DNA from: a virus
IMG/VR virus record: IMGVR_UViG_3300024346_000088
Span: 1-52,910 of that record
Strand: one strand, 5' to 3'
Length of the DNA stretch: 52,910 nt
In this document: positions 1 to 52,910 of the stretch, piece after piece
Layout: each line of letters opens with the position of its first letter
How positions within the stretch are numbered: position 1 is the stretch's first letter
Program-made: the position numbers and the translations under genes
Notes under the pieces: model-generated
Databases searched by the model: none
Seen by the model: the letters and a program-made list of their open reading frames with translations, nothing else
What the model was told of the DNA's origin: nothing

Positions 1-252
1 AGATAACATTTTAGGATTATTATATAATAAACTAAGATTATCAATTAGTTCAGCATATGTTTTTCCATTTATAAGAGGCTCTCTAAGTCTTTTCATCATA
101 GAACTCAATTCATCAGTTGCGGTTTGATCAACACCCATTTTAGTTATTTGTGAAAATCCCATTGTTATCAACATACCAAAATCAAACAAAAAATCATTGA
201 TAAACTTTTTGTTAGCAGATTCAAATATTTTATATTCTTTTAAATATCTCAT
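1..252 (-). CDS. Partial capsid-targeted-like protein (3' end outside window)
   Basis: An open frame of 84 codons starts at the ATG at 252 and runs off the left edge. The N-terminus MRYLKEYKIFESANKK matches the recurrent MKYLKxFE leader found on about 14 proteins here. In T4 such a leader targets internal proteins to the prohead and is cut after an [LI]xE site; here IFE would be that site. The rest is a helical sequence with no domain I recognise. It is the last gene of a leftward block with the next two genes (32-bp gap to the neighbour at 285). Confidence 0.7.
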   Translation of the reverse strand, partial: MRYLKEYKIFESANKKFINDFLFDFGMLITMGFSQITKMGVDQTATDELSSMMKRLREPLINGKTYAELIDNLSLLYNNPKMLS

Positions 253-284
253 ATTATTTATTTTCTTTTATCATAAAGAATTCA

Positions 285-860
285 TTACCAAAAGCCTGGA
301 TAAGACTTTCCAAAAATATGAGAATATTTGTTAATCCGACACGCCCAGTACCCCGCTGTAGTTTTATCTTTTTTCAAATGGCATTTATGTCTTGCTGCAA
401 ATGATTTTCTTGCTTTAGGATCACTTACTTTGGCAGTTAAACCACCATGAACATCACCAAATGAAATCTTTTTAACATTACCAGTTTTAGGATTTTTAAC
501 AAAAACGTGATATTTCTTAGCACCACCTCTCATAGGTTTATTTAACTCTACTTCTTTACCTTGGTATTCTGCTTCATTTAATTCATGTATAGTCTCCATT
601 GGTAAATCTAAAGGAACTGAAACTCCTTCATACTCAGCAAATCTACCTATATCAGTTGATTCAAATAATTCAGTATCTAAGTCTGATAATTCAATTTGAT
701 TGTTATCAAATAATTGTCTTGCTTCTTTGATTAGATTAAAGTATTGATTAGAACCAGGTCTAAACACATTTTCAACAATAGGTTTATTATTATCAATGTG
801 GTATTGTAGATTTTCTGATATTCTACCAGAAAAAGATTCAAATAGTTTTAAGTATTTCAT
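285..860 (-). CDS. Capsid-targeted-like protein with C-terminal ARHxC...TTAGYW domain
   Basis: I start at the ATG at 860 (MKYLKLFESF), not at the in-frame ATG at 896, because the leader matches its neighbours and the upstream gene stops at 862. This gives 191 residues. The leader has a likely prohead-protease site after LFE. The C-terminal ~60 residues are basic and contain SFAARHKCHL, KTTAGYWACR and paired Cys/His, resembling a small domain that recurs at the ends of large-phage structural proteins. The function is not known. It could be an internal head protein that binds DNA. Confidence 0.75.
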   Translation of the reverse strand: MKYLKLFESFSGRISENLQYHIDNNKPIVENVFRPGSNQYFNLIKEARQLFDNNQIELSDLDTELFESTDIGRFAEYEGVSVPLDLPMETIHELNEAEYQGKEVELNKPMRGGAKKYHVFVKNPKTGNVKKISFGDVHGGLTAKVSDPKARKSFAARHKCHLKKDKTTAGYWACRINKYSHIFGKSYPGFW

Positions 861-861
861 A

Positions 862-1236
862 TTATTTAAACATTTTTTTAAATTTTTCAGGTGCATTGTC
901 TAATTCTAAAACTCTTGCATTTATAGTTTTGATACCATTTTTAAGACATTTTGCTACTCTATGTTGACCATCTAGAACCATTGTAAACTTACCATTTCTT
1001 CTAGAAACTAGTATTGGAAATTCTAAATCTGCACTATCTACTCTATTTGGATCCCTCTCAACATCTATAATAATATCTTTAAGTAATTCTGTTTCTAGTT
1101 CTTCAACTGGTATTCCTTTTTCATCTAGGTATTCAATAACATCAGTTATTGTTATTTTGTTTCCATCGTTATCTGCCCAAGAGGTATTCAGACCAGTATC
1201 AGATGTAAAATCCTCAAATATCTTTAGGTATTTCAT
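862..1236 (-). CDS. ParB/Srx-like domain protein with capsid-targeting-like leader
   Basis: The protein has 124 residues. It opens MKYLKIFEDF, the recurrent leader. The C-terminal half contains FTMVLDGQHRVAKCLKNG, the DGQHR-type core motif of the ParB N-terminal/sulfiredoxin-like fold, preceded by an acidic segment. The fold is typical of ParB-like nucleases and CTPases, but no helix-turn-helix DNA-binding part follows. TAATATATA lies on the minus strand at 1257-1265, 20 nt upstream of the start. The gene is transcribed away from the giant gene at 1315 and heads a three-gene leftward operon. It may be a packaged protein. Confidence 0.7.
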   Translation of the reverse strand: MKYLKIFEDFTSDTGLNTSWADNDGNKITITDVIEYLDEKGIPVEELETELLKDIIIDVERDPNRVDSADLEFPILVSRRNGKFTMVLDGQHRVAKCLKNGIKTINARVLELDNAPEKFKKMFK

Positions 1237-1256
1237 TTTAGTAAAATAATTTTTAT

Positions 1257-1265
1257 TATATATTA
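1257..1265 (-). promoter_or_regulatory. TAATATATA element, leftward
   Basis: An exact TAATATATA on the minus strand ends 20 nt before the start of the gene at 1236. It faces an identical element on the plus strand at 1286, making a symmetric divergent pair. Confidence 0.6.
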
Positions 1266-1285
1266 AATATCAAGAACTCAAAATT

Positions 1286-1294
1286 TAATATATA
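1286..1294 (+). promoter_or_regulatory. TAATATATA element, rightward
   Basis: An exact TAATATATA lies 20 nt upstream of the ATG at 1315, the same gap as its divergent partner. The sequence is close to the T4 late promoter TATAAATA, and a gp55-type sigma factor is encoded at 33.7 kb. Confidence 0.6.
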
Positions 1295-1314
1295 ATCAAA
1301 ACTTAATAAACTTA

Positions 1315-4300
1315 ATGTCAAGTCACGAAAACTTATATTTCTTTAATAAACAGGGAGATGCTCTAAACTTCAGATATGATGAAACAACTCAATTATTTCA
1401 AGGAGATATTCTTTTTGATGAGAATTCAACAGATACTTTTAAAACATATGCTCTTTATACATTGGAGAGAATACCATCATTTGAATTTGAGTCACCAGGT
1501 GAATTAGGAACTAATAAATTTCAGTTATTTAATGAGTATGGATTTCATTTTTATGGATGTACAAACTCATTAAACAAACAGATAACTAAGATAGAGCCAG
1601 TAAATAATGATCCTGACTTCTATTCTAAATGGATATATGGTAGTAACTTTGAATCAACATTTCCAGTAGGAACTTTGATTATATTTAATCAAACATTATT
1701 AGAATTTACTAATCCAGATCAAACATTTGTTGTTGTTGGTACAAAAAAGGGAGCAATTTTAATTATATCAACAGTTGATAACTCTACCTTTGAAAGTAAT
1801 TATTATGGAGATTATTCTAATACTAATCTATATGTTGGTAAAACAATATCTGGTATAAATGCAGTTGGTATTTATAACTATATTGATACAAATTATGTAA
1901 ATAACTTATCAGTTTGGAATGAACAAAACTTTTATGATAAAGTTTATAGAGGTAAAAAGTTAAATGTAGTAAATAGTAATATAAATGATGGTATTTATAC
2001 TATAAAGGGTCCAGAGATAACAGATATTATACACTTTGAATATTTAACTAGTCCTGCTTTACTACCGACAAACTCTGATTTAATTATTGAGGTTGTTTTA
2101 GGAACAGATTTGCCAAAGTTATATGATGGTGGTTTAGAAATAACAGCAGATAGTAAAATATTAGTAACTAACTATATATACTATCCAACTATGTTAAAGT
2201 CTAGACAAGAATTTAAGGTAGTTGGTTCTGTAACAAATGAAAACTTCTTTACAACTGCAGATACTTATGACTTTACTTCAAATAATAATATAAAGTTTTA
2301 TAATTTAGATGATCAAGTTACTTTTGATGGTAAACTATATCAGTGTGTTCAAGCTTATACTCATAGTCACGCGGATGAGACAACTAGGTTTATAAATCCT
2401 TCTAATGATAATACTCACTGGTCAAATCCAACATTTATTAGAGTAAATGAATCGACAGTGAATGAATCATTATTATTTGCACAGATATATCTAACAAAAG
2501 AAAAGTACTACTACGATTATGGTTTTACTCAATCTAGTTATGTAACAATGGCTGCCGCGGCAGAGAAATATAAAACTGATTTAGATATATTTAATGTTGA
2601 TCTTTATTATGATAAGGGTTATTTAAAGGCAGATTTAGTTTATCCAAGTAGATATGCGGTTGTTAATTTCTATCATACACAGGTTGGACCAACATACTCG
2701 ATAGGAAGTGAATATAGGTCATTTGAGAGACTTATTGAGGTAAATGAGACTCTTAAACCTGAATTTAATTATGATTACTCAGAGAACTTTAAATACAATA
2801 TAGTTTTTACTGATTTAGATGAGTATGGTTTAAAGATAATTATAAACAAAATGGTTTATGAAGAGCAAATATCTTATGTTTATACTGGAATTGGTTTAGA
2901 CTTACCAAGAACAATTGATAGAACTCTTAGAAATTGGATAACGAGAAATTATATTAGTTTATATAAACTTGGTATCAACGCTGAGTTGGACTATACATAT
3001 GTTGCAGGTGGACCTATTAGCTCAGTATTTTTTAATTCAATAGTTATTAAAACTGAATATCCTAATGTACCAATTGATGTTAGTTCTGTATTAGTTGGAA
3101 CTACTGCGAATTATTTTATTGAACATTCAAGAGTACTTTTTAATGATTTGGGACCTTCTTTAAATATAAAGATAAATAATAAAGATAATATCATCCAAAC
3201 ATCAAACTTTTATGTATTAGATATAAATGCTAATTTACTACCACTTAATAGTGAAATTATTGGTGCAACTGCAGGGACATACAGTACAATATTTAGTACC
3301 GGTGATACTGCAAATATATCTGTTGGTGTTGATGGAAAGGTATCATCAATTGTACTTTCATCAGTTGGTAATATTGGTTATTCAATAGGTGCAACATTTA
3401 GTTTAGAATTTGGTAATAGTAGTGGTACATCATCTATTATATTTGAGGTTGACGACAGAGATTTACAAAGAAAAGCTGACATTCCTAAAACTTTAAAAAG
3501 TTGGTGTGATTTGTATTCAAATGATTTAAAAGAGTATGGATTTCTTATTACTAATATAAATAGTGTTTTAAAGTTTGATATTAAACAAACTGATGTTGCA
3601 TTTGATTATACTATTACAACAGGTAAAGTAAATCTACCTGGTTTAAATGATTATAAAATAACAAAAAAGATAAAAGGTAATCAAGGCACTTTAGTTGCTT
3701 CTAATGAAGTTATTTTATCCGCATCATCATCATTATCATTTGAACAGGAAGGATTCGCCACTGGTATGGTATTTTCACTTAATAATACATACTGGCCTTG
3801 GATGAATCAAGAGTTTGCTATTGAGTTCTTAGATCCACATGTATTAAATTTAAGTTATCAAGGTCCTTTCTGGGATTATAACAATATAATTTGTAATAAA
3901 TCTCCATTTGTTACTATTGCATTTAATTTAGGATTTGGACAAACAGAATGTGATCCTATTAGTTCTACTGGTGGCGGTCAGTTTAATCAGTATCAGTTTA
4001 GTGATACACAATTTAATATAAACTTTTATCCTAATACTTATGCTGTTACTGAATATGAATCAACTACTAATTTAGTTGATATTAAGTATATACAACTATC
4101 AGAGACTATACTTTCTTTAGGTGATGATTTAGTTGTACATGACTCATACAGTGGAACATATATTACGACAATTACTTTACCAGGTAATGTTACTAGTATT
4201 AAAATGGAATTTAACCCTATAAATAATTATATTTATTGTTTATCCTTAAATAAAGTTTATATTGTTGATCCATCTACAAATTATTTACTTACATCATTTT

Positions 4301-7300
4301 CTTTAGCTAATGATGTGGCAGACTTATTAGTAAATCCTGATAGTGGTGATGTTTATATTACTTATAGTAACTTATCCGAGGTACACATCTTTAAATCTAC
4401 AACATTTAACTCAGTTCAAGATTATACCATTATTTCTACTTTTGGTAGTACTGGTAGAATGGCTTATAATGAATTTGAGAATGATATTTATGTTGTTACG
4501 GTTGATAATATTTTAAGAATTGATGGTAATGCAAGACAAATACAGGTAATCTATAATCTACCTGGAGTTATTGATTATATATTATATGAACCTGCAAATG
4601 AGTCTATGTTTGTTTACGATTCTACAAACCTGTATAAAATTGATAATGGAATACTTGTATCTCTATCAATTACAACTCAGTTATTTAATGATATTATTTT
4701 TAATAATTTAACTGGTGATATGAATATATCAGACTCTTCTTTTGAAGTAGCAAAATTAGGATTAGATGGTAATATTTTAAAACAAACCGATATTGCAAAC
4801 TATGGATATATGGCATTGAATCAATATGATGGTGCGATTTATATATCATCACAAAGCGGAAACTCAGTGATTGTTATAGATTCGATAACACAACAGTTGG
4901 TTTACTCGAATTCACTTGCCGCACCAACAACAAAAATAATTTATAACCCTGATAGAAAATCTATGTGGGTATTACAACCATCATTTAATCAAATAGTTGA
5001 AATAGAAGTAGGTCTGAATAACGATGGAACGATAGTGGTTGGTACAGCAAGTTATATTAATGATAATGTATATGGTACTTTGGATCCTAATTTTGAGGAA
5101 AGAGATGATATGTGGTTAAAAACTAGAGATTATTTTAGAAGACCTAGAGAAAACTTCACAGATGATTATCGAGTAGAATATTATTGGAAATGGTTTTCGG
5201 ATAATGTACCACAATTCTTTCTATATGATTTTTATGGTGATCAATTATCTCGAACAACAACTGGATCATATTCATATGTTGGACCAACTCCTTTAAATAA
5301 TATTGTTTTAAATAGAAATTCTAATACTGATTTATCTAAGGTTTCTGTATCTGAATATCAACAAACAATTTTTGATAGAATTGATTATTCATTAAGTTAT
5401 ATTGATGATGAGGTTGACATTTCTACTTCTGTAGAACCACTTCAACTATTTGTTGGATTTCAATCACAAAATGAAGGAGCTCTTCGTTCTATACTACAAT
5501 TGTATAAAAGAGAGGATATAAACTTTACTATTGAAACTAAAGAAGATACAGAAGTAATTTTACAAACATTGGATATAAATGGTCCTGATAAAAGAGGTTT
5601 AATATCTCTTAGTACATACTCAACTGAGTATTTTACTGATAAAGGTTTAAAACCAGGTCAGCATATTGTAATCTATATTAAAGATAAGACTAGTCATATA
5701 AATCAGTATATATCATATAATAATGGTACTTTACTTAAAATTAGAGAGGTTTATTCAAAATCTTTAATAGTAGATTTCTTTAATTTATCAACCGATATTA
5801 TAGAACTAGAATCAACAACTGTTAATCATCCAACTGCAAATGATTTACTTTATTTAAGTTTTGGTATTAAAGTTATTGATAAGGAAATAGGTAGATTTTT
5901 TACTTATGGTCAGACAGAAGAAGAAGATATTAGACACAAGATTGAATTAGGTAATGTTGGTAAACTAATTTCACCAGAAGATGTATTTATATTTAAACAA
6001 TATGATATTGAAGAAGGTGGTATTGACTGGGTTTATTTGAATATGAAGAGAAAGGAAATGTTGATGATGAAACATTTGATATATCCTTATATTGGATCTT
6101 ATAAATCAATTATAAATGCTATAAACTTCTTTGGTTATAATGACTTGGAATTAAATGAATACTATAGAAATATTGATACCAACTCTGCTAATTTTTTAAA
6201 GTTATTTAAAGTTGAGATTCCTGATATTTTTGATAATAGTGTTGAAGGTTGGACTGAGAATGACTTTATTAAACATACGATGCCAAATGATAACTTTGAG
6301 GATACCAATTTATTTAATTTAACTTATTTTATTACTGATAAAGAAGGTAATAATACTTTAAACTATACATTAGATGAGGTTATTATAAAACTTCAAGGAT
6401 TGAAATACTGGTTAAAGAAAAATATTATCCCTCTAACACATAAGATACTTGATATTACTGGTAATGCTTACTTTACTGGAGGAACTCAAATACAACATAA
6501 ATTACAAGATACTAGAATAGTAAATATTTATGATAATATGACACCGATTACATCTAAATTAAATGAAGCTTATCTTATGCCTGTAAATAGTGGTTCTACG
6601 GTGTATAACTGTGTATTAGATTTTTATTCAATTATTCCAGATGTTGGTGCAGATAAAACCAAAACTGGTTTAGTTGTACCACCAAAACCTTTTAATGGTA
6701 AGACACTAAATTTACCAGACTACTTTACTATTAAAATTAGAACTTATAAAACATATAAAGAATGGGCACCGTTTGTTAGTTATGATTTTGGTGACAGAGT
6801 AACTTATTATGGTAAGTTATATGAATCAGTTTATCAAAGAGTAGAGTTTAACATGTTAGTGAATCTTACTAATAAAGTAAACTCTCCTAGAAAGTATGAA
6901 AATGTTACTAAATGGATATCTAACCAGTCATACTCGGAAACAAGTTTAGTTGAATATAATAGAGATATTTATGTTTTATTGAGTCCAACCCAATCAACTA
7001 CTACACCATATTCTGATTTTACTACTAATATTCAAACTGAAACTTTTATTTGGAACAAAGTGACAGAGTGGAAGGAAATGGATTGGGATCCAGTTCAAAC
7101 CATTTCGGAATTTAGACAAGGAAATGACTTATTGCCATTCAATTTTACATTAGACTCAAATATTGATCCATTTGTAGCAGTAGAGGTAGTATCTGATAAT
7201 GGATATGGTTGTATTTATAATGATAAAAATAATTATGAAATAAGAGGATTAAAAGATTTAGTAGAGCCTTATAAACCTATTGAAACAATAGGACCATTTG

Positions 7301-7389
7301 TTCCTATTATAATCAATACTACACCACCAAGACGACCAAGACGTATATTTACACAATTATCTTCACAGATTATAGAAGAAAACCCTTAG
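1315..7389 (+). CDS. Giant baseplate/tail-fibre structural protein with beta-propeller and carbohydrate-binding-like modules
   Basis: The protein has 2024 residues. A CBM5/12-like module lies near residues 330-365 (DQVTFDGKLYQC then a later W). Residues ~940-1260 form a run of about 40-residue repeats with IYxVD and INPDSGDVYIT-like strands, like a YVTN/NHL beta-propeller. Near residues 1570-1620 a helical segment (KHLIYPYIGSYKSIINAI) resembles contractile-tail wedge proteins. Two more CBM-like modules follow near 1820 (GDRVTYYGKLYES) and 1873. No enzymatic site is seen. It is most likely a gp7-like wedge or a receptor-binding protein on the baseplate. It is much longer than T4 gp7 (about 1030). 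Confidence 0.65.
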   Translation: MSSHENLYFFNKQGDALNFRYDETTQLFQGDILFDENSTDTFKTYALYTLERIPSFEFESPGELGTNKFQLFNEYGFHFYGCTNSLNKQITKIEPVNNDPDFYSKWIYGSNFESTFPVGTLIIFNQTLLEFTNPDQTFVVVGTKKGAILIISTVDNSTFESNYYGDYSNTNLYVGKTISGINAVGIYNYIDTNYVNNLSVWNEQNFYDKVYRGKKLNVVNSNINDGIYTIKGPEITDIIHFEYLTSPALLPTNSDLIIEVVLGTDLPKLYDGGLEITADSKILVTNYIYYPTMLKSRQEFKVVGSVTNENFFTTADTYDFTSNNNIKFYNLDDQVTFDGKLYQCVQAYTHSHADETTRFINPSNDNTHWSNPTFIRVNESTVNESLLFAQIYLTKEKYYYDYGFTQSSYVTMAAAAEKYKTDLDIFNVDLYYDKGYLKADLVYPSRYAVVNFYHTQVGPTYSIGSEYRSFERLIEVNETLKPEFNYDYSENFKYNIVFTDLDEYGLKIIINKMVYEEQISYVYTGIGLDLPRTIDRTLRNWITRNYISLYKLGINAELDYTYVAGGPISSVFFNSIVIKTEYPNVPIDVSSVLVGTTANYFIEHSRVLFNDLGPSLNIKINNKDNIIQTSNFYVLDINANLLPLNSEIIGATAGTYSTIFSTGDTANISVGVDGKVSSIVLSSVGNIGYSIGATFSLEFGNSSGTSSIIFEVDDRDLQRKADIPKTLKSWCDLYSNDLKEYGFLITNINSVLKFDIKQTDVAFDYTITTGKVNLPGLNDYKITKKIKGNQGTLVASNEVILSASSSLSFEQEGFATGMVFSLNNTYWPWMNQEFAIEFLDPHVLNLSYQGPFWDYNNIICNKSPFVTIAFNLGFGQTECDPISSTGGGQFNQYQFSDTQFNINFYPNTYAVTEYESTTNLVDIKYIQLSETILSLGDDLVVHDSYSGTYITTITLPGNVTSIKMEFNPINNYIYCLSLNKVYIVDPSTNYLLTSFSLANDVADLLVNPDSGDVYITYSNLSEVHIFKSTTFNSVQDYTIISTFGSTGRMAYNEFENDIYVVTVDNILRIDGNARQIQVIYNLPGVIDYILYEPANESMFVYDSTNLYKIDNGILVSLSITTQLFNDIIFNNLTGDMNISDSSFEVAKLGLDGNILKQTDIANYGYMALNQYDGAIYISSQSGNSVIVIDSITQQLVYSNSLAAPTTKIIYNPDRKSMWVLQPSFNQIVEIEVGLNNDGTIVVGTASYINDNVYGTLDPNFEERDDMWLKTRDYFRRPRENFTDDYRVEYYWKWFSDNVPQFFLYDFYGDQLSRTTTGSYSYVGPTPLNNIVLNRNSNTDLSKVSVSEYQQTIFDRIDYSLSYIDDEVDISTSVEPLQLFVGFQSQNEGALRSILQLYKREDINFTIETKEDTEVILQTLDINGPDKRGLISLSTYSTEYFTDKGLKPGQHIVIYIKDKTSHINQYISYNNGTLLKIREVYSKSLIVDFFNLSTDIIELESTTVNHPTANDLLYLSFGIKVIDKEIGRFFTYGQTEEEDIRHKIELGNVGKLISPEDVFIFKQYDIEEGGIDWVYLNMKRKEMLMMKHLIYPYIGSYKSIINAINFFGYNDLELNEYYRNIDTNSANFLKLFKVEIPDIFDNSVEGWTENDFIKHTMPNDNFEDTNLFNLTYFITDKEGNNTLNYTLDEVIIKLQGLKYWLKKNIIPLTHKILDITGNAYFTGGTQIQHKLQDTRIVNIYDNMTPITSKLNEAYLMPVNSGSTVYNCVLDFYSIIPDVGADKTKTGLVVPPKPFNGKTLNLPDYFTIKIRTYKTYKEWAPFVSYDFGDRVTYYGKLYESVYQRVEFNMLVNLTNKVNSPRKYENVTKWISNQSYSETSLVEYNRDIYVLLSPTQSTTTPYSDFTTNIQTETFIWNKVTEWKEMDWDPVQTISEFRQGNDLLPFNFTLDSNIDPFVAVEVVSDNGYGCIYNDKNNYEIRGLKDLVEPYKPIETIGPFVPIIINTTPPRRPRRIFTQLSSQIIEENP

Positions 7390-7409
7390 ATAAAATCTAA
7401 GGGTTTTTA
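7381..7409. terminator. Bidirectional hairpin terminator
   Basis: AACCCTTAGAT and ATCTAAGGGTT pair around a 3-nt loop and are followed by T residues. The stem includes the stop codon of the giant gene and separates it from the leftward gene ending at 7421. Confidence 0.85.
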
Positions 7410-7420
7410 TTTTTTGATTA

Positions 7421-8080
7421 CTACTTTACTTCTTCAAATTCAATTTCTGTTTGATTACTTTTAACATCTTGAGTAACTCCTTCTTCAAAACAAGCAACCC
7501 AGTCTAAGACATCTGTTGAAACATTCTTACCAATAGTATCATAATAGTTAAAAACTTTACTAACTGCACCAATTCTTTTAAGAATTTCAGAAAATGTATA
7601 AGTATCTTTTGTAAGACCTTTAACTTTATGTTCTGCAATTAAATGGTAGATATATGTTATCTCTGTTGCATCTACTAAGAATGGAATAGAGTCTGTATCA
7701 TTTGTAAATTTATCTGCTCTCATAGTTCCTAGTATTTCTGTTAGTTCAATTGCTAAGAATATAGTATTTACATCATATTCTAATTTGCTTTGAATTAAAT
7801 CACTTAAAAATTTCCATTGAACTCTATTTAAGTTAAAGTTATACTTAGTTGATTTTAATGCGTTTGTATAATTGATACAAAGTTCTTGAGCACTTTTATA
7901 AAGACTGTCTTTTTCTAATTCGGTTTTCCCTTTACCATTATTATTTTTGATAAAGTCTAATATTGCTTGATATTTATTATCTAGATTAGATTCAAAACCT
8001 TCTCCAATATTTTTATAATCTATATCATTTTCTGTAAAAATAACACTTGGTTTAATTACGTTTGTTTGTATATCTGACAT
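7421..8080 (-). CDS. Conserved-type phage protein of unknown function (219 aa)
   Basis: The protein is mostly helical and soluble, with an acidic C-terminus (EIEFEEVK). I see no signal peptide, membrane segment or catalytic motif. It is the last gene of a leftward set (12575 to 7421) with the tape-measure candidate, so a tail or baseplate assembly role is plausible by position only. It lies 16 bp downstream of the 141-residue gene. Confidence 0.6.
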   Translation of the reverse strand: MSDIQTNVIKPSVIFTENDIDYKNIGEGFESNLDNKYQAILDFIKNNNGKGKTELEKDSLYKSAQELCINYTNALKSTKYNFNLNRVQWKFLSDLIQSKLEYDVNTIFLAIELTEILGTMRADKFTNDTDSIPFLVDATEITYIYHLIAEHKVKGLTKDTYTFSEILKRIGAVSKVFNYYDTIGKNVSTDVLDWVACFEEGVTQDVKSNQTEIEFEEVK

Positions 8081-8096
8081 ACTTTTTTAATTATTT

Positions 8097-8522
8097 TTAT
8101 ACGATAAAATCGTTATCTTTATCCTCTTTTTGCTCTGCAAATAAAGTTTCCACCTGATTGGCTCTACTAACCTTTTCAACACCATATTTTACTACAATTG
8201 ATGAAAATGTATTAAAGTCAGTTCCTACTAACTTAATCTTTCCACTTTCTAAATTCATGTTGATTTTATCAATTTCTTGTTCAATTAAGATAGTTCTTGA
8301 TTCCTCATCAAAGGCATCCATTAAATCTTCATTGATAGTAATTTTTAAATCCTTTTTAAGAACAAATGCGTAGTCATCTGCAATTTTAGAGATTTTAATA
8401 AGTTGTTTTTGTTTTTTAACTCCGATAAATTCAAATTCTATTTTTACCGGAAATGTTTTTTTATTAAAAACATCAAAAAAATCATTTATTGTATCTTCCG
8501 ATAGCTCATAAAAATTATCCAT
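8097..8522 (-). CDS. Hypothetical protein (141 aa), tail-region operon
   Basis: A short mixed alpha/beta protein with alternating charged strands (KIEFEFIGVKKQKQLIKI) and an acidic C-terminus (EDKDNDFIV). No family is recognised. The plus-strand frame at 8158-8373 is a shadow of it. It is co-directional with the tape-measure candidate and with the 219-residue gene downstream. An assembly chaperone is one possibility, as tail operons often carry small acidic proteins there; this is inference. Confidence 0.6.
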   Translation of the reverse strand: MDNFYELSEDTINDFFDVFNKKTFPVKIEFEFIGVKKQKQLIKISKIADDYAFVLKKDLKITINEDLMDAFDEESRTILIEQEIDKINMNLESGKIKLVGTDFNTFSSIVVKYGVEKVSRANQVETLFAEQKEDKDNDFIV

Positions 8523-8570
8523 ATTATATTTTATATTTTTATATTATAAAGAAATATAAAAGAAAGTTTA

Positions 8571-9002
8571 CTAATTTTTAAGTAAAAAGTAAGATATGAT
8601 ACCTAATATTGTTAAGGCAGGAATAAATTTATAATAAAGACTATTATAAAGTTTAGGTGTCTCAAGTAGTGAGAATCCAATTACAATTAGATAAGAATAT
8701 TTGTCAACTTTTTTAATCTCATATGATCTAAAAAGTTCAACTAATCCTTTCGAATTTAGGAATCTCGCAACTTCTGCACTATATTCTCTAATATAAGTTT
8801 CTGATATTCTATCAATATCTGTTTTTTTTAGTGAATAAGCTTCACCAACAAGCTCTTCAGGAACATTTAAAACAGTATATAATCGATAAGCATTATCGAC
8901 TCTTATATTTAAGTTTTTCTCAAGATCTACTTTGTTCTCTTTAACTATTCTTCTATAAGATAGAAAAAGTTTTAATTTTTTTAAAAAAGATATTTTGTTC
9001 AT
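8571..9002 (-). CDS. Small membrane-anchored hypothetical protein
   Basis: The protein has 143 residues. Its N-terminus is basic (KKLKLFLSYRR) and its last ~18 residues (FIPALTILGIISYFLLKN) form one membrane segment, suggesting a tail-anchored topology. The middle is helical and charged. It lies directly downstream of the membrane-rich tape-measure candidate on the same strand. A TATAAATAC sequence, close to the T4 late promoter, is on the minus strand upstream of the start. The function is unknown. Confidence 0.6.
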   Translation of the reverse strand: MNKISFLKKLKLFLSYRRIVKENKVDLEKNLNIRVDNAYRLYTVLNVPEELVGEAYSLKKTDIDRISETYIREYSAEVARFLNSKGLVELFRSYEIKKVDKYSYLIVIGFSLLETPKLYNSLYYKFIPALTILGIISYFLLKN

Positions 9003-9035
9003 AATTATATTATATGTATTTATATGGTATTTGTT

Positions 9036-12000
9036 TTAAAACAAATTAGTAAACCAGTTACCACCACCGCCACTATTTCCACCACCTACAACAGATTTAG
9101 TTTGTACCTGACCTTCAGATGCACCAGAAACATGTTGATCTAAAGTCATAGTAGTCTGATTTATATTACTTAATAATTGAATAATCATATCAAGTTGGTC
9201 ATTCGTATTCATTTTTGATTTACCACCTTTGAGAGGTGCTGCTGTCGGTGCTAATTTTTTATCACCAACTACTGGACGCTTTGTTTTCGTGCCATCATAT
9301 TCAACCAACTTACTAAATACACTTGCTCTTTCTTCAAGAGTTCTCATCATATTTTCTAAATTATCCTTATTCATTGAAGCTAACACTGCTAAATTACCAG
9401 TTAGATTTCTTATTAGGCCAACCTTCTTACCATCTATTGATGAAAGTGCACCACCAAACTTCTTCAATGATGTTGCTAACTTATCATAAGCTCCTGCAAT
9501 AGTAATCATACCTCTGGCTGCCTGTGAAATAGGATCTAATCCAAGTAATGATTTTACTCCACTAAAGAAACCAGAATTTTTATCAACACTGGTTAGGTAA
9601 TTTGCTAGTTTTGCATAATCCATCACATTTTTGGATAAATTCTTCATATAGTTAGGATCAATATTTTTTGAAAAATATTGTCTTCCTGACCAAATAGTTT
9701 TTGCCGCCTTCACTAATGAAAGTGCTACTAAATTAGTTTTCGCCAATCCAAATAGACTTGTATTCATTAAACGATTACTTAGACTTTTGTATCCAGTTAA
9801 ATTTCTCGTTAAACTTGGAACAAACGCATTATTCATAGGGGTAAAATACCTTTTATTATTATGAATTATTTTTGCAGTCGATATCATTGAATACGCAATA
9901 AAGTTTATGTTCAAAAGACTAACCGGATCAACATCCATTAAATCGGTTGCAAGTTTAACATAACTTTTAATCGATTTTGATATGTTAGTTATCCATGTAC
10001 TTGGTGGATAGGAATTCCAAATAGCTTTTTTAACTGTTCCAAATTTGTTTGCGACTGAAACTATCGCATTCGCAACTGATTTAATTCCATATACCATATC
10101 ATTTGCGGCATCTGCACCTGAAGTAAACCAACCACTATTTTCACTCATATAAGTAAATACTGGTGCAAAAGCTTGTAAAGCTCCTCCAACATTTTTACCC
10201 CAATCTGCAGAAGGTGTATTTGATAAATCAAATTTAGACTTATTTACACCAAACGCATCAGCTGCTGCAATTATACCATCTACAATAGTTAGTATACCTG
10301 CTTTCATATCTTCTGGAGTAACTTTTGTACTAAACATACCACCACTACTAAGTGCTGCATATACAGGTGCAAAAGCGGCTATAGCACCACCAACTCCCTC
10401 TGCCCACTCTTTAGGTGGCCCACCTTTAAAACTATTTTTAACTTTAGGATCTGAAAAAAAGTTTGCCGCATCTACAATACCCATTGACACTGTTCTTATC
10501 GCTTGTGCAAAATCATCTGGACCAACTCCACCACCAAATAAACTCATTATTTTATTTGCTGCCAACATTGCATAAACCGGTGAGAATGCTGCCAATGCAA
10601 GAGCAATTCCTCCTGCCCATTCTAATGTAGGTCCACCTGTAAAATTACCTTTTGATAAGATTGCGGCCGAATCAACTATTGTTTGTGCAATCAATAAAAC
10701 AGCTTCACCACCTGCAACTAATGCGGCCATTCCTAATCCAAACGATAAAAGAATTACACTACCTAAACCAGCCATTGCTAAACCAAATGCAGTCAAACTT
10801 ATACCAACACCCATTGCCCATCCTAAACCAGGATAGTTAGCATATTTACCTTCTGATAAAATATAAGAAGCGGCAACTATTACTGCTGCAATCCCTACTA
10901 TAGCAAGTGCTCCTAATGCTAGTGCTGCTCCACCAATACCAGTTTCAATTATTAAACCAAATACTGTGGCAATTAAACCAAATGCTAATATAGAAGCACC
11001 TGTACCAAGTGCCCATTTCCAACCAGGATAATTATCATATTTACCTTCTGAAATTAAAAGTGATGATACTGCTACAACTCCAGCTAGTATAATCATACAT
11101 AATCCACCTTCTATAATCTTCTTAATTCCTATTTTTGCAAGTACAAAAGCGGCAAATCCCATTGCAATTGCGGATATCGCAAAAACAATAGAGAATACTA
11201 CAATATTAAATAATAGAGCATAGTCAATTGGAGTAGTTTCCGCTAATATTTTAGAAGATAACATAATTGCAATTGATAATGCAGTAAATAATAGAGGTAA
11301 TACAACAACATCTCCCAGTTTTATGTTTTTAATTGCAGGAGCCATTAGTTTTAAAGCAAATGCTAATACGACAAATATTATTGATATACCAATTGCTGTA
11401 ATAAATTTAGCAAAAGTTATTGGAACTACCTCACCCAAATATTCTGATGATTTTGCTATTGCCATTGACATTGCTATAAGTAATAATGGCATCAATATTG
11501 CAGCAACTGCTGCCTGTGCTGGATCTAAACCTTTAAATGCACCTATTAGTTTTTTAATCCCAAATGAAATTACTGTAAACATTGCTGCGATTAAAATACC
11601 TGTTATCGCTTGTGCAAATGATATCGGAACTATCATTTGTAATACCCAAGATGATAGTGCAATTCCTAATGCAATTGCTGGTAATATTAGAGGTAAAAAT
11701 AAAATAGCTTTTCCTAATGTTGATATATCGGCACCTAGTGCGTTTATCAATTTTTTAATTCCAAATGCAATTACTGTAAACATACCTGCTATTAAGATTG
11801 CAGTAAATGCCTGAGCAAATGATATTGGTTTTACAAATGCCAATACCCAAGATGATAGTGCAATTCCCAATGCAATTGCTGGTAATAAAATCGGTAGAAA
11901 AAGAATAGACTTACCTAATGTTACTATATTTTCTCCTAGTGCTAATATCAATTTTTTAATTCCAAACGCAATTACTGTAAACATACCTGCGATTAAAATC

Positions 12001-12575
12001 GCTGTTATAGATTGACCAAATGATATTGGTTTTATAAAAGACAGAACCCAAGATGATAACATAATAGCTATAGACATAATAACCATAACCTTACCAGCAG
12101 TAATTGCTTGTTCTACAGTTATTTTGGCTTCTGCTACTTTCTGAAATGCGTGTGATATTAAAACTATTGCTAAACCGAGTGAGACAACTGATAGAAAATC
12201 AACTTTACCTATTATTTTAAATGCTAAACCAATTGCCAATACCGCAACCGCTATTAAAAGTATTGTAGTTACACCTTTTTTAAGATTACTTTGTTTTTTA
12301 GGATCTTCACCAGTTTCATCAATAGCATTCTTTTTATCAGAATCTTTCTTCTTTTGCATCTCTAAAATAGTATTCTGTTTCTCTAAAATCTTTTTAGTAT
12401 CTGACTTAATAGACTTTAAACTAACTGAAATCTCAGTTAGTTGTTGTGAGAAATTACCACTTTGAAGTGCATTGGTAGTTGTAGTATTACTACCCTCTTT
12501 CTTCTCAAGTGCTTTTGAGATCATTTCAAGTGAATCTGATAAATTATTTAATGCGTCTAATAACTGCTTATCCAT
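9036..12575 (-). CDS. Membrane-segment-rich tail tape-measure candidate
   Basis: I choose the ATG at 12575 (MDKQLLDALNN) rather than the one at 12611 because TAATATATA lies 5 nt upstream of it. The 1179-residue protein has an N-terminal coiled coil (~1-95), then ~15-20 hydrophobic segments over ~95-650. These include three copies of a 67-residue unit (ISFxQAxTxILIAGMFTVIA). A helical Gly/Ala-rich middle and a Gly-rich C-terminus (GGGNSGGGG) ending in NWFTNLF follow. Length, hydrophobic repeats and tail-gene context suggest a tape measure that enters the host membrane. A phage membrane protein is the alternative. Confidence 0.6.
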   Translation of the reverse strand: MDKQLLDALNNLSDSLEMISKALEKKEGSNTTTTNALQSGNFSQQLTEISVSLKSIKSDTKKILEKQNTILEMQKKKDSDKKNAIDETGEDPKKQSNLKKGVTTILLIAVAVLAIGLAFKIIGKVDFLSVVSLGLAIVLISHAFQKVAEAKITVEQAITAGKVMVIMSIAIMLSSWVLSFIKPISFGQSITAILIAGMFTVIAFGIKKLILALGENIVTLGKSILFLPILLPAIALGIALSSWVLAFVKPISFAQAFTAILIAGMFTVIAFGIKKLINALGADISTLGKAILFLPLILPAIALGIALSSWVLQMIVPISFAQAITGILIAAMFTVISFGIKKLIGAFKGLDPAQAAVAAILMPLLLIAMSMAIAKSSEYLGEVVPITFAKFITAIGISIIFVVLAFALKLMAPAIKNIKLGDVVVLPLLFTALSIAIMLSSKILAETTPIDYALLFNIVVFSIVFAISAIAMGFAAFVLAKIGIKKIIEGGLCMIILAGVVAVSSLLISEGKYDNYPGWKWALGTGASILAFGLIATVFGLIIETGIGGAALALGALAIVGIAAVIVAASYILSEGKYANYPGLGWAMGVGISLTAFGLAMAGLGSVILLSFGLGMAALVAGGEAVLLIAQTIVDSAAILSKGNFTGGPTLEWAGGIALALAAFSPVYAMLAANKIMSLFGGGVGPDDFAQAIRTVSMGIVDAANFFSDPKVKNSFKGGPPKEWAEGVGGAIAAFAPVYAALSSGGMFSTKVTPEDMKAGILTIVDGIIAAADAFGVNKSKFDLSNTPSADWGKNVGGALQAFAPVFTYMSENSGWFTSGADAANDMVYGIKSVANAIVSVANKFGTVKKAIWNSYPPSTWITNISKSIKSYVKLATDLMDVDPVSLLNINFIAYSMISTAKIIHNNKRYFTPMNNAFVPSLTRNLTGYKSLSNRLMNTSLFGLAKTNLVALSLVKAAKTIWSGRQYFSKNIDPNYMKNLSKNVMDYAKLANYLTSVDKNSGFFSGVKSLLGLDPISQAARGMITIAGAYDKLATSLKKFGGALSSIDGKKVGLIRNLTGNLAVLASMNKDNLENMMRTLEERASVFSKLVEYDGTKTKRPVVGDKKLAPTAAPLKGGKSKMNTNDQLDMIIQLLSNINQTTMTLDQHVSGASEGQVQTKSVVGGGNSGGGGNWFTNLF
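11480..12085 (-). repeat. Three in-frame 201-bp repeats encoding 67-residue membrane units
   Basis: Matching blocks recur at about 11560, 11761 and 11962, exactly 201 bp apart. Each encodes a PISFxQAxT helix, the FTVIxFGIKKLI helix and a PAIALGIALSSWVL helix. The copies differ at many third positions, so the duplication is old and kept by selection. Confidence 0.8.
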
Positions 12576-12580
12576 AAAAG

Positions 12581-12589
12581 TATATATTA
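12581..12589 (-). promoter_or_regulatory. TAATATATA element, 5 nt before ATG
   Basis: An exact minus-strand match 5 nt upstream of the ATG at 12575. It supports that start for the tape-measure candidate. Confidence 0.55.
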
Positions 12590-12665
12590 AAAAACTTAAT
12601 CCTTTTAACATTTTATATATTTTTTACTATAATAAATAATAATATATAATAAATAAAATAATCAT

Positions 12666-13130
12666 ATGGAGATGGGACTAAAGAAGACTTTGAAGTACTA
12701 TATTCTTGGTGAATCTTTAAAAGAAATTGAAGCTAATCGTATATTAGATAAAATTTCTAAAAAGAAAGCACTTTCCGATAGGGAAAAAAGATTTTTAGAA
12801 TTATATAATCATAAATCTGAAGAAACTCCTAAAGACCATATGTATTTGTCTAAGAATACAACTTGTGAGAGAGTTAGAAATTTACTTGATACTGGTAAGT
12901 CAGTAATTTGTGATTTGAGTGATAGAGATGGTAAAATTGGATTACAAATTCTAAATATAGAGAATATTCACACTGATGATGATTGTACTGTATTTATGAA
13001 AGGAGATGAAACATATAAACTTCAAGATAGATTTTTATACAACATAATTTATAATCAAAAATTAAACAAGTATTCCCTACAAGAACAAGGTGAATATTAT
13101 GAAAAAATAGAGCAAAATAATGAAGATTAA
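12666..13130 (+). CDS. Hypothetical protein (154 aa)
   Basis: The N-terminal part is a basic helical region with a SDREKRFLELYN segment. The C-terminal part is a beta-rich segment (SVICDLSDRDGKIGLQI). An alternative start is the ATG at 12672. It overlaps the next gene by 11 bp, so the two are probably translated together. No known family is recognised. It opens the rightward block that runs to the polymerase-like gene. Confidence 0.65.
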   Translation: MEMGLKKTLKYYILGESLKEIEANRILDKISKKKALSDREKRFLELYNHKSEETPKDHMYLSKNTTCERVRNLLDTGKSVICDLSDRDGKIGLQILNIENIHTDDDCTVFMKGDETYKLQDRFLYNIIYNQKLNKYSLQEQGEYYEKIEQNNED

Positions 13131-13401
13131 AAAATTTGATAACTTTATAAATGAAGTAAGTGGTACTGAGTTAGTTGGTCCAGAAATGGGTATGGGATTT
13201 GGTACAACTCCATTAAATAACAATACAATAAGTTCATCAGATACCTCAGTAATTTTTAGTGATATAAATAATACAATTTATACACTAGATGATTATAATC
13301 AATTATATCAAGATTATCTAAAAGCAGGTGGTGGACCATTAAATGGATTTACGAAAGAGAATTTAGATAAAATTATAGTTTCTTTACAGGAACAGCAGTA
13401 G
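13120..13401 (+). CDS. Small capsid-targeted-like protein (93 aa)
   Basis: It opens MKIKKFDNFINEV, which resembles the T4 internal-protein leader. INE is a possible prohead-protease site at residue 12. The rest is Gly/Thr/Ser-rich and probably disordered (GPEMGMGFGT), ending in a helix. It overlaps the previous gene by 11 bp. No function can be named beyond possible packaging in the head. Confidence 0.6.
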   Translation: MKIKKFDNFINEVSGTELVGPEMGMGFGTTPLNNNTISSSDTSVIFSDINNTIYTLDDYNQLYQDYLKAGGGPLNGFTKENLDKIIVSLQEQQ

Positions 13402-13446
13402 AATACAATATATATAACAAATTGATAAAAAAACAGAAATCAAGTT

Positions 13447-14778
13447 ATGAGTAAATTAGTTACCTTAAATGGTATAAATGATGAAGAACTATTAAATTCT
13501 TTATTTAGTAATGAAATATCTATTATAGAAGATATACAAGGAAGTAAAATTTGGGTTAATTGGAATGGTAAAGAATTCACGATTAAAACAAAGAGTATTT
13601 CAAGTGAGCCAATCAATCTTATAGATTTAGCAATGCAGAATTATTATAATCCTGCAATTAATTATTTTAACTCTTTAGATAGTAGAGTAAAATCATTGTT
13701 AAATAGAAAGTGGTGGTTTTGTTTTGAGTATTTTCCAGACGAGCAACCTGCTAATATAGAGTATAATAGAGTTCCTAAGAATAAATTGGTTTTAACAGCT
13801 ATAAATAAAGCAGGTAAATATGAGTTTTTTTTAGAAGAATTAAATGAATATGCAAGACTTTTTGATGTTGAGATTATACCAGTTGTTTTTCAAGGAAAAC
13901 TAACTGATAAGATGATTGAGGCAATTAAATATTTTTTAAATACTAGTGAAGAAGATTTAGATTATATTTTTGGTGAAAAGTCATTTACATTTTTCTTTTA
14001 TAAGATATTAAATCCACTTTCGGAAGGTTCATTTTTAATGGATGATGATTTTCAAAAGAATATTGAGAAATTGATTATTAGAAATAACTCGGATGATATG
14101 TCATTTGAATTATTAAATCCTTTATATACAAGACTAGGTGAAAATAATGATACTGAGTTTGTTGAGATATACACATTGATATTGATAAACTTTTTAAACT
14201 TCTGTCAATCTGTTGATTTGAAAGATATAAAGTTAAAAGGTTCATCAAAAGATGAAATTTATATCTATTTAATATGTAAACTTTATAATATATATATTAG
14301 TGAAGTAAAACAGGATCTATTAGACTTTGATTTTGTAGTACCAGAATTTTTTGATAAAGATAAATTTAAAATAAATACAGAACTTATTCTAAATAAAGTA
14401 ACTAAAGAATATTTATCAGAGTCTGAAAAACTTGAATATATTTTCAAGGTTATTCTTGGTTCATTTAGTAAGAAAAGAAAAAAAGCAATTGGTATATTCA
14501 CTGATAATACAGTAAAACTATTCAATAAGTTTATTGATGATATTGAAGATCATATTGGAACTTACTTACAAAGAATTAGTGAGATAGAATTGACGAGAGC
14601 GGGTTTATTAGATTTTGGAGACTTCTTTGATATTCAATATGATGTTGATGGAGAGGGAGAAGTTTATCCAGATGTTTACTCTGAATTTGAAAAAGGAGTA
14701 TCAAATGATAAAAAGAAAAAGGGTAAGGGTGGTAAAATGCCAATAGAACCAATAAATACAACAAAAAAACCCATATAA
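13447..14778 (+). CDS. Ligase/nucleotidyltransferase-like protein lacking the catalytic lysine
   Basis: The protein has 443 residues. The first ~180 resemble the adenylation domain of phage RNA ligases: FCFEYFPDEQPANIEY matches motif III (F-GE then I-Y), LVLTAI matches the next strand, and ELNEYARLFDVEIIPVVFQG matches the usual 'del..ya..l....P' segment. The motif-I lysine of KxDG is missing; the candidates are DIQGS (29-33) and NWNG (38-41). The C-terminal ~260 residues are helical, ending in a Lys-rich tail. A structural or binding role is more likely than catalysis. Upstream is ATATATAAC. Confidence 0.55.
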   Translation: MSKLVTLNGINDEELLNSLFSNEISIIEDIQGSKIWVNWNGKEFTIKTKSISSEPINLIDLAMQNYYNPAINYFNSLDSRVKSLLNRKWWFCFEYFPDEQPANIEYNRVPKNKLVLTAINKAGKYEFFLEELNEYARLFDVEIIPVVFQGKLTDKMIEAIKYFLNTSEEDLDYIFGEKSFTFFFYKILNPLSEGSFLMDDDFQKNIEKLIIRNNSDDMSFELLNPLYTRLGENNDTEFVEIYTLILINFLNFCQSVDLKDIKLKGSSKDEIYIYLICKLYNIYISEVKQDLLDFDFVVPEFFDKDKFKINTELILNKVTKEYLSESEKLEYIFKVILGSFSKKRKKAIGIFTDNTVKLFNKFIDDIEDHIGTYLQRISEIELTRAGLLDFGDFFDIQYDVDGEGEVYPDVYSEFEKGVSNDKKKKGKGGKMPIEPINTTKKPI

Positions 14779-14790
14779 TAATGGGTTTTT
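14763..14790 (+). terminator. Hairpin terminator after ligase-like gene
   Basis: AAAAACCCAT and ATGGGTTTTT pair around a short AT loop and are followed by T residues. The stem overlaps the 3' end of the gene. Confidence 0.75.
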
Positions 14791-14803
14791 CTAATATAAA
14801 AAT

Positions 14804-15025
14804 ATGAAAGAAATAAATTTAAAAACAAAATCGATCAATGTTGAAACAAAGTCAAGACAACTTAAATGTGATTATTCTAGAGAGTTGGTTAAAGATCTTA
14901 ATTCTTTCCATAATATTGATGTAGAGGCAGAATTAGTAAGACTATTAGATAGTGAAATTAAGACATCAATTAGGAAACAAAGTAGAAAGAAAAAAATTGA
15001 AAATTTAACGAAACATACTGACTAA
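14804..15025 (+). CDS. Small basic hypothetical protein (73 aa)
   Basis: A short Lys/Arg-rich protein with predicted helices in the middle (SRELVKDLNSFHNID) and a basic C-terminus (RKQSRKKKIENLTK). It sits 16 bp upstream of the polymerase-like gene and is probably co-transcribed with it. Basic character and position make a nucleic-acid-binding partner possible, but no motif proves this. Confidence 0.55.
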   Translation: MKEINLKTKSINVETKSRQLKCDYSRELVKDLNSFHNIDVEAELVRLLDSEIKTSIRKQSRKKKIENLTKHTD

Positions 15026-15041
15026 TTTTCATATAAAAACT

Positions 15042-16274
15042 ATGTATATTGAAAATGTAATAATCACTAAAGAAAGCTCTGAAAGCGTAGCAAAACGTAT
15101 AGATGATAAGTTATTTTCTCTTCAATTTTTACCAGAATGTTTATATGGAATATCAACTATAAAAACATTAGAATTTAATAACATTAAACTTAAAACAAAC
15201 TATCTAATTGATATAGTACATAATTTAATATTAAAGTATTATTTCAAAAAAGAAAACAGATTCGCTCTAAATGCGACTATTCTAAAGGATAAGTATGGTT
15301 ATCTTTATAACTATTATATCAACTACTTAGTTTCAAATGGTATTTTGATACTTAAAACAAACTATCAAAATGGAGTTACATCAAGAATATATGCCTTAGA
15401 TGAAAATATATTTACTCATAAAATAAAAAGATATAAAAATTTAGATAAAGTACTTCTAAAAAAGTATAAAAATAAATTTGTTGATATGATTCATATCAAT
15501 GATATTTCTAAAGTGAGTTTAATTGAACCACTTATAAAGGAAAAATTAGTTTCTGATCTATTCAGTGTTAAAATTGAATATGATAGAGCTATTTTCTTTC
15601 TAGATTCCTTAAAACATCAAGATATAGACATATATAACAGAAACATATACTCTGTTGATTGTATCAATGATAAACATATCTTTTATCACTTTGATGATTA
15701 TGGGAGAATGCATACAAACTACACTATTCTTAAATCATTTATTAGAAAAAACTGTCTATTGATAGATGGTGAAGAAACTTGTGAGATCGACATACCTAAC
15801 AGCCAGCCATTATTTCTAACTAAAATAATTGACATGCACTCTAATCTAGTAGATCAAAAGGAACTTCTCTTATTTAAAGAACTTACCATATCAGGAACAT
15901 ATTATCAATATGTTATGAATCAATTAGGTGAGAGTAATAAGAAAAAGGTTAAAGAGATGACTTATAAAGTTCTTTTTGGAAGAAATATTGCTACAAGTAA
16001 AGTAGATAAAAACTTTAAAAAACTGTTTCCAACAATTCATCAGTTTATTAAAAATTATAAAAAAGAAAATGGTGATTATAGAGTTCTGGCATATGACTTA
16101 CAAAAAGCAGAATCGGATTTAGTCTTTAATACCGTTATCAAGAAAGTAATGCAATTTTATCCAGAGATAAAACTAATAACAATTCATGATAGTATTGTTA
16201 TACCTAGAAAATATAAGGAAGAAGTGAATCAAATTTTTGAAATAGAGCTCAAAAAAGAGTTTAACATAAACTAA
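15042..16274 (+). CDS. Compact family-A-polymerase-like palm/fingers protein
   Basis: The protein has 410 residues, far shorter than phage DNA polymerases. In order I see YGRMHTN (220-226, like TGRLSSxxPN), EIDIPNSQP (D250, motif A), KKVKEMTYKVLFG (K304, Y308, F312, G313; motif B KxxxFxxxYG), LQKAESD (Q354; like the MQGTAAD helix) and ITIHDSIVIP (H382-D383; motif C). All family-A catalytic positions are kept and the order is right. HDS rather than HDE recalls T7-type RNA polymerases. There is no exonuclease domain; residues 1-200 are unlike a known thumb. The template, product and role cannot be read from sequence. Confidence 0.7.
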   Translation: MYIENVIITKESSESVAKRIDDKLFSLQFLPECLYGISTIKTLEFNNIKLKTNYLIDIVHNLILKYYFKKENRFALNATILKDKYGYLYNYYINYLVSNGILILKTNYQNGVTSRIYALDENIFTHKIKRYKNLDKVLLKKYKNKFVDMIHINDISKVSLIEPLIKEKLVSDLFSVKIEYDRAIFFLDSLKHQDIDIYNRNIYSVDCINDKHIFYHFDDYGRMHTNYTILKSFIRKNCLLIDGEETCEIDIPNSQPLFLTKIIDMHSNLVDQKELLLFKELTISGTYYQYVMNQLGESNKKKVKEMTYKVLFGRNIATSKVDKNFKKLFPTIHQFIKNYKKENGDYRVLAYDLQKAESDLVFNTVIKKVMQFYPEIKLITIHDSIVIPRKYKEEVNQIFEIELKKEFNIN

Positions 16275-16277
16275 AAA

Positions 16278-16286
16278 TAATATATA
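16278..16286 (+). promoter_or_regulatory. TAATATATA element, 4 nt before ATG
   Basis: An exact match with a 4-nt gap to the ATG at 16291. Confidence 0.55.
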
Positions 16287-16290
16287 AGAA

Positions 16291-16449
16291 ATGAAAACAT
16301 TTTATTTAAGAATAAAGAATACGAAAGAAGTTTTAATAAAAACATCTTGTTATAGTATCGAAGAAGCAGTTGATTACTTTTCAAAGGTTAAACAATTACC
16401 AAAAAAAGATTTAGTAAGTATATTCTTGATTACTGAATCGAAAAAATAA
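16291..16449 (+). CDS. Small hypothetical protein (52 aa)
   Basis: It translates as MKTFYLRIKNTKEVLIKT... and ends ITESKK. TAATATATA lies 4 nt upstream. The small alpha/beta composition (SIEEAVDYFSK) could be a stand-alone fold. It lies 16 bp after the polymerase-like gene. No family is recognised. Confidence 0.6.
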   Translation: MKTFYLRIKNTKEVLIKTSCYSIEEAVDYFSKVKQLPKKDLVSIFLITESKK

Positions 16450-16455
16450 TATATA
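16447..16455 (+). promoter_or_regulatory. TAATATATA element, 4 nt before GTG
   Basis: An exact match overlapping the stop codon of the previous gene, with a 4-nt gap to the GTG at 16460. It supports GTG as a real start. Confidence 0.55.
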
Positions 16456-16459
16456 CTTT

Positions 16460-16999
16460 GTGAATTTAGAAAACCCAAATATATCTTATCTTATATTATC
16501 ATCTGATGGTTTAGATGATATGACATCTGTTCTTTATGCTAAAGATTATCAGATACTTCCCTTACAAACTTATTATAGAGAATCTTTTGATAATTCTGCT
16601 ATGGGTTATAGTGATGTTGATAATGATACACTAAGAAAAGATGTTATTTTTTTATTAAATCACTTTCATCAAGAATCTGCGATTATTAAATATAAAGGAG
16701 AAAAAAAACCAAGAAGAATCTATAGAACTGGTGCTGAAAAGTTATTAGAAATCAATATGTTTAATACTGATTCTGAAAATGTTTCATACTTATATAGAGG
16801 ATTATCGTTTTCTTTTGTGGAATCAAAGAGATATTGGGTTCCTAAATCTAAGGAAGATTTCAAAGTAGGTATGATAGTTGAGTATTTCAATAATAATCAA
16901 TGGTCTGAAAAAGTAGTTGAAAATCCTAATGATGAATGGGAAAGAATGTATAAACTTCTTTTAAAATATGATAAAGTTAGAGTACAATCTATAAATTAA
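16460..16999 (+). CDS. Hypothetical protein (179 aa), GTG start
   Basis: The start is a GTG placed exactly 4 nt after a TAATATATA element. The protein is soluble with mixed strands and helices. The motif FKVGMIVEYFNNNQWSEKVV in the second half resembles a small beta-barrel of the kind seen in nucleic-acid- or protein-binding modules. No catalytic motif is seen. It ends at a bidirectional terminator. Confidence 0.6.
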   Translation: MNLENPNISYLILSSDGLDDMTSVLYAKDYQILPLQTYYRESFDNSAMGYSDVDNDTLRKDVIFLLNHFHQESAIIKYKGEKKPRRIYRTGAEKLLEINMFNTDSENVSYLYRGLSFSFVESKRYWVPKSKEDFKVGMIVEYFNNNQWSEKVVENPNDEWERMYKLLLKYDKVRVQSIN

Positions 17000-17000
17000 A

Positions 17001-17029
17001 AAACCTCTCAAAATTTGAGAGGTTTTTCT
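17001..17029. terminator. Bidirectional hairpin terminator
   Basis: AAAAACCTCTCAAA pairs with TTTGAGAGGTTTTT between convergent genes ending at 16999 and 17029. Confidence 0.9.
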
Positions 17030-17805
17030 TATTTTATATGAAACCACATAATTCTATTTTTTAGACTCGGTGTTTCTTTCATAAAGTATTTATCTTCATT
17101 AAGTGACTTTATTACAAATAGTCCATCTTCTTGACCACCATTTATATCGGCTCTTAAAACAATAAATTTATCTTTTGAAATTATATTTGATTCAATTAAA
17201 GTATAATTTGTTGAAATTATAAGTTGTTTATCTCCATAAAAATATTTTGATATAGTTTCTGGATGTGCTAATAAAGTAGTTCCTGGACCACGTCTATTAT
17301 TTACTGCAATATAATTACCACACATAAGTAATTTAGACATAATTTTTCTTTGACTATATTCAAAGTTTTCTCTAGAAGTTTTATCAGGATCATTAGTTAG
17401 AGTTAAATCAAATGATGACATTCCACTTTTTAAAACAGGTTGTCCTTGTGTAAATTTTTCCATATAGTTTAATAAATCTGTATGTAAATCTTCATAAGAT
17501 GTAAAGGATGTTTCTTGTACAGTCATTGAAAATATTTTTGGACCAATAGTCTGTGTAAAGTTACCGTCTAATATTGGAAGATCTACTCTACTGTTCCAAG
17601 TAGATTCTTCTTTTTCACCAGTTACAATATCAATGGCTAGTTCACGATTTTTTGATTTTATCTTTAATTGTTCTTGAAGTGTATCTTCTTCTATAAAATC
17701 CATGTAAGATATAGTAGCAACAGAGCCACTATGTTGTTTTTCATAAAAATTACATAAGTATTTTATCTCCTTTTTTATTTCTTCTTCAGTTTTAGAAAGT
17801 ATCAT
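17029..17805 (-). CDS. Capsid-fold-like protein (258 aa), uncertain
   Basis: The region KLLMCGNYIAVNNRRGPGTTLLAHPE (about residues 155-180) recalls gp23/gp24-type capsid proteins, where an 'A..I....RRG.GN.iv.s' segment lies in the C-terminal half. The flanking beta-rich sequence fits too. The protein is half the length of gp23, so it could be a minor head or decoration protein. The start codon overlaps the upstream glycosyltransferase by 14 bp, so the two are probably coupled. A non-capsid role cannot be excluded. Confidence 0.45.
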   Translation of the reverse strand: MILSKTEEEIKKEIKYLCNFYEKQHSGSVATISYMDFIEEDTLQEQLKIKSKNRELAIDIVTGEKEESTWNSRVDLPILDGNFTQTIGPKIFSMTVQETSFTSYEDLHTDLLNYMEKFTQGQPVLKSGMSSFDLTLTNDPDKTSRENFEYSQRKIMSKLLMCGNYIAVNNRRGPGTTLLAHPETISKYFYGDKQLIISTNYTLIESNIISKDKFIVLRADINGGQEDGLFVIKSLNEDKYFMKETPSLKNRIMWFHIK

Positions 17806-18520
17806 AGAAATTACTCATACCTATTTTTTGTGAACTCATGTTTATAGATCTAACTAAATCTTCTTTAGATATTCCAACCATTTGTTGAAGAATCTTTTCA
17901 TTTATTGGGTTACTATCAATTTTATTATGAAAGAAATGATAAACACTTATTGGTAATACATTACTTGTTAAAAAGTTTTTAACTTTATGTGATAGAAACT
18001 CATCCGCACCACCTAGTCCAATAAATGATTCATTCCAACCACCTATTTTTTGTATAGCAGCTTTTCTAAATATAGAAATTCCACTACATAAAGAAGTTTC
18101 TTTACCAGGTCTATTGATTTTTAGTATGTCTTCATATTGTAAATTCGCTTCATTAGGAAAAAGATCAACAATAGAATTATGTGGACTAACCATTTCATAC
18201 TTATCAAGTGATTGAATAGACTCAATAAGCTTATTAGGATCTAATATAGTGTCTGCATCACCAAATATTACGATATTTGTATTTGATGATTTTAAACCAA
18301 CATTATATCCCCAAGATTTATTATAAGGTTTGTCAGTTTTGATAAAGATGTGTTTACATTTTAATGATAAGTGTGATATTTTAGAGTGTTTATCTTGTTC
18401 AACAAGAATAACTTCTACATTTGCAAACCCATTTATCCAATCAAGAACTCGTCTAAGATTGTTTAGCCTATCTGGGCTGTGTCTATATCCAATTATATAG
18501 GTAAAAGAATGTGTATTCAT
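17792..18520 (-). CDS. GT-A-fold glycosyltransferase
   Basis: The protein has 242 residues. FGDADTILDP gives the DxD metal/sugar-nucleotide motif (D88, D90). GWNESFIGLGGADEFL (161-176) matches the acceptor/catalytic block of GT2/galactosyltransferase-like enzymes (G-W-x-E...G-x-D-E). YHFFHNK near the C-terminus may give a further metal ligand. There is no membrane segment, so it acts in the host cytoplasm. Likely acceptors are phage DNA bases or a virion protein; its coupling to the capsid-like gene downstream favours the latter. The donor sugar is unknown. Confidence 0.75.
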   Translation of the reverse strand: MNTHSFTYIIGYRHSPDRLNNLRRVLDWINGFANVEVILVEQDKHSKISHLSLKCKHIFIKTDKPYNKSWGYNVGLKSSNTNIVIFGDADTILDPNKLIESIQSLDKYEMVSPHNSIVDLFPNEANLQYEDILKINRPGKETSLCSGISIFRKAAIQKIGGWNESFIGLGGADEFLSHKVKNFLTSNVLPISVYHFFHNKIDSNPINEKILQQMVGISKEDLVRSINMSSQKIGMSNFYDTF

Positions 18521-18561
18521 TACTAATTTATTATTTTTCTAATTATATTGTATTTTACCAA

Positions 18562-18714
18562 TTAGTTTAGTGGATTTTGATAACCCTTTTGTTGAGTTAT
18601 AAGTAACATCTGACTAGTTGATAAATCGTTGTGATTCCATCCCATTTTTTTACAATATTCTACTAAAAATTTCTCTTTCAAAAAAGAAATTTCTTGTTTC
18701 GTTTTAGTTTTCAT
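18562..18714 (-). CDS. Small hypothetical protein (50 aa)
   Basis: A 50-codon frame starts MKTKTKQEISFLKEKF and contains KKMGWNHNDLSTSQMLLITQ, a predicted helical pair. It lies between two divergent genes, 41 bp upstream of the glycosyltransferase. The short length limits certainty. Confidence 0.45.
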   Translation of the reverse strand: MKTKTKQEISFLKEKFLVEYCKKMGWNHNDLSTSQMLLITQQKGYQNPLN

Positions 18715-18746
18715 AACTTTGATTTTTATTTTATATATAATTTTAC

Positions 18747-18754
18747 TATCTTTG
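18747..18754 (+). promoter_or_regulatory. Possible Bacteroidota-type -7 element (TATCTTTG)
   Basis: TATCTTTG fits the Bacteroidota TAnnTTTG -7 consensus and lies 4 nt before the ATG at 18759, so transcripts would be nearly leaderless. A TTTG at 18718 is a loose -33 match with a longer gap than usual. It would suit an early, host-polymerase-read defence gene. Confidence 0.35.
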
Positions 18755-18758
18755 TCGT

Positions 18759-19337
18759 ATGGTATTTAAAGTAAGAGGTATATTAGATTTCAGTCCACAG
18801 GACAAAACTAAGAAGCATGCTAGTCAAGCTTCTTGGAAGAGAGTTGCTATGATCCGAACTGAATGTGAATTAGATAGATACTATGCTTGGTTTTTAAAGA
18901 AGAGATTTAGTCTTGAATTAAATAGTACCTTGAGAGGAACTCACGTTACTTTCATCAATGATAAAATGGACGCTAAAACATTTGAACAATTTGCACAAAT
19001 CTTCAATGGTAAAGAAATTGATTTCTATGTTGAAACTGAGCCAAGAAGTAATGGTGAGCACTGGTGGTTAAGAGTTCACTGCCCAGAAGCAGAAAGTATT
19101 AGAGAAGTTATGGGTTTATCAAGAGAACCATTCTATGGAATGCACCTAACATTAGGATATGCTCTAGTTAAATATCCAGAGGCTACTGCACTAAATGATA
19201 GTCCACTTGCAATTAAAGTAAGAAAAGATTATATAGAACATTCTAAATATATTTTAGAGTGTTGTAAAAGACACGAATTGATTTCTAATGAACCTAGAAA
19301 ATCTTTAAGTGAACATGAAATAATAGAGTTTAAATAA
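18759..19337 (+). CDS. acb1: 2H phosphodiesterase, Acb1-like (anti-CBASS candidate)
   Basis: The 192-residue protein carries the paired HxT motifs of 2H phosphoesterases: THVTF (H62, T64) and MHLTLG (H129, T131), 67 residues apart. T4 gp57B (Acb1) has a very similar spacing between its catalytic histidines. The segment between them (NGKEIDFYVETEP...EHWWLRVHCPEAESIREVMGL) also resembles my memory of Acb1-family proteins. Acb1 cleaves cyclic di- and trinucleotide signals of CBASS defence. A tRNA-repair or LigT-like RNA phosphodiesterase is the alternative. The gene is isolated, with its own terminator. Confidence 0.7.
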   Translation: MVFKVRGILDFSPQDKTKKHASQASWKRVAMIRTECELDRYYAWFLKKRFSLELNSTLRGTHVTFINDKMDAKTFEQFAQIFNGKEIDFYVETEPRSNGEHWWLRVHCPEAESIREVMGLSREPFYGMHLTLGYALVKYPEATALNDSPLAIKVRKDYIEHSKYILECCKRHELISNEPRKSLSEHEIIEFK

Positions 19338-19363
19338 AAAAGAGGACAAATGTCCTCTTTTTT
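19336..19363. terminator. Bidirectional hairpin terminator
   Basis: AAAAAAGAGGACA pairs with TGTCCTCTTTTTT around a 2-nt loop, between convergent genes. Confidence 0.9.
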
Positions 19364-20345
19364 ATGTTCTTGATTGATACCACATTGATTTTGGTTCTTC
19401 TTTAGGTTCATCTAATTGTTTTGGTTCCTCCTCTTTAATTTCCTCTTTCTTAGGTACTTCTCTTGGTATATCTGCAATATTATAACGAAACCATTTACTA
19501 TTTGGATTTCTATAATCTGGTGAACCTCTAAGTGTTTCAACATCATCATACAAGTGATTTACTTTTATACCATATTTTAATGCGTGTATACATCTTTGAA
19601 AGTTCCTAGAATCACCTAATAGTGAAAATATCTTCCAAATTTCTCCTTCAATTTGATCATCTATTAGACTTGGTAGTAATTTTTTAAACCTAAATGCACT
19701 ATTTCTATCCGAGAATATGCCATAATGATACATATTTAGTGCTTCTCTACCACCCGTCCACATAGGTCTTGGATCTGATTGAGGAAGTGTTAAACTAATT
19801 TGCAAATCTGCATTATCATCATAAAGTTCTTGTAGTGTGTATTGTTTTGGTGGATCTTCTTGGTCCCATTCATCTGGATTATTCCAATTTTCTAACCCAT
19901 CATCCCAGTTAGACATATTTATTTTAAATGAAAATAAAGGAACATCCCATCCTGGTAAAGATCTACCTAATTTTAATTTTGTTTCTTCTAATGGTTCAAA
20001 ATAAAATTGTATCGTAAAGTATAATTCTCTTTCTGCATCACTCCAAAGATCAAGCATTTCTTCTTCTGATATATCTTCATATCTTGTATTGATATCACCT
20101 ATACTTGATCCAGATTTTCTTGTATTTAGAATAAACTTTGCCTTAGGTTTCGTAAATTTAACCTTTCTATCTATATCACTATAGTTTTTAACGAGTTCTA
20201 TATTATAAACACCCCATTCTTTTTCGGAACCATAATCTTTTAAATTTCTACCTTTTTCTACTTTATGAGGCATATTCATAAATCTTTGACCGGCATCTCT
20301 ATAGACTTTTGGTGTTAGTTCTTCGTAAGTTTTAATCCATTTCAT
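19362..20345 (-). CDS. Structural or packaged protein with MKWIKTYEEL leader (327 aa)
   Basis: I start at the ATG at 20345 (MKWIKTYEELTPKVYRDAG), not at 20387, because TAATATATA lies 4 nt upstream of it. The leader is a variant of the capsid-targeting-like peptide. The body is rich in aromatic and acidic residues (NWDDGLENWNNPDEWDQ), and the C-terminal ~30 residues are a Pro/Glu/Lys low-complexity tail. No enzymatic motif is seen. A structural or internal head role is inferred from the leader. Confidence 0.65.
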   Translation of the reverse strand: MKWIKTYEELTPKVYRDAGQRFMNMPHKVEKGRNLKDYGSEKEWGVYNIELVKNYSDIDRKVKFTKPKAKFILNTRKSGSSIGDINTRYEDISEEEMLDLWSDAERELYFTIQFYFEPLEETKLKLGRSLPGWDVPLFSFKINMSNWDDGLENWNNPDEWDQEDPPKQYTLQELYDDNADLQISLTLPQSDPRPMWTGGREALNMYHYGIFSDRNSAFRFKKLLPSLIDDQIEGEIWKIFSLLGDSRNFQRCIHALKYGIKVNHLYDDVETLRGSPDYRNPNSKWFRYNIADIPREVPKKEEIKEEEPKQLDEPKEEPKSMWYQSRT

Positions 20346-20349
20346 AAAG

Positions 20350-20358
20350 TATATATTA
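20350..20358 (-). promoter_or_regulatory. TAATATATA element, 4 nt before ATG
   Basis: An exact minus-strand match with a 4-nt gap to the ATG at 20345; it decides the start of that gene. Confidence 0.55.
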
Positions 20359-20396
20359 TTTTTTAAACTCACATTTATATTCATCATATAATAAAT

Positions 20397-20546
20397 ATGA
20401 GAGAACTATCATTAGAAGAAAGAGTACAACTATTTTGTAATAAGTATAAAAAACATATTTCTTACGGTTTCGACTTGACACACGAAGATTTAGATAAACA
20501 TGATATTACTAGAAATATTGAAACTAATTTAAAAAAGGATATATAA
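20397..20546 (+). CDS. Small hypothetical protein (49 aa)
   Basis: The frame MRELSLEERVQLFCNKYKKH... has a helical start and a charged end (NIETNLKKDI). It lies 22 bp before the next rightward gene. The composition looks like a real small protein, but no family is recognised. Confidence 0.5.
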   Translation: MRELSLEERVQLFCNKYKKHISYGFDLTHEDLDKHDITRNIETNLKKDI

Positions 20547-20568
20547 CTAGAAAATAGTAAATTATTAA

Positions 20569-21066
20569 ATGAGTGATATTACAACAATTGGTTATTTAGA
20601 AGATCTAGTCGAACAAGTTAAATCTTTGGATACTACTGAATTATCTGATAAATTAAGTAAAGAAGAAAAAAAAATAAAACAAGTAGTTGAAGAACAAAAA
20701 GTTTATTTTTGGATAAGACTTTATTTAAAGGAAGAAGATTCTAACTTAGTGATAGGAGATGATATTTCTATCAAATGGACTCCAACTGGTGAAGAATTAA
20801 AAACAAAGTTTATCTGTTATGGTAAAACTGGACTACAAAAAGATTATGATGAGGAAATAGTAAACTATAATTCAGAAGATGATAAGAAAGTTCTTTGTTT
20901 AATGGTTGATGAAGGTCAAGTCAATTATAATGAAGATATTCCTTTTGTTAGAACTTTATTTAAAGTTGGTCGTCATTTTGAATATCAATTAGTTAAAAGA
21001 TCAGAATTACTTTTTGTCAATGTTAGAAATGGTATGATTTTAGACTACTTCGACTGCGATTTTTGA
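20569..21066 (+). CDS. Hypothetical protein (165 aa)
   Basis: A coiled-coil N-terminus (~10-45, KLSKEEKKIKQVVEEQK) precedes a beta-rich domain with regular hydrophobic strands (FWIRLYL, LFVNVRNGMIL). GGATATATAA lies about 24 nt upstream. It is followed after 3 bp by the next gene, so the pair is an operon. The mixed coiled-coil plus beta structure suits a virion component; the role is unknown. Confidence 0.6.
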   Translation: MSDITTIGYLEDLVEQVKSLDTTELSDKLSKEEKKIKQVVEEQKVYFWIRLYLKEEDSNLVIGDDISIKWTPTGEELKTKFICYGKTGLQKDYDEEIVNYNSEDDKKVLCLMVDEGQVNYNEDIPFVRTLFKVGRHFEYQLVKRSELLFVNVRNGMILDYFDCDF

Positions 21067-21069
21067 TTT

Positions 21070-21579
21070 ATGGAAACAGATTCAATAGAATATTTATTAT
21101 TATCTTACTTTAATGAACTAATTTGGGTGGATCAAAATCCAGTTGAATTTACTATTAGTGAGACTTTTAAAGAAAATGGAAATATAAGAACTTCAAATAA
21201 AGTAGAAGTTTATCAATTACAAGATTTGTTAGTAACTTCTTTGGAAGATACTAACACTTTTTTGTTTGAACTAATGTCTGATTGCCAGTCAAAACAACTA
21301 AATTTTTATCCAAAGAATATAGTATCTAGATTATTCAATTTAAAGTCAAATAAACGACTTAAAAAAGAATTAGATGGTCTTACATCAAATAACTGGATAA
21401 TTACTTCTAATCATATATATGATGTTTATATGAAAGATTGTGGATATAATGTTTACTTATCTAATGAGTTTGAAAATCAAATTGTAATTGGTGACAAATC
21501 ATCTAAATTGATATTAAACAAAAATCTAAAAGAATTCTATTTGGATAAGTCTAATATTAGAGTAATAAAGTTAAAATAA
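21070..21579 (+). CDS. Hypothetical protein (169 aa)
   Basis: It is an alpha/beta protein without obvious motifs. The N-terminal part (DSIEYLLLSYFNELIWVDQ) is helical; the C-terminal part has alternating strands (YNVYLSNEFENQIVIG). It follows its partner by 3 bp and ends at a strong terminator. No family is recognised. Confidence 0.6.
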   Translation: METDSIEYLLLSYFNELIWVDQNPVEFTISETFKENGNIRTSNKVEVYQLQDLLVTSLEDTNTFLFELMSDCQSKQLNFYPKNIVSRLFNLKSNKRLKKELDGLTSNNWIITSNHIYDVYMKDCGYNVYLSNEFENQIVIGDKSSKLILNKNLKEFYLDKSNIRVIKLK

Positions 21580-21609
21580 AAAAAGTCGAGATAAATCTCG
21601 ACTTTTTTT
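21578..21609. terminator. Bidirectional hairpin terminator
   Basis: AGTCGAGAT and ATCTCGACT pair around a 2-nt loop, flanked by A and T runs, between convergent genes. Confidence 0.9.
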
Positions 21610-22102
21610 ATTCTATTCCTAATTGTTTTAGTTTAAGATCTCTTTTAACAGAATCATCAACTATTAGTTGAACCTCACTTTTATTTACCCATTTATCTTG
21701 CATAAACTGAATTATACCTGATTTTTTTGCCGCATCTCTTCCAATTTGATCCATTGATGTAAAGTCAACTGCTTTAACTTTTACTCTAGATTCGGTTACA
21801 TCTAAAACTTCTAATTCATAAGTTACTTTGAAAGATTCTGGTTTCATTTTGTTACCATCTTTGTCAGTATCAGTCCAACTAAGTCCGTAATCTGGATAAA
21901 TAACTTTGTGTCCCGGCTCGATTGCAATTAAATCTTTCTTAAAAGCATCTGCCTTATCCTTTTCTTTTGAGACTTTATCTCTTTCTTTTGAGACTTTATC
22001 TTTCTCTTCTCTTATGTCTTCGCACTTAGAATAAAGAATGAAATTACCTATCAAAGAACCTAAAAGACATAGAGATAGTACTAATACTACAATTTGTATC
22101 AT
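21608..22102 (-). CDS. Membrane-anchored coiled-coil protein (164 aa)
   Basis: Residues 1-26 form one N-terminal membrane segment (VVLVLSLCLLGSLIGNFIL). A coiled coil follows with a short tandem repeat of KDKVSKERDKVSKEKD. The C-terminal ~110 residues are a beta-rich domain (KVTYELEVLDVTESRVKVKAVD). The topology suggests a membrane anchor with an external or internal globular domain; this could be a spanin-like or superinfection-related protein, but neither is shown. It follows the 88-residue gene by 11 bp. Confidence 0.6.
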   Translation of the reverse strand: MIQIVVLVLSLCLLGSLIGNFILYSKCEDIREEKDKVSKERDKVSKEKDKADAFKKDLIAIEPGHKVIYPDYGLSWTDTDKDGNKMKPESFKVTYELEVLDVTESRVKVKAVDFTSMDQIGRDAAKKSGIIQFMQDKWVNKSEVQLIVDDSVKRDLKLKQLGIE

Positions 22103-22113
22103 ATTTTTATTTT

Positions 22114-22380
22114 TTAAAGTTCGTAATACATTTCACCATAAATTGGAGATCTTCTAATTATCTCTTTGATCAATTCAAATCCAATATCTTGAAGTAAATA
22201 TAGGAATACTTGATCGTTCTCATTCTTAGTTACTATCTCACCTGAAACTAATTTTTTAATGTCCTGTTTAGTAAAATAAACATCAGTTTTATTATAATCA
22301 ATACCGTGTTTGGCTATTCCGCTTTTACATAAGTTTGTGAAGGTAACCTCATTAAAGACGGTTCTTATTTCTTTTTGCAT
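22114..22380 (-). CDS. Small hypothetical protein (88 aa)
   Basis: A soluble acidic/basic mixed protein with a central strand-helix pattern (YFTKQDIKKLVSGEIVTK). It is co-directional with the membrane gene downstream (11-bp gap). No family is recognised. Confidence 0.55.
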   Translation of the reverse strand: MQKEIRTVFNEVTFTNLCKSGIAKHGIDYNKTDVYFTKQDIKKLVSGEIVTKNENDQVFLYLLQDIGFELIKEIIRRSPIYGEMYYEL

Positions 22381-22472
22381 ATTAAAATCTTTTTTAACTA
22401 TATAGTTTTTTTATTAGTTTGTTTATTGATTATACAAATATATAAAAAAATATCTTTTTAACATATTATTTT

Positions 22473-22481
22473 TAATATATA
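22473..22481 (+). promoter_or_regulatory. TAATATATA element, 28 nt before ATG
   Basis: An exact match upstream of the 22510-26606 operon. The 28-nt gap belongs to the longer-leader class. Confidence 0.6.
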
Positions 22482-22509
22482 AATCACAATAAATTATAAT
22501 TATACTAAC

Positions 22510-24213
22510 ATGAAATGGATTAAAAATAGAAATCTTTTTTTAGAAGCTAAATTACGTGATGTTATCCTACCAAGACAAGCAAAGGCTGTAATATCAAAAT
22601 GGGGAGAAAAATACTTAGATTATGAAGAGGTAACACCTACTGATAAGATCATACAAGGAAGTTGGAAGTTATCTGAAGAAGATAAGAATGAAGTATTAGG
22701 TGTTTTCTGTCAAACAGATATGCCACAACTTTTTACTTTGTTTTCAAGTTTACCAGAACAATTTGGTAATGTTTTAAATCAATCGATCAATACGGATCTA
22801 TTTAGAGAAGATAAAGCAACATATGAAAGAATTTTCGAAGGATTTGATATTAGAAAACCTAAATTAGATCAAATACTTGCTATATTCAGTTCAGTTTTTA
22901 GAAAACTATCAATTGCTGATACAATGGCAACTTCTGTCATCTCTAAAGATGAATCAAACAGACCTATTAGAGATGAACAAGGTAATATGATTAGAGTTGA
23001 AAAGAAAGCAGGTGATTTAGTTTTTAGTAATAACTTAATCAATATAAACTCTTTTATCGGTGACTACAATGATTTAGTTGATAAATGTATTGAAGCAAAT
23101 GTTGATGGATGGTCTGAATCAGATAAAATGGCGTCTTCAAACTTATTTTCTGAAAATAGAAACTTAGGTAGTTTTATAAACTTTGCTGCAACAAATGAGA
23201 ATACACAATATAAATTAGATTTTGAAATTTTTAATAAAGACATTTTCTTAAAAATCAGTCATAATCCAAAAGACATTTTGAATATGTCTATTTCTAAGTT
23301 CTATTCTTCTTGTCAACACTTATATAGTGGTGGATATAGTCGTCAAGTTTTGGCAAATGTATTTGATCCAAATAGTATACCAGCTTTTTTAATTTTTGAA
23401 ACTCCTATTTTCTGGGAAGGTGAAAAAATATCAGAACATTTACCATTATCTAGAATGATTATTAGAAATTTAGAGTCATTTGAAGAAAATGCTCCTACAA
23501 GATTATATTTTGATAGAGCTTATCCAGATAGAATGCAGAATAAATTTGAGGAAATTGTTACTAAATATACAGGAAATGTAAATGATGGTCAAAGAGGAGA
23601 AAGATACTTATATACACCAGATTTAGATTTTGAAGATTCGCTAGATGCACCATATCAAGATAAGTTATCACTTACACAAGGTAAGATGATTGGTAAAAAC
23701 ATTAAAACATTATATTTAAGTCAAATTGGAAATTGGAAAAATATTAGAGTTGATCCTAATGCAAGAATTAAAGAATTGATTATCGAAACTACTGAAATAC
23801 CAGATAGTTTATTGAATATAAATATTACTTTAGATTGGATTAAGTTTAAGTTTATTGAAATACATACTTTGAAAGACTTTGATAATATCAAAACAACAAA
23901 TATAGCTTTTGATAAATGTAAATTTTCTAATGATGTTTTACAAGATATTAATAAATCAAATCCAAATATTACAAAATTACAAATAATTAGTTGTGATAAT
24001 GTTGGTTCTTTTGACTTCTCTACTTTCAAAGCATTAGAAGAGTTACAAGTAATATATACTTTAGATTCTGCAGAAGATTTGAAATCGATTGTATCAGAAA
24101 GTTTGAAGAAATTGATAATTTCTGGAGACTTGGTAACCAAAGAAAGTAAATCAATAATATCATCTCTTAGAAGTAAAGGATTAAAAATAGAAATAGTTGG
24201 ACCAGTAATATGA
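22510..24213 (+). CDS. Large protein with SCQ motif and leucine-rich-like repeats (567 aa)
   Basis: It opens MKWIKNRNLFLEAK, similar to capsid-targeting leaders. Residues ~230-340 contain KFYSSCQHLYSGGYSRQVLANVFDPNSIPAFLIF, a motif like the SCM block of the protein at 50374. Residues ~395-567 form leucine-rich-like repeats with spaced LxxL/I positions. It is the first gene of a tight three-gene set; the next start overlaps the stop by 4 bp (ATGA). No enzyme can be named. A packaged or structural scaffold role is likely. Confidence 0.6.
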   Translation: MKWIKNRNLFLEAKLRDVILPRQAKAVISKWGEKYLDYEEVTPTDKIIQGSWKLSEEDKNEVLGVFCQTDMPQLFTLFSSLPEQFGNVLNQSINTDLFREDKATYERIFEGFDIRKPKLDQILAIFSSVFRKLSIADTMATSVISKDESNRPIRDEQGNMIRVEKKAGDLVFSNNLININSFIGDYNDLVDKCIEANVDGWSESDKMASSNLFSENRNLGSFINFAATNENTQYKLDFEIFNKDIFLKISHNPKDILNMSISKFYSSCQHLYSGGYSRQVLANVFDPNSIPAFLIFETPIFWEGEKISEHLPLSRMIIRNLESFEENAPTRLYFDRAYPDRMQNKFEEIVTKYTGNVNDGQRGERYLYTPDLDFEDSLDAPYQDKLSLTQGKMIGKNIKTLYLSQIGNWKNIRVDPNARIKELIIETTEIPDSLLNINITLDWIKFKFIEIHTLKDFDNIKTTNIAFDKCKFSNDVLQDINKSNPNITKLQIISCDNVGSFDFSTFKALEELQVIYTLDSAEDLKSIVSESLKKLIISGDLVTKESKSIISSLRSKGLKIEIVGPVI

Positions 24214-25988
24214 AAAATCTAAAATATATAAAATTATTTGAGGCATTTGATGCAAGAACACTTAATGTAACTTTAAAAAATATTAAAGGATCAGAAGATA
24301 AGAAAAACTTTTTATCAAATCTAAAAACAATATGTGATAAATTTGATATACCCGAATCTAAACTTAGTGATGACTTATTTACTTATTTACCTTTTAACAA
24401 AGCGTTGAAGTTCAACAATGTTGTTTCTGATGACCAACCTTGTGATGCAGTAGGTGAATTTGTTCATGGTGAAAGATGTGACAATGGTAAAGTAAGAAGA
24501 CCTTGGGGTAGAGGATTTAGAGTTGTTGATTGTGGTACTTGTAAAGGTACTGGTATCAAACCTAAAAGATCAGATTTATCTTTACTTAAATTTTGGTTTA
24601 ATTCAGAAGGAAAATACGTTGCTACGACTGCAGTAGATGGTATTTACAGAGCATCAACTAACACTGCGGCAACAGCATTCTCACCAAATATTACTGATTA
24701 TGATGTAGTTAAAAGAATTCCCAAAACACAGATAAAAAATCAATTAGAAACTGGTGATATAATATCAGTAGATCTTGTAGATAATCATTGGAATGGAACC
24801 GCTTATAATGTTGAAACACAAATTGTTGCTTATGTTTATAAAGAAGTAAGATATGGTAATGAGATTAAAGTATTTGCTATTCAAAATAGAAGAGGTAGAT
24901 ATCCTAGACCTTGGAATAGTGACTGGAGAAGTATTGGTAATGAGTCTTGGACTCTTACAACTTCTAAATGTAATAATATAAACCTATTAAAAGCTAAAGC
25001 TAATGCAGGTGGTCAGGATCCTTATGGATATAATACATTATTTGATATGTCTAACTTCCGTGTTAGACCAGTTCAAGTTACTTCTACATTGAAAGATGCA
25101 AACTTTGCAATTATATTAGATTTTTCTAAATTAGATAAGTTGGGGGTTGTAAAGAAAACAGAAGTAAAATCTGGTAGAACAGAATCAAGAGAAGGTGCGA
25201 CTGCATTTATATCTAACGATGATATAAAGAAAGCAAATATTAAAAGATACTTTGATAAAATTGCGACTAGTTTTAAACTAACTGGAGAATTACAAGATGT
25301 TAGTAAGTTTACTAGTATGGCTACTAGAGTTCTTGGTGGTAGATCTTGTGTGTACTTCTTAAATAATTCTGCAAGTACTAATGAAATGGATACTCTATCA
25401 ACTATAGCAGGATATATCTTTAAGATGATTAAAAAAATAAAAACTGCAGAAAAGGCAGATAATCAATCTACAGAAGATGGATTCGTAGGAACTGCAGTTG
25501 AAGATTTAAAACAGGATAGAGATTTTATAGATATTATTACTATTATTAACGATAAATATAAAAGTTTATTAGATAATTCAATTAAAAAAGTAGATAGTAC
25601 AACTAGATTCCTTAAACAACTTAAAGATAAAATTAAAGCAGATGCTAGTGAAGATTGGATGGATAAAGATCTTAGAATACTATCCAATATAGATAACTTA
25701 TCTGCAGAAATAAACAAATATATTTCATCAATCAAAGTAGATACTTTAGAAGATGTTGAATTTTTAATACAAGAAATTTACTCTATAAAAAGTTTATTAA
25801 GATCTGATAGAATGTCTATGACAAACTTAAATGGTTTATTTGATAGAATGCGTCCAGGTAGTTATTATAACGAAGTTCGTTATTTATATCCAGCACTTAC
25901 AGATAGAAGAACTTATTATGGTAATATAAACAACGGTATTCAATCTATAATTACAATTATAAGAAAAAAACTAGCAATGTTAGACTAA
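24210..25988 (+). CDS. Capsid-targeted-like protein with Cys zinc-finger motif (592 aa)
   Basis: It opens MKNLKYIKLFEAFDARTL; LFE is the likely protease site. Residues ~76-120 hold four cysteines (QPCDAVG, GERCDNG, VVDCGTCKGTG), like a DnaJ-type zinc ribbon. The middle is beta-rich (GDIISVDLVDNHWNG), and the C-terminal third is helical. The start overlaps the previous stop by 4 bp and the stop abuts the next ATG, so translation is coupled. No catalytic motif is seen. A packaged protein-binding factor is an inference. Confidence 0.6.
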   Translation: MKNLKYIKLFEAFDARTLNVTLKNIKGSEDKKNFLSNLKTICDKFDIPESKLSDDLFTYLPFNKALKFNNVVSDDQPCDAVGEFVHGERCDNGKVRRPWGRGFRVVDCGTCKGTGIKPKRSDLSLLKFWFNSEGKYVATTAVDGIYRASTNTAATAFSPNITDYDVVKRIPKTQIKNQLETGDIISVDLVDNHWNGTAYNVETQIVAYVYKEVRYGNEIKVFAIQNRRGRYPRPWNSDWRSIGNESWTLTTSKCNNINLLKAKANAGGQDPYGYNTLFDMSNFRVRPVQVTSTLKDANFAIILDFSKLDKLGVVKKTEVKSGRTESREGATAFISNDDIKKANIKRYFDKIATSFKLTGELQDVSKFTSMATRVLGGRSCVYFLNNSASTNEMDTLSTIAGYIFKMIKKIKTAEKADNQSTEDGFVGTAVEDLKQDRDFIDIITIINDKYKSLLDNSIKKVDSTTRFLKQLKDKIKADASEDWMDKDLRILSNIDNLSAEINKYISSIKVDTLEDVEFLIQEIYSIKSLLRSDRMSMTNLNGLFDRMRPGSYYNEVRYLYPALTDRRTYYGNINNGIQSIITIIRKKLAMLD

Positions 25989-26606
25989 ATGAAACACTTG
26001 AAAATATTTGATAATTTTCAAGATAAACAAACATTGATAATTGTCGATGTTCAAAAGTCTTTTAGAAAGTTTTTTACTGAAATGTATTTACACGAATTAA
26101 AAAACTATTGTAAGAAGTTTGAATCTGTTTACCAAATTTGGGATAACCACGTCGATGGTAAGAATGTAGATAAAGATTATCTATATGATGAGGATCCAGA
26201 CATCCCAGTTCATAAAGATTTATATCGTTTTCCTAATCAAAAAGATCTAATAGAGAAAAGATATAACTATGATGTAGATGTAGATTTCTATAAAAATATT
26301 TTATCTAAAGACGTTTATAAAGATCTAAAAGAAAAGGAATCTAATAAGGAATTAAAAAGAGGTGATACTTTCAATACTAAAGAAGGTACATTTATAATTT
26401 ATATTGGAAATCATCATAAATGGTATCACCTACCGAAAAAACTACAGGAACTATTCACTGAATTAAAAGGACAAGAAGTTGTTATGGTTGGTGGTTCTGA
26501 TTCAGAATGTTATTTAGACGTTGAAACTGCCGCTAAATCATTTGGAGTTAAAGTAAAAAGAGATTTTAAATATATCTACAGTGCCAATCATTGTCCTATA
26601 AAGTAA
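25989..26606 (+). CDS. Nicotinamidase/isochorismatase-like cysteine hydrolase with capsid-targeting-like leader
   Basis: It has 205 residues and opens MKHLKIFDNF, the recurrent leader. The fold motifs follow: IIVDVQKSF with catalytic D20; WDNHVDG with D52 and H54 (DxH, a metal pair in nicotinamidases); LIEKRYNYD with K90; and GGSDSECYLDVETAAKSFG with nucleophile C174. The D-K-C triad and DxH metal motif favour a PncA-like nicotinamidase. Nicotinamide would be converted to nicotinate, feeding NAD salvage. It abuts the previous gene. A packaged enzyme would act at once on infection; this is inference. Confidence 0.7.
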   Translation: MKHLKIFDNFQDKQTLIIVDVQKSFRKFFTEMYLHELKNYCKKFESVYQIWDNHVDGKNVDKDYLYDEDPDIPVHKDLYRFPNQKDLIEKRYNYDVDVDFYKNILSKDVYKDLKEKESNKELKRGDTFNTKEGTFIIYIGNHHKWYHLPKKLQELFTELKGQEVVMVGGSDSECYLDVETAAKSFGVKVKRDFKYIYSANHCPIK

Positions 26607-26609
26607 TAC

Positions 26610-26987
26610 TTAGTTTACTGTTGCATAAACTTGATAATCAGAAACCGTAAAACTTATAACCATATATTCTTGGTATCTTTCAGGATCTTCAAAAAACTCT
26701 ACATATAATTCGTAAGGAACAGAATCTACCTCTGGTATATAATCCGCAATCTGTGCCATTAGTTCTCCTTCAATTGATTCTGATGATAATCTAGTTTCAT
26801 GTAATAGTTCTGTTAGATTTGCACCAAAGTTAGGTTCACCTAAAACTTCACCTTTATTAGTAAAAATAATCATCTCATACTTTTGTATGATAACTCTGAT
26901 TACGTCATCTTCGATAAGTTCTGCCAATTTAAACATTGGATGTCCTGGGTAACAGATATAAAAATCTATAAAGTTAAAGTTCGCCAT
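26610..26987 (-). CDS. 25: Baseplate wedge subunit gp25-like
   Basis: The protein has 125 residues, close to T4 gp25 (132). IIFTNKGEVLGEPNFGANL matches the gp25/GpW-type core with its strand, the LT.kGE block and the hydrophobic NFG. A helix (LTELLHETRLSSESIEGEL) and a final beta-strand pair (MVISFTVSDYQVYATV) follow. gp25 is a conserved lysozyme-like-fold wedge piece of contractile tails, joining the sheath to the wedge. The start has TAATATATA 4 nt upstream. Its distance from the other baseplate genes shows how scattered the tail genes are. Confidence 0.8.
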   Translation of the reverse strand: MANFNFIDFYICYPGHPMFKLAELIEDDVIRVIIQKYEMIIFTNKGEVLGEPNFGANLTELLHETRLSSESIEGELMAQIADYIPEVDSVPYELYVEFFEDPERYQEYMVISFTVSDYQVYATVN

Positions 26988-26991
26988 AAAT

Positions 26992-27000
26992 TATATATTA
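26992..27000 (-). promoter_or_regulatory. TAATATATA element, 4 nt before gp25 ATG
   Basis: An exact minus-strand match. A TTATATATA copy on the plus strand (27006-27014) serves the divergent gene at 27019, also with a 4-nt gap. Confidence 0.55.
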
Positions 27001-27005
27001 AAAAT

Positions 27006-27014
27006 TTATATATA
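27006..27014 (+). promoter_or_regulatory. TTATATATA element, 4 nt before ATG
   Basis: One mismatch from TAATATATA, with a 4-nt gap to the ATG at 27019; it forms a divergent pair with the element at 26992. Confidence 0.5.
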
Positions 27015-27018
27015 CTTA

Positions 27019-27390
27019 ATGAGATATTTAAAGAAATTTAATGAAGGTCAGTCACCATCTGATATAATAGATAGTATAGAGGGCATTTTAGTCGATTTAA
27101 TGGATAATAATATGGTAGAAATAACTGATAAGTCTTGGGCTTTAGAGGTTTCTATTAAATTACCGGTCGATATTGTAGATACTGATAATAGGAGAGACTT
27201 TATATATAATGAGATTGATTTTGAATCAATTAAAGATAAAGTTTTAATGCTATTGGATTATATGAAGAATAAAGGATATAAATATAGAATGTCTTGTAAG
27301 ATTAAGGGAAGTAGTACTTTCTTTTCTGTTAAAAGAGATACTATTATTGATTTACCAGTAACAGAAGTAAAAATCATTTTTGATAAATAA
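27019..27390 (+). CDS. Small capsid-targeted-like protein (123 aa)
   Basis: It opens MRYLKKFNEGQSP; the NE site after the aromatic pair may be cut. The rest is an alpha/beta protein with a clear strand pattern (WALEVSIKLPVDIVD, YRMSCKIKGSSTFFSVK). No family is recognised. It is 30 bp before a second short leader protein on the same strand. Confidence 0.6.
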   Translation: MRYLKKFNEGQSPSDIIDSIEGILVDLMDNNMVEITDKSWALEVSIKLPVDIVDTDNRRDFIYNEIDFESIKDKVLMLLDYMKNKGYKYRMSCKIKGSSTFFSVKRDTIIDLPVTEVKIIFDK

Positions 27391-27396
27391 TATATA
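27388..27396 (+). promoter_or_regulatory. TAATATATA element, 24 nt before ATG
   Basis: An exact match, overlapping the preceding stop codon, with a 24-nt gap to the ATG at 27421. Confidence 0.55.
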
Positions 27397-27420
27397 AAAT
27401 AATAAAAATAAAAATTTAAA

Positions 27421-27780
27421 ATGAAATATTTAAAAAGATTTAATGAAAGTATTTTAGATGATGTTAGATCTGAAGTAGATAAAACTCGTTCTAGTATTAG
27501 TTCTAAGTTTGGACGTTTTTCTAATGTAGAAGATGAATTCAATGATGATAGTTTTGAAGTAACTGGTAAATTAGAAATACAAGGTGGTTCATCAAAAACA
27601 CCAGTTATTAAAATTAGAAGTATGAATAAAACTATAGATGGTACTTCGGTATTATCTGGTGATATAATGGCTTGGGATTTAACTAAATTTGACGGACAAG
27701 AAGTTACTATAAAAGGAACTACTAAAAATGGTGAAAAGCCTTCTTTTATGAATCCAATTATGGTAAATGAAATACAATAA
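27421..27780 (+). CDS. Small capsid-targeted-like protein (119 aa)
   Basis: It opens MKYLKRFNESILD, the recurrent leader, with FNE as the possible site. The C-terminal half is a beta-rich domain (KTPVIKIRSM, VTIKGTTKNGEKP) of the kind seen in small beta-sandwich or OB-like proteins. No family is recognised. A strong terminator follows immediately. Confidence 0.6.
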   Translation: MKYLKRFNESILDDVRSEVDKTRSSISSKFGRFSNVEDEFNDDSFEVTGKLEIQGGSSKTPVIKIRSMNKTIDGTSVLSGDIMAWDLTKFDGQEVTIKGTTKNGEKPSFMNPIMVNEIQ

Positions 27781-27809
27781 AAAAAACCCAGTTTTAAACT
27801 GGGTTTTTT
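27781..27809. terminator. Bidirectional hairpin terminator
   Basis: AACCCAGTTT pairs with AAACTGGGTT, with A and T runs, between convergent genes at 27780 and 27794. Confidence 0.9.
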
Positions 27810-28765
27810 AATATATCTCTAAATTTTCCTATAATTGTTATACCAAGTATTAAAGGATCTGTTGCTCCTTCTAATTTAGATGAATAATCCGCAATTATAT
27901 AAGCAGTTTCAAATAATTTATTTACACTTTCTCTTTTATCTGTTATACACCAATCAATAAAAGGTTTTCCTAATAGTTTAATCATTACATCAATTTTCTC
28001 CGCTCCAAAGTTTGACACTAAAAAGTGATAAGTTTTTTCAAAGTCTAAATCTTCATATAAAGTATTATAAAGTTCTAACTTCACTTTTGCAGAAACATTA
28101 CCTGTTCCATCACTTATTGCTCCAGTATCTAAATAACTCTGTACTTCAACTAATACAGAACGAAAGTCTGGAAACTTTTTAGTAATAATATTTACTAAAT
28201 CTTCTTTTGGTATCTCGGATTCCTCTTTAGGAAGAATTTCATTGATAATCTTTTTATAAATCTCTTGTTTAAGGAACTTTTCTTCTTCTACTCCTTGACA
28301 GTCAAATCCAATTTGTTTAATTCTTGATTTTAATCCATCTGATATTTTATTGATGTGGTTCGTTGTAATGATAAAACGAACATTTTTGTTGTATCTTTCT
28401 ATAAAAGCTTTAAATGCGTCTTGGAAGTTTGTAGAAACTCTCTCAAACTCATCTAAGAATACATATTTAATATCTGAATTAGTATCCATCATTGGAGTAA
28501 ACTTACAGAAGTTATCGATTTCAGTTCTAAGAACATCAATTGATGTATCCATTGAACAGTTCAATTCTAAGTAAGGAGTTTCTTTTGAGTATCTACCGAT
28601 TAGTATTCTAGCTAAACTTGTTTTACCGGTTCCGTAGTGACCGTGGAATATATAGTGTTGGTTTACACCATTTTCTAATTCTTTTCTAATTCTTGGAAGT
28701 AATATAATGTCGTCGATAGTTTTTGGACGCCATTTTTCCCATAATAATAATTTATTTACTGACAT
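27794..28765 (-). CDS. 44: Clamp-loader ATPase subunit (gp44/RFC-small-like)
   Basis: The protein has 323 residues, like T4 gp44 (319). Walker A is GHYGTGKT (42-49), Walker B is YVFLDEFE (D106, E107), sensor I is IITTNHINK and SRIKQI stands for the SRC block. These define an AAA+ clamp-loader subunit that opens the sliding clamp on primed DNA. It would work with a gp62-like subunit and the clamp, neither of which is in this window. The N-terminal LLLWEKWRPKTIDDI is the standard RFC-box start. It is a single leftward gene; the next gene upstream starts a separate block. Confidence 0.9.
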   Translation of the reverse strand: MSVNKLLLWEKWRPKTIDDIILLPRIRKELENGVNQHYIFHGHYGTGKTSLARILIGRYSKETPYLELNCSMDTSIDVLRTEIDNFCKFTPMMDTNSDIKYVFLDEFERVSTNFQDAFKAFIERYNKNVRFIITTNHINKISDGLKSRIKQIGFDCQGVEEEKFLKQEIYKKIINEILPKEESEIPKEDLVNIITKKFPDFRSVLVEVQSYLDTGAISDGTGNVSAKVKLELYNTLYEDLDFEKTYHFLVSNFGAEKIDVMIKLLGKPFIDWCITDKRESVNKLFETAYIIADYSSKLEGATDPLILGITIIGKFRDILKNPV

Positions 28766-28812
28766 ATTTTATCTCATTTTCTCATGAGTATATCAAAAAT
28801 TATCAAGAAAGT

Positions 28813-29367
28813 TTATACTTTTGGACGCCCAATTAGATATTCTTCTTCTGTTATAGTATGGTCTGGAAGAGTTCTTGTATAAACACCTTGTCTTATCCAG
28901 TTTATCTCTGAATGAGGAAAAATTTTACTAACAGTTTGTTTATCACAGTATTTACAACCTGCACCTATAAGTATCTCAGCAGGTCTTCCTGAAACTTCAA
29001 TCCAAAATCCTTCTTTATGCAATAGGACAATCAATTGTTTCATTAGTTCTTTCCTAGCTTCTTTTGTTCCATCATGACCCCAACCAGAAATCTTGTGTCC
29101 ATTAGACTCTCTAGAAAATATAACAACATCGGCTTGTGGATCTTTATCTATATCAACTGCTGTCCAGAAAGTTAAGTCTGGATCATTTACAACTGCATCA
29201 GGACTTGATATTCTAACATGTCCACCAAGTGGTTTATATGCCAAATCAACAATCTCCCATATTTCTTTTTTAAGCTTTTTTCTATCTTCCATAGAAAGTT
29301 CAACCCATTTATTCTTATCATATAAATCGGAAAAAGTAAAGTCTTCAAATAATTTAATGTAATTCAT
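28813..29367 (-). CDS. Capsid-targeted-like protein with GHDG motif (184 aa)
   Basis: I start at the ATG at 29367 (MNYIKLFEDF), 6 nt into a frame opening with GTG, because the leader matches its neighbours; LFE is the likely site. The body has GGHVRISSPDAV, WTAVDIDKDPQADVVIF and KISGWGHDGTKEARKEL, a conserved-looking alpha/beta domain of a type found in many large phages. Two Cys (CKYC) may bind metal. I do not know its activity. It overlaps the upstream gene by 14 bp, so the two are coupled. Confidence 0.65.
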   Translation of the reverse strand: MNYIKLFEDFTFSDLYDKNKWVELSMEDRKKLKKEIWEIVDLAYKPLGGHVRISSPDAVVNDPDLTFWTAVDIDKDPQADVVIFSRESNGHKISGWGHDGTKEARKELMKQLIVLLHKEGFWIEVSGRPAEILIGAGCKYCDKQTVSKIFPHSEINWIRQGVYTRTLPDHTITEEEYLIGRPKV

Positions 29368-30151
29368 TGTCACTCCATTTTTTTAATAAGTCTAATGCTA
29401 TTCTTCTTCTACGTCCAATTGGTATAGTAATATCAGTTCTATCTATTTCTTTTCCATGTTTTTTAAAAAAATCACTTCTACCATTACTATCAATACCTAA
29501 TTCAATAAAATCATCATCAGTTAGTATAGGTTCACTTTTATATGGTTTTGGTTCTTTAGGTTCTATAGATTTTATATGTTTTTTATGATGACAAGGTGAC
29601 TCTGTCCATACTTGTAATGTTTCTCCTTCTTCCTTAGACATTTTAAGTAGTTCATCATATGTTAATGTTCCAACTACACCACCATCAATTAACATTTGTT
29701 GATATTCTGTGATTGCTTTCATAAATCCATCTTTATCTTCGTAATAATCTGGAAATTCTTCAACTTTTTTACCTAAGAAATCTTTCACGGTTCTTTCTGG
29801 GGAGAACCAAGTACTTCCTAATCCACCGTTTCTTAATTCTTTATTAAAACCAAAGATAGCACCTTCTTTAGGGATAATATCAAATGCAGTTCCATACCAA
29901 CCAATCGAACTATCTGGATTTGGTCTAAAATACATATGTACTGATTTTAAAGGATGTGGAATTCCCAAGTTAGCATAATTATTTATAAATTCAATGTAAT
30001 CTTCATCAATTGAATTTCCAGAACTTACTGTACGTAATTTAGGATCATCAATATATTCATCTTTATCAATTTTAACTCCTCTTACTAATGTTCCATTAAA
30101 TACATTGGGAAATTCATTATTAAAATCTTCAAATATTTTTAAGTACTTCAT
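29354..30151 (-). CDS. Capsid-targeted-like protein with weak ADP-ribosyltransferase-like features (265 aa)
   Basis: It opens MKYLKIFEDF, the recurrent leader. TLVRGVKIDKDEY near residue 20 resembles the R-motif strand of ADP-ribosyltransferases, WYGTAFDI might stand for the STS region, and EEGETLQVWTESP resembles the ExE turn. None is a firm match and the spacing is unusual. A packaged ADP-ribosyltransferase would parallel T4 Alt, but this is a guess. The C-terminal ~60 residues are a Pro/Lys/Asp-rich tail. TAATATATA is 5 nt upstream on the minus strand. Confidence 0.5.
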   Translation of the reverse strand: MKYLKIFEDFNNEFPNVFNGTLVRGVKIDKDEYIDDPKLRTVSSGNSIDEDYIEFINNYANLGIPHPLKSVHMYFRPNPDSSIGWYGTAFDIIPKEGAIFGFNKELRNGGLGSTWFSPERTVKDFLGKKVEEFPDYYEDKDGFMKAITEYQQMLIDGGVVGTLTYDELLKMSKEEGETLQVWTESPCHHKKHIKSIEPKEPKPYKSEPILTDDDFIELGIDSNGRSDFFKKHGKEIDRTDITIPIGRRRRIALDLLKKWSDNELH

Positions 30152-30156
30152 ATATC

Positions 30157-30165
30157 TATATATTA
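30157..30165 (-). promoter_or_regulatory. TAATATATA element, 5 nt before ATG
   Basis: An exact minus-strand match serving the gene at 30151, divergent from the element at 30188. Confidence 0.55.
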
Positions 30166-30187
30166 AGTTTAGAGACTTATATTTTTT

Positions 30188-30196
30188 TAATATATA
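30188..30196 (+). promoter_or_regulatory. TAATATATA element, 4 nt before ATG
   Basis: An exact match with a 4-nt gap to the ATG at 30201; it decides that start over the upstream in-frame ATG at 30105. Confidence 0.55.
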
Positions 30197-30200
30197 CTTT

Positions 30201-31106
30201 ATGTCAAAAAATATAACAACAGAAGATTTTATAAAAATGTCAATTGAATTATTTACGGATAAGTATAATTATTCAAAGACTAATTATGTTAAAATGAAAG
30301 ATAAGGTTATTATAATATGTAATGTACATAAAATTGAATTTTTACAAACACCTGATAAACATTTATCTTCCAAAACAGGAGGTTGTCCTAAATGTAATAC
30401 AATAGGGAAGGGTAGATTAACTAATAAACTTTTCATAGAAAAATCAAATTTAATACATTTAAACAAATATGACTATTCTATAACAGAATATATTAAATCA
30501 AATGAAAAAGTTAAAATATCTTGTAAAAAACATGGACCTTTTGAGATTAATGCAAACTCACACCTAAATGGTAGAGGTTGTTCTAAGTGTGGTGGTAATT
30601 ATAAATATAAAATTATTGAGTTATTGGATACATTTAATAATATGTATAGAGGATATACATATGATTTTAGCAATTATAAAAATATTAAAAGTAGAATATT
30701 AGTTAAATGTCCTAAACATTCTCAATTTGAAACAAGTACTGAATTATTACTAAATGGATATGGTTGTAGTTCTTGTGGTAAGAAAAGTACTGGTGAAGAA
30801 AAAGTATCAGAGGTATTGAATAAGAACAATATAATATATATAAAACAAAAGTCTTTTGATGGATGTGTTTTCAAAAATAAAATGCAATTTGATTTTTTTA
30901 TTCCAGAATTTAATACTTGTATAGAGTATGATGGTATACAACATTTTGAACCAATTAAATATTTTGGTGGTATTTATTCATTAGAGAAACAAAAAATTAA
31001 GGATAGTATTAAAGATAATTTTTGTAAAAAAAATAATATTAAATTGATAAGAATTCCATATTATGAATTTGATAACATAGAAAAAATATTAAATTATTCA
31101 TTATGA
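30201..31106 (+). CDS. Homing-type endonuclease with zinc ribbons and PD-(D/E)xK-like C-terminus
   Basis: I start at 30201 (MSKNITTEDF) because of the TAATATATA 4 nt upstream. The 301-residue protein has three repeated modules each ending in a CxxC pair (GGCPKCN, GRGCSKCGG, YGCSSCGKK) with upstream C/H pairs (like KCPKHSQF), i.e. DUF723-like zinc-binding repeats. The C-terminal ~90 residues (QFDFFIPEFNTCIEYDGIQH, then IKLIRIPYYE) match a Vsr/EDxHD-type nuclease. Such enzymes act as free-standing homing endonucleases. The stop overlaps the tail-terminator start by 4 bp. Confidence 0.75.
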   Translation: MSKNITTEDFIKMSIELFTDKYNYSKTNYVKMKDKVIIICNVHKIEFLQTPDKHLSSKTGGCPKCNTIGKGRLTNKLFIEKSNLIHLNKYDYSITEYIKSNEKVKISCKKHGPFEINANSHLNGRGCSKCGGNYKYKIIELLDTFNNMYRGYTYDFSNYKNIKSRILVKCPKHSQFETSTELLLNGYGCSSCGKKSTGEEKVSEVLNKNNIIYIKQKSFDGCVFKNKMQFDFFIPEFNTCIEYDGIQHFEPIKYFGGIYSLEKQKIKDSIKDNFCKKNNIKLIRIPYYEFDNIEKILNYSL

Positions 31107-31996
31107 TAGGAGATAGGTATAATATGGATGATGTCTTCTTTCGTGATCTAACCATCTGCGTTTTAGATACACTAGAAGGACAAGTAAAGTGGATAAATAG
31201 ATTTACCTCAGGTGATAAATTTGTAGAAGTTCCTTTCTACTATTCAATGACTGGTGATGAAAGATTTTTGTTAGATACATTTACTGATGATATAGTTTCT
31301 GGTGATTCTACTGGAAATGGTAGGTATCTTGAATTAAATACTGACATTATACCAAGAGGACATTTAACACTTAAATCATTTGCAATTCGTTCAGATGAAT
31401 TTGCAAATCCAAATGTTTGGTTAAGAACAGTTGTTGAGAATGAAGTTGAAATAAAAAAGGTTTTAGGAAGAATTAGAGCAGTTCCGGTAACTGTTAGTTA
31501 TGATTTGGTAATCACTTTATCAAGTGAGATAGATACTTTTAAATGTAGTCAGGCTATTATGGATACATTATGGATATATAAATTCATGTATTTTGAACAT
31601 AATTTTATGAATATTGATGCAGTTATTTTAATGCCTGATTCAAATTCTATTGAAATGACAAGAGATAAGAATTTAACATCTGATAATTCAATAAAAATGA
31701 CAGTATCATTTGAAGTACAAACATACTACCCTGCTTTTAGAAGAGATAGAGCAGATTTCCCTGGTTATACAAAAGAAAATGGTGGAATGTCAGATCTAAA
31801 TGGATATGAAATAGAGGGTGGATATTCTGACTTTTTTAATAATGTTCGTGGTGGGACTACTGCAGGAGAGCCAAATAAGGGATTTTTTGTTGCACCTAAA
31901 AGAACACGTTGGTTTAATAATATTCTACGAGCTAGAGAACAAAGTTCTAGAAGATATGATAATCCTAATGGAGATTTGGGAAATAAAAACAAATAA
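31103..31996 (+). CDS. 15: Tail terminator / proximal sheath-stabilising protein gp15-like
   Basis: The protein has 297 residues (T4 gp15 is 272). WINRFTSGDKFVEVPFYYSM matches the gp15 LESGDKFIRVPITY block. IIPRGHLTLKSFAIR matches ILPRINLHLVDFSY, and VTVSYDLVITLSSEIDTF followed by SIKMTVSFEVQTYYPAF matches the end of the fold. gp15 caps the tail tube and sheath and joins it to the neck. The C-terminal ~70 residues are Gly/Arg/Asn-rich and probably flexible. The start overlaps the endonuclease stop. Confidence 0.8.
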   Translation: MIGDRYNMDDVFFRDLTICVLDTLEGQVKWINRFTSGDKFVEVPFYYSMTGDERFLLDTFTDDIVSGDSTGNGRYLELNTDIIPRGHLTLKSFAIRSDEFANPNVWLRTVVENEVEIKKVLGRIRAVPVTVSYDLVITLSSEIDTFKCSQAIMDTLWIYKFMYFEHNFMNIDAVILMPDSNSIEMTRDKNLTSDNSIKMTVSFEVQTYYPAFRRDRADFPGYTKENGGMSDLNGYEIEGGYSDFFNNVRGGTTAGEPNKGFFVAPKRTRWFNNILRAREQSSRRYDNPNGDLGNKNK

Positions 31997-32029
31997 AACA
32001 AAAAAAGGAAAAAAATGACTTTTTTACCT

Positions 32030-32038
32030 TAATATATA
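32030..32038 (+). promoter_or_regulatory. TAATATATA element, 30 nt before ATG
   Basis: An exact match upstream of the gene at 32069; longer-leader class. Confidence 0.6.
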
Positions 32039-32068
32039 GTAATATAAAAAAAATAATAAATTAGAAAT

Positions 32069-33352
32069 ATGAAGAATCTTAAACTTGAATTGTTTAACTT
32101 CAAAAAGGATCTTTCTCTTGATCAAGAAGAAATATCTACAATTGTAGAAGGACATATGAATGCTTGTAATCAACATTCAGAGAAAACTATAATTACTTCT
32201 CTTAATGAAAGATTAAAACCTTATACCTATGATAAAGGTGTTAAGGTATTATTAGAAGGTCTTAATGATGATATGGCTGCATTTGAATTACTATACGAAT
32301 TGAAAAATTTATATGGTGTTCTTAATACAAGAAATCAAGGAGAACTTTACAGACAACCTATAAACGTTTTATTACAAACAATTAATCTTGAATCAGATCA
32401 AGATAGAATGTCAAAAATTCTTAATGAATTAGCTATTTATGACTGGGTTCCAGAAATTAAAGTATTTGTTCATAACTTAACAAAATCTCCAGAAAAAAGA
32501 TCTAATCTTTTAAGTGGTGGTAGTGGTGAATCAATCTTTACTGTTGTAGAACAAGTTGAAGAAGGACATGTTGCTTTGGTTAGAGATTCTTGGTTTTTAT
32601 TGACTGAAAATTCAATTGAAAAAACATTATTAGAAAATCATATTAAAGATGAGACAGCATTAAGAAGTTTAAGAACTTTGGAAACTGCAATGAAATACTC
32701 AACTGTTACTGAAAGTAGAATTAATTTTAGAATTTCAGAATATCTAACAATTGGTTTATCAGTTGGTAAAAAAAGTGGATTATTCATCAATGATGACGAA
32801 TTAAATGAAGAAACTACATTAGAAAGTTTGTTTAACTCTCCAATTATTCCTATCGTTAACAAAAACTTTTATCCAGTTTTATTAGAAACTTCTAAAAACT
32901 TAGATAAATTTGTTGAATTAGATGTTGTAAAAAGAGTTAATAACTTAGTAAATCCTTATTTAGAAGTATTTGCTTTCAATTACAAAAATAATACATTTGT
33001 TTACAGATGTGATGAAAGATATGGTAATTCATTCTTTAAATATGAATCTGCTTTAGAATTAGTAAATGAGGTAAGAAATGAACTAAACTATGACTTAACT
33101 TACTTCTACGAAAACAAACTAAGTAAAGAATTAATTGTTAAAAGAAAACTTGAAGATAAAGAAAGAGAAATCACTCTTAAATTAGAAGATGTTGAATTTA
33201 ACATTGATAAAGTTAAAGGTTCTTTAAAAATGATTGGTGAATCAGAAGTTTTAACAACTGCTTTATCTAACTTAGAAAAAAGACAAGCTAATCTTTCTAC
33301 TGAATTAAGTGCAGTTAAAGAATTACAATATAAAGAAAGAATAAAAGGATAA
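32069..33352 (+). CDS. Probable virion protein, function unknown (427 aa)
   Basis: The protein is rich in helices, with a C-terminal coiled coil (~345-427, KRKLEDKEREITLKLEDVE). It starts MKNLKLELFNFKKDL, perhaps a variant leader. Codons look well suited to high expression and a dedicated promoter precedes it. It lies between tail and head genes and ends in a long 3' region with a terminator. An abundant structural protein is likely, but no family is recognised. Confidence 0.55.
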   Translation: MKNLKLELFNFKKDLSLDQEEISTIVEGHMNACNQHSEKTIITSLNERLKPYTYDKGVKVLLEGLNDDMAAFELLYELKNLYGVLNTRNQGELYRQPINVLLQTINLESDQDRMSKILNELAIYDWVPEIKVFVHNLTKSPEKRSNLLSGGSGESIFTVVEQVEEGHVALVRDSWFLLTENSIEKTLLENHIKDETALRSLRTLETAMKYSTVTESRINFRISEYLTIGLSVGKKSGLFINDDELNEETTLESLFNSPIIPIVNKNFYPVLLETSKNLDKFVELDVVKRVNNLVNPYLEVFAFNYKNNTFVYRCDERYGNSFFKYESALELVNEVRNELNYDLTYFYENKLSKELIVKRKLEDKEREITLKLEDVEFNIDKVKGSLKMIGESEVLTTALSNLEKRQANLSTELSAVKELQYKERIKG

Positions 33353-33353
33353 G

Positions 33354-33589
33354 ATAACTAAACAAGTTATTATTCATAGCATTGCTGATTTCTAATACCT
33401 TCGGGTCATGACAATCATATAAATAAAAAAAATACTCAAACGAAAGTTTGAGTATTTTTTTTAATATATACATATATGTATTCACTTTATGTTTTAAAAG
33501 ACCCAGATAGTCTTATTATTAAATAATCAAGAAAAGGTTATTTTTTATTAAACTTTTATAATCATAATTATATAACATGAAACCATTAA
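33354..33589 (+). other. Gene-free stretch with hairpins and a 16-codon ORF
   Basis: A hairpin of ATAACT and AGTTAT lies at 33356-33372. Next is an odd higher-GC run with ACCTTCGGGTCATGAC, then the terminator at 33431 and a TAATATATA near 33463. A 16-codon ORF (33479-33529, MYSLYVLKDPDSLIIK) follows; it looks like the start of a GIY-YIG protein, possibly a remnant. No tRNA cloverleaf or intron core is evident. Confidence 0.4.
33431..33462 (+). terminator. Hairpin terminator
   Basis: AATACTCAAAC and GTTTGAGTATT pair around a GAAA loop and are followed by T residues. Confidence 0.9.
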
Positions 33590-33673
33590 AAGGTAATTAA
33601 AGAGTTTACTCTTATAAAAAATGATTTAACGGTTATTTACTTAAACAATAAAGAGCTCTATATAGAGATCATA
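33590..33673 (+). other. Open, apparently coding 5' extension of the sigma-factor frame without a standard start
   Basis: The frame of the sigma factor stays open from the stop at 33587 to its GTG at 33674 and encodes IYLNNKELYIEIIVSKAQG-like sequence, which looks like the N-terminus of a gp55-type sigma factor. No in-frame ATG, GTG or TTG lies in it. ATT codons at 33596 and 33635 are possible starts. A short ORF (33577, MKPLKGN) in the frame one nucleotide ahead could feed it through a +1 shift. Confidence 0.5.
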
Positions 33674-34000
33674 GTGTCAAAAGCACAAGGACGACTAACA
33701 AGAAATGCGGAGAAAATGCTAGAGTTACTAGCAAAAAAGACAATAAGAAAAATGAGATACTGGTCAAATGATGACAAGTTAGATTGCTACCAAAGTGGTT
33801 TACTAGATATGTTTCAAAACTGGTTCAATTTTAATGAAGACAAATCAATCAATGCATTTGCTTATTTTACAGAAATCTTTAAAAGAGGATTGGCTAAAGG
33901 ATGGAATGACCTTTATAAAAAGAAAGGAGATAATGAACATTTAATTAAACTTATCTCAATAAATGGTGCCAACGATGGAAATGGATTACACTCAATTTAA
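33674..34000 (+). CDS. 55: gp55-type late sigma factor (truncated by the first standard start)
   Basis: From GTG there are 108 residues (T4 gp55 has 185). FNFNEDKSINAFAYFTEIFKRGLAKGWNDLYKKKG resembles region 2 of gp55 ([22 protein letters not shown]), and the end SINGANDGNGLHSI looks like the usual C-terminus. It would direct RNA polymerase to late promoters of TATAAATA type. The N-terminal part probably begins upstream (33590-33673). Late genes preceded by TAATATATA are the natural targets. Region 2 makes the family call fairly safe; the start is not. Confidence 0.7.
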   Translation: MSKAQGRLTRNAEKMLELLAKKTIRKMRYWSNDDKLDCYQSGLLDMFQNWFNFNEDKSINAFAYFTEIFKRGLAKGWNDLYKKKGDNEHLIKLISINGANDGNGLHSI

Positions 34001-34106
34001 TATACAAACATTTGATTTAGTCTCAGATCCGGGTTTTTCTACTGCAAATTTTTTTAATAAAAATTATATAAGAATGAAAAGAATAAGAAACTTATTTAAT
34101 TTTTAG
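33975..34106 (+). CDS. Small protein overlapping the sigma-factor 3' end (43 aa)
   Basis: An ATG at 33975 (or 33981) opens a frame overlapping the sigma gene by 26 bp and ending IRMKRIRNLFNF. It contains FDLVSDPGFSTANFF. The overlap and the basic C-terminus suggest a coupled small protein. No family is recognised; a chance ORF is possible. Confidence 0.4.
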   Translation: MEMDYTQFNIQTFDLVSDPGFSTANFFNKNYIRMKRIRNLFNF

Positions 34107-34132
34107 TATAGAATACTTTTAAACCAATTTTT

Positions 34133-34432
34133 ATGAATAAAGTTTATCTTCAAATCTGGGAAGAGTCAATTATTAATCAAGGAACAAGACCTGATGGTTG
34201 TTCACTACATATCGACCTAGAATCAAATCAAAAATATTTAAAATCAATCTATGAATTTAGAGAAAATTTAAAAATACCAAATGATTATGATTCTGCAGTT
34301 GGTGAACCAGTTGAGGTCTTGGTAAACGATGATGTTTACAACCTAATAAAGATAGACAAAACAATTAGATTATTACAAAACGAATTTAATAATTTAATAC
34401 AACTAAAAGATATAATACCAAATGATTGTTAG
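34133..34432 (+). CDS. Conserved-type hypothetical protein (99 aa)
   Basis: The sequence contains NQGTRPDGCSLHIDL, a motif I associate with small proteins of unknown role in many large phages. Helices follow. It overlaps the next gene by 11 bp. The function is unknown. Confidence 0.55.
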   Translation: MNKVYLQIWEESIINQGTRPDGCSLHIDLESNQKYLKSIYEFRENLKIPNDYDSAVGEPVEVLVNDDVYNLIKIDKTIRLLQNEFNNLIQLKDIIPNDC

Positions 34433-34751
34433 TTTAATAATTTTATTATTTATAATAAATAATATTTATTTTCTTAAAAATAGAGATTATTTACAAAAGA
34501 ATTTTTCGGAAAAAAATAATATTAGATTACTAGATGTTTTATATTATTATATAAATCTATTATACTATGTCTTTGTATTTATTGGTTTATTTACTGACTA
34601 TAAGTTATATTTCTATATTTTAACTATAACATACCTATTAAAGTTTCCGCTATATCATATAAATAGAAAGATATATCAAATATTTTCATATTTCTATTCA
34701 CATATAACAATTATTATTTTACTTACTTTATTATATTCCAAACTTTTTTAA
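34422..34751 (+). CDS. Small multi-pass membrane protein (109 aa)
   Basis: Three or four hydrophobic segments are visible: ~1-16 (VSLIILLFIINNIYFL), ~45-62, ~65-80 and ~92-107. Basic loops lie between them. It overlaps the previous gene by 11 bp and its 3' end overlaps the convergent head-completion gene by 21 bp. The role could be host-membrane modification, superinfection exclusion or a holin; a holin is possible by size and topology only. Confidence 0.5.
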   Translation: MIVSLIILLFIINNIYFLKNRDYLQKNFSEKNNIRLLDVLYYYINLLYYVFVFIGLFTDYKLYFYILTITYLLKFPLYHINRKIYQIFSYFYSHITIIILLTLLYSKLF

Positions 34752-35258
34752 ATGTAGTTCAGTTATGATTATAAAATCATATCCTTTCTTATCACACCAA
34801 GAAATCATAGTTTCCCACTTAGTCTTATTCTTATAAGCCATTTTAAGATCATACTCGAAGTTTTTTAACTTCTTTAATCCATTTTGAGGTACATTCATTT
34901 TTCCTTCTTTTAAATCAATTACCATTTGATATTCTTTCATTGGCTTTACTTCAACCACGACTCTCTTTCTAGTTCCATCTGCAAGTTGCATCTCATAATA
35001 AAAGTCTGGATAATAACAGTGTTCTTTAACTCTCATATCACCATTGTCAAAATGAGTCATTTGATAAGGTATTTTAAGACACTCTGCACCCCACATTAAA
35101 ATACTTGAGTTATTATCTAACCAAGTCATTATTCTCTTCTCCCAAGAGCTTCTAAAGTAAACTCCACCGTTAGTATTTAGTTTCATTACTTTATCCTTAT
35201 TTATAGGAATAAAATTTCCCTGGTTGTAGTTCTTATTATTTGGTTTTGAATTTATCAT
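34731..35258 (-). CDS. 4: Head-completion nuclease-like protein, gp4 (gp50) type
   Basis: The 175-residue protein has YFRSSWEKRIMTWLDNNS near residue 31, the typical RSSWE-R-x-xxWLD opening of gp4-type head-completion proteins. It then has YYPDFYYEMQLADGTRKRVVVEVKP, which holds a PD-(D/E)xK-like core (D, ExK). T4 gp4 (150 residues) finishes the head before tail joining. The start has TTATATATA 4 nt upstream on the minus strand. It is divergent to the candidate end protector, mirroring the T4 gene 2/gene 4 neighbourhood. Confidence 0.75.
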   Translation of the reverse strand: MINSKPNNKNYNQGNFIPINKDKVMKLNTNGGVYFRSSWEKRIMTWLDNNSSILMWGAECLKIPYQMTHFDNGDMRVKEHCYYPDFYYEMQLADGTRKRVVVEVKPMKEYQMVIDLKEGKMNVPQNGLKKLKNFEYDLKMAYKNKTKWETMISWCDKKGYDFIIITELHLKKFGI

Positions 35259-35261
35259 ATT

Positions 35262-35271
35262 TTATATATAA
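35262..35271. promoter_or_regulatory. Bidirectional TTATATATA element
   Basis: The palindrome-like TTATATATAA reads as TTATATATA on both strands. It lies 4 nt from the minus-strand ATG at 35258 and 18 nt from the plus-strand ATG at 35289. Confidence 0.5.
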
Positions 35272-35288
35272 ATAAAAATAATTCTCTT

Positions 35289-35993
35289 ATGGCAGTTGTT
35301 GATTCTTTGTTAGAACGTGTTAAACTAGCTTTACTTTATAACGGAAATGGAATAGTTGAAAATTTTAAAAATAACTCCTTATTTTTCTATGATAAGTATA
35401 GTAAATCTAGTAAAGATGTTGAATCTATAAATATTAAAGATATTTATCCTGGTGGGTTTTACTTTTTTCACTATAAAGACGATTCTAATTGGATGAAATA
35501 TTCACCAGTATTTGTTGTCGATTTTAAAAAATTTGAAGATAAAGTAATTCTATTTGCAGTGAATTTTAATTTTATTCCGATGGAGATAAGAGCTCAGATA
35601 TTTAATAAGTATATACAAACAAATGACTTTGAAAACAATACTTTCTTAAAGGTAAATTATGAAGGAATGTATAAAGAATTGTTAAATTCTGGATTTGAAT
35701 ATGCTTTAATGGAGTTTAATGCAGTACAACTAGTTTTGGTTCATAGAATTCATTTAGAACTACTACCTAGATTTCTTTATTCTCAACATCCTATCAATAA
35801 ATATGATCCACAAAAACTAGTACAAATTTGGCAAGCAAAACTTTCTAGTAGAAATGAAAGACATAAAGAAGTAATCTCATCTATTCTAAGTGACTTCTAT
35901 GATGTAAATAACGAAATATCAGACAAATATAATGTTATGAGAGATCATATAAAACGTCTTCAGACCAGTCTTACCAAGTACGGAAAAAGATAG
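35289..35993 (+). CDS. Candidate DNA end-protector (gp2-like) or neck/baseplate protein
   Basis: The protein has 234 residues. GGFYFFHYKDDSNWMKYSPVFVVDFK then ILFAVNFNFIPMEIRAQIF resemble a pattern I recall in T4-type structural proteins ('GkmYfFfY.p....lpyyd.fP.v......f.GiN.hYlp...R'), which I associate with gp2. gp2 caps the DNA ends against RecBCD. Its position beside a gp4-like gene supports that. A baseplate wedge protein is the alternative. The C-terminal part is helical. Confidence 0.4.
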   Translation: MAVVDSLLERVKLALLYNGNGIVENFKNNSLFFYDKYSKSSKDVESINIKDIYPGGFYFFHYKDDSNWMKYSPVFVVDFKKFEDKVILFAVNFNFIPMEIRAQIFNKYIQTNDFENNTFLKVNYEGMYKELLNSGFEYALMEFNAVQLVLVHRIHLELLPRFLYSQHPINKYDPQKLVQIWQAKLSSRNERHKEVISSILSDFYDVNNEISDKYNVMRDHIKRLQTSLTKYGKR

Positions 35994-36022
35994 TAAAATG
36001 TAGAAAGGAAGAAGTTTATTTT

Positions 36023-36031
36023 TTATATATA
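36023..36031 (+). promoter_or_regulatory. TTATATATA element, 5 nt before ATG
   Basis: One mismatch from TAATATATA, with a 5-nt gap to the ATG at 36037. Confidence 0.5.
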
Positions 36032-36036
36032 GTTAT

Positions 36037-36186
36037 ATGAAAGCAAAAGATATAATGGAAAAATATAATATAACTCGAAGAACATTACATAATTGGGTTA
36101 AAAAAGGTGTTATCGAAGTAGAACTTACTCCAACAGGTAGATATATCTACATTGAAAAAAATAAAAAGTCTGATGAAAAGTTGTAG
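36037..36186 (+). CDS. Small MerR-like helix-turn-helix protein (49 aa)
   Basis: The sequence MEKYNITRRTLHNWVKKG gives a clear helix-turn-helix (like an excisionase or Mu repressor fragment), followed by a short wing (VELTPTGRYIYI). It would bind DNA as a small regulator. The 3' end overlaps the HNH gene by 14 bp. A homing-endonuclease accessory or a transcription regulator are both possible. Confidence 0.6.
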   Translation: MKAKDIMEKYNITRRTLHNWVKKGVIEVELTPTGRYIYIEKNKKSDEKL

Positions 36187-36898
36187 TAAATGTAAGTTAG
36201 ATAAAGAATTGACTTTATTCTATAAATGTTCATCTAGTAAAGATGGTCATAGGTCAAATTGTATTACTTGTTGTAAACAATGGAAAATTGATAATAAAGA
36301 AAAAATAAATGACTATTTAGTAAGTAATAAGGAAAGACTTTCTAAAAATAGAAGTGAGAGATACCAGCTCAATAAAGATTTCTTTATCTTAAAATCATCC
36401 AACTATTATAAAAATAATAGAGAAGAAATTAAACTCAAATCAAATCTATATTATGAGAATAATAAAGAATCTAAGTTAGAGTATCAAAAAGAGTATCAAA
36501 AAAATAATAAAGATAAGAGAAATACTTATCTAAGTGAAAGAAGACTGAATGATCCCTTATTTAGACTAATAACAAATGTTAGGAATTTAATATATAATTC
36601 ATTCTATTATAATGGATATTCAAAAAATTCAAAGACCGAAGAACTATTAGGATGTTCTTTTGAAGAATTAAAAGAGTATTTAGAATCTAAGTTTGAACCT
36701 TGGATGAACTGGGATAATAGAGGATTGTATAGTGGTGAGTTTAACTATGGTTGGGATATAGATCATGTTATACCATTATCAAGTGTAAATAAAGAAGATG
36801 AAATAATAAAATTAAATCACTATACTAATTTACAACCACTCTGTAGTAAAATAAACAGAGATATAAAGAAAGATAATTTAGAATATGGCGTCATATAA
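36173..36898 (+). CDS. HNH endonuclease (homing type)
   Basis: I start at the ATG at 36173 (MKSCSKCKLDKE). The N-terminus has a zinc ribbon (CSKCKLDKELTLFYKCSSSK and CITCCKQ). The C-terminus (WDNRGLYSGEFNYGWDIDHVIPLSS and LQPLCSKIN) is the HNH core: D-H of WDIDHVIPL, then N, and a second part LNHYTNLQPLC. The protein has 241 residues. It overlaps the portal start by 14 bp and follows the HTH gene, so it looks like a free-standing mobile endonuclease inserted just before the portal. Confidence 0.85.
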   Translation: MKSCSKCKLDKELTLFYKCSSSKDGHRSNCITCCKQWKIDNKEKINDYLVSNKERLSKNRSERYQLNKDFFILKSSNYYKNNREEIKLKSNLYYENNKESKLEYQKEYQKNNKDKRNTYLSERRLNDPLFRLITNVRNLIYNSFYYNGYSKNSKTEELLGCSFEELKEYLESKFEPWMNWDNRGLYSGEFNYGWDIDHVIPLSSVNKEDEIIKLNHYTNLQPLCSKINRDIKKDNLEYGVI

Positions 36899-38648
36899 TA
36901 ATTTCAGTCAAGAAAATCAAAATAACGTTGGATCAAACTTTGCGATGGTAAATTCATCTGGAGTTGAGAATAAAGGCTTGTTTAGTAGGATTTTGAGAAA
37001 CTTATCATCATATGGAATGAACTTTGATGACATGATTGTGAGGAATCAAGTAGGTATTGGTATCAATGAAGATCCATACGCTGCTAAAGGAAATTCGATG
37101 TACGATTTTTTTTCAAGCCGGGCGGTTGCATCAGTATTGAATAGAAAATCTATTCCTTATTTAGATAAAGCTTACGCAGATAAAAGAAGAATTTTAAGAG
37201 AGTATTCAGTTAAAGATGAAATTAGAGACTTTATAAGCACTGTTGCAGACGAATGTATAGTGTATAATGATGAGAGAGATTTCTGTTCTGTTACTGCACT
37301 TCCAACGTCTTATTCACAAGAAGTACAAGATAAGTACCAAGAGTATTTTGAAAGAATTTATAACAAGTTTGGATTTGCAGATAATATCACTGCGTGGAAC
37401 ATGATGAAGGATTTCTTAATTGATGGTTATTTAGCACTTGAGATTATTTATGATGATAAAAAGAAGAATATTATTGGATTTAATAGAATTAGACCAGAGA
37501 CAGTAGTTCCTGCATATGAACCAAGTATAGGACACTTATGGATTCAGTTCCCTGAAGATCCACAATTAAGAAGAATATTTTTAGATTCACAATTAGTTTA
37601 TATTTCATATTCAACTCAAAATGAATTTTCCGAAACATCATATATAGAGGGTTTAATTAAGCCTTATAATCAATTAAAGATTTTACAACAAACAAGAATT
37701 ATGTTTAACATTATCAATGCTACTGTTTATCAAAAGTTCACTATTCCAATTAAAGGAATGTCTAGACAAAGAGCAGAAGAACAAATAGGTCAATTGATTC
37801 ATGATTATTCAGAAGAAGTAGAATGGGATGAATCATTGGGTACAATGACGATCAATGGTTCTAAACATTTACCTTACAACAAACAAGTTTGGTTTCCTGA
37901 TGGGGATGGTGGTACTCCTAATATGGAATTAGTTTCTCCACAAGGACATAACTTAAATGATGATTCAATGTTAGATTGGTTCTTCAAAGCTTTAAAAAGA
38001 TCTTCTAAGATTCCAATGTCAAGATTTGAAAGTGATAATGGTGGGGGTAATCTAGTTACCGATGCTGCTGAGATGACAAGAGATGAGATTAAGTTTCATA
38101 ACTTTATTAGTAGATTACGAGCAAATTTTAAAGAATTGATTGTTAAACCACTAAGACTACAAATGTTGATAGAGTTTCCTGAGTTTATAGAGGATGAATT
38201 CTTTACAAATGGAGTCGATGTTACTTTTTTCTCAAATCAAGTATTTGAAGAATGGAAGAAATTAAATAATTTAGAAAAGAAATCAGGTATTGTTGGAACA
38301 TTACTTGGTGTAATGAATGGTGAGAAACCATACTTTCATATTGACTGGATCATGGATAACATATTTAAACTTACTCCTGAAGAAAAAGCAGAAAACCAAA
38401 AATGTTGGGATAAAGATGCTATGAATGCTGCTGCTAATGCAACTGGTGAACCTGGTATGCCATCTGAAGGTGGTGGAGGTGGTGGAATGCCATCAGAAGG
38501 TGGTGCTCCTCCAGAAGGAGGTAGTCAAATCGCTCCAGAAGGTGGTGGTGCTCAAGCCGCTCCAGAAGGTGGTGGTGCTCAAGCCGCACCTCAAGCCGCA
38601 CCTGAAGCTCCTCCTGCACCTGAATCCGGTGGGGAATTTGAATTCTAA
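36885..38648 (+). CDS. 20: Portal protein, gp20-like
   Basis: The protein has 587 residues (T4 gp20 is 524). NDERDFCSVTALPTSYSQEVQ, YLALEIIYDDKKKNIIGFNRI, LVYISYSTQN and ETSYIEGLIKPYNQLKILQQTRIMF follow the order of gp20 clip, stem and wing segments. WFPDGDGGTPNMELVSPQG and KIPMSRFESDNGGGN are standard gp20 blocks. The 12-mer portal forms the DNA gate and initiates the head. The last ~65 residues are a Gly/Pro/Ala-rich tail absent from T4. The start overlaps the HNH gene stop. Confidence 0.93.
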   Translation: MASYNNFSQENQNNVGSNFAMVNSSGVENKGLFSRILRNLSSYGMNFDDMIVRNQVGIGINEDPYAAKGNSMYDFFSSRAVASVLNRKSIPYLDKAYADKRRILREYSVKDEIRDFISTVADECIVYNDERDFCSVTALPTSYSQEVQDKYQEYFERIYNKFGFADNITAWNMMKDFLIDGYLALEIIYDDKKKNIIGFNRIRPETVVPAYEPSIGHLWIQFPEDPQLRRIFLDSQLVYISYSTQNEFSETSYIEGLIKPYNQLKILQQTRIMFNIINATVYQKFTIPIKGMSRQRAEEQIGQLIHDYSEEVEWDESLGTMTINGSKHLPYNKQVWFPDGDGGTPNMELVSPQGHNLNDDSMLDWFFKALKRSSKIPMSRFESDNGGGNLVTDAAEMTRDEIKFHNFISRLRANFKELIVKPLRLQMLIEFPEFIEDEFFTNGVDVTFFSNQVFEEWKKLNNLEKKSGIVGTLLGVMNGEKPYFHIDWIMDNIFKLTPEEKAENQKCWDKDAMNAAANATGEPGMPSEGGGGGGMPSEGGAPPEGGSQIAPEGGGAQAAPEGGGAQAAPQAAPEAPPAPESGGEFEF

Positions 38649-38655
38649 TATAAAT

Positions 38656-38687
38656 AAAAAATCCTTTCAATTGAAAGGATTTTTTTT
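38656..38687. terminator. Bidirectional hairpin terminator
   Basis: ATCCTTTCAA and TTGAAAGGAT pair with A and T runs on either side, between the portal and the leftward gene. Confidence 0.9.
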
Positions 38688-39105
38688 ATGCAGCATTTTT
38701 TGGTGCTTCTATTATAAAGTTTAAAGTCTTTTCATATAGAAATTGACTTACTTCAACTTCCATACCTACCTGCATCATTGTTTTAACTATTCTACCACAT
38801 TCTGTATCAAGTACTTTAGATTTTAAAGTAAGTTTCTCAATCTTATTATTATTTAAGACAAATGTCATTCCTGTTATAGAACAACACACCTTTTTTAAGT
38901 ATACCTGATGACTATGTTGATCATCGAGTGTAATATATTTCTGAATATCATCAATATCAAACTGTATTTTTTTACTACCTTCTAAAAGATAATTTAATTT
39001 TATCTCACGATAAACAGATTTCCAAGTTGGATAACTAGAAAGTGCTAAATTATAATCATCAAATTCTAAATCATCTGCTAATATAACATCAAATAAATAG
39101 TCCAT
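38686..39105 (-). CDS. Hypothetical protein (139 aa) coupled to RNase R
   Basis: It starts at the base where the RNase R gene stops (ATG/TAG overlap at 39105), so the two are translationally coupled. The N-terminus is acidic (DVILADDLEFDD); the middle has VYLKKVCCSITGMTFVLNN. A cofactor or inhibitor of the exonuclease, or an unrelated small protein, are both possible. No family is recognised. Confidence 0.6.
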   Translation of the reverse strand: MDYLFDVILADDLEFDDYNLALSSYPTWKSVYREIKLNYLLEGSKKIQFDIDDIQKYITLDDQHSHQVYLKKVCCSITGMTFVLNNNKIEKLTLKSKVLDTECGRIVKTMMQVGMEVEVSQFLYEKTLNFIIEAPKNAA

Positions 39106-40988
39106 TAGAACAATTCAAAATCGATTTGTTTTCTGTCTAGATCAACTGATTTAACAATTACTTTTACTTCATCACCTAATCTTACTGATCCACCTGATTT
39201 TAAATTAACTGTATAGTTTTCTGCATCTACTTTATGATTTCCATTATATCTAACCATACCTTCACATTTACTTTCAATAAGTTCAACATACATACCCCAA
39301 TCGGTTACTCCTGATATAATTCCATCAAATACTTGTCCGATTTTATCTTCTAAGAATTCAATCTGTTTATATTTAATAGAATCTCTTTGAGCTTTTGCTG
39401 CTAAGATTTCTCTTTCAGAACACCATTTTGCCATACCTTCAATCTTTTGAGGACTTCCATTAGATTTCTTATTTAAAAAGTCTAATAGAACTCTATGAGT
39501 GATTAAGTCTGGATATCTTCTGATTGGTGATGTAAAGTGAGAATAATGAGTAAACCCTAATCCATAGTGTCCAGAGTTTACTATTGTATAACTTGCTTTA
39601 GACATACATCTTGTGATTAAAGTTTCAATCATATTTTCTTCTGGTTTACCTTTTATGTCAGCAACTAGTTCATTTATAGATTTTTTCAAATCTTGTGTAT
39701 TTTCAACAACATCTAAAGTATATCCAAAATTCTTACATATTAGAGAAAGTGCTTCTAACTTCTCAACATTAGGAGTACTATGTACTCTATAAACATTGTG
39801 ATACTTCGCATCATAAAGAAGTTTTGCAACTAATTTATTGGCAAGTAACATATATTCTTCAATTAGTTTATTTGCATCTTTCTGTTCTTTGAAGAAAACT
39901 CCAATAGGTTTCTTAGTAGTTGGCTCTAATTTGAATCTAACTTCTATACCACCCATTTCGATAGAACCATCACTGATTCTTTGTTTTCTCATTTTCTTAG
40001 CAATAGTATCTAATAATAATATTTCGGTTTTGAAATCTCCTTCTTTACCTTCAATTATTTCTTGAGCTTCTTCATAAGAATATCTTCTATCTGAGTGTAT
40101 TATAGTTTTTCCAAACCATTTATCTAATAGTTTTCCATCACTATCTAATTTAACTATAACTGAGAAACAAAGTTTATCTTCATTAGGTCTTAACGAACAT
40201 ACTCCATTACTTAATCTCTCTGGTAACATTGGTACACATCTATCAACTAAGTAAACTGATGTTGCTCTTTTAATAGCTTCTTCATCAATTATTCCACCTT
40301 CTTTAACATAGTGTGAAACATCTGCAATATGTATACCTACTTCTACTGTATTATCATCAAGTATATTAACCGAAAGAGCGTCGTCAAAATCTTTGGCGTC
40401 GACTGGGTCAATTGTAAATGTTGTGATATTTCTTAAATCTCGTCTGTTACTGATTTCTGATTCGTGAATTGTGAAGTCTATCAATTCCGCCTCGGCTTCT
40501 ACCATTAAAGGAAAGTTGTTTGGTAAACCGTACTCATACATAATTGAGTTCATTTCTGCATTATTTTCACCTGAACTACCAAGTATCTCTACTATTTTTG
40601 CTTTTGGTGATTTTGTTCCTGGTTCCCAGTCGATTAGTTCGACAAGAACTTTTTGATCGTGTATTGCATCGTTTTCTCCTTTTATATAAAAGTCGACACC
40701 TATTTTTTGACTGTCTGGTACTACAAAGATTAGTCTTTTATTTTCTTTGTTTATTTGTACTTTACCAACAAATTGTGTTCTGAATCTTTCGAGAACTTCA
40801 ATAACTTCGGCTTCAATTTTATTGTTCTTAGTTATTGTTTTAACTTTAACTTTATCACCATTAAGTGAGTTAAGTGTATTTTTCTTAAATATGAAGAGAT
40901 TTTTATCTCCTATATCTATTGAGGCATTTCCGCTGTTTGCGAAATCGATAGTGCCCTCAAAAACACTATCTTCTTTAATTTTATTCAT
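39105..40988 (-). CDS. rnr: RNase II/RNase R-family 3'-5' exoribonuclease
   Basis: The protein has 627 residues. Cold-shock-like OB segments lie in 1-150. The RNB catalytic domain is marked by FTIDPVDAKDFDDALSV with the four acidic residues (D194, D200, D202, D203), then GIHIADVSHYV, SNGVCSLRPNEDKLCFSV and GFTHYSHFTSPIRRYPDL. A C-terminal S1 domain (from ~545, GQVFDGIISGVTDWGMYVEL) follows. RNB enzymes degrade structured RNA 3'-5'; cellular RNase R also acts with tmRNA on non-stop mRNA. It is unusual in a phage. Its start overlaps the endonuclease-like gene at 40981. Confidence 0.93.
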   Translation of the reverse strand: MNKIKEDSVFEGTIDFANSGNASIDIGDKNLFIFKKNTLNSLNGDKVKVKTITKNNKIEAEVIEVLERFRTQFVGKVQINKENKRLIFVVPDSQKIGVDFYIKGENDAIHDQKVLVELIDWEPGTKSPKAKIVEILGSSGENNAEMNSIMYEYGLPNNFPLMVEAEAELIDFTIHESEISNRRDLRNITTFTIDPVDAKDFDDALSVNILDDNTVEVGIHIADVSHYVKEGGIIDEEAIKRATSVYLVDRCVPMLPERLSNGVCSLRPNEDKLCFSVIVKLDSDGKLLDKWFGKTIIHSDRRYSYEEAQEIIEGKEGDFKTEILLLDTIAKKMRKQRISDGSIEMGGIEVRFKLEPTTKKPIGVFFKEQKDANKLIEEYMLLANKLVAKLLYDAKYHNVYRVHSTPNVEKLEALSLICKNFGYTLDVVENTQDLKKSINELVADIKGKPEENMIETLITRCMSKASYTIVNSGHYGLGFTHYSHFTSPIRRYPDLITHRVLLDFLNKKSNGSPQKIEGMAKWCSEREILAAKAQRDSIKYKQIEFLEDKIGQVFDGIISGVTDWGMYVELIESKCEGMVRYNGNHKVDAENYTVNLKSGGSVRLGDEVKVIVKSVDLDRKQIDFELF

Positions 40989-41376
40989 TATTTAATTTTT
41001 TTTTGTTTTTAGAAATGTTATCTACTCCATACTTCTGTACTAATGTTTTCTTCATCTTTTCTAAAACTTTTTTATTCTGTATCGGATAATCAACTCCGAA
41101 ATTTTTTCTTAATGTTTCTTTTCTTTTAACTTCAGAACACTTTCTACAATAATAATCTCCCCAATCATTATCATATTTTAAGTAGTTCTTATAGATTACT
41201 TCTTTTTCAATTCCACAAGTGTCACATTTACATTTGATTTTGTAATGTGATCCTTTCGGTAATAATTCAACTGGAATTATAATTTCTTCACTTATATACA
41301 CATCATATCCTAAATCATCATAATAGTTGTAATTTGACTCAGTGATTTTCACATTTATCTCTCTTGATAGGATCAT
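40981..41376 (-). CDS. Endonuclease-like (NUMOD/zinc-ribbon) small protein, possibly truncated
   Basis: I start at 41376 (MILSREINVKI). KCKCDTCGIEKEVIYKNYL then YYCRKCSEVKRKETLRKNFGVDYP gives a zinc ribbon plus NUMOD3-like DNA-binding repeats (NFGVDYPIQN, KYGVDNISKN). Such modules normally precede a nuclease domain, but the protein stops after 131 residues at a lysine/asparagine tract. It could be a remnant of a homing endonuclease with the catalytic part lost. The stop overlaps the RNase R start by 8 bp. Confidence 0.6.
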   Translation of the reverse strand: MILSREINVKITESNYNYYDDLGYDVYISEEIIIPVELLPKGSHYKIKCKCDTCGIEKEVIYKNYLKYDNDWGDYYCRKCSEVKRKETLRKNFGVDYPIQNKKVLEKMKKTLVQKYGVDNISKNKKKLNNE

Positions 41377-41574
41377 AAAAAACCGCATTTTTTTAAGTAT
41401 TTATTAAATATAGCGTTTCTCCTCTAAAATTTTCACAAAGATAAAAAATCCAGTAGATATACCTAATAAAAATCAAAAAAATTTTTTTACTATAAAGAAT
41501 CCACCTTTAAAATTTTATTGTTTTCCAGGTTAAATATATACCATCGTAATAACTACAAAAAATAATTATTTTAA

Positions 41575-43785
41575 ATGAAACCGGTTTTAATAGTAGAAAA
41601 TTCAACAAGTTCGCTTATTAGAGAGTCAAACTCTACTAATAAGGAGTATGTATTGGGTGGTACTTTTACTGAGTTTGGTGTAAAGAATCGTAATGAGAGG
41701 ATATATCAAGCTGAGAAATTTTTACCAGCACTACAAGAAATGAATGAAAGAATGAGCAGCCTAGGTGTTGTTTATGGTGAATTCGATCACCCGGATGTTT
41801 TTGATACTTCGTTATCAAGAGCATCACACATTATTACAAAGGCAGAATTTGTTGCTGAAAAGAACATTGTTGCTGGAGAAATAAAATTACTAAGTACTTA
41901 CTGGGGTAAGGAAGCTAAATCATTAGTTGATGACGGATGTCCAGTTTTTGTATCATCAAGAGCAGCTGGTATAACAGAATCAGATGGTTCAGTATCATTA
42001 AAAAAACTTTTTACTTATGACATTGTTGCAGATCCTGGATTTGCATCAGCAAAAATGAGTGTAAGAGTATTAAATGAATCGTTAGGTTTTTGCCCAGAAG
42101 GACAAATCGAAAAAAATAACTTTAGGATATATGAATTATCTGACGAGTCAAAAATAAATGAACTATTCAATATGAACAAAGATGAATTTGTAACCAAGAA
42201 ACAGTTAAGTGATTATTCACAGTATTTGGTTAAAGAGATTGCTTCAACAAAGAGTGAAGTGAAAAGTGCAATTTCAAAAGGTAATATGAGCCCACAGAAA
42301 TTGGAACAATTGTTAGAGTATTATGAAGAATTAAATAATACTAATTCACAAGTTGCTAAATATTTAGATTATTTAGCTGACAAAATTCAAGTTGTAGTTA
42401 ATGAAAATAAATCATTAAAAGACACAACTGAAAAATTGGCTAAACACAACGACTATTTAGCAGAAAATTTAGAAAAAGCTATTGCTTATTCTGAATATGT
42501 TGCTGAAAACTTAGACAAAAACATTGAGTATTCAGAATACTTAGCTGAAAACTTAGACAAAAACATTAATTATTCAGAATATATTGCAGAGAACTTAGAT
42601 AAAAATATCTCTTATTCAGAATACTTAGCTGAAAACTTAGACAAAAACATTGAATATTCTGAATATTTAGCAGAAAACTTAGACAAGAATATTGCTTACT
42701 CAGAATATATTGCAGAAAATTTAGACAAAAACATCGCTTACTCAGAATATATTGCTGAGAATGTTGATAACTCAATTGCTTACTCAGAATACTTAGCAGA
42801 ACACGTAGAAGGTAACATCGCTTACTCAGAATACATTGCTGAACATTTAGATGATAACATTGCATACTCTGAATATGTTGCTGAAAGTTTAGATAAATCT
42901 ATCTCTTATCAAGGAATGATCGTTGAAAGATTAAATGGTGGTTTTAAATTAAATGAATCTACTGAAGAAGGTGATGAAGCTCAATTCCCTACATTACAAG
43001 ACGCTGGTTTTGAAGAAAATGAAGATGAATTAGAAGGATCAGAAGAAGATGAATTCACAGGACACGAAGATCACGAAGGTCACGAAGGTCATGAAGGATT
43101 TGCAGAAGAGGCTAAAGAATTTGCTGAAGAGGCTAAAGAGTTTGCTGAAGATGCTGCAGAGTTTGCTGGAGAACACGAAGGTGAAGGTCACGAAGGTGAA
43201 GAACATGAAGAAGAATTAGAAGGTGAAGAAGGTCAAGGTCTTGAATCTCAATTTATGGGAGAAGAAGACTCAGAACTTTCTGAATCAATAAATAAATTAA
43301 TTGAAGAAGCTAAAAAACGTAAAGTTTCTGAAAGCAGTGATTTGAACTTTTTAAAGTTCTTAAACAAATCACAAGTTGATAGCTTTTATGCATTATCAAA
43401 CGAAGAACAAGAAAATGTGAAACTACACATAAACGAAAGTAGTTATTTTACACAGAAAGAAGTTCTTACATTGATTGCAGAGTCATTATCAACAAAGAAT
43501 GAATCTCTTGAAGAAAGAGTAATCAGATTGATGCCGGAAAACATTAAGCCAATCTGGGGACAGTTAAACGAATCTGCTAAAAAGTCTATCTTGTCACAAG
43601 CTAGATTATATCCAGAAGACGTATTAAAAACTGAAAATCAAATTGAGCATTTCTGGGGAACTAGAAATATCAAAAAAAATGAATCTTCAACTAAGAAATT
43701 AGTAGCACATGAAGCTTTAATCCAAGAAGACAAATTGTCTGATAATGAGATGACTGCAATAATGGAAAGATTCAAAAGTATATAA
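41575..43785 (+). CDS. 21: Prohead protease fused to scaffold/core protein
   Basis: The protein has 736 residues. Residues ~25-160 are a gp21 (S77) serine protease: GEFDHPD with H72, VFVSSRAAG with S127/S128, and LFTYDIVADPGFA with D149. Residues 305-444 are ten 14-residue coiled-coil repeats (YSEYLAENLDKNI-type), then a Glu/His-rich stretch (~490-570), then a helical C-terminus. T4 encodes protease and core as separate genes; here they form one chain, which should release the protease as the scaffold is digested. The capsid gene follows 88 bp downstream. Confidence 0.88.
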   Translation: MKPVLIVENSTSSLIRESNSTNKEYVLGGTFTEFGVKNRNERIYQAEKFLPALQEMNERMSSLGVVYGEFDHPDVFDTSLSRASHIITKAEFVAEKNIVAGEIKLLSTYWGKEAKSLVDDGCPVFVSSRAAGITESDGSVSLKKLFTYDIVADPGFASAKMSVRVLNESLGFCPEGQIEKNNFRIYELSDESKINELFNMNKDEFVTKKQLSDYSQYLVKEIASTKSEVKSAISKGNMSPQKLEQLLEYYEELNNTNSQVAKYLDYLADKIQVVVNENKSLKDTTEKLAKHNDYLAENLEKAIAYSEYVAENLDKNIEYSEYLAENLDKNINYSEYIAENLDKNISYSEYLAENLDKNIEYSEYLAENLDKNIAYSEYIAENLDKNIAYSEYIAENVDNSIAYSEYLAEHVEGNIAYSEYIAEHLDDNIAYSEYVAESLDKSISYQGMIVERLNGGFKLNESTEEGDEAQFPTLQDAGFEENEDELEGSEEDEFTGHEDHEGHEGHEGFAEEAKEFAEEAKEFAEDAAEFAGEHEGEGHEGEEHEEELEGEEGQGLESQFMGEEDSELSESINKLIEEAKKRKVSESSDLNFLKFLNKSQVDSFYALSNEEQENVKLHINESSYFTQKEVLTLIAESLSTKNESLEERVIRLMPENIKPIWGQLNESAKKSILSQARLYPEDVLKTENQIEHFWGTRNIKKNESSTKKLVAHEALIQEDKLSDNEMTAIMERFKSI
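42487..42906 (+). repeat. Ten 42-bp tandem repeats (14-residue scaffold units)
   Basis: Each unit encodes YSEY[LIV]AENLDKNI or a near variant and is two heptads long. A degenerate unit precedes them at 42445. Silent differences between units show they are not recent copies. Confidence 0.9.
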
Positions 43786-43873
43786 TCTATAAAAAATCCA
43801 TACTTGTCAAAAACGAGTAAAAACAAGGATATATATAGTATTATAAAAAAAATAAAAAAAAAATTAAAATTTT

Positions 43874-45580
43874 ATGTCACACATTAGAATAGATAATCAA
43901 AAAGCCATGAAAAAATGGTCTCCAGTGTTGGAAAACATGGGAATTACAGGTGATAGAGTAGAATGGATGTCAGAATATGCTGAATTTCACTCAATCAATG
44001 AGAATGCGTATGTAAACGCATCAAACGTAGCAGGTATGGGTAATGTCCTTTCTGCACAACCACAAGCTTATGCAGGACAAACAATCGGTGGTTCTTTGGC
44101 TGCAGGAACAATTGGTTCAGGTGATGTTGGTCAAAACTTGTTACCAGTTGCAATGAAAATTGCAGGTCAAACAATCGGTCTTGACTTAGTTGCTGTTAAA
44201 CCAACTCCAGGTCCGAAAATCGACTTACTTTATATTGACTTTCAATATGATGATACTCGTTTAGGTGCTGCTGATGAGAAACCACAAGTTTTCAAAGCTA
44301 CAGCAGACCAATTATCTGCAGTACAAATTGCTCTAAGAGCTCAAATGACAACTTCTGGTATCGTTGAAACACAAGGTGGTTTACAAGGTCCTAGATTATA
44401 TGTTGTTGGTATCAATGCTAACTCAACTTTAACTACAAATGAACCAGCTGGAAAAGCTAATCTTGTTGAATTCTTAGGATTCTCTCGTATCGATGGTTTC
44501 CCAATATTCAAAGCTTACAGACAAGCTAATAGTGCAAATGGTTATGCTGCTGGTGGTTCTGCTGCTGCAACTTGGGATTTTGATACTACAAGAAATACAT
44601 TTGGACCAACTCAAGCAATGACTACTGCAATTGGATCATTAGCAGGTGTTACTGTATCTAACGTTTCAATCTCATTAGTATCTGCATTAGAAGATCACAT
44701 TCCTGGTTTCTCTGCTAACTGGTACGGACCTTCAACTCAAACTGCTGGTGCTTACCCAATGGACAGACAGACAGATGATGATTCTTACTCAGGAGTTATT
44801 GGACCAAAAATCTCTTCTAAAACAGTTGCTGTTGGTACTATTGAAGTATCTTCTGCACTTAGAAGAACTGAGATTGAAGACATCAAAGCTAACACAGGTA
44901 TGGATATCGTTCAAAAAATGGAATCAATCCTTGTTAATGAATTGTCTCAAACAATCTCTAAACAAATTGTTAATAAAATCTTCGAAATGGGAGATTTGAA
45001 TAGAACTAATGCACCTTTAGCAGGAAGTACTTACTCTAATGCTATCACTAATCAAACTTTGTTTGACTTAGATACTAAATATGCAGGAGCTTCAAATGGT
45101 CCTGGTGGTGAAACTACTCACGCTGTACAAAGAAAATTGATCACGAAAATTGCTCATGCTTCTAACTACATCGCAACAGAAGGACGTGTTGGGCCAGCTC
45201 AATACTTAATCACAAATGGAGGTTTAGCAGCAGCTTTACAAGATATCGCTGGATACACAATCAATCCATTGAAATCTAAAATGAACTCTCAAGGTCAATT
45301 GTACCCAGTAGGTTCAATCGGAGACATCTCTATCTATGTTGATCCATACATGAGATATAACGATAACAGAATCGTTTTAGGAAGAAAAAATAATCCTGAT
45401 CAACCAGGTATTATTTTCGTACCTTACTTAATGGCTCAGTCAATTAGCATCATCTCTGAGGCTACATTCGCACCAAGAATGTTACTTAGATCAAGATATG
45501 CAGTAACTGAAGTTGGATGGTACCCACAAAAACAGTTCATGACTATCAAAGTTTCTGATACTCTAGGATTACTTAACTAA
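43874..45580 (+). CDS. 23: Major capsid protein, gp23-like
   Basis: The protein has 568 residues (T4 gp23 is 521). WSPVLENMGITGDRVEWMSEYAEFHSINENAYV shows the propeptide with a prohead-protease site after SINE (residue 43). GPRLYVVGINANST, GPKISSKTVAVGTIEVSSALRRTEIEDIKANTGMDIV and IYVDPYMRYNDNRIVLGRK match the HK97-like gp23 fold order. It forms the hexamers of the capsid and, with gp24-type subunits, the shell. It has a long A-rich leader with GGATATATATAG upstream and a strong terminator after it. Confidence 0.93.
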   Translation: MSHIRIDNQKAMKKWSPVLENMGITGDRVEWMSEYAEFHSINENAYVNASNVAGMGNVLSAQPQAYAGQTIGGSLAAGTIGSGDVGQNLLPVAMKIAGQTIGLDLVAVKPTPGPKIDLLYIDFQYDDTRLGAADEKPQVFKATADQLSAVQIALRAQMTTSGIVETQGGLQGPRLYVVGINANSTLTTNEPAGKANLVEFLGFSRIDGFPIFKAYRQANSANGYAAGGSAAATWDFDTTRNTFGPTQAMTTAIGSLAGVTVSNVSISLVSALEDHIPGFSANWYGPSTQTAGAYPMDRQTDDDSYSGVIGPKISSKTVAVGTIEVSSALRRTEIEDIKANTGMDIVQKMESILVNELSQTISKQIVNKIFEMGDLNRTNAPLAGSTYSNAITNQTLFDLDTKYAGASNGPGGETTHAVQRKLITKIAHASNYIATEGRVGPAQYLITNGGLAAALQDIAGYTINPLKSKMNSQGQLYPVGSIGDISIYVDPYMRYNDNRIVLGRKNNPDQPGIIFVPYLMAQSISIISEATFAPRMLLRSRYAVTEVGWYPQKQFMTIKVSDTLGLLN

Positions 45581-45599
45581 TTATTAGTTATAATATTTC

Positions 45600-45628
45600 A
45601 AAAAAAGACCCAATTGGGTCTTTTTTTG
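45600..45628. terminator. Strong hairpin terminator after capsid gene
   Basis: AAAAAGACCCAATTGGGTCTTTTT is a nearly perfect palindrome with flanking A and T runs. Confidence 0.92.
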
Positions 45629-45639
45629 TTTTATATAAA

Positions 45640-45648
45640 TAATATATA
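45640..45648 (+). promoter_or_regulatory. TAATATATA element, 4 nt before ATG
   Basis: An exact match with a 4-nt gap to the ATG at 45653; it decides that start over the in-frame ATG at 45614. Confidence 0.55.
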
Positions 45649-45652
45649 CAAT

Positions 45653-46045
45653 ATGAAATTAAAGAAATATTCACAGTTTAATGAATCTAAAAAAGATAAA
45701 TTTCCTAATATTAAAAAAATGGAAGTTGATGGATTTATTATTCATTTAGGTAAAGATGCCAGATCTAATGATCATTTAACATTTAATGTTGCTAATAATG
45801 ATGACTTATGGATGCACGTAAAAGGTGTTCCAGGAAGTCATGTAGTTATTGTTGTTAAAGATAATATACCTACTCCAGAAGTTATTAAAAAAGTTGCTGA
45901 AATTGCAAAAGATAATAGTAAGGCAAAAGGTACTGATAAAGCTACAGTGGTTTATTGTAAACGTCGTTTCGTTTCAAAAAAATCAGGTATGAATGACGGA
46001 CAAGTTATGGTTGATTATAAAAATGCACATGAAGTCACTATATAA
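45653..46045 (+). CDS. Stand-alone NFACT-R (RqcH-type) domain protein with capsid-targeting-like leader
   Basis: I start at the ATG at 45653 (MKLKKYSQFNESKKDK) because of the TAATATATA 4 nt upstream; the leader resembles the packaged-protein peptide. The rest matches the NFACT-R domain: GFIIHLGKDARSNDHLTF, LWMHVKGVPGSHVVIVV and VVYCKRRFVSKKSGMNDGQVMV. In RqcH/Rqc2 this domain sits beside others that bind the 50S subunit and recruit tRNA-Ala for tailing; here it stands alone (131 residues). It may compete with, or inhibit, host rescue of stalled ribosomes. Confidence 0.75.
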   Translation: MKLKKYSQFNESKKDKFPNIKKMEVDGFIIHLGKDARSNDHLTFNVANNDDLWMHVKGVPGSHVVIVVKDNIPTPEVIKKVAEIAKDNSKAKGTDKATVVYCKRRFVSKKSGMNDGQVMVDYKNAHEVTI

Positions 46046-46048
46046 TTT

Positions 46049-46057
46049 TAATATATA
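46049..46057 (+). promoter_or_regulatory. TAATATATA element, 21 nt before ATG
   Basis: An exact match upstream of the metallopeptidase-like operon at 46079; longer-leader class. Confidence 0.6.
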
Positions 46058-46078
46058 ATAAAAATAAAAACATTCTAA

Positions 46079-47455
46079 ATGGCAAATGATTATAAAATGA
46101 AATATGAAGATGAAATAAAGATCGCATTTTCTGCTAGGTTAGTAAAACTTCTAACTACAATGGAAGATGATCATGATGATTATATTGCATATGAACTTAA
46201 CTGGATGGCAGATCCTAGGTCTAAATATGCCAATGATATGAATATATCAAGATTGGATATCTCTGATTCAGATTATTTCTTTGATGCTATAATAGGTGGA
46301 AGAAGACAATATATCAAAATTGGAACATTTTTAAGAAGTTATTTCCCTGGCGTTTATGACGAAGAAAGTATTAGAAAATTCTCTACTACTATTGTAAATC
46401 TTAAAAAGGGAGTAAAAGTTGCAGTACAACCAGTTGGTACACCAATTGAACATAAGCCATTTGTTTATAATCCTAAAGATGTTCGTTCAACATTCTTATC
46501 ATTAGTAACAAAAACTTATCCAATGGGTCATGAAACTGAGGTTTTAGAGTTTTTACCAGACTTAGAATTAGATAAATTTGGGAATTATTATAAAGTAATT
46601 GCCGGAGATGATACTACAATGTTTACATCTCACTTAGATACTGCAGATAGAGCTCAATTACCTACTAAACTTCTATCAAAAATAGAAGATGGTGATGAGT
46701 ATATTTATACTGATGGTACATCCATATTAGGTGCTGATGATAAAGCAGGAGTTGCAGTAATGTTATATATGATGGAAAATAAAATACCAGGTATTTATTA
46801 CTTCTTTATCGGAGAAGAAAGAGGTGGTATTGGTTCAAGAGATTTGGCAAGTGAATATAATTCATTTGAGTTTCTAAAAAATGTTAAGAAGTGTGTTTCT
46901 TTTGATAGAAGAAAAACTGGTTCAGTTATTACTTCTCAATATGGTAGAGTTTGTTGTTCAAACGAATTTGCTACAGCACTTTGTAAAGAATATAACAAAA
47001 GTGGATTAAACTTATCTACTGATCCAACAGGAGTATTTACCGATTCTGCATCATTTATAGATGATATATCAGAATGTACTAACGTATCTGTTGGATATAA
47101 TAACGAGCATACATTTAGAGAGATTCAAAATATGACTTATTTAGAGAAATTAGCAAAAGCTTCTTTAAAAGTAAATTGGTCACAATTACCTTCAGTAAGA
47201 AAAGTAGGTATAAATGAAGAATTATTAAGAAGACATAAAACTTTGATTGATACTGTTAAAAAATCTATATTTGGGTTAGATGTTAAAGTAGTTGGTGTAC
47301 AAGATAAAATATTTATTAAAATAGATTTAGATCTTGCTGATGTTAAAACTATTTTTGATACATTATCACAAGTACAAGGTTTATTATATAAACATAGAAC
47401 CGCAGATCCTTATGTTGTTTTTGACGAAACAACCATCAAAATAGAATTAAAATAA
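46079..47455 (+). CDS. M20/M28-type metallopeptidase-like protein, paralogue 1
   Basis: The protein has 458 residues. SHLDT (H185, D187), LGADDKAG (D220) and FIGEERGG (E246, E247) give the di-zinc site of M20/M28/M42 aminopeptidase-like enzymes. FTDSASF and NNEHTF, farther on, supply the last ligands. An extra ~105-residue N-terminal part is not in its paralogue at 48078. The catalytic Glu is kept, so it could be an active peptidase or amidase. The stop and the next start are one base apart, so the genes are coupled. Confidence 0.75.
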   Translation: MANDYKMKYEDEIKIAFSARLVKLLTTMEDDHDDYIAYELNWMADPRSKYANDMNISRLDISDSDYFFDAIIGGRRQYIKIGTFLRSYFPGVYDEESIRKFSTTIVNLKKGVKVAVQPVGTPIEHKPFVYNPKDVRSTFLSLVTKTYPMGHETEVLEFLPDLELDKFGNYYKVIAGDDTTMFTSHLDTADRAQLPTKLLSKIEDGDEYIYTDGTSILGADDKAGVAVMLYMMENKIPGIYYFFIGEERGGIGSRDLASEYNSFEFLKNVKKCVSFDRRKTGSVITSQYGRVCCSNEFATALCKEYNKSGLNLSTDPTGVFTDSASFIDDISECTNVSVGYNNEHTFREIQNMTYLEKLAKASLKVNWSQLPSVRKVGINEELLRRHKTLIDTVKKSIFGLDVKVVGVQDKIFIKIDLDLADVKTIFDTLSQVQGLLYKHRTADPYVVFDETTIKIELK

Positions 47456-47456
47456 T

Positions 47457-48047
47457 ATGATACAAAAGTATAAAAGATTTACAGAAAGAGTTGATGATGA
47501 TGCCTGGGAAGGTACAGATCAAGATTGGAATGATGATTGGGCGGGTGGTTCTAGAAAGAGCAATTCTTTAGGATCTCGTTTTGATATGTCTGGTGAAATA
47601 CCGGATGATGATGAAGATTTCTATGATAGTGAATACTATGGTGGTGCAGCTCATAACTTTGATCATTATGATAATAAAGATGGTGATAAAGATAGAGATC
47701 CAGATTTATCTGATGAGGATATAGAAGATGATGATATGGAACACTTAAAGTACTTATTAAGAGGTATGTTTAAAAACAAAGGTATTGAAAATGTTTCTAT
47801 TACTAATGATAATTTAGACTTATCTATTAGATGTTCTATGGGTCATAGAGAAAGATTAAGTGATGTAATAAATGTTTTTGATCTTTTAAATAAATTAAAA
47901 ATGGATATTCTACCTCAATATGATTCAGAATTTGATATGTGGGAAAATCAAAGAGGTCAAACTTTAGAATTTGGATTCTATTATGATGAAGGATTAAATG
48001 ATGATACTGATGAAGATTTTGGAGAAGATGATGAAAGTCCATTTTAA
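47457..48047 (+). CDS. Acidic protein with capsid-targeting-like leader (196 aa)
   Basis: It opens MIQKYKRFTERVDDD. The first ~95 residues are very acidic and disordered-looking (DDDEDFYDSEYYGG, DKDRDPDLSDED). The C-terminal half is alpha/beta (IENVSITNDNLDLSIR) with a final acidic tail. It sits between two paralogous peptidase-like genes. The leader is a weak match to the packaged-protein consensus. Confidence 0.55.
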   Translation: MIQKYKRFTERVDDDAWEGTDQDWNDDWAGGSRKSNSLGSRFDMSGEIPDDDEDFYDSEYYGGAAHNFDHYDNKDGDKDRDPDLSDEDIEDDDMEHLKYLLRGMFKNKGIENVSITNDNLDLSIRCSMGHRERLSDVINVFDLLNKLKMDILPQYDSEFDMWENQRGQTLEFGFYYDEGLNDDTDEDFGEDDESPF

Positions 48048-48052
48048 TTTTG

Positions 48053-48060
48053 TATATTTG
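48053..48060 (+). promoter_or_regulatory. Possible Bacteroidota-type -7 element (TATATTTG)
   Basis: TATATTTG fits TAnnTTTG and lies 17 nt before the ATG at 48078. No good -33 TTTG is at the right distance, so support is weak. Confidence 0.3.
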
Positions 48061-48077
48061 TAAAAAATTAAACAATT

Positions 48078-49355
48078 ATGGCAAAAAATGAAAGTATAAA
48101 TCCTTTAGATATAAAGGATACTTTTTTGAAACTAACTGAATATACAATTCCTTATGGTGATGAAACTAAATTGGAAAAATATCTACCAAAAGGATATAAA
48201 AAAGATTCTATTGGTAACTATTATATTCAAGTAGGTAATTCAGAAACATTGTTCACAACACACTTAGATACTTATTGTACTAAATATGAAAAGGTAAATC
48301 ACGTTATTGAAGGTGATATTATTAAAACCGATGAAACAACCATATTAGGTGGTGATAATAAATTAGGAATGTGTATTCTATTATACATGATTTCTAAAGG
48401 AATACCTGGAACTTATTACTTCTTCTTGGGAGAAGAACCAATTTTAAGTGGTGGTTTATGGGGATCACAAAATGCTTTAAAAGCAAATCCAGAATTCTTC
48501 AAAAAATTTAAAAGAGCAGTTGCATTTGATAGAAAACAAACAGGTTCTGTTGTTCTAAGACAGAAAGGTAGATTTTGTTGTTCTATTGATTTTGCAGATG
48601 CTTTATCAGATGAACTAACTAATCTAGGAGTTGAGTCTAAACCAGATCCAAACGCTTATTATACAGATACTGCTACTTTCTTAGACATTATTCCAGAATG
48701 TACTAACATTAGTGCTGGCGGATGGAATGAACACTATAAAACAGAGTATGTAGATTTATCCTACACTAAAAAAGTTGCAGAAGCTGCTTGTAAAATTGAT
48801 TGGGAAAACTTACCAACTGAAAGAAAAGTAACTTATTTTGAACCAAAATATAAAATTGAACCAAGACATCGTTTCTCTAATAAGAGTGTCGTAAAAGAAG
48901 TTAAATTTATTTTAAATAAATATGACTTATTACACACAAATACATTAGAGTATGATACTTATAACACTGATACTCTTGTATTTAATACTTGGTTTGAAGA
49001 TATTGGTATTAAAGTAACCATTTTAGATGATATTTTAGTTCAAATCGAAGGTCAAAAAGATGTTAAATTTGATTTCAAAGATGTTAAAAAATTAAATACA
49101 TATTTAGGAAATCTATTTGGTATTGATATTAGTCCAGATGATTATAAGATGATGATCTTTAATGACGACTCGGTGAGCGTATTAGGGATGCGTTTTAAGA
49201 GCTTTGAAGAGTATGTTAAATACTTTGATAGTATAAACACGGATGATACGTCATATGTCATTAAAAAAGGTGGTGAACAATATAAAGAGTATTATGGTGA
49301 TGTGATACCAAAAGAACTAGTTATTAAGTGGTTTACTGATAATGTTCTTGAATAA
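48078..49355 (+). CDS. M20/M28-type metallopeptidase-like protein, paralogue 2
   Basis: The protein has 425 residues. THLDT (H62, D64), LGGDNKLG (D93) and FLGEEPIL (E119, E120) match the di-zinc ligands of its paralogue at 46079, as do FDRKQTGSVV and RFCCSIDFADALSDEL further on. The C-terminal ~150 residues are a beta-rich domain. Duplicated peptidase genes in one operon suggest a shared substrate, perhaps a host peptide or a cell-wall fragment; this is inference. A terminator follows. Confidence 0.75.
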   Translation: MAKNESINPLDIKDTFLKLTEYTIPYGDETKLEKYLPKGYKKDSIGNYYIQVGNSETLFTTHLDTYCTKYEKVNHVIEGDIIKTDETTILGGDNKLGMCILLYMISKGIPGTYYFFLGEEPILSGGLWGSQNALKANPEFFKKFKRAVAFDRKQTGSVVLRQKGRFCCSIDFADALSDELTNLGVESKPDPNAYYTDTATFLDIIPECTNISAGGWNEHYKTEYVDLSYTKKVAEAACKIDWENLPTERKVTYFEPKYKIEPRHRFSNKSVVKEVKFILNKYDLLHTNTLEYDTYNTDTLVFNTWFEDIGIKVTILDDILVQIEGQKDVKFDFKDVKKLNTYLGNLFGIDISPDDYKMMIFNDDSVSVLGMRFKSFEEYVKYFDSINTDDTSYVIKKGGEQYKEYYGDVIPKELVIKWFTDNVLE

Positions 49356-49366
49356 TAAAAAAAAAT

Positions 49367-49397
49367 AAAGCCAAAAACTAAACTTTTTGGCTTTTTT
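49367..49397 (+). terminator. Hairpin terminator
   Basis: AAAGCCAAAAA pairs with TTTTTGGCTTT around a 6-nt loop, followed by T residues. Confidence 0.85.
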
Positions 49398-49401
49398 AAT
49401 C

Positions 49402-49410
49402 TAATATATA
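49402..49410 (+). promoter_or_regulatory. TAATATATA element upstream of tmRNA
   Basis: An exact match 11 nt before the first base of the tmRNA acceptor stem, and directly after a terminator. It shows the element works as a promoter for a non-coding gene too. Confidence 0.65.
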
Positions 49411-49421
49411 AACAAACAATT

Positions 49422-49797
49422 GGGGATGTAATAGCATTGATTCTTGGTTGATTAATAATTATGCAAGTATCGGGTGGCCTACAATGACCGATTAATAAAT
49501 TAGATGGTACAATTTTAAACGGCAACGTTAATCAAGTAGGAACAAGTGAAGATTTAGTAGCTTGCTTACAAAACAATTTGATCTCTAACAGAGATTTAGT
49601 AGTAGCTTAATCAAATAAGACTAATACACCAAAAATTCTACAGCTGTGGTCACCAGTTTAAAAGTGAAACTTTTTTATTAGTACTTTGAGATTCAAAAAC
49701 TGATTATTTTGTAAGACTTAGAAAAACTTACTAAACTTGTAAACGAATAATTTGCGATGACTAAAAAGACACGTGAGGCAGTATCACGTCATCTCCA
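49422..49797 (+). ncRNA. ssrA: Phage-encoded tmRNA
   Basis: About 376 nt in a 490-bp gene-free gap. The 5' GGGGATG pairs with the 3' CATCTCC as a 7-bp acceptor stem; the third pair is G-U, the alanine identity signal, and A follows as discriminator. The 3' genomic end reads CAA, so CCA must be added. A T-arm-like stem (ACGTGA/TCACGT, loop GGCAGTA) precedes the acceptor strand. GATTCTTGG and ATGCAAGTATCGGG recall the conserved tmRNA 5' region, and ATTAT/CAAGT pair with ACTTG/ATAAT near the 3' end as helix 2. A tag frame ends SNRDLVVA-stop at 49609. Confidence 0.85.
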
Positions 49798-49801
49798 CAA
49801 C

Positions 49802-49831
49802 AAAAAAACCCACTCATGAGTGGGTTTTTTT
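49802..49831 (+). terminator. Hairpin terminator after tmRNA
   Basis: AAAAAACCCACTCA and TGAGTGGGTTTTTT pair directly, giving a rho-independent end just past the tmRNA 3' end. Confidence 0.9.
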
Positions 49832-49832
49832 A

Positions 49833-49841
49833 TAATATATA
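49833..49841 (+). promoter_or_regulatory. TAATATATA element, 5 nt before ATG
   Basis: An exact match with a 5-nt gap to the ATG at 49847; it decides that start over an in-frame ATG at 49820. Confidence 0.55.
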
Positions 49842-49846
49842 AAATT

Positions 49847-50356
49847 ATGATAACAAAATTTGATGGTAGATATGGGTTCTTATCCAATTTCTACCCGTGT
49901 AAAATAGAATACCAAGGTATTACATACAATAGTGTTGAAACATACTATGTTGCTATGAAGTGTAATAATGACCAAATGATTGATGGTAAATACTATACTG
50001 CTGCTGATTTTAGAGAACTGGTTGCTAATATGGCACCTGGTAAAGCTAAACAATTGGGCAAGGTTATAAAAGTACGTTCTGAGTGGGATTCAAAGAAGTT
50101 GGGTTTTATGGAATGGGCAGTTAAAGAGAAGTTCAAAGATGAAACATTAAAAGAAATGTTACTAATGACTGAAGATAAAGATATTATTGAAGGTAATTAT
50201 TGGCACGATGTCTATTGGGGTCAATGTACTTGTGAAAAGTGTGTTGGTAAAGGTAAAAATAAATTAGGTAAACTTCTAATGGATATAAGAAGTGAATTAA
50301 ATGGTACTAAAAAACCAAATCTTTTTGATGTTTTATTTAAAGACAAAAAAGCTTAG
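49847..50356 (+). CDS. NADAR (YbiA/DUF1768) family protein
   Basis: I start at the ATG at 49847 (MITKFDGRYG), 5 nt after TAATATATA. The 169-residue protein shows the NADAR signature: FLSNFYPCKIEYQGITYNSVE with the SNF(Y/W) and SVE blocks, AMKC, PGKAKQLGK, WDSKKLGFMEWAVKEKF and NYWHDVYWG. NADAR proteins remove ADP-ribose from guanine in DNA or act on NAD-derived nucleotides, and could undo DarT-type toxins. The gene follows the tmRNA and ends in a terminator. CTCEKCVGKGK may bind zinc. Confidence 0.88.
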   Translation: MITKFDGRYGFLSNFYPCKIEYQGITYNSVETYYVAMKCNNDQMIDGKYYTAADFRELVANMAPGKAKQLGKVIKVRSEWDSKKLGFMEWAVKEKFKDETLKEMLLMTEDKDIIEGNYWHDVYWGQCTCEKCVGKGKNKLGKLLMDIRSELNGTKKPNLFDVLFKDKKA

Positions 50357-50375
50357 ATTTCTCTAAGCTTTTTTT
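50345..50375. terminator. Bidirectional hairpin terminator
   Basis: AAAAGCTTAGA and TCTAAGCTTTT pair around a short loop between convergent genes. Confidence 0.88.
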
Positions 50376-51513
50376 AATTTCTGTTATCTTCATATCTACC
50401 ATTAGTTGCTCTAAGTCTCATAGAATAACCTTTAGGTGGGTAAGATTGTAATATACCTTTAGAATAATCATCTTCTAACACCTCTGTTTTACGATTAAAT
50501 AGATTTAATGTAAGAACTTCTACTGGTTGTTCAACAATAACTTTCTTTTGATAAAAAGTTAAGTACATAAATGTATCTAAATAAGGCCACTCATCAATAT
50601 CAGTAGTATCCAAATCAATGAATAGTTTCATTGATGTGTTTAAAACATCATTAAATGATAAATATCCTTCTTTTTCTCTAACCTCGTCAAATTTAGATAA
50701 AACCCATTCATCACAAATATAAGGTTTGTCCATTATCTTTTGTCCACAATTAGTCGTCCATACTAAACATCTACCAACAAACTTATCAAACATTTTAATT
50801 GCAACCATACTGATCTTATCCGGATTCTTTGTATAAAGATCTAAAAAACTTAATTTATCTGTCATACAAGAACCACCTAATGATGATTTAGATGCTTGAT
50901 AGTTTTCTCTTTTATATCCTTCTAAGATTTGTTTACCTGTTAAATACTCAACTCTAATATGATCACCTGTCTGATATGAAACATAATCATTATGACTTTT
51001 CTCTATTTTTTTATTATCAAATAAAGACTCTATTTTAAATATATCTGTATATTGTTTGAAGAATGAAGTTAAAAATCTACCAAATTTTAAATCAGTACTT
51101 CTATTTTTTTCAGAATTTACTAATCTAATCATTCCTTTAGTTTCAGATATATCAAACTTATTATAATCTGGAAACATCCTTTTATCTTCTATCGAAAGAA
51201 TATCAATTCTTTTACTTTGAAAAAAAGTAATTAGTTTTTTGGATATTTCAAATTTATCTTTTAAGTTTTCAACACCATTTAGACCTAGTATAACTACACC
51301 ATCAGTAAGTGATCCATCATATTCTTGTTTAAATGCCCAAGAGTAAATATAACCTAGTCTATCGGCGGCTTGATTTCCTGATTTTTCTGGTTCATTATGA
51401 CAAATATAGTAGTATGGATCCTCTTGTTGAATTTTACCTTCAATTTGCACACCATCTACAATTGCAATTACTCTACTACCTGGTTTGTACTCAATCCCTT
51501 TATATATAAGCAT
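50374..51513 (-). CDS. Phage protein with SCM motif and GRCLVW block (379 aa)
   Basis: An N-terminal beta-barrel-like part (PGSRVIAIVDGVQIEGKIQ) is followed by a helical region. The block LGGSCMTDKLSFLDLY then MVAIKMFDKFVGRCLVWTT matches a family I recall in many phages ('SCMR......Y..np..v.l.i......gRAL.W'); its activity is not known. The 22510 protein has a similar SCQ block. It is a single leftward gene. Confidence 0.6.
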   Translation of the reverse strand: MLIYKGIEYKPGSRVIAIVDGVQIEGKIQQEDPYYYICHNEPEKSGNQAADRLGYIYSWAFKQEYDGSLTDGVVILGLNGVENLKDKFEISKKLITFFQSKRIDILSIEDKRMFPDYNKFDISETKGMIRLVNSEKNRSTDLKFGRFLTSFFKQYTDIFKIESLFDNKKIEKSHNDYVSYQTGDHIRVEYLTGKQILEGYKRENYQASKSSLGGSCMTDKLSFLDLYTKNPDKISMVAIKMFDKFVGRCLVWTTNCGQKIMDKPYICDEWVLSKFDEVREKEGYLSFNDVLNTSMKLFIDLDTTDIDEWPYLDTFMYLTFYQKKVIVEQPVEVLTLNLFNRKTEVLEDDYSKGILQSYPPKGYSMRLRATNGRYEDNRN

Positions 51514-51607
51514 ACTTTTCTATTTTTTATCTTGACAAAAGTAATAAAAAAAAATTATATACCAAACATTTTCCAATAAAATTATATAATAATAAAAACT
51601 ATATAAA

Positions 51608-52573
51608 ATGAGCGTCATAAGCTATTTCGGAGGCAAGGCAAACTTTCAATCCTTTATCACACCTAACATTCCAACGGATTGTAAAACATACATCGAACCA
51701 TTTTCTGGTTCATTCGCAATATATTTAGATTCTAATTTAGAGTTTACTAATGTTGTATTTAATGATAGAAACAGACATCAAGCAAATCTAATGAAATGTT
51801 GTTCTCAACCACAAGATTTCTTAGTAGAACTTAAATCCTTATTAGCACCAGGTGGTTTACTTCACACAACTGAAACAGAATTAGATAAAAAATGGGATTT
51901 CTATAAAGCAATTTATAGAACTTATGTTACTAATGATTTCTTAGATGATATGAACTTTGAGATTGGTGATTTTAAAGTAGGTGCGATTTATGCTTTCTTA
52001 ATTACATCAAGTTTCAGTTCTGTTTATCCTAGAGGTGGTGGATTTACTGGATTTAAGAAAAAAACAAACAAATTAAATCTTTTAATTCTAATCAATAAAT
52101 TAGAAAAAAACAAATACACTGAAAGGTTACAAAAAATTACTAACTTTCATAATTTAGACTTTGAAGATGTTATCACAATGTATGATGCAGAAGATACTTA
52201 TATGTATTTAGACCCACCTTACGCTCGTTTTAATGACTTAAAAAACGATGATGATGGTAGAAGATTATTTTGGTATGGTTGTGACACAGAGAACACCTTT
52301 GGGATTTCTTCACATAGACGTTTATTAGAATTATTAAAGAGTTCTAAAAGTAGATGGTCATTATCATATTACTATTTTCCTTTATTGGAAGAGTTATTAC
52401 CAAGAGATGAGTATTTTTGGACTTCAAAAGAATTTCATAGACCATCTGCAGTAATTAAGAATAAAGTAGAGGGAGTTGAGAAAGAAAAGGGTATTGAATT
52501 ATTGATTATGAACTATGATCCAGAAACTGGAAAAATGTTAAATATAAAAGAAGAAATAAAAGAGGATTTATAA
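51608..52573 (+). CDS. dam: DNA adenine methylase, Dam/D12-class
   Basis: The protein has 321 residues. SYFGGK (5-10) is the AdoMet-binding FxGxK-type motif, TYIEPFSGS continues motif I, and LDPPYARF (about 201-208) is the catalytic DPPY motif IV. It would methylate adenine N6, masking restriction sites or marking phage DNA. Its length is typical for D12 enzymes. The target sequence cannot be read from the protein. The gene is monocistronic with a terminator. Confidence 0.92.
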   Translation: MSVISYFGGKANFQSFITPNIPTDCKTYIEPFSGSFAIYLDSNLEFTNVVFNDRNRHQANLMKCCSQPQDFLVELKSLLAPGGLLHTTETELDKKWDFYKAIYRTYVTNDFLDDMNFEIGDFKVGAIYAFLITSSFSSVYPRGGGFTGFKKKTNKLNLLILINKLEKNKYTERLQKITNFHNLDFEDVITMYDAEDTYMYLDPPYARFNDLKNDDDGRRLFWYGCDTENTFGISSHRRLLELLKSSKSRWSLSYYYFPLLEELLPRDEYFWTSKEFHRPSAVIKNKVEGVEKEKGIELLIMNYDPETGKMLNIKEEIKEDL

Positions 52574-52585
52574 TCCTCTTTTTTA
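52558..52585. terminator. Short hairpin terminator
   Basis: AAAGAGGATT pairs with AATCCTCTTT, overlapping the methylase stop, between convergent genes. Confidence 0.8.
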
Positions 52586-52586
52586 T

Positions 52587-52910
52587 TTATTTACTTAACT
52601 TCTCTAAATCATCTTTTTCTTTCTCAGTTAAAGAACTCATACCGAATTTACTTATCTTATCAAGTATATCATCTAATTCTTTTGGTTCTTGCATATCATC
52701 TAGTTTACTACCAACCTTACCAAATGCTTCTAAACTATCTTCTTTGTCTCTTAGATTTGAAGTTCTTGGATCTAATCCTTTAAATAATTCTCCTAAATCT
52801 TTAAGATCTTTCATAAATTGTCTATCATCCTCAATTTCATCATCAATCTTTTTAATAAATGAAATCATTTTCTTAGTTGTATCTATTGCGTTTTGTAATA
52901 CTTTATTTGC
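52587..52910 (-). CDS. Partial helical acidic protein (5' end outside window)
   Basis: The frame is open through the right edge; an internal ATG lies at 52868, but upstream codons (NKVLQNAIDTTKK) continue without a stop, so the true start is probably outside. The sequence is helical and charged (DDRQFMKDLKDLGELF), ending SSLTEKEKDDLEKLSK. No family is recognised. It may belong with the leader-bearing proteins, but its N-terminus is not visible. Confidence 0.6.
   Translation of the reverse strand, partial: ANKVLQNAIDTTKKMISFIKKIDDEIEDDRQFMKDLKDLGELFKGLDPRTSNLRDKEDSLEAFGKVGSKLDDMQEPKELDDILDKISKFGMSSLTEKEKDDLEKLSK

Follow-up and report, generated by a model that had tools for sequence, protein, structure and literature searches.

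We confirm that the open reading frame 15042–16274 of IMG/VR record IMGVR_UViG_3300024346_000088 (52,910 bases, considered at full length and referred to here as the window) encodes an intact family-A palm and fingers, and suggest that its product is probably a minimal family-A DNA polymerase that lacks an exonuclease and acts as an accessory enzyme, priming or filling short DNA stretches. The gene is surrounded by capsid, portal and tail-like genes, and the family that it represents is real and under selection (that is, purifying selection, with dN/dS of 0.04–0.08 against close relatives). Polymerases of this kind are already known (TV-Pol in 2008, divPolA2 in 2024 and one UniProt member named DNA polymerase I), and a literature search found no paper describing the present family. 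The features that appear to be new are a motif A that reads NSQP throughout the family and places Gln at the steric gate, the domain at the N-terminus, the retention of the gene in the largest phages alongside a replication set, and the conservation of its neighbours. The largest known phages combine a T4-like replication set with a strongly conserved small polymerase missed by the standard family databases searched.

Active site and domain layout

A preliminary description, made from the letters of the window alone, had given the length and position of the protein and quoted a series of family-A palm motifs, and translation of the open reading frame reproduces all of these exactly. The motifs are real: R222, D250, I251, N253, S254, Q255, P256 and L259, together with Y288, K304, Q354, E357, H382 and D383, are invariant in 62 aligned homologues (Table 1), and these include the metal-binding aspartates of motifs A and C (D250 and D383; 62/62). 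The phage sequences also satisfy the motif B pattern (R)xxxKxxxxxxxYG (as K/R300 xxx K304 ... F312-G313). At the position of E710 of E. coli DNA polymerase I (PolI), Gln occurs in 62/62 sequences, the F762 position is Tyr (Y308) in phages, and the Y766 position is Phe (F312) in all 51 phage-type sequences; in bacterial relatives the third residue of the HDS triplet can be S, Q, A or G. In one Flavobacteriaceae relative (locus L070, 7245–8477), motif C reads FDA, not HDS, and a 5'-3' exonuclease gene follows.

When the family profile built from the 62 sequences was aligned by hhalign with a broad profile of PolA (E. coli Klenow together with T7-type and various phage PolAs), all motifs fell in register (Prob 95.7, E 9.3e-9; unrelated control proteins, Prob 0.1–0.2). 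This settled an assignment that a thin PolA profile had left open (motifs in register, E 0.024, not significant). Pfam, PHROGs and NCBIfam did not recognize the polymerase. The Pfam model DNA_pol_A gave no match to it above the cut-off, the same model being detected in 10 control genomes, and direct sequence searches of PDB and Pfam returned chance matches, bar a weak in-register match to the PolA 7r0k (E 0.23).

Table 1. Positions in the window of the polymerase gene, its parts and its neighbours
Feature	Position	Strand	Support or remarks
443-aa upstream neighbour, T4 RNA ligase 2 fold	13447..14778	+	Foldseek E 5e-6, prob 1.00; model pLDDT 70
73-aa mini protein, matches residues 248-301 of T4 gp23 (major capsid protein)	14804..15025	+	
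Family-A polymerase gene, 410 aa	15042..16274	+	Translation, family alignment, AlphaFold, Foldseek, hhalign
Winged-helix-like N-terminal domain (putative), residues 52-119	15195..15398	+	DSSP order, weak fold matches
Helical stretch, probably in place of reduced thumb, residues 136-209	15447..15668	+	AlphaFold helices
Palm and fingers, residues 214-406	15681..16259	+	hhalign to PolA and divPolA2
R222, hairpin arginine, TGR-like motif	15705..15707	+	62/62 homologues
Motif A, D250-IPNSQ-P256	15789..15809	+	D250 = D705, Q255 = steric-gate E710 of E. coli PolI
Motif B (O-helix), K300-G313	15939..15980	+	K300/K304 = R754/K758, Y308 = F762, F312 = Y766
Q354..E357	16101..16112	+	Aligned with Q849 helix (MQGTAAD)
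Motif C, H382-D383-S384	16185..16193	+	Aligned with H881-D882-E883
Small ORF between polymerase and 179-aa gene, ~52 codons	16291-16449		
179-aa downstream neighbour, most constant companion of the polymerase	16460..16999	+	46/47 non-redundant loci with enough flank
ORFs with MK(Y/H)LKxFExF-like start	285, 862, 13120, 25989, 27019, 27421, 28813, 29354, 45614		

Structure prediction, which the preliminary description had proposed as a check, returned a palm fold. In the AlphaFold model (pLDDT 91.7), D250 directly follows strand 244–249 and H382-D383 lie in the turn of a hairpin (379–381/384–388), an arrangement that, as modelled, is the palm pattern. Foldseek against PDB placed apicoplast PolA first (prob 1.00) and mitochondrial RNA polymerase (POLRMT) next; TM-scores were low (about 0.3–0.4), as expected for a protein that lacks the thumb and exonuclease and carries an additional domain. 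The N-terminal 200 residues gave no match to an exonuclease domain and are unlike known thumbs, both as first described. According to secondary structure in the model (DSSP order H52–69, E74–77, H78–85, H89–98, E102–106, E114–119) and weak fold matches (Foldseek, winged-helix regulators, E 0.5–1.2), residues 52–119 look like a winged helix; Pfam HTH matches to this domain were weak and its matches to PDB sequences were at chance level only. Four modelled helices (136–151, 163–173, 180–190 and 195–209) then occupy what would be the place of the thumb.

The preliminary description had offered four functions and chosen none. Primase-polymerase and small repair polymerase remain, terminal transferase has no specific support, and RNA polymerase is disfavoured because PolA is closer by profile and by fold and because the HDS triplet varies in bacterial relatives. 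A single-subunit RNA polymerase or RNA-primer maker that prefers rNTPs would fit the replacement of E710 in every homologue and of Y766 in every phage-type sequence, the second place of POLRMT among the Foldseek matches, and the likeness of HDS to T7 RNA polymerase. However, T7 RNA polymerase has Gly, not Gln, at the E710 position, and no T7-like domain for promoter recognition was seen, so that we regard this reading, with PolA nearer on both measures, as improbable. A T7-type RNA polymerase profile did not match the family, and a known PolA/T7-RNAP control pair was likewise unmatched. Given that PolA is closer than RNA polymerase, the product is likely to be DNA rather than RNA.

Distribution and accompanying replication genes

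The relatives that tblastn found in INPHARED all belong to huge phages that are uncultured (634,780, 642,428, 735,411 (two records), 636,363 and 595,163 bp). In size, the four complete family-bearing genomes of 634–735 kb match the largest four complete genomes reported by Al-Shayeb et al. 2020 ("Mahaphage"), a study that assigned its largest genomes to the Mahaphage clade and predicted Bacteroidetes hosts (PMC7162821). IMG/VR contributed 141 confirmed relatives (80 of which were kept) and GTDB genomes 17 relative loci, in Bacteroidota, Planctomycetota and Verrucomicrobiota; two Hymenobacter plasmids also bear polymerase relatives. UniProt A0A8D9FR19, from an uncultured marine phage, belongs to the same family (44% identity, TM 0.90–0.92 over 402 columns) and is called 'Putative DNA polymerase I' by annotation only. 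In a palm-based tree, one clade (support 100/98) unites the sequences of the four Mahaphage genomes with those of the IMG/VR contigs, and the copy of the 595-kb phage falls among bacterial sequences in a poorly resolved part. The polymerase of a 179-kb contig is identical to that of the window.

All four complete Mahaphage genomes encode a family-B polymerase (PolB), as do 9/10 further records (the 179-kb contig among them). A DnaB-type helicase occurs in 5/5 cases (the four Mahaphages included), and a T4-gp61-type primase (that is, zinc motif plus Toprim) in all four 634–735 kb genomes; the 595-kb phage has PolC and PolA besides the family polymerase. Because the Mahaphages encode this PolB, helicase and primase as well, the family polymerase is accessory, as it is in every setting that could be checked. 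A role as main replicase is ruled out by PolB in the same genomes, and a role as plasmid replicase by the normal Rep gene that both Hymenobacter plasmids possess. The idea of a sole primase, which followed the failure of the DNAG_N model to detect a primase in these phages, was dropped once all four Mahaphages proved to encode the T4-gp61-type primase.

Two further observations concern the polymerases of these phages. PolB is apparently split in two genes between motifs A and B, about 100 kb or more apart (in LR745206, LR756502, LR756504 and IMG/VR contigs). In the 595-kb phage (LR756511; locus L052, 7734–10180), the TV-Pol-like gene overlaps by 4 bases the gene for a mini PolA of 428 aa (E 1e-19 against Pfam DNA_pol_A), that is, two small family-A polymerases stand in tandem.

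Known relatives and proposed function

The closest described relative is divPolA2, known from barbaviruses and from ICP1-like and other Vibrio phages; Yutin et al. (2024, PMC11348598) proposed that it acts in repair or as an RNA polymerase. Common to both are a length of about 430 aa, a family-A palm that comes with neither exonuclease nor standard thumb, an unrelated N-terminal domain and occurrence besides a regular DNA polymerase. The palms are homologous (hhalign Prob 97.9, E 4.8e-13), although the match spans the palm only and the N-terminal domain is not common. In divPolA2, motif A reads D-[YF]-K-A-F-E or D-Y-S-x-L-[WH] (DIxNSQP here), motif C of the aligned member reads FDE (HDS here), and GDPY precedes the fingers (GxxY here); the phages differ as well, those with divPolA2 being phages of Vibrio, Rheinheimera and Aeromonas. 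A scan of IMG/VR for divPolA2 found nothing. E. coli PolI and T7 DNA polymerase have palm and fingers motifs in register with the family, which lacks their exonuclease domains and standard thumb and has Gln for the steric-gate Glu and HDS for HDE.

TV-Pols, predicted to be primase-polymerases (Iyer, Abhiman and Aravind 2008, PMC2579912), share with the family a length of 400–600 aa, a minimal family-A core, two palm aspartates and an extra N-terminal domain (PMC2579912). Their hairpin arginine and fingers RxxxK are present here (R222, 62/62; K/R300 xxx K304), and the bacterial relatives in Bacteroidota, Planctomycetota and Verrucomicrobiota match their setting (that is, an N-terminal domain plus a resolvase or integrase). 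Unlike TV-Pols, the family has an invariant Q in motif A and no adjoining D5-type helicase in the loci examined; no conserved equivalent of their conserved fingers Asp was seen, the invariant residue nearby being Y288 (GxxY). A profile comparison with MAP_030 of phage Ma-LMM01, which we take to be a TV-Pol and used as a guessed reference, gave no match.

Among TV-Pols, CCPol alone has been tested biochemically. This enzyme of SCCmec, together with its partner MP, primes DNA (PMC7581432, PMC10061031); MP is an OB-fold protein without which it does not prime (PMC10061031); it is close to PolI and retains E710 and F762, PolI's residues against ribonucleotides (PMC7581432). Like the family, it is a family-A polymerase that lacks an exonuclease, is encoded on mobile DNA and has a small partner gene adjacent, whereas the family has Q255 and Y308 at the E710 and F762 positions, no helicase next door, and a winged-helix-like N-terminal domain instead. 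Given that the family differs from CCPol at two ribonucleotide-rejecting residues, priming and sugar choice are directly testable in one small protein that has its N-terminal domain fused to it, and the family would also help to establish how small a working family-A polymerase can be.

In the scheme that we propose, the N-terminal winged-helix-like domain would bind DNA, the thumb would be reduced, and the intact palm and fingers would join nucleotides on a DNA template by the two-metal mechanism through D250 and D383, as membership of family A suggests; catalytic activity is thus a prediction from conserved residues. The changes at the E710, F762 and Y766 positions (to Q255, Y308 and F312) lead us to predict altered sugar selection as well; Tyr at the F762 position usually admits ddNTPs. 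The enzyme may act beside the PolB, helicase and T4-type primase of the phage, making or filling short DNA stretches, and the N-terminal domain (or the 179-aa neighbour) might play the part that MP plays for CCPol, gripping single-stranded template.

The likeliest single role, in our judgement, may be priming or re-priming, slightly ahead of gap-filling, and we hold this view with a little less than even confidence, given that priming has been predicted for TV-Pols and demonstrated for CCPol–MP. Against it, an OB-fold partner like the MP that CCPol requires was not identified at the polymerase loci, a D5-type helicase was not seen beside the gene, and the phages already have a primase, so that a second is not required. 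A bolder version, to which we give rather little weight, is a one-chain primase-polymerase with its own template-gripping winged helix and a remodelled sugar gate (Q255/F312) that would make de novo starts, perhaps with mixed rNTPs and dNTPs; if true, it would be the second primase of the largest known phages.

Neighbouring genes

The model of the 443-aa upstream protein resembles other RNA ligases in addition to T4 RNA ligase 2. Its motif-I lysine position is Asp29 in 17/17 sequences (by-eye alignment), the site reading ED(V/I)QGS in most members, and given this replacement the protein is probably unable to seal nicks (that is, probably a pseudo-ligase). The gene adjoins the polymerase in 39/49 non-redundant loci and occurs in all four Mahaphage genomes, away from the polymerase in two. 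Between the two genes stands the gp23 segment (Pfam Gp23, E 4e-12; hhalign, E 1.7e-8), which is present in 19/51 non-redundant loci; the full-length capsid gene lies at 43874–45580. The 179-aa protein had no match in Pfam, PHROG or PDB, and neither T4 late nor Bacteroidetes promoter-type motifs were found upstream of the polymerase operon. Neither a helicase nor a recombinase gene was observed beside the polymerase in phage loci. Bacterial loci have resolvase or integrase genes (L056, L058, L062 and L065) or ArdC (L055 and L057) beside the relative, and in one case a Sak4-type ATPase near it (L059).

These surroundings bear on two alternatives. A short-patch repair polymerase, which would fill gaps from nucleases or recombination without starting chains, is a possibility that we judge appreciable but would not expect to prevail: it is a role proposed for divPolA2 by Yutin et al. 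(PMC11348598), and the exonuclease gene after the L070 relative, the ATPase near L059 and the RNA-ligase fold of the upstream neighbour are in keeping with it, although that neighbour, having no motif-I lysine, probably seals no nicks. A palm protein without catalytic activity, retained to regulate by binding DNA or as part of the virion, would suit the company of a ligase-fold protein that lacks its lysine and of a fragment of a capsid protein, portal and capsid genes being found in this region too; we consider it very improbable given that all catalytic residues are invariant in phages and bacteria and that selection is strong (dN/dS 0.04–0.08). We therefore retain an active accessory polymerase as the preferred reading.

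Other features of the region were noted in passing. In T4, rnlB adjoins gene 24, a gp23 paralogue. Two paralogous peptidase-like genes lie near the capsid gene of the window (46079–47455 and 48078–49355, with GADDKAG and GGDNKLG motifs). An MK(Y/H)LKxFExF-like N-terminal peptide begins 9/53 window ORFs (Table 1), against 0.15 expected from shuffled N-termini, and resembles the capsid-targeting sequences of T4 internal head proteins.
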